A DNA stretch of 34,132 nt. It comes from Candidatus Daviesbacteria bacterium RIFCSPHIGHO2_02_FULL_43_12 (GTDB lineage Bacteria > Patescibacteriota > Microgenomatia > Daviesbacterales > UBA10151). The stretch is from NCBI GenBank assembly GCA_001776775.1, contig MFDD01000003.1, forward strand, positions 1-34,132, written 5' to 3'. Of the stretch, positions 1-34,132 are shown in pieces (position 1 is the stretch's first letter; each line of letters starts with the position of its first letter). Under the pieces are notes generated by a model, which was not told the origin of the DNA, made no database searches, and saw only the letters and a program-made list of their open reading frames with translations. A program made the translations under genes and the position numbers.

Positions 1-263
1 AATATCTAAATGCTTGTATCTTTTCATCTGCAACGTACGAGTATATCAAACTCTTAATCGTTGCACTTACACTTTGAACTCAGGTCGAAAAAAGAGCAGT
101 TTTACAAACTATAGGTTCTACAACCTAGAGGCTGACCTTATCCGACCTCAAGTTCGATAAATAAGAACATTGGTAGCGGAGGGTAAGAGCTTGGTTAAAT
201 CTCTTACCAAGTCTTTATGTTTATCTTACCTTTTTTAAGACATCCTGAGCTTACAATTACCAG
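1..263. other. Non-coding left flank with hairpins
   Basis: I see no gene here. Two inverted repeats are visible. TAGGTT at 112-117 pairs with AACCTA at 122-127. GGTAAGAG at 182-189 pairs perfectly with CTCTTACC at 201-208 across an 11-nt loop, followed by a T-rich stretch. Positions 147-156 (GACCTCAAGTTCGA-like) resemble the TCGAACCTC palindromes found near 7,862 and 14,019. The last bases form a -10 box (TACAAT, 252-257) for the next gene. Confidence 0.5.
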
Positions 264-806
264 ATGAAAGCTAACGGTGAAATATTCTTTCAAAAAACCA
301 AGAAAGCTAAAAGAGACTTTATTCCCGAGGACCAGCTAGTTATTAATCAACAGGCTTCTCCCCAGGAAGTCACAAAAGAAAAACAAAAATTGAAAAAACT
401 AATTAATCAAGTAGAGGTTCCCTTGCTTTGTATCCGTTCTATTTGGCCCTTTACTCTTTTTCGGCATGATGTCATTATCGATTTGGCAAAAGTGTCTTTT
501 GTGCTTAGGCAGTTTTTCTGGTCGGCAGATGTTATTGCTATTCCCTATGATATGATCGATCATGTATCGGTGGAGTCAAGTTTATTTTTTGCTACCCTTA
601 AAATTCAACCAAAAAAGTTGGCGGAGGGCGAGATAGTTGAAGTCCCCTACTTAAATAAACGTGACGCTAACTTGGCCAGGCAAATTATTCACGGAATCTT
701 AATTGCCCAATACAGTAAAATCGATTTAAATAAATTTGAAGGCCCTGAAATTGTAAATCAGTTGATCCAGCTTGGAGAAGCCCATGGTGTTAACCATGTA
801 TATTAG
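264..806 (+). CDS. Hypothetical protein, possibly PH-domain-like
   Basis: This 180-residue protein is not recognised with certainty. The first 55 residues are charged and Lys/Gln-rich and look disordered or helical. Residues about 52-115 alternate hydrophobic strands (PLLCIRSIWPF, HDVIIDL, DVIAIPYDMIDHVSVES), which resembles a bacterial PH-like beta sandwich; this is an inference from pattern only. There is no signal peptide and no clear membrane span. The start is supported by TACAAT six bases upstream of the ATG, the leaderless arrangement common in this window. It converges on the membrane-anchored gene at 810-1289. Confidence 0.6.
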   Translation: MKANGEIFFQKTKKAKRDFIPEDQLVINQQASPQEVTKEKQKLKKLINQVEVPLLCIRSIWPFTLFRHDVIIDLAKVSFVLRQFFWSADVIAIPYDMIDHVSVESSLFFATLKIQPKKLAEGEIVEVPYLNKRDANLARQIIHGILIAQYSKIDLNKFEGPEIVNQLIQLGEAHGVNHVY

Positions 807-809
807 TTT

Positions 810-1289
810 CTAAAGAGATCCGGAGAATTCCACTGACTCGATTCCAGCTCCATACTCTCCGGATAACAGACCTCCAATTTCAAAAGGGGTGGATTCCTGG
901 CTGGTTTTGTCAGCGAAAACAGTTTCGATGATATATTTCTCATGTCGAATTTTGTAGTCGGTCTTTAAAGCAAAAAAAGTGCTGCCTTCTTGATTGGTTA
1001 TAGGACTTACAACAATAGGACTAGTTACTCCTTGCTTAAAAACTTTAAAACTAGTGGCTGGCTGGCTATTTTTGAATTTAACTTTTAACCAGACAATTGG
1101 GACAGGCTGTTTGTTATTTAATTTTCCCTGCCTTCCTCCGGAAACTTCCTGGGTCATAAAAATAGCCGAGGCGACTATAATTAGTAAAGCGATGGCCAGG
1201 GCGATCGGGTGGAGTAAAAAACTAAATTTCGACTTAGAAAATCGAGTTGCTTTAGCAGATTTTAGAGAATGCTTGGTTCGAGTGGGCAT
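810..1289 (-). CDS. Membrane-anchored hypothetical protein
   Basis: This 159-residue protein has a basic N-terminus (about 25 residues rich in Lys, Arg and Ser), then one hydrophobic segment at about residues 27-46 (LHPIALAIALLIIVASAIF). An extracytoplasmic domain of about 110 residues with beta-like alternation follows. The topology suggests a cytoplasmic tail and an external domain. I do not recognise the family. Upstream there is only a weak -10 candidate (TACCTT, seven bases before ATG). It ends four bases from the convergent gene at 264-806. The palindrome at 1325-1364 lies just upstream. Confidence 0.55.
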   Translation of the reverse strand: MPTRTKHSLKSAKATRFSKSKFSFLLHPIALAIALLIIVASAIFMTQEVSGGRQGKLNNKQPVPIVWLKVKFKNSQPATSFKVFKQGVTSPIVVSPITNQEGSTFFALKTDYKIRHEKYIIETVFADKTSQESTPFEIGGLLSGEYGAGIESVEFSGSL

Positions 1290-1324
1290 TAATTACAAGG
1301 TACTTGGAAATCGTCAGTGTGTCA

Positions 1325-1364
1325 ACCCCGATCCAACCTGTCCCGACTATGTTGGGATCGGGGT
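1325..1364. repeat. 40-bp palindromic repeat, copy 1 (intergenic)
   Basis: ACCCCGATCC at 1325-1334 and GGATCGGGGT at 1355-1364 form a perfect 10-bp inverted repeat. Inside it TCCCGAC (1341-1347) can pair with GTTGGGA (1351-1357) as an alternative hairpin. The central AACCTGTCCCGACT and both ends are nearly identical to the copy at 8884-8923, which lies inside a tRNA-dihydrouridine synthase gene. It sits between two minus-strand genes and has no clear T-run, so a dispersed repeat fits better than a terminator. Confidence 0.85.
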
Positions 1365-1371
1365 CAATAGA

Positions 1372-1566
1372 CTAAATAGACGTACGATTAAACTCTGCAA
1401 TTGCTCTTTTTTGTTCTAGAACAAAAAACTCTAACATCTGACTTAACTCGTCTAAATCTTTATCCGTTAAAGGAAGTTTTAATAAAACATCAAGAATTTT
1501 TTTGTGCGCAAAGCCAAGTTCTCCAGCAGACTTCAAAAGTGATATGGTTTTTTCTTTACGCGACAT
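1372..1566 (-). CDS. Small hypothetical helical protein
   Basis: This 64-residue protein is predicted mainly helical and has no membrane span. The N-terminal part (SLLKSAGELGFAHKKILDVL) loosely resembles a winged-helix or HTH segment, which is a weak inference. The C-terminal half is an amphipathic helix (DLDELSQMLEFFVLEQKRAI). It starts three bases after the stop of the gene at 1570-1866, so the two are probably co-transcribed. No clear ribosome-binding site is visible. Confidence 0.45.
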   Translation of the reverse strand: MSRKEKTISLLKSAGELGFAHKKILDVLLKLPLTDKDLDELSQMLEFFVLEQKRAIAEFNRTSI

Positions 1567-1569
1567 GGT

Positions 1570-1866
1570 TTATGTATTTTTTCTAGGAACATTGATTACT
1601 CTATTCAACAAAACGGATGCTCCGGAAACCGGTAATGCTGGAGCTGCAGCTATCCCGATTTTTGCTATTCCTCTGACCCCCAACCCTATACGGGCTATCT
1701 TGGTGTGTCTATTCTCGAAGGCACCTTCAATCATATCCATAATTCCATCGAGTCCTACAATAGCATCGGCCATAGAGTACCCTACAAAAGGTCCGAGCGG
1801 CATTAATTCTAAAGTTTGAAGTCCCCCAGCTGCTAACCAAGGGTGATCACTTAACCATCCACCCAT
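1570..1866 (-). CDS. Hypothetical protein, Gly/Ala-rich
   Basis: This 98-residue product is rich in Gly, Ala and Ile with two hydrophobic stretches (about residues 10-38 and 62-85), so it may associate with the membrane. I do not recognise it. Its ATG lies inside the last codons of a 45-residue frame that starts at 1988 with a good promoter. This frame has no good signal of its own. It is therefore either translationally coupled to that short frame or the downstream part of one longer gene split by a frameshift. Confidence 0.4.
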   Translation of the reverse strand: MGGWLSDHPWLAAGGLQTLELMPLGPFVGYSMADAIVGLDGIMDMIEGAFENRHTKIARIGLGVRGIAKIGIAAAPALPVSGASVLLNRVINVPRKNT

Positions 1867-1988
1867 TCTTCTAATCCAAACTTGTTATTTCTGGTTGTAG
1901 CTTCAGCTAAAGCAGTTTCGGGACTGACGGTTCCCTCAGCTCTGTTCAGCTGATCTTGGCGTTCACCACCACCTCCATTCCATTTCAT
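1851..1988 (-). CDS. 45-residue frame overlapping the next gene; possible 5' part of a split gene
   Basis: The frame begins MKWNGGGGERQDQLNRAEG and ends at a TAA at 1851-1853, overlapping the 1570-1866 frame by 16 bases. It has the best promoter nearby: TTGACA, a 17-bp spacer, TAGTAT, then six bases to the ATG. The peptide is hydrophilic and looks like an N-terminal tail. Either it is a separate small protein coupled to the next gene, or one protein of about 138 residues has been split by a one-base indel. Confidence 0.45.
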   Translation of the reverse strand: MKWNGGGGERQDQLNRAEGTVSPETALAEATTRNNKFGLEEWVDG

Positions 1989-1994
1989 GATGCA

Positions 1995-2023
1995 ATACTA
2001 AGAAAAATCCATCAGATTGTCAA
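1995..2023 (-). promoter_or_regulatory. Promoter TTGACA-17-TAGTAT for the 1988 start
   Basis: On the minus strand TTGACA (2018-2023) and TAGTAT (1995-2000) are separated by exactly 17 bp. The -10 box is followed by TGCATC and then the ATG at 1988. Transcription would begin at or next to the start codon. Confidence 0.7.
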
Positions 2024-2044
2024 GCTATAGGGTGTTTTTAAGTC

Positions 2045-2950
2045 CTAAACTACTGATAGCTGAGCCTCAGGATGCTCTTTAGAATAATCTCTACATCCCA
2101 TTGGACATTTCATACTTACTTCGCAACAGTTTTCGCATTGAATAAAATGCCGATGGCAAAAGGGGTCTTCGCAGTTAATAAAATGTTCCGAACTCTGACC
2201 ACATTTTTTGCATCTACCGATGATCCGCCTGTTTGGATCTTCTAAATTAAAACCCATCACTAACCTTCCGTCAAAAACATAGAGTGCTCCGGCAAAGTCT
2301 TGATTAGGATATTTTTCCATATAACTGACAATTCCACCATAAAGTTGATAAACATCCTCAAATTTGTGACTTACTAAAAATCCAGAGGCTTTTTCGCAGC
2401 GTACTCCGCCAGTGCAAACAGTCAATATAGTTTTGCTTTTTAAGTGTTTTATTTTGGGTAATACTTTGGGAAGATCGGCAAAGGTTGCCATTCCGGAAAA
2501 TATTGAATTATCAAAATGTCCTACTTCATATTCAAAATCATTACGCATGTCGATGATATAGAATTCTTTTTTGGAGTTTATCCATTGATGCAGCTCTTCT
2601 GGTTGTAAATATTTTCCGGTCATTTGCCAGGGCTTAATATTTTCATCCCCTAACCTTCCGGCGACAATTTCGCTACGGACTTTAACCGATAGTTTAGGAA
2701 AAGCCGTCCCCGTCCCATCCGAGATTTTAAATTGAATATCCCTAAATCCTGAATCCTGAATCATGAATCTTTGGTATTCTTTAGTGTCTTTTTCTAAACC
2801 CTCTAAAGTAGCATTAATTCCTTCGGTTGCGACAATCACTCGTCCCTTTAGTCCTAGTTTCTCACAGATCCTTCGCTGCTCATCTCGTAAAACAACTGGG
2901 TTATCAATTGCTATATATTTGTAAAACAGAATTATTTTGTAATTTACCAT
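2045..2950 (-). CDS. trhO: tRNA uridine(34) hydroxylase, rhodanese-like
   Basis: This 301-residue protein matches the TrhO/YceA family, which hydroxylates U34 of certain tRNAs in a prephenate-dependent or oxygen-dependent way. An N-terminal acylphosphatase-like domain (residues 1-95) carries the family motif ATEGINATLEG at 41-51. The rhodanese domain holds the active-site loop VCTGGVRCEK at 178-187, with Cys179 as the likely catalytic cysteine. The C-terminal region (about 243-287) is a Cys/His-rich metal-binding segment typical of longer homologues. A 7-bp-period tract (2744-2771) encodes residues 60-69. TATAAT lies six bases before the ATG, suggesting a leaderless mRNA. Confidence 0.9.
   Translation of the reverse strand: MVNYKIILFYKYIAIDNPVVLRDEQRRICEKLGLKGRVIVATEGINATLEGLEKDTKEYQRFMIQDSGFRDIQFKISDGTGTAFPKLSVKVRSEIVAGRLGDENIKPWQMTGKYLQPEELHQWINSKKEFYIIDMRNDFEYEVGHFDNSIFSGMATFADLPKVLPKIKHLKSKTILTVCTGGVRCEKASGFLVSHKFEDVYQLYGGIVSYMEKYPNQDFAGALYVFDGRLVMGFNLEDPNRRIIGRCKKCGQSSEHFINCEDPFCHRHFIQCENCCEVSMKCPMGCRDYSKEHPEAQLSVV
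2744..2771. repeat. Heptamer tract (4 units) inside trhO
   Basis: Four consecutive 7-mers AAATCCT, GAATCCT, GAATCAT and GAATCTT are visible on the plus strand. The tract encodes TrhO residues 60-69. From memory the family has a similar length here, so the tract appears to replace sequence rather than add to it. The unit resembles that of the tract in pgi (12143-12198). Confidence 0.65.
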
Positions 2951-2967
2951 GAGGGTATTATATCAGC

Positions 2968-3537
2968 TTACTGAGGCACAAAAACAAATGAACCAAAATT
3001 ATCTTGATCAGCAAGATCAACTGTCTCACCTCTGTCACTTAAACGCACTACTTCAGTACCTCTAACTCCCAAGTGTGCTGCGTGACAAAGGTTTTGGTCT
3101 CGGAGTCTCATAGCCGTAATTACAATCACCCCATCTTGAATAACATCTCTGACTAGAGAAAATGGTAAAGAGACTCTGGACACGACATGTCTTCTGAGTG
3201 CTTCCCCCATTAGACTATCTTGGTGACTAAGCCTTTCTATAAAAGCAGTCGTCAATCTTTGGTCCGCTTGCCGAACTATCGATTCCAAATGTTTTTGATC
3301 GACCTTTCCATACAACCTTCCATATTTTGCATATAACTGCACTAAGTCCACCAACCTCATTCTCCACTCCGAGTTAGTGGCACGAGTGTTCATTGCAGAT
3401 TCGAGAGATCTAACCAGGCACCCCGTACGAACTCTTGCACCTAAACCTTCTCTTTGAGCTATCACACTCGGTGACCTAGCACTTGCGGTTACTAAGTAGC
3501 TTAAGATTCTCTCATGGCGATGTATATCTACGCTCAT
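2968..3537 (-). CDS. Hypothetical protein, 189 residues
   Basis: This is a basic, Arg-rich soluble protein (MSVDIHRHERILSYLVTASA at the start) that I do not recognise. The N-terminal half looks helical and the C-terminal half contains beta-like runs (DGVIVITAMRLR, GVRGTEVVRL). There is no signal peptide and no membrane span. TATAAT lies eight bases before the ATG, and the twelve bases TATAATACCCTC are identical to those in front of trhO. Its stop is 18 bases upstream of the trhO start, so the two may be transcribed together as well as separately. Confidence 0.55.
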   Translation of the reverse strand: MSVDIHRHERILSYLVTASARSPSVIAQREGLGARVRTGCLVRSLESAMNTRATNSEWRMRLVDLVQLYAKYGRLYGKVDQKHLESIVRQADQRLTTAFIERLSHQDSLMGEALRRHVVSRVSLPFSLVRDVIQDGVIVITAMRLRDQNLCHAAHLGVRGTEVVRLSDRGETVDLADQDNFGSFVFVPQ

Positions 3538-3578
3538 AAGAGGGTATTATACATTTATTAGGTTGGGCTGGGAATTGT

Positions 3579-3830
3579 TTAATCAGCAGAATCAAGAGAA
3601 TCGCTATTTATTCCGACTTCTACCGGATGTTCTTCATCAGCATCTTTATACAGCCCCATCTCCTGGGCTGCCTCTAATCTATCTTTTGCTGTGACTATTT
3701 CTGGATTAGGAGCTTGGCCATCCTCTCCTTGCTCATCTAAGATTTCTGGCTCGGATTTGGCAACTTCGTCTTGAGTATTCTCATCAGGATCGGCAAATTC
3801 CAAGCTATTTTTTGAATGCGGATCGGACAT
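3579..3830 (-). CDS. Small acidic hypothetical protein
   Basis: This 83-residue protein is strongly acidic (many Asp and Glu), has no Cys or Trp, and is probably disordered apart from a short helix near KDRLEAAQEMG. I do not recognise it. The start is supported by TAATCT six bases before the ATG. It lies between two unrelated minus-strand genes with gaps of about 40 and 60 bases and appears to have its own promoter. Confidence 0.5.
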   Translation of the reverse strand: MSDPHSKNSLEFADPDENTQDEVAKSEPEILDEQGEDGQAPNPEIVTAKDRLEAAQEMGLYKDADEEHPVEVGINSDSLDSAD

Positions 3831-3891
3831 AACGTTAGATTAAAACTTTCATAAAAACTTCAGGTCAGTACATAGTAAGAACTGGGCAAGA

Positions 3892-4158
3892 CTAATGGGC
3901 GGCGAAAAATGACACTAAACCCAAAGCTCCTATAACATACGCCCAGTAATCCATCCTTAAAAAGAAAAAGGTATGATAAGCTCGACTGGTGAGTTTTTGA
4001 GTCATAAACCAAATTACAAATCCGGCCAGTACAAACCCAGCGCTGACCATCCAGTTTTCCGTTCCTCCAGTGAATTTTCCCAGCAGCGTGGGAACGAGGA
4101 TTACTGAAAAAAGACTAACCAGGGGAACTAAAAACCCATAACCTCTCCAAATAAACAT
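3892..4158 (-). CDS. Small three-helix membrane protein
   Basis: This 88-residue protein has three hydrophobic segments, at about residues 8-27, 37-53 and 68-86, joined by short loops, so it is an integral membrane protein. Its start overlaps the stop of the upstream cupredoxin gene as TAATG, so translation is likely coupled. The pairing suggests a functional link with the copper-binding domain protein, for example as membrane partner, but no known family is recognised. It contains no heme or metal motif beyond a Tyr-His pair near residue 62. Confidence 0.6.
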   Translation of the reverse strand: MFIWRGYGFLVPLVSLFSVILVPTLLGKFTGGTENWMVSAGFVLAGFVIWFMTQKLTSRAYHTFFFLRMDYWAYVIGALGLVSFFAAH

Positions 4159-4628
4159 TACTGAACGACTAACATGCCTTTCATCCCCATTTGGCGATGT
4201 TGGCCAATGGAACAGTAGTACTCAAAAGTTCCGACTTTGTCAGGAGTGAAGGTAACAATATCCGAGGCTCCAGTAGCAATTTGCTTGGTACCAATGTTTA
4301 ATCCCTCAATCCGCAAGTCATGGAAACCTTGAATACTTTTGAAAGTGATTTTGACCGGTAACCCTTTTTTAACAGTTAAAGTACTGGGGGTAAACTTAAA
4401 GTTTGAACCATCTACTGCAAATTCCTGCACAGTCTCTGTCATGGCTGAATCAGTTGAATTAGTTTGGGCTGATGGCGAAGCTGTTAATACCGGCGAGCTG
4501 GAGGGTTGGATCACCTGACCCTCGTTTTCCACCTCTGTTTTTTCGGAACGGGATTTATTGACATACCACAGACCAGCAAATAATAGTATGATAACTGCAA
4601 TAATCACGGCTATAGTGGTCTTAGTCAT
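4158..4628 (-). CDS. Membrane-anchored cupredoxin-like protein
   Basis: An N-terminal membrane anchor (residues 5-22) is followed by a Ser/Thr/Pro-rich linker (about 40-65) and a cupredoxin domain (about 68-156). Candidate type 1 copper ligands are His103 (GFHDL), Cys139, His144 and Met147 or Met149 in YYCSIGQHRQMGMKG. These are the residue types seen in plastocyanin/azurin-like proteins. A role in electron transfer or copper handling outside the membrane is inferred. TAATAT lies seven bases before the ATG, with TTTACA 17 bp further up. It overlaps the downstream membrane gene by TAATG. Confidence 0.85.
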   Translation of the reverse strand: MTKTTIAVIIAVIILLFAGLWYVNKSRSEKTEVENEGQVIQPSSSPVLTASPSAQTNSTDSAMTETVQEFAVDGSNFKFTPSTLTVKKGLPVKITFKSIQGFHDLRIEGLNIGTKQIATGASDIVTFTPDKVGTFEYYCSIGQHRQMGMKGMLVVQ

Positions 4629-4669
4629 TGCTTCGATATTACAAGGACTTTTAAAGTTTGTAAAGGGGA

Positions 4670-5005
4670 TTATTCTATATCAATTAGTTCAACTTCAAAA
4701 AACAGCGTAGAATTAGCAGGAATTGTTCCGATCTCTTGATCTCCATAAGCCAGTTGCGAGGGAATGGTCAATTTACGTTTCCCACCAATCTTCATCCCCA
4801 CTACCCCCATATCCCAACCCTCGATCACCTGGCCTACCCCGATCCTGGTTTTGAATGGCTGGCCTCTTTTATATGAGCTGTCAAATTCACTACCATCTTC
4901 CAGAGTCCCTTTATAGTGAATTACGATATGATCTCCACCAAAGACCTCTTTGCCTTGGCCTTTTTTGATATCTTCGGCTTTAAATTTATCTTGGGTCTTG
5001 GACAT
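4670..5005 (-). CDS. FKBP-type peptidyl-prolyl isomerase
   Basis: This 111-residue single-domain FKBP catalyses cis-trans isomerisation of peptidyl-proline bonds. Recognisable active-site residues are Tyr31 (HYKGTL), Phe41-Asp42 (EFDSS), Phe51, Val60-Ile61 (GQVIEGW), Trp64 and Tyr87 (AYGD), with the closing strand LFFEVELIDIE. There is no signal peptide, so it is probably cytoplasmic. TAGAAT lies nine bases before the ATG. The length is typical of the small FKBPs. Confidence 0.93.
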   Translation of the reverse strand: MSKTQDKFKAEDIKKGQGKEVFGGDHIVIHYKGTLEDGSEFDSSYKRGQPFKTRIGVGQVIEGWDMGVVGMKIGGKRKLTIPSQLAYGDQEIGTIPANSTLFFEVELIDIE

Positions 5006-5053
5006 TATCGAAAGATTCTATACGAAAAATCACATCGATACAAGTCTGGACAT

Positions 5054-5821
5054 TTAGGGCTGCCAAGTAAAGGTGCTCGCCGTTCCGATTGGTCGAAACC
5101 CAAACCGACGATAAAGGGATTCAGCCCGCTGTGTGGCCAAAAGATGATCTAAGTTACATCCTTGACGGCTATAATTTAAAGCCCTGGCCAAAACAGCACT
5201 ACCAAAACCCTTACCTTGATACCCCGGATCGGTCGCCATATTCCACACCCCTCTTGTTCTGCCATCTGCAATAGTCATTACTGTACTGACCGGACGGCCG
5301 CAGTCTCTTCCCACAAACAGCTGTACTGCCGGGTTGTCCAAAACTTTCCCTCCCAGTGTCATATTAAGCTCTGACAGGTCATACCCAAAAGCATTCGATT
5401 GTAGCTGGGCAGCCTGACGAAGAGAAGTTTCATCTTTATAGTTAGAGACATCCACAGTGGCTACCTCGGGAGTGTTTAAGTCTGATCGACGAGCCAGATG
5501 TGGCATAACGCCTTGATTTTCTAACCCTAAGTCTGATGCGGCTTGGGACATAAAAGAGGATACGCTATCGGTCAAAAACACTACCCCGGGGATTTTTCGA
5601 GTTTTAAAGGAGTTTACAGAGTCTTCTAGCCACGCTTGAGGACTAATGCCATGGACCAAAGCCATATTCAGATCTGCTACCTGAGCACCTGTTAAAACAA
5701 TCCAACCATCCGATACAAACGCCGCTAGATAGCCGGTAGCATCCTGAGAAATCTGGTCAACCTCGTGACCCAGACTTTGCCAAAGGTTTTTTATGCATAA
5801 ACTATCCAGTGGTATTTCCAT
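5054..5821 (-). CDS. GNAT-family N-acetyltransferase
   Basis: This 255-residue protein has its acetyl-CoA-binding GNAT domain in the C-terminal half. Motif A is at 192-213, with the pyrophosphate loop QGKGFG at 202-207, and the closing motif AESLYRRFGF is at 233-242. The N-terminal 125 residues form a separate region without a recognised signature, possibly a second degenerate GNAT fold. The substrate is unknown. A good promoter (TTGACT, 17 bp, TATAAT) predicts a short leader carrying GGAG just before the ATG, so it differs from the leaderless genes around it. Confidence 0.85.
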   Translation of the reverse strand: MEIPLDSLCIKNLWQSLGHEVDQISQDATGYLAAFVSDGWIVLTGAQVADLNMALVHGISPQAWLEDSVNSFKTRKIPGVVFLTDSVSSFMSQAASDLGLENQGVMPHLARRSDLNTPEVATVDVSNYKDETSLRQAAQLQSNAFGYDLSELNMTLGGKVLDNPAVQLFVGRDCGRPVSTVMTIADGRTRGVWNMATDPGYQGKGFGSAVLARALNYSRQGCNLDHLLATQRAESLYRRFGFRPIGTASTFTWQP

Positions 5822-5840
5822 AACTCCAATTTACTATGAG

Positions 5841-5869
5841 ATTATACTCTGGAGTAATTTGGAAGTCAA
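5841..5869 (-). promoter_or_regulatory. Promoter TTGACT-17-TATAAT for the GNAT gene
   Basis: On the minus strand TTGACT (5864-5869) and TATAAT (5841-5846) are 17 bp apart. The -35 box overlaps the T-run of the upstream operon's terminator, so terminator and promoter share bases. Confidence 0.75.
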
Positions 5870-5887
5870 AAAAGCCTTACTAAGGCT
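5867..5887 (-). terminator. Intrinsic terminator after the ubiB-like operon
   Basis: On the minus strand AGCCTT, loop AGT, AAGGCT is followed directly by TTTTTT. The hairpin overlaps the TAG stop codon of the gene at 5886-6074. Confidence 0.85.
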
Positions 5888-6074
5888 ATCCCTTGGGAAC
5901 TTTAAAGCCAATATAGGCATAGACGATAGTCGAGAGAAAAGACAGCCCCATTACTTGGGCGACATTGACTGTTTCCGAGGCATAAATTAATACAAATGAA
6001 GTCGCGATCCAGTGCATCAAAATGACAATCGCCACCCAGGGGTATTTATTAAAGATAGTTAAAAGTTTATCCAT
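5886..6074 (-). CDS. Small two-helix membrane protein (YPWV type, copy 1)
   Basis: This 62-residue protein has two hydrophobic helices at about residues 12-30 and 37-58. The segment KYPWVAIVILMHW resembles RYPWVCLSICGVW in the small protein at 7568-7720, and the two have the same size and helix spacing. They may be paralogues placed on either side of the UbiB-family gene. TATAAT lies 11 bases before the ATG, inside the end of the upstream gene. The stop codon is within the terminator. The function is unknown; a membrane partner of the kinase-like protein is a guess. Confidence 0.6.
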   Translation of the reverse strand: MDKLLTIFNKYPWVAIVILMHWIATSFVLIYASETVNVAQVMGLSFLSTIVYAYIGFKVPKG

Positions 6075-6082
6075 AAACGAAC

Positions 6083-7561
6083 TTAATTATAACGAGACAG
6101 GTAATCATTTACAACTTTATACGCTCCCGGGTCACGCTCGTAAAGCATGGTTACCCAAGCGCTTAACTTCTCTAAAGCTTTTTCCCTAGATAATCTCTTA
6201 AAAAGGTTTGTCGATAGGGGGTCTCTAATCAAAGAATCTATTGGGTGAGACTCGAAAAACTGTTTTATCTCCTGGGTTAATAAAAAGTTAATATTCAGCT
6301 GTTTACCCAAAATTCCGGCGACTCCCAGTACCCGAATAAAGAGTGTCGCCTCTTTGGGTATCTTAATCTTAAAATGATCTCCGGCCTTGAGTATCTCAAA
6401 GAGTAGAGTTGTATAATCTGTTTTCATTTGATGCAAATCTTCTACCCTGCCTCCGACAATTTTCATTACTGTTTTAGCAAAGTGTTTAGAAAGTTCAGAG
6501 GTCAATTCCTGCATCTCAATATCAGTTATGGTTACCGGAAAAGCACTAAAAAGCATTTGCTTTAAATCTCCGGCACTAAAATCGGCAAAGTAAAAAACTC
6601 CATTTTCAAAATCTTTTCTACCAACACACTCCATATAATGAATAAACGAGCTCTCATTATGAAAATTAGACTCCCCCATAATCCCAAAATCAATAAATCC
6701 TACTTTATTGCCGGGCAAGATGATGATATTTCCCGGGTGAGGATCAGCATGGAAGAATTTATCGACAAAACACTGGCGGATTAATTCTGTAACCATAATA
6801 TGGGGAATTTTTTCAATATCTACTCCCATTTTTTGGAGCCCTTCTTTGCTAAGTCTGCCATCTTTTAACCCTTTCATGATTCTACTTAAAGGGAAACCTT
6901 CAATATATTCCTGAACCAAGATTCGCCTGGTGGTTAAGTTGTGGTTAGTTTCCGGAACAACAATTGTTGGAGAACCTCGAGTATTTTGATACATCCGTTC
7001 AGCTTTTTCCGCTTCCAGTAGATAATCTACCTCTTCCCTGGTCCAACGGATAAATTCATCGGCAAACTCGCGCCACTTAAAAGCTTTAATTTTATAGAAG
7101 ATATCCCCCAACAAAGCCAGAAGTTGAATAAAGACAAAATCTATTTCAATATCGCTTTCAATTCCAGGTCTCATTACCTTGACTACGACTACCGAACCAT
7201 TTTTAAGCTTTGCCCCATGTACCTGGCCAAAAGAGGCTGCGGCAAAAGGTTCTTTTTCAAAGTGTTTAAAGACTTCCTCAGGCGGAACACCTATTTCCTT
7301 TAAAAAGACCTCCCGAACTTCCTGGTATGAGAAAGGCGCCACATTGTCTAAAAGATCTAGCATCTCCTCGGAATACTCATCCGGCAATACATCGACCCTT
7401 AGTGCCAGCAGTTGTCCAAATTTGATAAACGAACCACCGGCATCTTCAAAAAAATCCCGTAGAAACCTAGGGTCTGAACTTTTGTATAAACCGATATTTC
7501 GAGCTAGCAGGAGCATGGCAAACTTGAGAAGGCTGCCCAATAGATAAATAAATCTAATCAT
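6083..7561 (-). CDS. UbiB/ABC1 (AarF) family atypical kinase-like protein
   Basis: This 492-residue protein has all hallmarks of the UbiB fold: the KxGQ motif KFGQ at 47-50, the Ala-rich nucleotide loop AAASFGQVH at 107-115, the invariant Lys in VVVKVM near 128, HADPHPGN at 271-278 and the metal-binding DFG at 291-293. In other bacteria UbiB acts as an ATPase supporting ubiquinone synthesis. No quinone pathway gene is seen here, so the lipid it serves is open. An N-terminal hydrophobic stretch may mediate membrane contact. Its start lies six bases after the stop of the small membrane gene at 7568. Confidence 0.92.
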   Translation of the reverse strand: MIRFIYLLGSLLKFAMLLLARNIGLYKSSDPRFLRDFFEDAGGSFIKFGQLLALRVDVLPDEYSEEMLDLLDNVAPFSYQEVREVFLKEIGVPPEEVFKHFEKEPFAAASFGQVHGAKLKNGSVVVVKVMRPGIESDIEIDFVFIQLLALLGDIFYKIKAFKWREFADEFIRWTREEVDYLLEAEKAERMYQNTRGSPTIVVPETNHNLTTRRILVQEYIEGFPLSRIMKGLKDGRLSKEGLQKMGVDIEKIPHIMVTELIRQCFVDKFFHADPHPGNIIILPGNKVGFIDFGIMGESNFHNESSFIHYMECVGRKDFENGVFYFADFSAGDLKQMLFSAFPVTITDIEMQELTSELSKHFAKTVMKIVGGRVEDLHQMKTDYTTLLFEILKAGDHFKIKIPKEATLFIRVLGVAGILGKQLNINFLLTQEIKQFFESHPIDSLIRDPLSTNLFKRLSREKALEKLSAWVTMLYERDPGAYKVVNDYLSRYN

Positions 7562-7567
7562 GTGTGG

Positions 7568-7720
7568 TTAACCCCGGGCAAATCCGAGCAGAAAAAGGAT
7601 AAGAACTGTGGCGGTCGTATAGGTAAATAGGGTTGCTGGATCGGCAATATGAAAAGAGATAACCGCTAAACAAGCGACCCATACTCCACAAATAGATAGG
7701 CAAACCCAAGGATACCTCAT
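7568..7720 (-). CDS. Small two-helix membrane protein (YPWV type, copy 2)
   Basis: I start this 50-residue protein at the ATG at 7720 (MRYPWVCLSICGVW). TATACT lies nine bases upstream and TTGCTT 17 bp above that, and the protein then matches the size and YPWV opening of the one at 5886-6074. A longer reading to 7822 would begin inside a palindrome and add a Cys-rich 34-residue head, which I think is not real. Two helices span about residues 5-21 and 28-46. It is the first gene of the probable operon with the UbiB-family gene. Confidence 0.55.
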   Translation of the reverse strand: MRYPWVCLSICGVWVACLAVISFHIADPATLFTYTTATVLILFLLGFARG

Positions 7721-7729
7721 ATCAGGTTG

Positions 7730-7758
7730 AGTATACCTGTGGGTTTTACAAAAAGCAA
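7730..7758 (-). promoter_or_regulatory. Promoter TTGCTT-17-TATACT for the UbiB operon
   Basis: On the minus strand TTGCTT (7753-7758) and TATACT (7730-7735) are 17 bp apart. The -10 box lies nine bases before the ATG at 7720. Confidence 0.65.
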
Positions 7759-7803
7759 TTACATAGCTTGACCCTCGGTCAAAGTTCAGGATAGCGCCAC
7801 AGA

Positions 7804-7840
7804 ATATCACACCTCGTATCATACCTCCGAGGTGTGATAT
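7804..7840. repeat. Perfect 13-bp inverted repeat
   Basis: ATATCACACCTCG (7804-7816) pairs perfectly with CGAGGTGTGATAT (7828-7840) across 11 nt. It lies between the divergent genes at 7720 and 7955. It could be a dispersed palindrome or an operator; no T-run supports termination. Confidence 0.75.
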
Positions 7841-7861
7841 TGTTGTTCCAACAATCTAGTT

Positions 7862-7891
7862 GAACCTCGACTAGTCGGACCTCGGAGGTTC
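7862..7891. repeat. Nested TCGAACCTC-type palindrome
   Basis: GAACCTC (7862-7868) pairs with GAGGTTC (7885-7891). Within this unit lie CGACTAGTCG (7868-7877, a perfect palindrome) and ACCTC-G-GAGGT (7879-7889). The arms match the hairpin at 14019-14039, suggesting a dispersed family. Confidence 0.65.
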
Positions 7892-7954
7892 GATATTTAA
7901 TTTGAGTCAGCGTTTTGTCCGGCAATTTTTTGAAGCTAGGTGTAAACTACACCC

Positions 7955-8533
7955 ATGATCAGAAATATCGAAGGTGTCAGTTTCTTAAATATGTCGGATA
8001 CCACTCGCCTGGATGCTCCTGTGTTACAAAGAAATTTAGACCAGGTCAGGCCGGAACTTCGACAAGATCTGATTAATGACTATCGGAATGGTGAGGTAAG
8101 TGCAGACGATTTGGCAAACAAAGCCTTTATTAGACAAGAAGAGGATGACGATGAAGTTGCCTATCATGAGGCAGCCCATTATGTGGTCGGGGGCGGGATT
8201 AGTGCCACTATAATTCCCAGTAGCGAAGCTCGCGGTTTAACAATCCTCCGACCTGATCCAATACGCACTTTAGGTGATATAGAGAAAGTTATGGTCACCT
8301 GTTACGCCGGAGGCATGGGATCGGAAATGAGAGGTCGAGGTGCAAGAGGGTGTGGTTCGGATATAGGCCAGGCCCGTTTCCTAGCTCGTCTTCACTCGCG
8401 ATTTAGCGGAAGAGACCCCCGAGCACTGGAACAAGCCGCAGAAATGAGTGCCCGATGCGAGGTACACTCCAGAAGATATCAGATAGAAAATATTGCCCAT
8501 AAATTACGCAGGCGAAAAACTATCCGTGGTTAA
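7955..8533 (+). CDS. Stand-alone M41 (FtsH)-like metallopeptidase domain
   Basis: This 192-residue protein resembles the peptidase half of FtsH without its AAA ATPase or membrane anchor. AYHEAAHYVVGGG (69-81) contains the zinc motif HEAAH at 71-75, with Glu72 as catalytic base. ATIIPSSEARGLTIL (84-98) parallels the TIIPRG...LG strand of FtsH. GSDIGQARFLAR (134-145) parallels the ND-LEQAT helix, with Asp136 as the likely third zinc ligand. This is a pattern comparison from memory. TAAACT lies six bases before the ATG. The end overlaps the convergent dus gene by 14 bases. The substrate and any ATPase partner are unknown. Confidence 0.7.
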   Translation: MIRNIEGVSFLNMSDTTRLDAPVLQRNLDQVRPELRQDLINDYRNGEVSADDLANKAFIRQEEDDDEVAYHEAAHYVVGGGISATIIPSSEARGLTILRPDPIRTLGDIEKVMVTCYAGGMGSEMRGRGARGCGSDIGQARFLARLHSRFSGRDPRALEQAAEMSARCEVHSRRYQIENIAHKLRRRKTIRG

Positions 8534-9545
8534 AGTTATGAATAACTGATTCTACCTCTTCCAAGTTTTTGGTCTCCATTAGATTAACTCGTAGCTCACT
8601 AGCCCCCTCGAAGTCCGAGGCGTAGATCTTAAAGAACTTTTTTAGAATGTTAAAATTTTTAGTGTTACCCCATCGGGCGACAAACATCTGAGTGTGCCGA
8701 GTAAGCAGATCCATCCTCTCTTGAACAGATAAATCAGCATTAGTTTTAGCTGGATCAAAGACAAAAATATTTTGAAAAACCCCTCGGCCGATCATAATTC
8801 CGTCTACGCCAGACGTCTTAGCTTTGACTAATCCATCCTGGTAACTTATAACATCCCCATTTCCTATAATTACGGTTTCCTTGACCCCGATTAAACCTGT
8901 CCCGACTTTGTCGGGATCGGGGTTGACGCTGGACTCTTGCGACTTGTCTCTCAAGGCAACCGCCTTAGCAATTTCATCCCAATGTGCCGGAACCTTAGAT
9001 TGCTCTTTGACAGTTCGCCCATGAACGGTCAGGGCATCAAGCTTTAAGCTAAGTAAAAAACCAATCCATTCTTCTGTGGCGATCTCTTTGTCTCCAATCC
9101 GAGTTTTAACACTAACAGGAATTTTTTCAGCTGCTCCTTCTCTTGTTGCCAATATAATCTCCTTAGCTCGCTCTGGCTCGCGGATTAACCCTCCGCAACT
9201 GCCAGACCTAACTACTTTACTAACCGGACAACCCATATTAATATCGATTCCATCAAATCCCATCTCTACTAACATCTGCGCGGTTTTAAAATAATTCTCC
9301 GGATTCTGGCCCCAAATTTGGGCTACGATCGGATGTTCATTTGGCTCAAAGAGCAGCCTAGGCATCAACTTGTCTTGACCCTTGGAGTTTAATCCGTCAA
9401 CATTGGTAAACTCGGTAAATAACACATCGGGCTTGGCGGTAGTGCAGATCAGCTGGCGAAAAACCACGTCAGTGACATCGTCCATCGGAGCGAGGACAAA
9501 AAATGGTTTGTTGTTTTTTTTAAGTTTCTGCCAAAAATTGGACAT
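8520..9545 (-). CDS. dus: tRNA-dihydrouridine synthase
   Basis: This 341-residue flavoenzyme reduces uridines in the tRNA D-loop to dihydrouridine. The TIM-barrel motifs are clear: APMDDVTDVVFR (19-30), DINMGCPVSK (101-110) with catalytic Cys106, HGRT (175-178), GNGDV (228-232) and GIMIGRG (249-255). Residues about 206-222 (VNPDPDKVGTGLIGVK) are encoded by the palindromic repeat at 8884-8923. They lie just before the IIGNGDV strand, at a site where I recall homologues having only a short loop. The reading frame stays open through the repeat. TATAAT lies 11 bases before the ATG. Confidence 0.95.
   Translation of the reverse strand: MSNFWQKLKKNNKPFFVLAPMDDVTDVVFRQLICTTAKPDVLFTEFTNVDGLNSKGQDKLMPRLLFEPNEHPIVAQIWGQNPENYFKTAQMLVEMGFDGIDINMGCPVSKVVRSGSCGGLIREPERAKEIILATREGAAEKIPVSVKTRIGDKEIATEEWIGFLLSLKLDALTVHGRTVKEQSKVPAHWDEIAKAVALRDKSQESSVNPDPDKVGTGLIGVKETVIIGNGDVISYQDGLVKAKTSGVDGIMIGRGVFQNIFVFDPAKTNADLSVQERMDLLTRHTQMFVARWGNTKNFNILKKFFKIYASDFEGASELRVNLMETKNLEEVESVIHNFNHG
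8884..8923. repeat. 40-bp palindromic repeat, copy 2 (in frame inside dus)
   Basis: ACCCCGAT (8884-8891) pairs with ATCGGGGT (8916-8923), and TCCCGAC (8900-8906) pairs perfectly with GTCGGGA (8910-8916). The sequence matches the intergenic copy at 1325-1364 over about 40 bases with few differences. Here it encodes an extra loop of the enzyme without breaking the frame. Confidence 0.9.
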
Positions 9546-9599
9546 GTAGAATTGCCATTATACTCTTTTAAAAGACTTAAATTGAAATTTAAATGAGGT

Positions 9600-9677
9600 T
9601 TAAGCTTGGAATAACCTGTGCAGAAGGGTTTTAATGTAATCCGAATGAGCAAGAATAGCCAGCAAAAGGTTCGACAT
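9600..9677 (-). CDS. Possible 25-residue peptide behind a strong promoter
   Basis: The frame MSNLLLAILAHSDYIKTLLH continues to 25 residues and ends in TAA. It begins about 20 bases downstream of the predicted start of the promoter at 9705-9734. It has no Shine-Dalgarno sequence. It may be a leader peptide, or the region may only be the 5' untranslated leader of dus. Confidence 0.25.
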   Translation of the reverse strand: MSNLLLAILAHSDYIKTLLHRLFQA

Positions 9678-9704
9678 TTCTTAAATTTTCTGCTCTGGAT
9701 ATAT

Positions 9705-9734
9705 ATTGTAAGCACCTGTGAAAACTTTTGTCAA
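9705..9734 (-). promoter_or_regulatory. Promoter TTGACA-18-TACAAT upstream of dus
   Basis: On the minus strand TTGACA (9729-9734) and TACAAT (9705-9710) are 18 bp apart. Transcription would start about 150 bases before dus, giving a long leader; a second -10 box (TATAAT, 9557-9562) lies close to the dus start. Confidence 0.65.
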
Positions 9735-9758
9735 CCCCAATTGAGATCAATTAAGAAA

Positions 9759-11198
9759 CTAAGCGTAAGCTAGTTGTCTTTGGGGTATCGGTGAGAGGTG
9801 CTGAGTTTCTGGAAGAAATGTTCCGGTAAAAGCAAAGTTAGAGACTGTATCGGGAGTACGGCCAAGAGCTCTACAAAGCCCATCGACTGTTAAGAAGCTA
9901 AGTGAGTCTAGCCCTAATATTCTTGCGACCTCCTCCGTAGATCGACCAAAATGGACTAGATCATGGGTAGGCATATATGCTCCATGCTCGTGAGAAGAGA
10001 TTGCCGGGGGTGAAAAAATTATCCCGTGAACCTGTCTGGCTCCAGCTTGACGGACTTTTTCAACTACTCCTAGATGTAATGTCTGTCCTCGGATTAATGA
10101 ATCATCTCCCACATACACTGATTGACCATTAACAAAATTTGAGTTTACTGGCTGGTACTTTCTACGAATAAACTCTTCTCTCCCCTCCTCTGAAGTCATG
10201 AATCCTCTTTGGGTAACCCTCCCAGCTTTTCGAATTCCATCCTCTACATATATTATTCCCAATTGCGCAGCAAAAGCCCTGGCAGCGATAATAGCTGAAT
10301 CCGGAACTCCTAGCACTAGCCCGGCCCTTGGGCCACCCTGCTCCCTAACCTGTTCAGCCATTTCTCTGCCAAAATTAGCTCTGTATTCTGCAACTAGCTT
10401 CCCTTCCCACTCGCTATCTGGGCGCATAAAATAGATCGGCTCGAAAGAATCTGGCCTAGAACAAGCTGGGGCTAATTGTTCACTTTGAACCCTAGAGTCT
10501 TCTACAACTAGCATTTCACCGGGACCAACCTCTCTCCACTTGGTACCCAGCTCAAAAGCTCTTGTCTCTGAGGAAAAGACAAAAGCACGGTCTGGATCTA
10601 TGCCAAAAGCTAAGGGCTTAACAGCATAGCGATCTTTGAATCCAACAGTCGTGTCGCCCGACATACCAACAACTGAAAAAGCTCCTCGGAATAGCTCATA
10701 GACATCTCTTACTGCATCGGGTAGCTTGGCTCCTCTTTGCATCCCGATATCGACTGCCTCATGCATCAGCATTGAGTCATTTTTGCCTCGAAGTGAACGG
10801 CCGTGCTGTTCAACAAATCTAGCCAGTGGTTCAATATCAGGTAGGTTGCCATTATGGGCTAGCATCAATCTGGCCCCCATAACAGGCTGGACCTGATCCA
10901 TAGAAGCTTGTCCAAATGTTACATACCGATTATGACCAATCCCTCTATCTCCGGCCCAAATTTGATGCTCGCCAGGAAACCACTCACTCGCCGTACCTTG
11001 GTTTCGAGGAATGCTTTGAAATCCAAAACCTTCAATATGTAACCCAATACCAACACTATCTTGACCTCGATGTTCTAATAGAGACAAACCATTAATTATT
11101 TTGACCGAAGCTCTCGGATCTCCATGCACTGCAAAAATTCCGCATTTATCTTGAATACTACGACGCCTAGTGGGTGAAGTTACTAAAGACCTTTCCAT
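9759..11198 (-). CDS. purF: Amidophosphoribosyltransferase
   Basis: This 479-residue enzyme transfers the amide nitrogen of glutamine to PRPP, the first committed step of purine synthesis. After a short propeptide the N-terminal nucleophile is Cys19 (KCGIFAVHG). The glutamine-site motifs LLEHRGQDSVGIG and GHNRYVTFG follow. The PRPP loop is YVGDDSLIRGQT (about residues 361-373), slightly different from the usual VDDSIVRGTT. The few cysteines argue against an iron-sulfur cluster. No other purine gene is in the window. A TGNTATTCT sequence abuts the ATG, so the promoter and start are less certain than for neighbouring genes. Confidence 0.93.
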   Translation of the reverse strand: MERSLVTSPTRRRSIQDKCGIFAVHGDPRASVKIINGLSLLEHRGQDSVGIGLHIEGFGFQSIPRNQGTASEWFPGEHQIWAGDRGIGHNRYVTFGQASMDQVQPVMGARLMLAHNGNLPDIEPLARFVEQHGRSLRGKNDSMLMHEAVDIGMQRGAKLPDAVRDVYELFRGAFSVVGMSGDTTVGFKDRYAVKPLAFGIDPDRAFVFSSETRAFELGTKWREVGPGEMLVVEDSRVQSEQLAPACSRPDSFEPIYFMRPDSEWEGKLVAEYRANFGREMAEQVREQGGPRAGLVLGVPDSAIIAARAFAAQLGIIYVEDGIRKAGRVTQRGFMTSEEGREEFIRRKYQPVNSNFVNGQSVYVGDDSLIRGQTLHLGVVEKVRQAGARQVHGIIFSPPAISSHEHGAYMPTHDLVHFGRSTEEVARILGLDSLSFLTVDGLCRALGRTPDTVSNFAFTGTFLPETQHLSPIPQRQLAYA

Positions 11199-11250
11199 AG
11201 AATAGCAAAACTAACGTAACACTTAATTAAAGTCGTTGTAAAGTATGAAA

Positions 11251-12882
11251 CTATTTTAAAGATTTGAATTTGCCAATCAGAGTATTAGTCGAAGAATCAT
11301 GGTCGAGTTTGGATTTTGCATCTTTCAGCTCAGACAGTATTTTTAGAGCCAAAACTTTACCCAGCTCTACGCCCCATTGATCAAAAGAGTCGATATCCCA
11401 AATCGCTCCTTGGACAAAAATCTTATGTTCATACAAAGCGATTAGTTCACCTAATGTTTTTGGAGTAAGTTTAGGAAGCAAGATAGTATTGGTCGGTCGA
11501 TTACCGAGAAAAGTCTTATAGGGCTTTTCATCATCTTTGCCAAAAGCCAAAGCTTCAGTTTGGGCAAAAAGGTTGGCCATTAATTTAAGATGATGGTCAC
11601 TCACCTTATTAATCGGTTCAATAAAACCGATAAAATCCGCTGGGACAATCTTGGTCCCTTGATGAAGCAGCTGATAAAAAGCATGCTGACCATTGGTTCC
11701 CGGTTCTCCCCAGATAATTGGTCCTGTCTGGTAATCTACCCTCACTCCTGCACCGGTTACAGACTTACCATTACTCTCCATCTCGGCTTGCTGCAGATAG
11801 GCCGGGAACCGATGTAAGTACTGTTCGTAAGGCAAGATTGCCTGAGTCTGAAACTCAAAAAAATTGTTATACCAAATTTCTATAACAGCCATGAGCACGG
11901 GGAGATTTTTCTCCAGGGACGCAGTTCGGAAATGTTCGTCAATAGCACAAAACCCCTCCAGCATCTGGTCAAAATGGTCAGGACCGATGGCGATCATCAA
12001 GGATAAACCGATAGCCGAACAAAGAGAATACCTACCCCCCACAAAATCCCAGAATTCAAACATATTCTCCGGGTCAATCCCGAACTCCTTAACCTTTTCG
12101 ATGTTTGTCGAAAGTGCAACGAAATGCTTAGCAACAGGATCTGATTCATGATTCATGATTTTGGATTCATGAATCTTGGATCGCGTATCTTGAATCTGAT
12201 AATGATTTACTATCCACTTTTTCGCCGTCTGGGCATTGGTCATTGTCTCCTGGGTAGTAAAGGTCTTGGAAGCGACAATAAACAAGGTCTCCTCAGGGTT
12301 TAAGTCACGAGTTGATTCTACAAAATGAGTTGAGTCGATATTCGAAATAAATCGCACTGTGAGGTCTCGATTGGAATAAGCTTTGAGCGCCTCGTAAGCC
12401 ATGACTGGACCCAGGTCAGATCCACCAATCCCGATATTCACGACATTGCGAATCGTCTTCCCACTGTAACCTGTAACCTGTCCTCTATGCACTTTACCAG
12501 CAAACTGGCGCATTTTGCTGCGTACTTTTTTAATCTCGTTCATTATATTTTTACCGTCAACCAAAATAGGACGATCGGACAGGTTACGCAAAGCTACATG
12601 CAAGACCGGCCGATTTTCTGAAATATTAATCTTTTCCCCTTCAAACATCGCCTGGATCTTGGCTGGAAGACTGACAGCTTTAGCCAGTTCGAATAATAAA
12701 TCCAAGGTTTGCTGAGTAATCCGATTTTTAGAATAATCTAAATATAAATCTTCGACCTGAAGATTAAATTTATCTCCTCTTTGGGGGTCGTCTTTAAAAA
12801 GAGATCGCAAATGGCGGTCTCTTATTTCATTAAAGTGCAAATTTAAATCCTGCCACTCGGGTAAATGGGTCAGTTTTGACAT
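11251..12882 (-). CDS. pgi: Glucose-6-phosphate isomerase
   Basis: This 543-residue enzyme interconverts glucose 6-phosphate and fructose 6-phosphate. Family motifs are [12 protein letters not shown] (148-159), [13 protein letters not shown] (205-217), [14 protein letters not shown], the catalytic Glu in MESNGKSV, the catalytic His in NGQHAFYQ and the C-terminal Lys in WGVELGK. Residues 229-247 are encoded by eight 7-bp units (12143-12198). They form an insertion of about 16 residues between the TNAQTAKKW helix and [10 protein letters not shown] compared with the E. coli protein as I recall it. Its promoter is CATACT six bases before the ATG with TTGCAG 17 bp above. Confidence 0.95.
12143..12198. 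repeat. Heptamer tract (8 units) in frame inside pgi
   Basis: Reading the plus strand, the units are GATTCAT, GATTCAT, GATTTTG, GATTCAT, GAATCTT, GGATCGC, GTATCTT and GAATCTG. These are 56 bases of degenerate 7-bp periodicity. They encode Pgi residues 229-247, including [17 protein letters not shown] second short tract (12463-12483, ACTGTAA, CCTGTAA, CCTGTCC) lies in the same gene but at a family-conserved length. Confidence 0.85.
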
Positions 12883-12922
12883 AGTGCCAGTATGCAGAAA
12901 ATAAGTTAAAACTGCAAGTCTT

Positions 12923-13264
12923 TTACAGCAGGCCTCTGCGGCGGAGAGAGATTGTTAGTAAATAAAGATCGCGGCAAAAAGCTTTGATGCGCTGGGAGTC
13001 TAACTGAGATTGAAGTGGAGCTCTTAATCTAATATGAGCTCTTCCTTCAGGAACTTCTACTAGCAAACCCCTTGAGTTTGTCACTCTTTGACCTCCTAGC
13101 GAAGCTTCCAAACCAATTCCATGCTTTGCCGCTGCAACTTGATACATCGGAACTTGGCCAAGGGGTCTAAAAACTGCATGTACCCATTCCCCCCGACCCG
13201 CATCCAAACGAGGTTCATTGGGTTGTCGGTTATGCGCAGAAGAATCCCCTTCATTATAAGCCAT
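12923..13264 (-). CDS. Hypothetical protein, 113 residues
   Basis: I do not recognise this protein. The start is placed at the ATG at 13264 ([12 protein letters not shown]) because TATAGT lies seven bases upstream. A longer frame from 13321 would read through that promoter. The product is basic and soluble, with possible beta strands ([11 protein letters not shown]) followed by an Arg-rich C-terminal helix. It is divergent from the gene at 13340, and the short shared region suggests joint regulation of the pair. Confidence 0.5.
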
Positions 13265-13339
13265 TCCCCGTACTATACTAATCAAGCAATTATTTTGTAA
13301 AGAGGCTAATCTTAATATCATTGGTTTACCTATTTAACT

Positions 13340-14005
13340 ATGGAACTTATTGGACAAAGCACTCGTCATATCCAAATAGCCGGGGCGGTAGAGGTAAGAC
13401 TCAGTCCTTACCAAGTATTACCGCTACATATGGAGGCTGTATTACCTCGGAATAGACAAGGTGTAGCTGCCATTCATTTAACTCACCCAAACGAGCAACT
13501 AGATATCAGAAGTTTACTTGGACAGATACCGTATAGTCAGGATGCACTTAAAAATTATATGCAGAGATTTGCTTACCTCTCTAGCGAGGTTTGCTTAGCG
13601 TTTGCTTTTGCTCATGATTCTCAGGAAATGTTTCGTGGTTCCGATCTACATCTAGCCAAAATACGAAGTAACCACCTGGTGGGTCGAGCTTTATATGGAA
13701 GAGACATTAAAGGTCTGGGCCGTTTTTTAATGAGAAATTTACTAAGTGTAGTCGATCTTCAGGGAGCAAGCATTGGGCTTGTAGCAAGCGCTGATCGAGA
13801 TTATCTCCGAGATCACAGCGAAGACCGGGTTCAAGGACTACAGCTTTCTCAGGACGCTTTGCTAGCTTGGTATCAGAGACTTGGATTTAAGCTTAAAAAT
13901 GAGCTTCCATCATATGGTTGGTATTGTGTCAGAGAGGCCAAGGAGCCTGATCTTGGCACTGATCTAGCAAAAGCATTGAGTTTAATTGAAGCCAGTTCTA
14001 ACTGA
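13340..14005 (+). CDS. Hypothetical protein with acetyltransferase-like ending
   Basis: This 221-residue protein has GNAT-like features: a loop GRDIKGLGRFLMRNLL (about 129-144), where a pyrophosphate-binding motif would sit, and ALLAWYQRLGFKLKN (about 173-187), resembling the closing GNAT motif LYERLGF. The canonical Q/R-x-x-G-x-G/A is only partly matched, so activity is doubtful. The N-terminal half is unrecognised. It is divergent from the gene at 12923-13264 and is followed by a good intrinsic terminator. Confidence 0.5.
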   Translation: MELIGQSTRHIQIAGAVEVRLSPYQVLPLHMEAVLPRNRQGVAAIHLTHPNEQLDIRSLLGQIPYSQDALKNYMQRFAYLSSEVCLAFAFAHDSQEMFRGSDLHLAKIRSNHLVGRALYGRDIKGLGRFLMRNLLSVVDLQGASIGLVASADRDYLRDHSEDRVQGLQLSQDALLAWYQRLGFKLKNELPSYGWYCVREAKEPDLGTDLAKALSLIEASSN

Positions 14006-14018
14006 GTATCTGACCTCT

Positions 14019-14045
14019 ATCGAACCTCGAAGGTTCGATGTTTTT
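14019..14045 (+). terminator. Terminator made from a TCGAACCT palindrome
   Basis: ATCGAACCT (14019-14027), loop CGA, AGGTTCGAT (14031-14039) forms a perfect 9-bp stem followed by GTTTTTG. The arms belong to the same palindrome family as 7862-7891, so a dispersed repeat may have been co-opted as a terminator. Confidence 0.8.
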
Positions 14046-14061
14046 GTTAGGATGGTCTAAA

Positions 14062-14925
14062 CTAGGTACTTAAAAAAGCTAAGGACACTACTCCAATTAG
14101 AGTAACTATAATTCCTAGAATTTGCTGCTTTCTGATTGGATCTTTAAAGATTAAAAAAGCCAGTATTACAAAAAGGGTTGGATAGGATCCGGCGATTGGC
14201 GCCACCACCGAGGTAAACCCCTGAGACAATCCATAGTTAAAACTAACATCAGCAACTCTTAAAACCAAACATCCAAATATTAAGGGGATAAAAGCTCCAT
14301 GAGCAGAGGGCGAAAGCAATTTTTCCCCTTTGAGCCTTGCAACCAGTAAAATAAGCGGCGAGAAAGCTAGAGAAAAATAATAAGGCCAGAGCCAGCCTAC
14401 TTGAGTAACTAGTTGTTTGCTCAGGGCATAGTAAATTCCAAAGATAATTGCCCCAATCAGGCAAAAGAGCGCCCCTTTATCTACTTGTCTTGCTCCTTTA
14501 ATTAATGCGGCCAGATCTAGGGTAGATAGGATAATTCCGATAAAGATAACCATGCTCAATACTATTTGCAGCGGACTAATCGACTCATGCAAAAAGAGGA
14601 CCGAGGTCAGCAGCGTAAACATTGGAAAGGAAGCTCCGACTGTCCCGACTAATGCCGGATTACCGATGCGGAATCCTTCTACAAAAAGTAGGTAGGCAAT
14701 AATAAAAATAAACCCTAAGATCATATTCATTAACAGCAAAGAAGGAGTATAGCCGCTTAAACTAGCTAAGTTGCCTAGGGCTAATGGCAAAAAAAGTAGC
14801 AGACCCAGGAAAGTAATCCAAAAGGCAGAAGAGAGGGTGCCTAGTTTGCGTACTGCGAAAGTACCGAGAATATCTCCAACCGCCCAACCAACATAAGAAA
14901 TTAGCGCAAAAATTATGCCGATCAT
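14062..14925 (-). CDS. EamA/DMT-family transporter
   Basis: This 287-residue protein consists of about ten hydrophobic helices arranged as two repeats of five, the drug/metabolite transporter layout. The first half contains GWAVGDILGTFAVRKLG and the second half NYGLSQGFTSVVAPIAGSYP, both typical EamA-like turns. It is expected to be an inner-membrane metabolite or nucleotide-sugar exporter or importer; the substrate cannot be read from sequence. It is divergent from the ROK kinase gene, with overlapping promoter elements in the 39-base gap. GGAGAG abuts its ATG. Confidence 0.88.
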   Translation of the reverse strand: MIGIIFALISYVGWAVGDILGTFAVRKLGTLSSAFWITFLGLLLFLPLALGNLASLSGYTPSLLLMNMILGFIFIIAYLLFVEGFRIGNPALVGTVGASFPMFTLLTSVLFLHESISPLQIVLSMVIFIGIILSTLDLAALIKGARQVDKGALFCLIGAIIFGIYYALSKQLVTQVGWLWPYYFSLAFSPLILLVARLKGEKLLSPSAHGAFIPLIFGCLVLRVADVSFNYGLSQGFTSVVAPIAGSYPTLFVILAFLIFKDPIRKQQILGIIVTLIGVVSLAFLST

Positions 14926-14964
14926 CTCTCCATAATAATACTACTTATGAGTTATACTTAGGCT

Positions 14965-15771
14965 ATGTACCTTATTTTAGGAATAGGCGGGACGCATACC
15001 CGAATCGGACTTTCGATTGATGGCCAATCTATCATCCATTCCAGCAAAGTCTATACTAATAAAAATTTTGATCAAGCGATGGCAGAAATCAAACAGACGG
15101 TCGATGGCTTGGGGGTCCCTCGCGAGATCCAGCAAATAGTCGTGGGGGTGGCTGGAATTTTAAATCAGGATAAAAGATCACTTTTCCACTCCCCGTATCT
15201 GCCGGACTGGGATAATAAACCATTATCCGAGAGGATGTCTCAAATCTTCTCTGCTCCATGCGCCTTACATAATGATGCCGAGTTAGAAGGTCTCGCCGAA
15301 GCAACCAGAGGTGCCGGACAGACACATAAGATCGTGGGGTATCTTGTCGTTGGAACCGGCCTGGGAGGAGCTCGAATTGTGGAAGGTAAAGTGGACCAAT
15401 CGGCTTTCGGAATGGAACCAGGTCACCAGTTGCTGACATTAGACGAAGATAATTCTATCGAGGAGTGGGAACAGCTAGTTTCCGGAACCGCCATTGAAAA
15501 AATAACCGGACATAAAGCCAAAGAGCTTGATGATCCCAAGACCTGGGAGCTGTTGTCAAAACGGTTTGCGATTGGATTACATAACACCATTGTGCACTGG
15601 TCACCTAATATTGTGGTGATCTCTGGAAGTGTCGGTAAACGACTTGACCTGGAGGCGGTCAAAAGGACTCTGGCTAAGACTCTCACTATCTACCCTCACC
15701 TTCCGGAAATCGTCTTTGGGACTTTAGGAGACGAGGCCGCCCTACTCGGGGGCCTACAAGTGGCTACCTGA
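14965..15771 (+). CDS. ROK-family sugar kinase
   Basis: This 268-residue protein has the ROK/ASKHA fold. The N-terminal phosphate loop is GIGGTHTRIG (7-16), the catalytic Asp is Asp104 in HNDAELEGLAE, the second ATP loop is GTGLGGARI (130-138), and the substrate-binding ExGH motif is Glu151-His154. The Cys-rich zinc motif of many ROK proteins is absent. Glucose or a related hexose is the likely substrate, which would feed pgi in this window; this is an inference. TATACT lies six bases before the ATG. The 3' end overlaps the convergent SIMPL gene by eight bases. Confidence 0.88.
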   Translation: MYLILGIGGTHTRIGLSIDGQSIIHSSKVYTNKNFDQAMAEIKQTVDGLGVPREIQQIVVGVAGILNQDKRSLFHSPYLPDWDNKPLSERMSQIFSAPCALHNDAELEGLAEATRGAGQTHKIVGYLVVGTGLGGARIVEGKVDQSAFGMEPGHQLLTLDEDNSIEEWEQLVSGTAIEKITGHKAKELDDPKTWELLSKRFAIGLHNTIVHWSPNIVVISGSVGKRLDLEAVKRTLAKTLTIYPHLPEIVFGTLGDEAALLGGLQVAT

Positions 15772-16498
15772 CTTCGTAGGTCAGCGTAACATTTATCACT
15801 ATTTCATTGGACCCCGGCTGAACTTGAGTTGAGTCAGGTGATGCGGCCTTATCTATTAGCATTGATCTATATCCCGGCATTCCCGTATTGTTTTCCGTAT
15901 AGTTAATAACCTTACCTAGCTTAAATCCAACTGCTTTGGCAGCTTGTTCGGCTTTAGCTTTGGCAGCAGTGACTGCTTTTTGACGAGCTTCGGTCTCTGC
16001 CTCTGTCGTATCTTTATTGTCGAACCGTACCCCACCAATTTGGTTGGCCCCAGCCTTAGTCGCTGCATCAATAATTGAATTAACTTTAGCGATATCTAAA
16101 ACAGTCACTGCAAGATTAGTACTCGAGCTGTAACCGGTAATTTTTGGGCTACTACCGGCTGAATAGTCGTAAGTTGGATTGATAGAATAATTATCGGTTT
16201 TGACATCTTTATCGGATATTCCCAAAGCAAAAACTGCCTCCGTGACCTTATTAATCATTACATTCATCTGGTCTTTAACCGACTGAGCAGTCGCTCCTAC
16301 TACTTGTACTCCGAGAGTCAGGTGACCTTTATCCGGAGTAATCAAAGCCTTACCTTCTCCGGCCACCTGAAATCCATCAGCTTTATTGGTGGAGTTGACT
16401 ACAAAAGGAATCGGACCGGCTAGTTTAGTATAAACAAAGAGGCACAGAAAGAAAAAAATTACCGCGGCTGATTTATGAATTACTGGTTTCATATCCAT
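15764..16498 (-). CDS. Secreted or membrane-anchored SIMPL (DUF541) protein
   Basis: This 244-residue protein carries an N-terminal hydrophobic segment (about 9-27), then a SIMPL/DUF541 domain. Family features are GEGKALITPDKGHLTLGVQV, the helix VTEAVFALGISDKDVKTDNY, GYSSSTNLAVTV and the Ala-rich helix ARQKAVTAAKAKAEQAAKAV. Proteins of this family are periplasmic or surface-located and of poorly known role. Either Met1 or Met3 could start. TATACT lies 11 bases before the first ATG. A 7-bp tract (16510-16530) lies in the upstream gap. Confidence 0.88.
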   Translation of the reverse strand: MDMKPVIHKSAAVIFFFLCLFVYTKLAGPIPFVVNSTNKADGFQVAGEGKALITPDKGHLTLGVQVVGATAQSVKDQMNVMINKVTEAVFALGISDKDVKTDNYSINPTYDYSAGSSPKITGYSSSTNLAVTVLDIAKVNSIIDAATKAGANQIGGVRFDNKDTTEAETEARQKAVTAAKAKAEQAAKAVGFKLGKVINYTENNTGMPGYRSMLIDKAASPDSTQVQPGSNEIVINVTLTYEVR

Positions 16499-16509
16499 AG
16501 AACCTATTT

Positions 16510-16530
16510 AGTATAAAGTATAAAGTATTC
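16510..16530. repeat. Heptamer tract (3 units), intergenic
   Basis: AGTATAA, AGTATAA and AGTATTC follow one another on the plus strand. Read on the minus strand they supply the TATACT promoter box of the SIMPL gene. Confidence 0.6.
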
Positions 16531-16554
16531 GGGGTAAATAGCTTATTTTAAGGA

Positions 16555-17058
16555 TTACGCTGCGGAGTCTTTCAGACAGTCTTCATCTGTACAATTCGGG
16601 TCGTCACAAGCTGCATCTTTCCAGCGACCAGATAAGATTTTTTCTAAAAATAGGCCTTGTTCTTTGATGGTGTTTTCCGGAACAACTTTAAAAAACTGGC
16701 GTTTGGGAGTCCGGCTAATTTTTTCTTGAATAGAACAGACAACGGCCAAGCTAAGTGAGTGAAAAGCTTGATTCCCCCGCTCTTCGTTTAAAAATTCTAT
16801 AAATCCCACTAAACCCTCAACTCTCACTGCTACCCCTACTTCTTCTTGGGCTATTCTTTTAATAGCCTGCTCTACTTCTTCTCTAAACAGAACCGTTCCT
16901 CCGGGTAAATGCCACATGCCGACTGACGGTTCTTCCTCCCGCCTTAAAAGCAACACCTGGCCCTTGGGGTCCTGGATGATTAGATCCACACAGAGCCTGG
17001 GGACTTTTGAATAAACTTGTTTAAATTCCTCATAGCTAAACGGACGTTTTCTCGACAT
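16555..17058 (-). CDS. Nudix hydrolase with Cys-rich tail
   Basis: This 167-residue protein has a Nudix box starting at Gly54: G-x5-Glu60-x7-Arg68-Ile-Ala-Gln-Glu72-Glu73-Val-Gly75-Val. The Glu after Arg in the consensus is Ile here. A similar departure occurs in GDP-mannose mannosyl hydrolases, and the N-terminal layout (PRLCVDLIIQD, LLLRREEEPSVGMWHLPGG) also fits that group. The last 18 residues contain CDDPNCTDEDC, which could bind a metal and is unusual for the family. TAAAGT lies seven bases before the ATG. Confidence 0.85.
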   Translation of the reverse strand: MSRKRPFSYEEFKQVYSKVPRLCVDLIIQDPKGQVLLLRREEEPSVGMWHLPGGTVLFREEVEQAIKRIAQEEVGVAVRVEGLVGFIEFLNEERGNQAFHSLSLAVVCSIQEKISRTPKRQFFKVVPENTIKEQGLFLEKILSGRWKDAACDDPNCTDEDCLKDSAA

Positions 17059-17091
17059 GTCTTGTACTTTAACATTTTTAATTCTTTAGCA

Positions 17092-17832
17092 CTAGTATCC
17101 ATCAAAAGATTCGGTGCGGATATTAGTGCTGGGAACGCCTGCTGCATTTAGCATCATCCTCAGATCAAAGATCATGTCCGGGGTCCCGCAAAGATAAAAA
17201 ACCACTTGAGAAGTATTATCAATATATTTTTCTATCATCTCCATCGAGATATATCCGGTTTCAAAGTTTGTTGGTTTAGCTTTCCCCCCTTGGGGTGGAA
17301 AGCTAAAGTTGGATGAGGTAAAGGTAGGGATTGATTTAAAGTTTGAATTTTCTTTTTCCAGGTTTTGGAGCTCCTTTAAATAGGCTGCTTCTTCCAGAGA
17401 AAAATTAGAATAAAAGAGGTAGATTTTTTTATTAGATCGCTTATAAATTTCGTCTTTAATAATACTTACAAAAGGAACTACCCCCACTCCTCCTGCCAAA
17501 AAGACAGCTACTCTTTTGTCTTCTTCGGGAAGAATAAATCTACCAAATGGACCCTCGATAATCATTTCACTGCCTAACGGGAGCTCGGATACCCTATTTT
17601 TGAATTCACTGTCCCTGTTTCGGTAAACAAGTATTAATTGATCTTCCTGTGGAGCACTAGCTAAAGTCAGGGTCCGGAAACTATCATAATCAGCCAAATC
17701 TTTTTGACCAACTAACCCAAGGTCAATATATTGTCCGGCTAAAAACGAAAAGTTCTTTGGTTTTTCCAAGATTAGGGCAGTAGTACCTTGAGCAATAGTT
17801 TTCTTCTCTTGGAGATGGGTTTTGAAAGTCAT
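17092..17832 (-). CDS. Ferredoxin-NADP reductase-like flavoprotein
   Basis: This 246-residue protein has the FNR fold. The FAD-binding domain (1-100) contains FRTLTLASAP at 52-61, in place of the usual RxYS motif. The pyridine-nucleotide domain contains GGVGVVPFVSII (114-125) and the closing CGTPDM (215-220). No ferredoxin or iron-sulfur domain is attached, so it needs a separate electron partner. Residues 176-186 (FSFPPQGGKAK) are encoded by the palindrome at 17275-17307, located between the FKSIPTF strand and the conserved ETGYI. TAAGAT lies six bases before the ATG. Confidence 0.88.
   Translation of the reverse strand: MTFKTHLQEKKTIAQGTTALILEKPKNFSFLAGQYIDLGLVGQKDLADYDSFRTLTLASAPQEDQLILVYRNRDSEFKNRVSELPLGSEMIIEGPFGRFILPEEDKRVAVFLAGGVGVVPFVSIIKDEIYKRSNKKIYLFYSNFSLEEAAYLKELQNLEKENSNFKSIPTFTSSNFSFPPQGGKAKPTNFETGYISMEMIEKYIDNTSQVVFYLCGTPDMIFDLRMMLNAAGVPSTNIRTESFDGY
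17275..17307. repeat. 33-bp palindrome in frame inside the FNR-like gene
   Basis: TTTAGCTTTCC (17275-17285) pairs perfectly with GGAAAGCTAAA (17297-17307). The centre adds CCCC/GGGG pairs (17286-17289 with 17292-17295), leaving a single bulged T and a two-base loop. It encodes protein residues 176-186. Confidence 0.85.
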
Positions 17833-17876
17833 GTGTTTATCTTAAGCGTTAGTATGTTAAAAGAAAATGGAGTGGT

Positions 17877-18281
17877 TTACTCTGGGGTCCACATTAATTC
17901 AAGCTTAATTCCGTCAGGATCCAGAAAGAAAACTGCATAGTAACCTTTGGTATACTGAGGGTATTCGGCTGGACCATTATAGAGTATTGGTATTTTTTTT
18001 GGCAAAAGATAACTATGGTAAAGCTCGTCCACTTCGCTTTTTTGTTTAGCCCGAAAAGCGATATGCTGCATCCCTAGATGTTTTTCGTCATAAGGATCTG
18101 CAAGGTGGGGTTTGCCGACTTGGTGTAGCCATAAAGAAAAGTCTTTAAAAAACCAGCCGGCGTAGTTTTTACCAATATGAGAATTTTCCGCCCCTAAAAA
18201 ATTAAATAACGAATCATAAAACTTTTTGGAAGTTTCTAAATCCCGAACATTGATACCAATATGTCCAAATGAAATATTCAT
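17877..18281 (-). CDS. Glyoxalase/VOC-family protein
   Basis: This 134-residue protein has the vicinal-oxygen-chelate fold. Likely metal ligands are His7 (FGHIGINV), His73 (MQHIAF) and Glu128 (KLELMW), and the closing FFLDPDGIKLEL is typical. It could be a lyase, an isomerase or a metal-binding resistance protein; the substrate is not predictable. Its ATG overlaps the stop of the PAP2 phosphatase gene as ATGA, so translation is coupled. Confidence 0.85.
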   Translation of the reverse strand: MNISFGHIGINVRDLETSKKFYDSLFNFLGAENSHIGKNYAGWFFKDFSLWLHQVGKPHLADPYDEKHLGMQHIAFRAKQKSEVDELYHSYLLPKKIPILYNGPAEYPQYTKGYYAVFFLDPDGIKLELMWTPE

Positions 18282-18907
18282 TTCAAAGCTCTTGAACTAA
18301 TTTTAGCATAGACCCAAATCATTACTATTAACCAAGAGAGTCCTAAAATATAAGCTCCTAATACATCTGAAAACCAATGCACGCCCAAATATATCCGGGA
18401 AACTCCTATTAATCCAATTAAGGCAGCCAGCAGTGAGATTAATGCTGCCCTTAGCCAACGATTTTTTCTAAACTGAGTATAGACAATGAAAAATAAAAAT
18501 CCGTATAACCCGACATAAAACATCACATGCCCCGATGGAAAGCTATCCGATTTTTTAAAAATTCCCACGACATGTACTAAAGCCGGATCCGGGCGGGGTC
18601 GATTAATCAACAGCTTTAGAATTTGGTTTAAAAAAACCATCGAAGAAGCAGTAGCTGCAATCATCAGCGCGGTTTGCCATTTGTTTGCGGCCGCTGCTAC
18701 AGATACAAAAAACAAGACTAAAATAGATCCCCAGAACGGATCTCCGAGCTTACTAATAAACAGCATTACCAAATCAAATCCCGGAATTTGGATACTTTGA
18801 ATCCAATGAGTAATTACCAAATCAAATCCAAAGTAAGAGGAGTTGCGGACAAATAATGCCAGCACTGTAAACGTGGCTATTAAAAAGAGGTAAGTTTTTT
18901 TGAGCAT
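18278..18907 (-). CDS. PAP2-family membrane phosphatase
   Basis: This 209-residue protein has about six hydrophobic helices and the full acid-phosphatase signature: Lys98-x6-Arg105-Pro106, Pro124-Ser-Gly-His127, and Ser170-Arg171-x5-His177-x3-Asp181. Such enzymes remove phosphate from undecaprenyl pyrophosphate or phosphatidic acid at the outer face of the membrane. The adjacent uppP gene has the same chemistry, which suggests a role in lipid-carrier recycling; this is an inference. TAAATT lies six bases before the ATG, in the ten-base gap after uppP. Confidence 0.92.
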   Translation of the reverse strand: MLKKTYLFLIATFTVLALFVRNSSYFGFDLVITHWIQSIQIPGFDLVMLFISKLGDPFWGSILVLFFVSVAAAANKWQTALMIAATASSMVFLNQILKLLINRPRPDPALVHVVGIFKKSDSFPSGHVMFYVGLYGFLFFIVYTQFRKNRWLRAALISLLAALIGLIGVSRIYLGVHWFSDVLGAYILGLSWLIVMIWVYAKISSRALK

Positions 18908-18916
18908 GACCTAAAT

Positions 18917-19687
18917 TTATCTAACAAACAGCCAGAAAAGCAAAGCTATAATAATCCGGTAAACTCCAAAAGCAACCAGGCTGTTTTTTTGAATAAAGTT
19001 CAAGAAGTACTTCACCGCCAAAAGGGCAAAGATAAAAGAACCAACCAGGCCAACAGCTAAAACTAGCCACTCCTCCAAGTTAAACCCAAAGCTGTTTTTG
19101 ACCATATCTAAAGCTGTGGCAGCAATCATTGTCGGAATGGCTAACATAAATGAAAACTCGACAGCCGCTTGACGTTTAACCCCCAGCCACATCGCTCCTA
19201 AAATAGAGGCGGCGGAACGAGAAATTCCCGGTATGACTGACAAAGACTGGCAGCATCCAATCAAAAAAGACTGTTTTATTGATAAATCCGAAACCTCACC
19301 AGTAGAGGCCTTAGATTCTTGATGCGTTTTTTCAAACCAAATCATAATTAAGCCCCCGATAAATAACGCCACAACTACTACCATCGTGTTTCCCAAAAGA
19401 AGGTTTTTGATAATTTTGTATAATACCAAACCTACAACAGCTGTTGGTATAAAAGATGTTAAAAGATTTTTCCAGAGGCCCTTAGAACCCAAGATTTTGC
19501 GCCAGTATAGTAAAACCACAGCCATAATTGCTCCCAGTTGAATAATCACTACAAAGCTTTTGAGAAATTCGCTATCCTCGATAGCAAGTATTTTTGAGAC
19601 AAGTATCAGGTGTCCAGTTGAAGAAACGGGCAAGAACTCACTCAGACCTTCGACCAAGGATAATATTAATGCATCGAAGATACTCAT
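18917..19687 (-). CDS. uppP: Undecaprenyl-diphosphatase
   Basis: This 256-residue integral membrane enzyme releases phosphate from undecaprenyl pyrophosphate, regenerating the carrier for peptidoglycan and polysaccharide synthesis. Signature motifs are EGLSEFLPVSSTGHL (13-27) and PGISRSAAS (153-161) with Arg157. About seven to eight helices are visible. Its ATG overlaps the stop of the malic enzyme gene by four bases (ATGA). The length is typical of the BacA/UppP family. Confidence 0.95.
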   Translation of the reverse strand: MSIFDALILSLVEGLSEFLPVSSTGHLILVSKILAIEDSEFLKSFVVIIQLGAIMAVVLLYWRKILGSKGLWKNLLTSFIPTAVVGLVLYKIIKNLLLGNTMVVVVALFIGGLIMIWFEKTHQESKASTGEVSDLSIKQSFLIGCCQSLSVIPGISRSAASILGAMWLGVKRQAAVEFSFMLAIPTMIAATALDMVKNSFGFNLEEWLVLAVGLVGSFIFALLAVKYFLNFIQKNSLVAFGVYRIIIALLFWLFVR

Positions 19688-20832
19688 TTTTTGTTTGAAC
19701 TGGCGACAGCCGCAGAGATTGCCGGTACTACTCCTGGATCAAAGGGTCCGGGGATGATTTTATCAAAGGTAGGCTCTGGAACCAAGTCTGCCAAGGCCCA
19801 AGCGGCTGCCAGTTTCATCTCCCGAGTAATTTTCTTGGCCCCACAGCTTAACGCCCCCTTAAAAATACCCGGAAAGGCCAAGGAGTTATTTATCTGATTG
19901 GGAAAATCCGAACGTCCGGTTGCCACAACCCTTACTCCACCCTTTTTTGCTTCATCAGGCATAATCTCCGGAACAGGATTAGCCATAGCGAAAACTATAG
20001 AGTTAGCAGCCATCAGTTGGCAGTCGGCAGCTGTTAGCAGATTCGGCGCGGAGACACCAACGAAAACATCTGCATCCCGAAGAGCATCTTGCAATCTTCC
20101 TCTGACCTTATTTGGGTTAGTAATTTTAGCTAATGCTTCTTTGGAGGAATCCATATTCTCGATTCGTCCATCATAGATTACCCCTTTGGTATCGCAGACA
20201 ATTACTTCTTTAACCTGATCTATAATTAGCTTGGTCACGGCTACTCCCGCTGCTCCTGCTCCCGAGATAATCACTCTTAAATTTTTCATTTCCTTACCAA
20301 CTACTTTGACAGCATTCAATAGTCCGGCCAAAACAACCACCGCTGTGCCGTGCTGGTCGTCATGCATTACTGGAATCCCTAGGTCCTGCAAGCTGGATTC
20401 GATTTCAAAACAGCGGGGAGCAGAGATGTCTTCCAGATTAATGCCTCCAAAAACTGGAGCTAGCAAACGGACGGTTCGAATAATCTCCTGTGTATCTTGA
20501 GTGGCCAAACAAAGAGGAAAGGCATCAATATCAGCAAAGGTTTTAAAAAGGGCTGCCTTCCCCTCCATCACTGGCAACGCTGCTTCTGGCCCGATATTAC
20601 CTAACCCCAATACAGCTGAACCATCAGTAATCACAGCCACGGTATGACCCTTGAGCGTATACTGATAAGCTAAGGATTTATCTACCGCTACTGCCCTGGA
20701 AACTTCGGCTACCCCGGGAGTATAGGCAAGTGACAGATCTTCTTTATTTGTAATAGGTGACTGGACTAGTGTGGTAATTTTACCTTTAAATTTAGCATGA
20801 TAAGCTAAAGCTCTGGCCTTTAAATCTTCCAT
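19684..20832 (-). CDS. NAD(P)-dependent malic enzyme
   Basis: This 382-residue enzyme decarboxylates malate to pyruvate. Recognised motifs are [15 protein letters not shown] near residue 35, the conserved [20 protein letters not shown] stretch, the Rossmann loop [14 protein letters not shown], and [10 protein letters not shown] further on. It is the short form without the phosphotransacetylase-like tail found in long MaeB proteins. It starts at the base after the M16 peptidase stop and overlaps uppP downstream, so the three genes probably form one operon. The coenzyme preference is not evident. Confidence 0.93.
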
Positions 20833-22095
20833 CTACTTCAATAATTCCTTAAACTTTTCGGGATCGCCTATTGGACCGATCATTTCTAAATTGTATTTTT
20901 GCGGCTTAAATAAATCGATTGCAACTTGCTGGATGTCATCTGTCGTTACCTTATCTATTTTTTTAAGATAGTCCTCAAAAGTCTCCAGCTCTCTATCCAG
21001 CACAAACTTAGTCCCAAAATGTTCGGCTAAAAAATTGGTGGACTCAGACCTAAGAGCCAATCTACCTCTTTCCATCTCCTTGGCTTTTTCCAGCTCTGCT
21101 TTGGAAACAGCCTTTTTGGTAGTTTTTTCTAACTCTTCCCGGATCACACCGATGCCTTCGATCAGTTTTTCGACCTTTATCCCGGCAAAAGCAGTAAGAA
21201 CTCCGGCATCATGGTATGACGAATGAGAGGCTGATACATGATAAGCTAAACCTCTTTTTTCCCGAACCTCCATAAAAAGCCGCGAAGACATTCCTTCTCC
21301 TAGTATCGTTCCAAGAAGTCTGGCCGCGAAACGGCGATCATCGATCCGATCGTACCCTTCTACTCCCAGCACCAAATTAACCTGATCTGTGGCTTTATTG
21401 AAAATATGCACCCGGGGTTCATCTTGGCTTAGGCGGTGATAGGGCAAGAAACTGGCCTGTGCACCCTTGGGCAAACCCCCAAAGTATTTTTCGCCGAGAC
21501 TTTCGATATCATCCGGTAAATTACCAACATAAACTAGAGCCATATTATCCGCCCGGTAAAACTGCTTCATGTAGTCCAAAAAGTCCTGGCGTTTGAAGGT
21601 CTTGACTGTTTTCTCGTCTCCGGCGATCTGCCAACCTAAAGGCTGGTCTCCAAACTGCAGCTCTTCATATAAATCCCAGACATAACGGCTCGGCATATCC
21701 AGATACATCCGGATCTCTTCGACGATCACTCCTTTTTCTTTTTCGATCTCTCTCTGGTCAAAAAGGGATTCTTTGAGTTGAGAGGATAAAATATCACTGG
21801 CTAGCTCTACATGTTTGGCTGCTGATTTAATCCAGTAATAGGTTATTTCCTTGTCGGTAGCGGCGTTATTAACTGCCCCTATGCCATCGACGATACTGGC
21901 GATCTGTTCGGCTGAGGGGTATTTTTTGGAACCCTTAAAAAACATATGTTCCAAGAAGTGGGATATACCATTAGTAGCTCGAGTTTCGTAGCGGGAACCG
22001 GCTCCTACAGCGATCAGAGTTGTGACTGACTCCAGATGAGGGAGGTTGATGGTGATCAAGGTTAGTCCGTTTTGTAGGGTATGGATTTTATACAT
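20833..22095 (-). CDS. M16-family zinc metallopeptidase
   Basis: This protein of about 420 residues is an inverzincin peptidase (insulinase/processing-peptidase family). From the chosen start, the zinc motif HFLEH lies at 46-50 and the third ligand about 76 residues later in VIVEEIRM. The C-terminal domain has the usual RRFAARLLG...GMSSRLFMEVREKRGLAYHV segment. I start at 22095 (MYKIHTLQNG); a TTG seven codons upstream lies inside a TGNTATTCT promoter box, so it cannot be the start of the same transcript. The protein is short enough for a PqqF/YmxG-like cytoplasmic peptidase. Confidence 0.9.
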   Translation of the reverse strand: MYKIHTLQNGLTLITINLPHLESVTTLIAVGAGSRYETRATNGISHFLEHMFFKGSKKYPSAEQIASIVDGIGAVNNAATDKEITYYWIKSAAKHVELASDILSSQLKESLFDQREIEKEKGVIVEEIRMYLDMPSRYVWDLYEELQFGDQPLGWQIAGDEKTVKTFKRQDFLDYMKQFYRADNMALVYVGNLPDDIESLGEKYFGGLPKGAQASFLPYHRLSQDEPRVHIFNKATDQVNLVLGVEGYDRIDDRRFAARLLGTILGEGMSSRLFMEVREKRGLAYHVSASHSSYHDAGVLTAFAGIKVEKLIEGIGVIREELEKTTKKAVSKAELEKAKEMERGRLALRSESTNFLAEHFGTKFVLDRELETFEDYLKKIDKVTTDDIQQVAIDLFKPQKYNLEMIGPIGDPEKFKELLK

Positions 22096-22152
22096 AAAGT
22101 TTCTTAAGAATAGCAAAGTCGACCTTCCAGATCAATAGAACAGAATCTATCC

Positions 22153-22181
22153 TTGTCAGCTTTTATATCTGGATGTATAAT
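22153..22181 (+). promoter_or_regulatory. Promoter TTGTCA-17-TATAAT
   Basis: TTGTCA (22153-22158) and TATAAT (22176-22181) are 17 bp apart, and the ATG at 22189 follows after seven bases. It rules out a longer coding frame starting at the TTG at 22153, since that TTG is the -35 box itself. Confidence 0.8.
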
Positions 22182-22188
22182 ACTGAAC

Positions 22189-22647
22189 ATGGTAGACCAA
22201 GCACCACGAACAATAGATTTCCTAACAAATCACACAGTAGTAGTTCCTCCTCGAAAATATGGTGGACTACGCCCCCCTTTTCACCCTGGATCTTGGACTC
22301 TCGATGGACTAGGACCAGACGAAAGGAAGTTGTTAGAGCCTCTCATTCGTCCTTATACCGACGCTATGAGAGCTATCGCCGGAAGAACTAAAGATTACGA
22401 TCTTATAGCACTGGAAGAGAGAGTAAGGACAATTCTGGACGCTGCAGATAGAACTCGTCAACTCTTACCTAGATTTCTGACTAAATGTAAATTGGGTCGC
22501 CTTGAACATGAAACTTGTAGTCCAGGTATAGGCGTGGTGATGACTCTTAAACATTGTGCCATGGCCGCTGCTGAGCTTAGAGGGATCTCTCTTAGAGAAT
22601 ATCTACATCCCCGAAATCCCCGAACCAGAAGGGCTATTAAAATTTAA
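22189..22647 (+). CDS. Hypothetical protein, 152 residues
   Basis: The protein starts MVDQAPRTIDFLTNHTVVV and is not recognised. It is Arg-rich and soluble, with a helical middle part (about 50-95) and a Cys pair near the end (CKLGRLEHETC, then KHCAM). The position of the promoter predicts a leaderless mRNA starting at this ATG. It is an isolated plus-strand gene facing the minus-strand gene at 22732. Confidence 0.5.
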   Translation: MVDQAPRTIDFLTNHTVVVPPRKYGGLRPPFHPGSWTLDGLGPDERKLLEPLIRPYTDAMRAIAGRTKDYDLIALEERVRTILDAADRTRQLLPRFLTKCKLGRLEHETCSPGIGVVMTLKHCAMAAAELRGISLREYLHPRNPRTRRAIKI

Positions 22648-22683
22648 GGAAGAGGTGTCTCCTCCTCAAATTCCTAAGTTCTT

Positions 22684-22720
22684 AACTTTACCGATATCCG
22701 CCATAATCTTTAGTAAAGTT
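22684..22720. repeat. Inverted repeat between convergent genes
   Basis: AACTTTAC (22684-22691) pairs perfectly with GTAAAGTT (22713-22720) across about 21 nt, followed by ATTTT. It may be a weak terminator for the plus-strand gene. Confidence 0.4.
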
Positions 22721-22731
22721 ATTTTCCCGTC

Positions 22732-23037
22732 TTATCGGCTCACTTCCGTCTTTTTACTTATACGCCCTGTTCCTCGGCCCGAACGAGCACTGGACGCTTT
22801 TTTGCTAATTCTGACCTGATGGGCAACTGCTTGATAGCCTGCTTTAGCTTGTTCTGTTACTCCGGCCGCCGCCTGTTCAAGAGCAGACATCATCTCCTGG
22901 GCCCCCTTACTCAAAGATTGACGGGTTTTTTTGTCAGCCAAGGCAGCACCTGCTGCAAGTACTCCAGCTGTCAAAGCTACTCCTGTTGCTCCTCTGGATA
23001 TCATATGGGCAAATGAAGTGTTTTTTTTATTGGACAT
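22732..23037 (-). CDS. Small Ala-rich protein with a membrane segment
   Basis: This 101-residue protein has an Ala/Gly-rich hydrophobic segment at about residues 12-34, then an Ala/Gln/Lys-rich helix and a basic Ser/Arg-rich tail. The layout recalls YtxH-like or PhaF-like membrane-associated proteins, but this is only a resemblance. It is the one gene in the window with a near-perfect ribosome-binding site: AAGGGAGGTGA, four A's, then ATG. It is therefore probably highly translated and initiated in the classical way. A long gap of 322 bases precedes it. Confidence 0.55.
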   Translation of the reverse strand: MSNKKNTSFAHMISRGATGVALTAGVLAAGAALADKKTRQSLSKGAQEMMSALEQAAAGVTEQAKAGYQAVAHQVRISKKASSARSGRGTGRISKKTEVSR

Positions 23038-23054
23038 TTTTTCACCTCCCTTTT

Positions 23055-23127
23055 AGTGATGAGTAGTGAGTTTTGGGATTCGGGTAATTTTATACAATTT
23101 GCTTAAAACTCAAAACCAATAACTCAT
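23055..23127. repeat. Heptamer tract with inverted partner
   Basis: AGTGATG, AGTAGTG and AGTTTTG (23055-23075) form a degenerate 7-bp tract. The bases 23059-23075 match the reverse complement of 23111-23127 at 13 of 17 positions, so tract and partner could fold into a hairpin. Confidence 0.45.
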
Positions 23128-23241
23128 GGCTAACTGCGCAATGCAGTTGTAGGGTAGGACCGAGAAGTAGCGGATAGTTTTTGGTATATTTATTAGGCAA
23201 TTACCTAAATAAAAATTCTTGGTATCCTTGTCTTACTTCTG

Positions 23242-23277
23242 GGAATTTTTTAAGAAAGTAATTTCTTAAAATTTTCC
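23242..23277. other. 16-bp AT-rich hairpin
   Basis: GGAATTTTTTAAGAAA (23242-23257) and TTTCTTAAAATTTTCC (23262-23277) pair with about two mismatches around a 4-nt loop. No T-run follows on either strand, so an operator or RNA structure is more likely than a simple terminator. Confidence 0.6.
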
Positions 23278-23359
23278 TACCCCCAACCTGCAAACTTATA
23301 ATAGAGTTCTGGGATTAGAAACAAGCAAAAGAAGCGTAAGAATCAAGCAAGTAAACCTA

Positions 23360-24613
23360 TCACCTTTTATAATATTTTTTGCCTTTAAGTTGACTGGGCA
23401 GCAGGTCTTGGTCGGTATACATCTGATAATCTTGACCGTAGCCGATCTCTTTCATCAATTTAGTTGGAGCATTACGCAGATCAAAAGGGATTGGTAAGTT
23501 GCCATATTTTTGCACATCCCCTAATGCTTCGAAGTAGCCGTTATAGCTGGAGCGGTCTTTTTTGGCACTGGCTAAGTAAGTTACTCCGTGGGCTAAATTA
23601 ATTTGACATTCCGGGTAACCGATTATTTCACAAGCCCTAAAAACTTCATTCGCGACTACCAAAGCAGTCGGTTGAGCCTGTCCAATATCTTCCGAAGCAA
23701 AGATCACCATCCGTCTGGCGATAAACAATGGATCCTCTCCCGCTTCGACCATTCTAGCCAAATAGTACAAAGCAGCATCCACATTCGAAGCTCTCATCGA
23801 TTTAATAAAAGCGGAGATGGTGTTGTAATGTTCTTCTCCTCCCTTGTCGTAAGCCAGAGCTCGTTTTTGCAAAGCCTCTTCAATGATAATCTTGGACAAG
23901 AAGACCTTTTTACCGATTGCTTGATCAAAGCTACCAATGGTAACCGCCACTTCCAAGGCGTTAAGTAAAATCCGAGAATCCCCATTGGATCCTTCGATCA
24001 ATAGGTCCTGGGCGCCTTTTTCAAACTTTACTTTGTACTGGCCCAAACCTTTGGTTTTATCTTTAAGCGCCCTCTTGATTACTTCTGCTAGCTCTTCCTT
24101 GGAGAGCTGGTTGAGAACAAAAACTCTGGTCCGAGAAAGTAGTGCTCCGATGACTTCGAAGGAAGGATTTTCCGTAGTAGCTCCGATTAAAATGATCGTA
24201 CCGTTTTCTACAAAGGGTAAAAAAGCATCTTGTTGGGATTTACTAAACCGATGAATTTCGTCTATGAAGATAATGGTTTTTTTATTACTGCTCTCTTCGT
24301 TCGCAGAAAAAAGATTATTGTTCGAGGGAGTCCGAGAACTACTGCGACTGGCAAAGAGATCCTGAAAGATTTTTTTGAGTTCGGCGATGCCAGTATTAAC
24401 AGCTGAAAATTCCAAAAAATCTGCATTGACTTCATTGGCAATAACTCGAGCCAAAGTAGTCTTGCCCACTCCTGGAGGACCCCAGAGGATCATGGAAAAC
24501 ACCTGACCCGACTTGATCGATTTAAAAAGCAGCTTGTCTGAGGACAGGATATGTTGCTGCCCAACTATCTCTGCTAGTGTTTCTGGACGCATTCGATCAG
24601 CTAGTGGTTGCAT
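23360..24613 (-). CDS. rarA: Replication-associated recombination protein A
   Basis: This 417-residue AAA+ ATPase (RarA/MgsA) acts at stalled replication forks. Motifs are Walker [10 protein letters not shown] (45-53), Walker [11 protein letters not shown] (114-123), sensor 1 [11 protein letters not shown] and the arginine finger in ALLSRTRVF. The C-terminal RarA domain is complete ([21 protein letters not shown] and onward). Residues about 89-112, Ser/Asn-rich ([12 protein letters not shown]), form an insertion of roughly 16 residues between sensor-loop helix and Walker B compared with E. coli RarA as I recall it. They are encoded by a nested palindrome. The start has no clear leaderless box. 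Confidence 0.94.
24301..24347. repeat. Nested palindrome in frame inside rarA
   Basis: TCGCAG (24301-24306) pairs with CTGCGA (24342-24347), and GTTCGAGG (24320-24327) pairs with CCGAGAAC (24332-24339) at six of eight positions. It encodes RarA residues about 89-105. Confidence 0.55.
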
Positions 24614-24622
24614 AGGATTAAT

Positions 24623-24708
24623 TCACAGTTCTCAGTTCACAGTTGACAGTAAAGAATGTAAAAATTTGAGTCGGCTGTGAAATGTTAACAGTGAACTGAG
24701 AACTATGT
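24623..24708. repeat. Pair of inverted heptamer tracts
   Basis: The left arm is TCACAGT, TCTCAGT, TCACAGT, TGACAGT (24623-24650). The right arm is GCTGTGA, AATGTTA, ACAGTGA, ACTGAGA, ACTATGT (24674-24708). The right arm approximates the reverse complement of the left, giving an imperfect stem of about 28 bp between cysS and rarA. Confidence 0.75.
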
Positions 24709-24745
24709 TAGCCTAACTTAACCCGAAGGTCAAGAACGATAAGGG

Positions 24746-26128
24746 TTAAAGTTTTTTTAGGCGAGGACCAGTGGATGTATCTTGGACATCAAATCCTAAT
24801 TTTTTAATTTCATGACGTAGCCTATCGGACTCAGCAAAATCTTTTGATCCCCTAGCTCGCTCCCTTTTTTCGACTAGCTCTTGAACCTCGGTGGGGACTT
24901 CCGTCTTCTGGCCAATATACTCATTAAGTCCTAGACCTAAAATTTTATCCATAGCCAAAAGATCAGCTGCTTTTTGGATAGGAGGTTCATTGCTTTTGAC
25001 CATTTCCCACATAGTAGCGATTGCCTGAGGAGTGTTCAGATCATTACTAGCAGCTTCCAGAAATTTTTGATAATAGATAGAGGTATTACTATTTGGCTTG
25101 TCCCACTCTCTGGATGCCTCTCTTAAACTACTTAAAGCATTTTGGGCTCCTTCCAAACTATTCCAGGTAAAATTAATCGGGTCCCGGTAATGGGCCGTCA
25201 TAAATAAATACCTCAGTGCCAGCGGATCAAAACCTTTGGCGACTAAATCGTCAATGGTATAAACGTTTTTCTTGGACTTACTCATCTTCTCTCCTTCAAC
25301 TAAAATAAAGCGGTGATGGACCCAAAACCGCACAAACTCTTCTCCCGTCGCTGCCTCTGATTGGGCGATTTCGTTGGTGTGATGGACCGGAATATGATCG
25401 ATCCCCCCGGTATGGATATCTAAAGTATTGCCCAAATAGAGCATGGACATCGCTGAACATTCGATGTGCCAACCAGGAAAACCTTCTCCCCAAGGAGAAT
25501 TCCACCTCATAGTATGGTTAGCAAAGTGTCCCACAGTAAAAAACCATAATACAAAATCAGCCGGGTTTTTTTTCTGCTGATCGACCACCACTTCAACTCT
25601 CGCTCCTGTTTCTTTTTCGGCTAATTTTTGGCGGGAGAGCTTGGTGTAACTTGGAAATTTACTAGTATCAAAATAGATAGCGGAGTCGCTTCGATAAGTG
25701 AAACCCTTTTCTTCTAACCTTTGGATCAGTTTGACCATCTCTTGAACATGTTCCGTGGCCCTGGCGACGATACTTGGGCGCCAAATATTTAAAGCATCTG
25801 AGGATTTAAAATGATATTCTTCAAAAAACTTAGCTACTTCCCAAACTGTTCGACCCTGGGCTTTGGCCCCCTTTTCCAGCTTATCCTCACCCTCATCAGC
25901 ATCAGATTCTAAGTGTCCGACATCGGTGATATTCATCACATGTTCAACGGTATACCCATTCGCCTCTAGGACTCTGCGCAGTAGGTCGTCTCCGATATAT
26001 TTGCTCAAATTTCCAATTGATGAGTAATCATAAACAGTGGGACCACAGGCGTACATCGTGACGCGGTTAGGGTCAATTGGTGTAAAATCATGCACCTGGC
26101 GAGACATCGTATTAAAGAGCTTCAACAT
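24746..26128 (-). CDS. cysS: Cysteinyl-tRNA synthetase
   Basis: This 460-residue class I synthetase charges tRNA(Cys). The zinc site is formed by Cys28 (ACGPTVYDY), the Cys in WHIECSAMSM, and His and Glu of VHHTNEIAQSEA. KMSKS is intact (EKMSKSKKNV). The HIGH motif, usually HIGN in this family, reads SIGN at 37-40, so its first His is Ser. The DALR/anticodon region is complete to about residue 460. TATACT lies six bases before the ATG, inside a 7-bp-period tract. Confidence 0.94.
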   Translation of the reverse strand: MLKLFNTMSRQVHDFTPIDPNRVTMYACGPTVYDYSSIGNLSKYIGDDLLRRVLEANGYTVEHVMNITDVGHLESDADEGEDKLEKGAKAQGRTVWEVAKFFEEYHFKSSDALNIWRPSIVARATEHVQEMVKLIQRLEEKGFTYRSDSAIYFDTSKFPSYTKLSRQKLAEKETGARVEVVVDQQKKNPADFVLWFFTVGHFANHTMRWNSPWGEGFPGWHIECSAMSMLYLGNTLDIHTGGIDHIPVHHTNEIAQSEAATGEEFVRFWVHHRFILVEGEKMSKSKKNVYTIDDLVAKGFDPLALRYLFMTAHYRDPINFTWNSLEGAQNALSSLREASREWDKPNSNTSIYYQKFLEAASNDLNTPQAIATMWEMVKSNEPPIQKAADLLAMDKILGLGLNEYIGQKTEVPTEVQELVEKRERARGSKDFAESDRLRHEIKKLGFDVQDTSTGPRLKKL

Positions 26129-26133
26129 GAACC

Positions 26134-26168
26134 TAGTATAGCGTATATGGTAAATAGTATATAGGGTA
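26134..26168. repeat. Heptamer tract (5 units) overlapping the cysS promoter
   Basis: TAGTATA, GCGTATA, TGGTAAA, TAGTATA and TAGGGTA follow one another on the plus strand. The first unit provides the minus-strand TATACT -10 box of cysS. Confidence 0.6.
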
Positions 26169-26175
26169 TCAGGAG

Positions 26176-26610
26176 TTAGCCGCCAATGGTGAGCTTTTTC
26201 TCATGACTTTGAGATTGAGCCAGAGCAGCACTTTTACCTGACTGATTTTGGCGGATTTCGATCTCTCTAACTTGTTGTCTTTGCATATCTTCCTGCTGCT
26301 CTACGGCTTTCTTTTGACCTGCCTGTTGTTTTTGAGCTATAAATCTTTGTTCATCGGTTTGCATCTGCTGAATAAACCCACGGATATTGGCTTTTTTTTG
26401 TTCTTCCTGCTGCTTGCGGATGGCCTCTTCTTGCTGCTTACGAGCGGCTTCTTGGGGATCTGCAGGACTTGCTCCTTTGTCGGTGATACTGGCTTTGACA
26501 ATACTGGCAGCTTCTTGAACTTCGTTTTTAAGAGGCTGGACTACTGCTTCGGAGATTGACCCCTTTATTTTTGCTACAGCTCCCCCTACTCCACCACTTC
26601 CATCAGACAT
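26176..26610 (-). CDS. Gln-rich coiled-coil hypothetical protein
   Basis: This 144-residue protein begins with a Gly/Ser-rich segment, then an amphipathic stretch (about 14-50), and then a long Gln/Lys/Glu-rich helix (about 55-115, e.g. ARKQQEEAIRKQQEEQKK) that looks like a coiled coil. There is no signal peptide. I do not recognise a family, and low complexity would mislead similarity searches. TATACT lies six bases before the ATG. It ends 47 bases before the cysS start, and the cysS promoter lies in that gap. Confidence 0.55.
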   Translation of the reverse strand: MSDGSGGVGGAVAKIKGSISEAVVQPLKNEVQEAASIVKASITDKGASPADPQEAARKQQEEAIRKQQEEQKKANIRGFIQQMQTDEQRFIAQKQQAGQKKAVEQQEDMQRQQVREIEIRQNQSGKSAALAQSQSHEKKLTIGG

Positions 26611-26665
26611 ACTTAGAGTATAGCACGAATTATATAGAACCTATTTCTCCCAAACGATAATCTAT

Positions 26666-27367
26666 ATGACGATCCCCGTTTTTCAGTATCAGTAGAAAAC
26701 GAGGAGCTAATCGGAAAACAAAGAGCCCAACAAGCTATCGAGGCAGTTTACGAATGGAGAGAGCTTCACGGCTGTGAACGCTCAATTAAAATAGATTACC
26801 TGCCTGATGAGGGAAGAGAAACCCGCCGACCTGATGGAAAGATAGATTCTATCTTAGAGATTGCTGATCAACCAGGAATAATCAAATTAAGCCGTGACGG
26901 TATCCCTCGAAGCCTAACGCTACATGCAATGTCTCATGCTTGTCGCCCAGACAGACCGACTTATCTTCGCGAACCCATTTTTATAAAAATTGGTTACCTG
27001 ACTTGGCTATGATGGATTACTAGCTTTAATTAAACAGCCAAATGGTCAGGTTGGCACATATACTTTCTTTGATGAGGGTATGGCTGAGAGGAATGCCAGC
27101 CAAGCTCCAAACTATGACTTAGTCATTCCTGGATTTCAAATTAACGCCAATCACTATCTTAATGTTAGGAAGCTTTCGAGTGATGCCTTTCCTTATAACC
27201 TATACCCCGATGCATCCTCTTGGGCTAAGAGAAATGATGTACCTGGTTTTATTCGCTCTTATCTAAAAATATCCACCGACCAATCAGTAAGTCTTAACGA
27301 TCTGTATCGAGCAACAGGTATTTACACTGATGCCTGGGACAAAGGCGAGCAAGGAAAGAGGATCTAG
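26666..27367 (+). pseudogene. Broken gene, possibly a former zinc metallopeptidase
   Basis: Three frame segments together make one protein of about 230 residues. An ATG at 26666 (MTIPVF) loses frame at a run of five T's (26679-26683). The second segment (FSVSVENEELIGKQRAQQAI onward) runs to a TGA near 27012. The last segment continues in the first frame (LGYDGLLALIKQ, then TYTFFDEGMAERNAS) to 27367. LTLHAMSHACRP and, later, FFDEGMAERN resemble an HExxH...EG pair in which the catalytic Glu is Ala. This peptidase reading is tentative. GATAAT lies four bases before the ATG, a poor fit to a working promoter. Confidence 0.55.
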
Positions 27368-27381
27368 TAGGAGTTAAAAAC

Positions 27382-27999
27382 TTAATACACATTCCGACCT
27401 TCAAGGGCCCGAGTTAAAGTTGATTGATCGGCATACTCCAAGTCCCCACCCACCGGCAACCCTCTGGCGATTCTAGTGACTTTGAGCCCAAGCGGACGGA
27501 TCAGCCTTTCAATATACATCGCAGTTGCTTCACCTTCCATTGTTGGGTTGGTGGCTAAAATGACTTCTTTAACAGCCACTAGTCCTGAGCCTGCCGAAGG
27601 ATTTTTTAATCTAGGGAGCAGCTCGTTGATGTGTAATTCCTCTGGCCCGATGTTTTCCAGTGGCGAGATCGAACCATGCAAAATATGATAGAGGCCTGTA
27701 AAATTTGCCCTTTCCAAAGCCAGTACATCAAGAGGGTCTTCGACGACGGCAATGATCTCTTGATTTCTGCTTAGATCGGTATCTATCTCGCAAGGATCAT
27801 GTTCTGAGATATTAAAACAGACCGAGCAGAGAACGGTCTTTTCTTTAAGGTCAACAGCCGCCCTAGCCAATTTTTCTGCTTCTTCTTTGGGAGCGTGAAG
27901 TAAATAATAAGTCAGCCTCTGGGCAGTTTTTGGGCCAATACCGGGCAGTCTTTCAAAACTTTCTATTAAATCTCTAACTACTTTGGGGATCGTGGCCAT
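27382..27999 (-). CDS. recR: Recombination protein RecR
   Basis: This 205-residue protein acts with RecO/RecF in loading RecA at gaps. The N-terminal HhH motif is LPGIGPKTAQRL (18-29). The zinc finger shows Cys58, Cys61 and Cys70, but the usual fourth Cys (in CxIC) is missing: the sequence is PCEIDTD. The Toprim domain carries VVEDPLDVLALE and ILATNPTMEGEATAMY. Residues 133-140 (NPSAGSGL) are an insertion before VKEVILATNPT, encoded by a CCTTCGGCAGGCTCAGG-type repeat. TAATAT lies eight bases before the ATG. ybaB lies immediately upstream, the usual arrangement. Confidence 0.94.
   Translation of the reverse strand: MATIPKVVRDLIESFERLPGIGPKTAQRLTYYLLHAPKEEAEKLARAAVDLKEKTVLCSVCFNISEHDPCEIDTDLSRNQEIIAVVEDPLDVLALERANFTGLYHILHGSISPLENIGPEELHINELLPRLKNPSAGSGLVAVKEVILATNPTMEGEATAMYIERLIRPLGLKVTRIARGLPVGGDLEYADQSTLTRALEGRNVY
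27581..27603. repeat. CCTTCGGCAGGCTCAGG-type repeat in frame inside recR
   Basis: On the minus strand the core reads CCTTCGGCAGGCTCAGGACT. The ends AGTCCT (27581-27586) and AGGATT (27598-27603) form a near-palindrome. Similar CCTTCGRCAGGCTCAGG sequences are common dispersed repeats in many bacterial genomes. Here it encodes RecR residues 133-140. Confidence 0.7.
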
Positions 28000-28029
28000 A
28001 ACTTAAGATATTAAAACTTAAAGGGTAGA

Positions 28030-28308
28030 TTACATCCCAGGGAGCCCCAAACCGCCCATCATACCTTTCATTTCTTCGGCAGCGACTTTTTGGGATTGTT
28101 TGAGAGCTTCGTTAACTGCTTCGGTGATCTTCCCAAAATCCTGCTCACCTTCGATGGAGACAACTTTTTGGTCAGCAGTCATGACTACTGTTACTCCTTT
28201 GTGTTCAACAGTGATCTTGATGCCCCCCAGCTTTTTTTGAATCTCCATCGCCTGATCCCGCATCTTTTTGAGATCTCCCAGCTGTTTTAGATTGTCCATT
28301 AAACCCAT
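28030..28308 (-). CDS. ybaB: YbaB/EbfC family nucleoid-associated protein
   Basis: This 92-residue DNA-binding protein has the family layout: an N-terminal helix (MDNLKQLGDLKKMRDQAMEI), a beta sheet with GIKITVEHKGVTVVMTADQKVVSIEG, and a C-terminal helix ending in the usual GMMGGLGLPGM tail. I start at 28308 (MGLMDN) because TATAAT lies six bases upstream and TTGTCA 17 bp above that. A longer frame from 28350 would consist of promoter sequence. ybaB-recR is a conserved pair; dnaX, usually adjacent, is displaced to 32047-33744. Confidence 0.92.
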   Translation of the reverse strand: MGLMDNLKQLGDLKKMRDQAMEIQKKLGGIKITVEHKGVTVVMTADQKVVSIEGEQDFGKITEAVNEALKQSQKVAAEEMKGMMGGLGLPGM

Positions 28309-28314
28309 GGATGA

Positions 28315-28343
28315 ATTATATGGTAACCACCTGCAAGTGACAA
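28315..28343 (-). promoter_or_regulatory. Promoter TTGTCA-17-TATAAT for ybaB
   Basis: On the minus strand TTGTCA (28338-28343) and TATAAT (28315-28320) are 17 bp apart, with the ATG six bases further. The -35 box lies inside the 7-bp tract at 28334-28354. Confidence 0.8.
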
Positions 28344-28354
28344 GTAACAAATGA
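28334..28354. repeat. Heptamer tract (3 units) between divergent promoters
   Basis: CAAGTGA, CAAGTAA and CAAATGA follow one another on the plus strand. The tract carries the -35 box of ybaB on the minus strand and the first bases of the plus-strand -35 box (28351-28356). Confidence 0.65.
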
Positions 28355-28379
28355 CATCTATCTTATAGTGTGATATAAT
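28351..28379 (+). promoter_or_regulatory. Promoter ATGACA-17-TATAAT for the 28387 gene
   Basis: ATGACA (28351-28356) and TATAAT (28374-28379) are 17 bp apart. The ATG at 28387 follows after seven bases. Confidence 0.8.
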
Positions 28380-28386
28380 CTCAGCT

Positions 28387-29080
28387 ATGTCTGGTACAAG
28401 ACTCACTAGAAGAAACACAGAACGAGGTTTGGTAGCATTGGGATACGAGAGTGCTGCAATTGCAGCCGATCATTTTGAACCATCCAGAATACTAACTGCT
28501 TCGTACCTCAAACGAAAAATTGATGGTTTGGCAGGACTAGGTTAGCCCACCATCCTTTGAATCATCGGGCGCCAAAGTATACGCTCAGGCTGTTTATAAT
28601 CAGGCAGCCCTATTTCGATGGTTGGAAGTCTTGGGTCAATTGAATCTACCTTATGAAGCAGTCGCCACTAAGCGTATTCCTCCCTCAAGTGTAGAAGTAA
28701 CGCCACAAATGTCTGAACAGCTACTTACATCATATCTAAACACGATGAGAACTTTTAGAGAGAGTATCTCCGGGAGTGGTTTAACCCGAAGGCTGAGAGC
28801 CGTTCGATTTGCCCAAATGGATTCACTCCCACCTAGAGCTATGCAAGACTTAATTTTGGGTGGTTGGAGGTTTAGCACTGCACCGTTCTCTCGAAGAAAC
28901 TTATCAATTCTTGCTCATGAACTCCCCTTAGTCCGGATTGCCGGAGAGTGCCAACCTTATCACGAATTGTTTTCTGTTTTAGGAATTCCGCAAAAAGCAC
29001 GTAGCAGACAAGAGGCAATTGCGAGCATATTTACGCCAACTTTTCAGCCGCCTCAGCCACATTCTCCATCAAGGAGATAA
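28387..29080 (+). pseudogene. Unknown gene split by one frameshift
   Basis: A good promoter leads into an ATG at 28387 (MSGTRLTRRNTERGLVALGY, 52 residues), which ends at TAG (28543-28545). The next frame is open from 28541 to 29080 (SPPSFESSGAKVYAQAVYNQ and onward, about 179 residues). It has no start signal of its own other than a TTG at 28622. Dropping one G of GG at 28540-28541 would give one protein of about 230 residues. The product is Arg/Ser-rich, soluble and not recognised. The end overlaps the convergent folD by 50 bases. A recoding event at GGTTAGC cannot be excluded. Confidence 0.6.
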
Positions 29081-29849
29081 CTGTCATCGGACCAACCCCT
29101 CCAGGGACTGGAGTTATTTTAGAAGCTTTGAGGACGACACTGGCAAAGTCTATATCCCCCACGACCTTGCCATCAGCCAGTTTTTCTGAACCGATATCGA
29201 CAACGACCGCGCCTTCTTTAACCATCTCCCCTTTGATAATTCCTGGTTGGCCGGTTGAGGAGATTAAGACATCGGCTTGAAGCGTAAGTTCAACTAAGTT
29301 TTGAGTATTGCGATCAATTCCTATCAGTTTTTGCACTTTTGACTCCAGAACTTTCATTAACCTGCTGCCAATCTCTCCCTTTGCTCCCACAACCACTACA
29401 GTTTTATCAGATAAGTTGACTTGCGCCTCATCTAAAAGAGACATCACTCCTCTAACGGTCGCAGCCATAAAGGGACTGCTCAGTCGTAGCCCATCGACAT
29501 CTTTACTGGGTTCTATGAGATTTACCAACTGTTCGGACTGCTCTTTAGTGAAATTTCTGGGTAAGGGTAGTTGAATCATTATCCCCGTAACTTGATTATC
29601 TTTATTTAACTTGCAGATTTTATCGGATATATCCTGGACTAAGGAGTCTTCATTAAGTCGCGCTACTCGAAAGTCTATCCCTAGTTCTTGGGCTTTTTTT
29701 TGTTTAATATCTGTGTATAAAACTGAACCAGCGTCATCCCCCACCAAGATACTAACCAATACAGGTTTATAGTTAATAGTTAATAGTTTATGGGTAAGAG
29801 CTAATTCATGCTCTTTTGCCAATGCTCGACCATCAATAATTTGCGACAT
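29031..29849 (-). CDS. folD: Methylenetetrahydrofolate dehydrogenase/cyclohydrolase, divergent
   Basis: This 272-residue bifunctional enzyme interconverts methylene-, methenyl- and formyl-tetrahydrofolate. Conserved elements are the catalytic Tyr45-x3-Lys49, QLPLP (93-97), DVDG (117-120) and VPGGVGPMT near the end. Two departures from the family stand out. The segment after DVDG is about ten residues shorter and lacks PCTPxG (it reads AATVRGVMSLL). The coenzyme loop GRSxIVGxP reads GAKGEIGSR (155-163). A 7-bp tract encodes residues 19-28. TATAAT lies eight bases before the ATG. glyA, two genes upstream, works in the same pathway. Confidence 0.9.
   Translation of the reverse strand: MSQIIDGRALAKEHELALTHKLLTINYKPVLVSILVGDDAGSVLYTDIKQKKAQELGIDFRVARLNEDSLVQDISDKICKLNKDNQVTGIMIQLPLPRNFTKEQSEQLVNLIEPSKDVDGLRLSSPFMAATVRGVMSLLDEAQVNLSDKTVVVVGAKGEIGSRLMKVLESKVQKLIGIDRNTQNLVELTLQADVLISSTGQPGIIKGEMVKEGAVVVDIGSEKLADGKVVGDIDFASVVLKASKITPVPGGVGPMTVISLMENVAEAAEKLA
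29766..29793. repeat. Heptamer tract (4 units) inside folD
   Basis: TTTATAG, TTAATAG, TTAATAG and TTTATGG follow one another on the plus strand and encode FolD residues 19-28 (THKLLTINYK). The family length is roughly kept here. Confidence 0.65.
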
Positions 29850-29899
29850 ACCTGGAGATTATACCTGAAAATGACTTAATCTTCGAGAAATATGGAAAA

Positions 29900-30697
29900 T
29901 TACTTGGTTTTTATCCGAGGGTTTCGAAGAAATGCATCTATTCTTCTACTTACTCGAGCAGACTCGTCGTGATTTAAATAATGTCCGGCTACTAAATTAA
30001 TGCCTCGAGGCCCTATCACCGGTTCTGGAGCAACTGTAAAGTCCTCAACATTTTTAAAACGAGCTCTTAAAGACTTGATTGCATCACCGTGGTGAATAAT
30101 CCAATCGCTATGTATAAACGGATGTTTCAAATCTGACACTCGTGTGGTCACGGCTAAAACTGGAGTTCCTGTGATCTGTTTTCTCCTCTCTGCTTCTAAC
30201 ATTTGTAAGATTGCCTCAGCATTAGTTAAAATCTCAAGCTTCGGAAAAACTCTTTTCAGAAAAGCCTCTCCTTGCTGCGGAGCCAATCTTCTGACTGCTT
30301 GACCAACTCCCCGCATCAATTTAACTCTTCTGGATAGATCATCCAGACCAAAAGGAGAAACAATCGTATTCAACCCCTCAACTGTATGAACTTTGCCCTC
30401 TTCTCTAAGCCGGTAGATGAAATAAAGAGCTGCTGCTCCTCCAAGTGAGGTCCCGACAAGCACTAAGCTTCTGACCTTATGGTCCTTTAGATACTGGAGT
30501 AGTCTGGGGGTAAGATCTTTTAACTCTTGCGGAGAACGAGGATCTTTTTCCGGAATAATAACTTGTCGTCCAGCGTCAGCAGCTCCTTTCGCCAAACGAT
30601 CCCGAAACCCTCCAGCGGGAAGAAGACCCTCTAGTAGTAATGCCGCTCTCCCTCTTTGATCATTAGCTATACTCCTAAAACCCTCATCCTTAGCCAT
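29900..30697 (-). CDS. Alpha/beta-hydrolase-like protein
   Basis: This 265-residue protein shows an alpha/beta-hydrolase core. The nucleophile elbow is GTSLGG (82-87) with Ser84, preceded by the strand RSLVLV and followed by the helix GAAALYFIYRL. A candidate catalytic His is in LVAGHYLNHDES near residue 242, preceded by a domain with HPFIHSDWIIHHGD. There is no signal peptide. The substrate is unknown. TAAAAT lies seven bases before the ATG. It sits between folD and glyA, but nothing in it suggests a role in folate metabolism. Confidence 0.75.
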   Translation of the reverse strand: MAKDEGFRSIANDQRGRAALLLEGLLPAGGFRDRLAKGAADAGRQVIIPEKDPRSPQELKDLTPRLLQYLKDHKVRSLVLVGTSLGGAAALYFIYRLREEGKVHTVEGLNTIVSPFGLDDLSRRVKLMRGVGQAVRRLAPQQGEAFLKRVFPKLEILTNAEAILQMLEAERRKQITGTPVLAVTTRVSDLKHPFIHSDWIIHHGDAIKSLRARFKNVEDFTVAPEPVIGPRGINLVAGHYLNHDESARVSRRIDAFLRNPRIKTK

Positions 30698-30707
30698 AAA
30701 GTTTATT

Positions 30708-31997
30708 TTAACCTATTCCTGGGACGGGGAATTTACCGGCGAAAGCTGCAACCTCTTTTTTAATCTGTTTGAGATTTTGATTTTGATGTAATTTTATTTT
30801 TACTTCTTTCAGAAAGTCTTTTCTTTTTTCTTGTTCCTTCGGTAGATCTAATCCTCTAATCTCTTCTAACACTCTTTTAATCCATCCAGCGATCTTGACC
30901 ATGTCTTTTTCTTTCATCCCCCGAGTGGTTAAAGCAGGGGTTCCTAAACGGACTCCTGAGGGATAAAAAGGTGAAGCTGGTTCTCCGGGGATAGTATTTT
31001 TATTGACCGTAATCCCCGCTTCTTCCAAGGCGTATTGTGCTTGATACCCCAGACCGTATCCGTATTTAGTTAAGCTGAGTAAAATTAAGTGCGTTTCGGA
31101 AACGGTCCCTAATTCTTTAGCTAAAACCGCTGCGTTTTTAGCGATCTGAACTCCATACTTTTTAAACGATGGTAAAGAGGCTTCCTCTAAAGCAATAGCG
31201 ATGGCGGCTGTTTGATGGTTATGTGGCCCACCCTGAATACCGGGAATAATCGCCCGTTCAATTTTACCTTTAATCTCGGGATCTTTTTTTAGTCCTCGGT
31301 CGGTGACTAAAATCATTGCCCCTCGAGGTCCACGGAGAGTCTTGTGCGTGGTGGTCGTAATAATATCGACATACGGCACCGGAGATTCATGGGCCCCGGA
31401 GATGATCAGTCCCGTAATATGCGAGCAATCAGCGACTAAAGCGGCACCGACCATATCGGCAATTTTACGGAATTTCTTATAATCTAGTTTAAAAGGATAA
31501 GCGGTAGTCCCCACCCAAATTAATTTAGGTTTATGTTTTTTAGCCAAAGCCCCAAGCTCCGTAAAATCTATCTTCCAATCATCTCCCACTTTATAGTTAA
31601 CGGCTTTATAAAAGATACTGGAAAAGTTTAAGTTTGCCCCATGAGTCAAATGCCCACCTGACGAAAGAGCGAGTCCCATGACCACGTCTCCGGGTTCACA
31701 AACGGCCATAGTTACCGCCATATTCGCCGGAGATCCAGAGTAAGACTGGACAAAAGCGGCTGGGACCCCAAAGAGTTTTTTGGCAAGATTTACGGTATAA
31801 ACTTCAATTTTATCAATGACTTCATTGCCACCGTAATAGCGACGTCCAGGAAATCCTTCGGAGTATTTATTAGTTAAAATTGAACCATTAGCTTTGAGGA
31901 TTTTTTCGGAGACGTAATTTTCCGAAGGGATCATCTCTAAACCATATTTCTGGCGATCCGCTTCTTCCTGAATTAAATCAAAGATTTTAGACGACAT
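30708..31997 (-). CDS. glyA: Serine hydroxymethyltransferase
   Basis: This PLP enzyme of 429 residues converts serine and tetrahydrofolate to glycine and methylene-tetrahydrofolate, the substrate of folD. The start at 31997 (MSSKIFDLIQEE) is chosen because TAGAAT lies seven bases upstream and TTGCGG 17 bp above. Twelve upstream codons would be promoter sequence. Motifs are SENYVSEK, NKYSEGFPGRRYYGG, SYSGSPANMAV and the PLP lysine Lys219 in TTTTHKTLRGPRG. It is slightly longer than usual only in loops. It lies just downstream of dnaX but appears to have its own promoter. Confidence 0.95.
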   Translation of the reverse strand: MSSKIFDLIQEEADRQKYGLEMIPSENYVSEKILKANGSILTNKYSEGFPGRRYYGGNEVIDKIEVYTVNLAKKLFGVPAAFVQSYSGSPANMAVTMAVCEPGDVVMGLALSSGGHLTHGANLNFSSIFYKAVNYKVGDDWKIDFTELGALAKKHKPKLIWVGTTAYPFKLDYKKFRKIADMVGAALVADCSHITGLIISGAHESPVPYVDIITTTTHKTLRGPRGAMILVTDRGLKKDPEIKGKIERAIIPGIQGGPHNHQTAAIAIALEEASLPSFKKYGVQIAKNAAVLAKELGTVSETHLILLSLTKYGYGLGYQAQYALEEAGITVNKNTIPGEPASPFYPSGVRLGTPALTTRGMKEKDMVKIAGWIKRVLEEIRGLDLPKEQEKRKDFLKEVKIKLHQNQNLKQIKKEVAAFAGKFPVPGIG

Positions 31998-32004
31998 TGG
32001 AAAG

Positions 32005-32033
32005 ATTCTAAAGGAAGTTTTGTTAGGCCGCAA
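32005..32033 (-). promoter_or_regulatory. Promoter TTGCGG-17-TAGAAT for glyA
   Basis: On the minus strand TTGCGG (32028-32033) and TAGAAT (32005-32010) are 17 bp apart, seven bases before the ATG at 31997. Confidence 0.65.
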
Positions 32034-32046
32034 CTAGGAGTTTAGA

Positions 32047-33744
32047 CTAGACCCCGTCAGAGCTGAAGATTTCGGAGGCGATGCGGATAATTTCATCGTC
32101 AGCAGCAATCTCCACATTTTGCAGCTCTTCTAGTCTAGCTGGACGTTTGCCAATCACTGTTTTTACCCGCGTAACCTTGCCCAAAACATCGGATAAAACA
32201 GACTCTAGTAGAGCCTGGGACTTAGGAGTTTCCAGAATTCGTTGATGAAAAGCGTAAGGCACTTCAATTAAGACTCGTCCGTTATCACATTCGAGCACCT
32301 TGACCGAACGGAGCATTGCTTCCAGAGAATAATTGTTTGGTCTGATGGTTTCTAAAATATAGTTCCATTTGTCAATAATTAGTGCAAGGTCTGAGGAGAT
32401 AGCGATGCTATCAGACGAAACAGAGGTCTGGGGCCCAATCACGACCATCTTGATTTCTGCACTGGGTAAGGTATCATCCCGACCAGAATGTTCGAGAGCT
32501 GACAGAGGTTCGGAAAGAGATCGCTTCGTCTCTTCGCTTCTCGTGATGACGACACTAGACTCTTCTCGCTTTTGACTCTCTCGACTGTGAACTGTGAACT
32601 GTGAACCGTGAACTCCCGCCGTGCTTTCTATAATCGCCAGCTCCAGTGGAAGAGAAGGGATTGAGGTAAATCTCATCTGCTCAAAAGCCTCTTGGAACGT
32701 ACTCAAACAAAAAACTAACTGCTCTACTGAGGAGATCTGAGCTAATGCTTGAAGAGTGATTAGTTTCTCTTGGCCAACACTTTCGACCACATCGGTTAAG
32801 CCGTGTTTTAAAAACAGGACCAGCCTTAGTGTATCCATTAAACTCAAGATCCACTCTTTCAAGTTTGGTCCACTCTCAGACAGTTTTAAGAAAAGTTCTA
32901 GGCTTAAGTGAGCATCCTTTTTCAAAATAAGTTCGAGTAGTTTAGACACATCCTCAAAATTTCCTCCCTGAATAGTATCTCCGACCAAAGACGCGGTAAT
33001 AGTTTCTCCTTGAGACGCTAGTTGGTCTAAGATCTTTAAACAGTCCCGAAAACTGCCATCGGACTTTTTGGCAATTACCGAGATTGCTTCATCTTCTATT
33101 TTTAATCCTTCTTTTTGAACAACATGTTGGATCACCTTCATCAAATCCTCCTGAGAAGCCAGCTGAAAATCTAAACGAGATACCCGAGATAAAATAGTGG
33201 CGGGGATTTTATGAGCTTCGGTGGTCGCCAATATAAATAAAACGTGTGCAGGAGGCTCTTCTAGGGTCTTTAGAAGCGCGTTGAAGGCTTCGGTCGTTAA
33301 CATATGCACCTCGTCTATGATATAGACCTTTTTGGAAGCGCTAGCAGGTGAGAGTTTGATATTTTCCCGTAGTGCGCGGATATCATCTATGCCTCTATTG
33401 GAAGCAGCATCAATCTCAATTAGATCCAAGTTTGACCCGTCGGTAATGGACAGACATTGGGAACAGAGGTTGCAGGGAACAGAGTCTTCAGCTTTCAGAT
33501 CCGTTTCGCTGTCAGCTGTCAGACTGTCTGATGTCTGATGACTGATGACTGATGACTTCTCACAATTGACCATCTTAGCTAAAATTCGAGCTGTTGAAGT
33601 TTTACCAGTGCCTCTGGGACCACATAAAAGGTAGGCCTGAGCCAGTTTTTTTTCTTGAAAAGCTTTTTGCAGCAGTGAGCTGATGGCTCCTTGACCAAAC
33701 AATTCTGACAGAGTTTGTGGACGATATTTACGGTAGAAAACCAT
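32047..33744 (-). CDS. dnaX: DNA polymerase III subunit gamma/tau with repeat-derived insertions
   Basis: This 565-residue clamp-loader ATPase has Walker A GPRGTGKTS (42-50), a zinc finger with Cys61, Cys91, Cys94 and Cys97, Walker B with DEVHML, and sensor motifs (ATTEAHKIPATILSR). Cys61 to Cys91 is 30 residues, against 9 in E. coli as I recall it; the extra 21 residues hold a seven-unit heptamer tract. The linker between domain III and the C-terminal domain (about 378-425) is also largely encoded by repeats: a heptamer tract and a GTCATCACGAGAAGCGAAG-type element. The C-terminal tau-like domain (about 440-540) is present. Upstream, a further heptamer tract lies in the promoter region. Confidence 0.95.
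   Translation of the reverse strand: MVFYRKYRPQTLSELFGQGAISSLLQKAFQEKKLAQAYLLCGPRGTGKTSTARILAKMVNCEKSSVISHQTSDSLTADSETDLKAEDSVPCNLCSQCLSITDGSNLDLIEIDAASNRGIDDIRALRENIKLSPASASKKVYIIDEVHMLTTEAFNALLKTLEEPPAHVLFILATTEAHKIPATILSRVSRLDFQLASQEDLMKVIQHVVQKEGLKIEDEAISVIAKKSDGSFRDCLKILDQLASQGETITASLVGDTIQGGNFEDVSKLLELILKKDAHLSLELFLKLSESGPNLKEWILSLMDTLRLVLFLKHGLTDVVESVGQEKLITLQALAQISSVEQLVFCLSTFQEAFEQMRFTSIPSLPLELAIIESTAGVHGSQFTVHSRESQKREESSVVITRSEETKRSLSEPLSALEHSGRDDTLPSAEIKMVVIGPQTSVSSDSIAISSDLALIIDKWNYILETIRPNNYSLEAMLRSVKVLECDNGRVLIEVPYAFHQRILETPKSQALLESVLSDVLGKVTRVKTVIGKRPARLEELQNVEIAADDEIIRIASEIFSSDGV
32517..32552. repeat. GTCATNNCGAG-type element inside dnaX
   Basis: On the minus strand the sequence contains GTCATCACGAGAAGCGAAG then GACGAAGCGATCTC. 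It resembles the GTCATTGCGAGNNGCGAAGCGACGAAGCAATC family of dispersed repeats known from many bacterial genomes. It encodes DnaX residues about 398-409 (VVITRSEETKRSL region). Confidence 0.6.
32583..32610. repeat. Heptamer tract (4 units) inside the dnaX linker
   Basis: GACTGTG, AACTGTG, AACTGTG and AACCGTG follow one another on the plus strand. They encode DnaX residues about 379-388 (VHGSQFTVHS). Confidence 0.75.
33508..33556. repeat. Heptamer tract (7 units) inside the dnaX zinc finger
   Basis: GCTGTCA, GCTGTCA, GACTGTC, TGATGTC, TGATGAC, TGATGAC and TGATGAC follow one another on the plus strand. They encode DnaX residues 63-79 (SSVISHQTSDSLTADS) between the first and second zinc cysteines. 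Confidence 0.85.
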
Positions 33745-33752
33745 AGGCGGAT

Positions 33753-33780
33753 GTAGAGTTTAGCGTATAGCGTGTGACCA
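33753..33780. repeat. Heptamer tract (4 units) upstream of dnaX
   Basis: GTAGAGT, TTAGCGT, ATAGCGT and GTGACCA follow one another on the plus strand, in the 62-base gap between ybeY and dnaX. Confidence 0.45.
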
Positions 33781-33806
33781 AAAAAAGCAACTACTTGACA
33801 GGGCCG

Positions 33807-34132
33807 TTATTCGTGATGATAACCCAGAAGATGTTTTACACCATGTTCAACTAAAACTCGAAATTCTTCGTCGACTGATACTCCGTCAAATCTGGCGTCT
33901 TCGATAACCTGAGGATAGGAAAGGACAATATCTCCCAGTCTTAAAACATTGTCTGGGGCAGCAATGAAACCTGTTTTAGGAAAATGCTGCAGGGCTTGTG
34001 GCATGGGATCTTCCAGGGCAAAGGTAATGATATTGGTAGTGTCGTCAATACCCCGATACTGTTTGTTAATAGCATGCATTTTACGGTCACCAACAACACT
34101 CACCCCAATCTCTAAAGCAGAGTTGACATGAT
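33807..34132 (-). CDS. ybeY: Endoribonuclease YbeY, 3' part
   Basis: The gene runs off the right edge of the window. The frame is open upstream of the GTG at 34103 (HVNSALEIGVSVVGDRKMH), as expected for the internal part of YbeY, so the true start lies outside. YbeY is a zinc-dependent RNase involved in 16S rRNA maturation and ribosome quality control. Motifs are YRGIDDTTNIITFAL, LGDIVLSYP and the zinc site EHGVKHLLGYHHE, in which the usual GYDH is GYHH. The protein stops directly after this motif, whereas family members as I recall have a further 10-20 residues. Confidence 0.9.
   Translation of the reverse strand, partial: HVNSALEIGVSVVGDRKMHAINKQYRGIDDTTNIITFALEDPMPQALQHFPKTGFIAAPDNVLRLGDIVLSYPQVIEDARFDGVSVDEEFRVLVEHGVKHLLGYHHE

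Follow-up and report, generated by a model that had tools for sequence, protein, structure and literature searches.

A probable copy of an ultra-small, mobile-like hairpin element in frame within a tRNA-dihydrouridine synthase gene of a Microgenomatia-type bacterium

The window, meaning the whole stretch of 34,132 nucleotides that was analysed, carries on its minus strand a gene whose product is a bona fide tRNA-dihydrouridine synthase (Dus), the host gene named in the preliminary description of this DNA. The product matched Pfam family PF01207 with an E value of 3.5e-47, solved Dus enzymes were its best structural matches in Foldseek, and phmmer led to solved Dus structures as well. The nearest named homologues belong to Microgenomates lineages, e.g., Daviesbacteria, Levyibacteriota, Woesebacteria, and Amesbacteria, which points to a Patescibacterium of that class as the host. 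The features that are referred to below are as follows:

8523 to 9545, minus strand: Dus host gene, 341 aa, stop codon at 8520-8522 (Pfam PF01207, phmmer, Foldseek, AlphaFold)
8885 to 8922, minus strand: long (nested) form of the element, 38-nt core; with one repeat it codes the 14 residues NPDPDKVGTGLIGV, residues 208-221 of Dus
8881 to 8884, no strand: direct repeat TTGA, copy one of the presumed 4-nt target-site duplication
8923 to 8926, no strand: direct repeat TTGA, copy two of the presumed 4-nt target-site duplication
8895 to 8915, minus strand: inner 21-nt hairpin, ACCTGTCCCGACTTTGTCGGG on the plus strand; delimited by comparison of long with short copies, bounds ambiguous by a few bases
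8927 to 8950, minus strand: GACTCTTG-type heptamer-like repeat adjoining the element; codes SQESS, about 4 residues of which relatives lack
1326 to 1363, minus strand: second long-form copy, intergenic, with TCAA direct repeats at 1322-1325 and 1364-1367

The near-identity of the palindrome at 8884-8923 to the intergenic copy at 1325-1364, which had been noticed earlier, amounts to 36 of 40 bases on the same strand. Its description as a 40-bp palindrome, on the other hand, was too simple: the core measures 38 nt and forms a hairpin (-21.9 kcal/mol, z -3.6) in which 9 nt bulge out on one side, and the TTGA repeats lie outside this core. In its short form, the element consists of 17 palindromic nt, CCCCGATNNNATCGGGG; a further 21-nt hairpin inside this short palindrome yields the long form with its 38-nt core. 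All copies end in CCCC/GGGG adjoining the sequence TNNA.

In Dus, a helix precedes the long-form element and the IIGNGDV strand follows it, and the insert peptide VNPDPDKVGTGLIGVK stands directly before IIGNGDV, both peptide and placement being as originally given. The same stretch reads LRDK-ISP-KTLIIGNGDV or MRDKLKSKTLIMGNGDV in the related genomes G011 and G007, whereas in the window it reads LRDKSQESSVNPDPDKVGTGLIGVKETVIIGNGDV and is 18 residues longer. Fourteen of the extra residues derive from the element plus one repeat, and about four (SQES) derive from the adjoining GACTCTTG-type repeat, which (as part 49-66 of the query) recurs at C14:77348, C14:65795, and C8:54407 of the genome. When about 75 Dus homologues were aligned, none of the other proteins contained the insert residues. 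Relatives lack them, G007 and G011 being examples, and the opposite case, a distant Dus with the same residues encoded by nonpalindromic DNA, did not occur among these homologues. Two Dus proteins, L028 and L041, have inserts at the same loop that are unrelated to the element, so this loop is permissive for insertions. We considered whether the same palindrome underlies these two inserts and rejected this, as their sequence differs and a strong palindrome is absent from both.

The AlphaFold model of Dus has a mean pLDDT of 93.3, and values below 50 occur only at residues 214-220, within the insert. The loop that contains it runs between helix 189-207 and strand 225-229. The insert is thus predicted to form one disordered, floppy extra loop, and structure searches indicated that the remainder of the protein keeps the Dus fold. 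All residues that are invariant in 27 Dus proteins were retained, including C106, K147, R149, H175, N229, and G230. The enzyme likely works with its insert.

Further copies were sought in the genome to which the window belongs (G000; 1,124,621 bases in 15 contigs, rated 100% complete). Exact matches numbered eight for the short form and four for the long form, and all 12 lay between perfect 4-nt direct repeats of the type TNNA, in the variants TTCA, TAGA, TCAA, TTGA, and TGAA. An exact 4-nt repeat was also present at three of six cores with one mismatch. No peaks were seen in this genome at neighbouring repeat or core sizes. Scrambling the arm gave no exact palindromes in 14 of 15 draws and two in the remaining one, compared with eight for the true arm. 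A generic scan of G000 and G011 for any palindrome with a 4-nt repeat revealed no other core family built in this way. Altogether, 16 copies in the genome possess the exact repeat (eight exact, four long, three with one mismatch, and one with two mismatches). Seven of these are located in open reading frames (ORFs) and nine between genes or at gene edges. Since about 93% of the sequence lies in ORFs by a crude call, this placement suggests that insertions in genes have mostly, though not always, been purged.

The direct repeats were evaluated in a larger sample. Among 42 copies from this genome, related genomes, and viral contigs, exactly four matching flanking bases were found at 22, whereas dealing the flanks anew gave 3.3 on average and at most 10 in 10,000 shuffles; almost no copy had a repeat of just 3 or just 5 nt. 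Class-wide, with flank pairs taken from among the matches listed, identical TNNA sequences occurred on both sides of 64 of the 75 T..A-flanked copies, the other 11 having no exact repeat. The corresponding null values were a mean of 18 (maximum, 33) with flanks dealt anew and a mean of 36 (maximum, 46) with flanks oriented first. The 64 repeats fall into six sequence classes in which left and right flanks covary. TCAA/TTGA accounts for 47 of them, and part of the 4-nt repeat could belong to the element itself. This is the pattern expected of a target-site duplication.

Among 374 sampled genomes of the class, 60 contained the short palindrome with terminal A and T, compared with none for the reversed control. 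Its distribution is patchy, with at most 10 copies per genome. Of 348 genomes sampled from the phylum outside the class, a single one had the T..A-flanked form. Viral contigs gave nine palindrome matches, some of them terminator-like. In viral contig IMGVR_UViG_3300025015_000021, a copy (L272, position 7891) has a perfect TTGA duplication, and a second copy on the same contig (L271) has none. The element might be carried by phages.

Inspection of this genome and its relatives placed the family in at least 13 ORFs. Ten of thirteen copies use one common reading frame, coding (V/I)(N/D)PD-x-IGV(N/D/K), and another frame codes TPIKSG. Both frames are soluble and stop-free. The host genes are as follows:

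DNA primase DnaG, own genome: VNPDLIGVK
Fmt, own genome: VNPDIIGVN
Pilin-like protein, own genome: VNPDYIGVN (named from its look, no Pfam match)
Isoleucyl-type tRNA synthetase (IleRS), own genome: VNPGYIGVN
RpoB tail, own genome: VDPDSVGVD
MurB-like protein, C terminus, own genome: other frame
Dus, own genome: VNPDPDKVGTGLIGVK
Ribonucleotide reductase (RNR), relative: VDPDSIGVD
Nucleotidyl transferase (NTP transferase), relative: VDPDLIGVD
DnaE, relative: FDPDSIGVD
UvrD, C terminus, relative: IDPDLIGVD
RecJ, relative
SpoU methylase, relative: TPIKSG

In addition, the core is present in DNA polymerase I of G012, where it lacks an exact repeat and lies inside a larger insert. Empty sites were deduced from proteins of about 50 to 80% identity. 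The SpoU copy makes its protein exactly 7 residues longer than homologues in three genomes; an endonuclease IV-like protein with a variant core is likewise exactly 7 residues longer than its counterpart in G007, and a transglutaminase with a decayed long form is exactly 14 residues longer than that of G011. For DnaG and RecJ, the loop around the copy is variable and the gap differs from exactly 7. Dus, Fmt, PolA, and the synthetase contain composite inserts, in which further sequence adjoins the element, and their gap is larger. The residues missing from the Dus homologues and the family copies inside further conserved genes, in this genome and in relatives, together support the in-frame palindromic insertion that had been proposed.

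The Fmt loop is occupied by an insert of the NPDIIGV type here (L245) and of the HPEQSEGS type in G011 (C1:996001), two different genera, and by none in G007. PolA likewise contains different repeat-coded inserts, at another loop. The Fmt and PolA loops are recurrent insertion hot spots.

The genome has many further in-frame insertions encoded by repeats: over 153,067 aligned residues, 91 insertions of at least 6 residues were counted in our genome relative to G011 and 43 in the reverse direction. Repeat origin was gauged with 15- and 17-mers, as 13-mers are too short for this purpose. Among inserts of 10 to 60 residues, a 15-mer recurred elsewhere in 21 of 41, compared with 23% of control segments; with 17-mers, the values were 10 of 41 and 6.5%. 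Because the inserts are enriched in repeated sequence, the palindrome is one of several repeat families to which these genes are accessible.

Several other genes of the genome display related peculiarities. DnaX (32050-33744, minus strand) has, at and around 33535-33557, 21 residues (SVISHQTSDSLTADSETDLKA) from a GACTGAT/GTCTGA repeat before the Cys-x2-Cys motif; they are missing from G007 and G011, and the same repeat family occurs in frame in further genes (C11:6750, C12:7645, and PolA at C8:24616). RecR (27385-27999, minus strand) shows exactly 7 extra residues within NPSAGSGLVA at 27565-27615 compared with two relatives, coded by TCCTTCGGCAGGCTCAGGA, a distinct palindrome-like repeat. The phosphoglucose isomerase gene contains overlapping inverted and direct ATTCATGA-type repeats at 12139-12200, in frame and coding 19 residues, with related copies at C15:30991, C2:50600, and C2:326391. 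A RarA-like ATPase (23363-24613) has a serine- and asparagine-rich stretch, of which 19 residues were noted, that is 15 residues longer in total than in G011. At 370387-374199 of contig C2 of G000, a ribonucleotide reductase contains a 412-residue in-frame insert that looks intein-like from its sequence.

Taken together, these results make it probable that the insert in Dus belongs to a family of ultra-small, nonautonomous, mobile-like hairpin elements of Microgenomatia-type Patescibacteria. Judging from the footprint, insertion at a TNNA site would duplicate its 4 nt, and the net gain would be 17 + 4 = 21 nt (7 codons) for the short form and 38 + 4 = 42 nt (14 codons) for the long form. As both gains are multiples of three, insertions inside genes would never shift the frame, and because both frames are soluble and stop-free, copies may survive wherever a surface loop tolerates 7 or 14 residues. 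Tolerated selfish DNA would be the default assumption, with no benefit to the host being necessary. A cut with a 4-nt stagger would be compatible with the TNNA footprint. A DDE transposase or integrase of the own genome was considered as the source of this cut and was rejected for the two common Pfam kinds searched, DDE_Tnp_1 and rve, whose domains are absent from it. The cutting enzyme would be of a kind outside Y1, DDE_Tnp_1, and rve, would be supplied by a host or phage that co-occurs with these bacteria, or might since have been lost.

Other origins of the copies have to be weighed against mobility of this kind. An in situ origin, by replication slippage and hairpin-templated copying within heptamer-type arrays in a frame-neutral manner, would account for the 21-nt unit being 3 x 7 and for the several copies that lie in or beside heptamer repeats (TTGATCT, GTTCACA, and GACTCTTG), and period-7 tandem runs number 51 in our genome versus 5 in the relative G011. 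However, 60 genomes share the 14 arm bases, which turn up at dozens of unrelated loci between differing 4-nt flanks, whereas slippage carries no one sequence to new places, and the RNR, SpoU, and NTP transferase copies have no heptamer array alongside in the sequence shown. We therefore regard an origin without mobility as improbable. Still less credit can be given to the view that selection placed the hairpins in genes as an RNA or DNA signal, such as an intrinsic terminator, an attenuator, or a protein-binding site. The hairpins are stable, and a few copies with T-runs (C14:11534, L236, and L264) resemble terminators; intergenic copies L235, L236, L238, and L264, with A- and T-rich flanks, look like ordinary ones. 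A G+C-rich hairpin followed by a T-run, which defines an intrinsic terminator, was nevertheless seen only at a few copies, among them intergenic ones in relatives, the T-run being absent from most copies, including that in Dus. Moreover, the copies occupy scattered positions in unrelated housekeeping genes as well as intergenic sites, close relatives lack them, and no Rfam family matched within the window.

Mobilization as REP sequences by a RAYT, a Y1 tyrosine transposase of the IS200/IS605 kind, would agree with short dispersed hairpins that are partly clustered with other repeats, and some REPs do occur inside genes (PMC3733652). Against this, the Y1_Tnp domain (PF01797) is absent from our genome, which is rated complete, while the control search was positive in 6 of 14 genomes, and the copies have no GTAG or CGTC end tag. 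IS200/IS605-type transposition is not known to produce a target duplication, in contrast to the 4-nt direct repeats observed here. An origin of the RAYT/REP kind is thus largely refuted and has only a very slight chance of being correct.

In a more general form, the reading as a mobile-like element would describe a class-wide 17-nt palindrome that inserts at TNNA, duplicates 4 nt, adds seven or fourteen codons, can enter essential genes, is moved by an enzyme of Patescibacteria, their hosts, or phages, and is possibly among the smallest known mobile DNA elements; we give this extended version about even chances. Palindromes that code for protein are on record from Rickettsia, Wolbachia, and a few others. 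The element analysed here is far smaller, its size plus duplication is divisible by three, and it appears to have repeatedly entered core genes of replication, transcription, and translation. Its hosts are ultra-small, streamlined bacteria, in which scant room for selfish DNA would be expected. It supplies 7-residue insertions in loops that are clean and can be counted, and its defined footprint (CCCCGATNNNATCGGGG in TNNA) can be used for seeking the mobilizing enzyme.

We found no descriptions of such elements in Patescibacteria in the open-access literature, and several known systems invite comparison. The small dispersed repeats (SDRs) of Nostoc and relatives, attributed to Elhai et al. in 2008 (Genome Res 18:1484; cited in PMC3116915 and PMC2884548), are reportedly dispersed, hairpin-forming sequences of about 20 to 27 nt; they are said to lie frequently within heptameric tandem repeats, some being self-nested, and past mobility has been proposed for them. 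Measured against this description, the present element is similar as a dispersed hairpin of 21 nt (17 nt plus the 4-nt repeat) and as one that also occurs within heptamer repeats and in a nested long form. To our knowledge, SDRs are known from cyanobacteria, and we know of no in-frame protein insertions or 4-nt TNNA duplications among them. A link of the element with heptamer repeats is possible. The 7-nt tandem excess in our genome, partly inside genes, is reminiscent of the STRR of cyanobacteria and the TAACTGA repeats of Beggiatoaceae; heptanucleotide arrays elsewhere are tandem and mostly intergenic (PMC4679880), whereas here they neighbour the palindrome and are distinct from it.

REPs and REPINs are likewise short dispersed palindromes of bacterial genomes. 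REPs are almost all extragenic (PMC3116915), carry GTAG or CGTC end tags (PMC3733652) that are lacking here, and are tied to the Y1 transposase that our genome does not encode. MITEs are similar in being nonautonomous, with inverted repeats and a target-site duplication, which the exact 4-nt direct repeats would match. They are 70 to 300 bp long (PMC3733652) and have the ends of a parental IS, whereas here the unit is 17 nt and searches for DDE_Tnp_1 and rve revealed no parent.

In behavior, the element is like the Rickettsia and Wolbachia palindromic elements (RPEs and WPEs; PMC2229807, PMC3733652), which, as here, are found both between genes and in frame within conserved housekeeping genes. 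RPEs measure 105 to 146 bp and their target duplication is marked with a question mark (PMC2229807), while the present elements measure 17 or 38 nt, come with a 4-nt TNNA duplication, apparently differ in sequence, and occur in another phylum. The initial comparison with RPEs stands for behavior and falls for size and, presumably, for sequence and membership; over 17 to 38 nt, a sequence match would carry little weight. Host proteins tolerate RPEs, and a guanylate kinase bearing one is active (PMC2229807).
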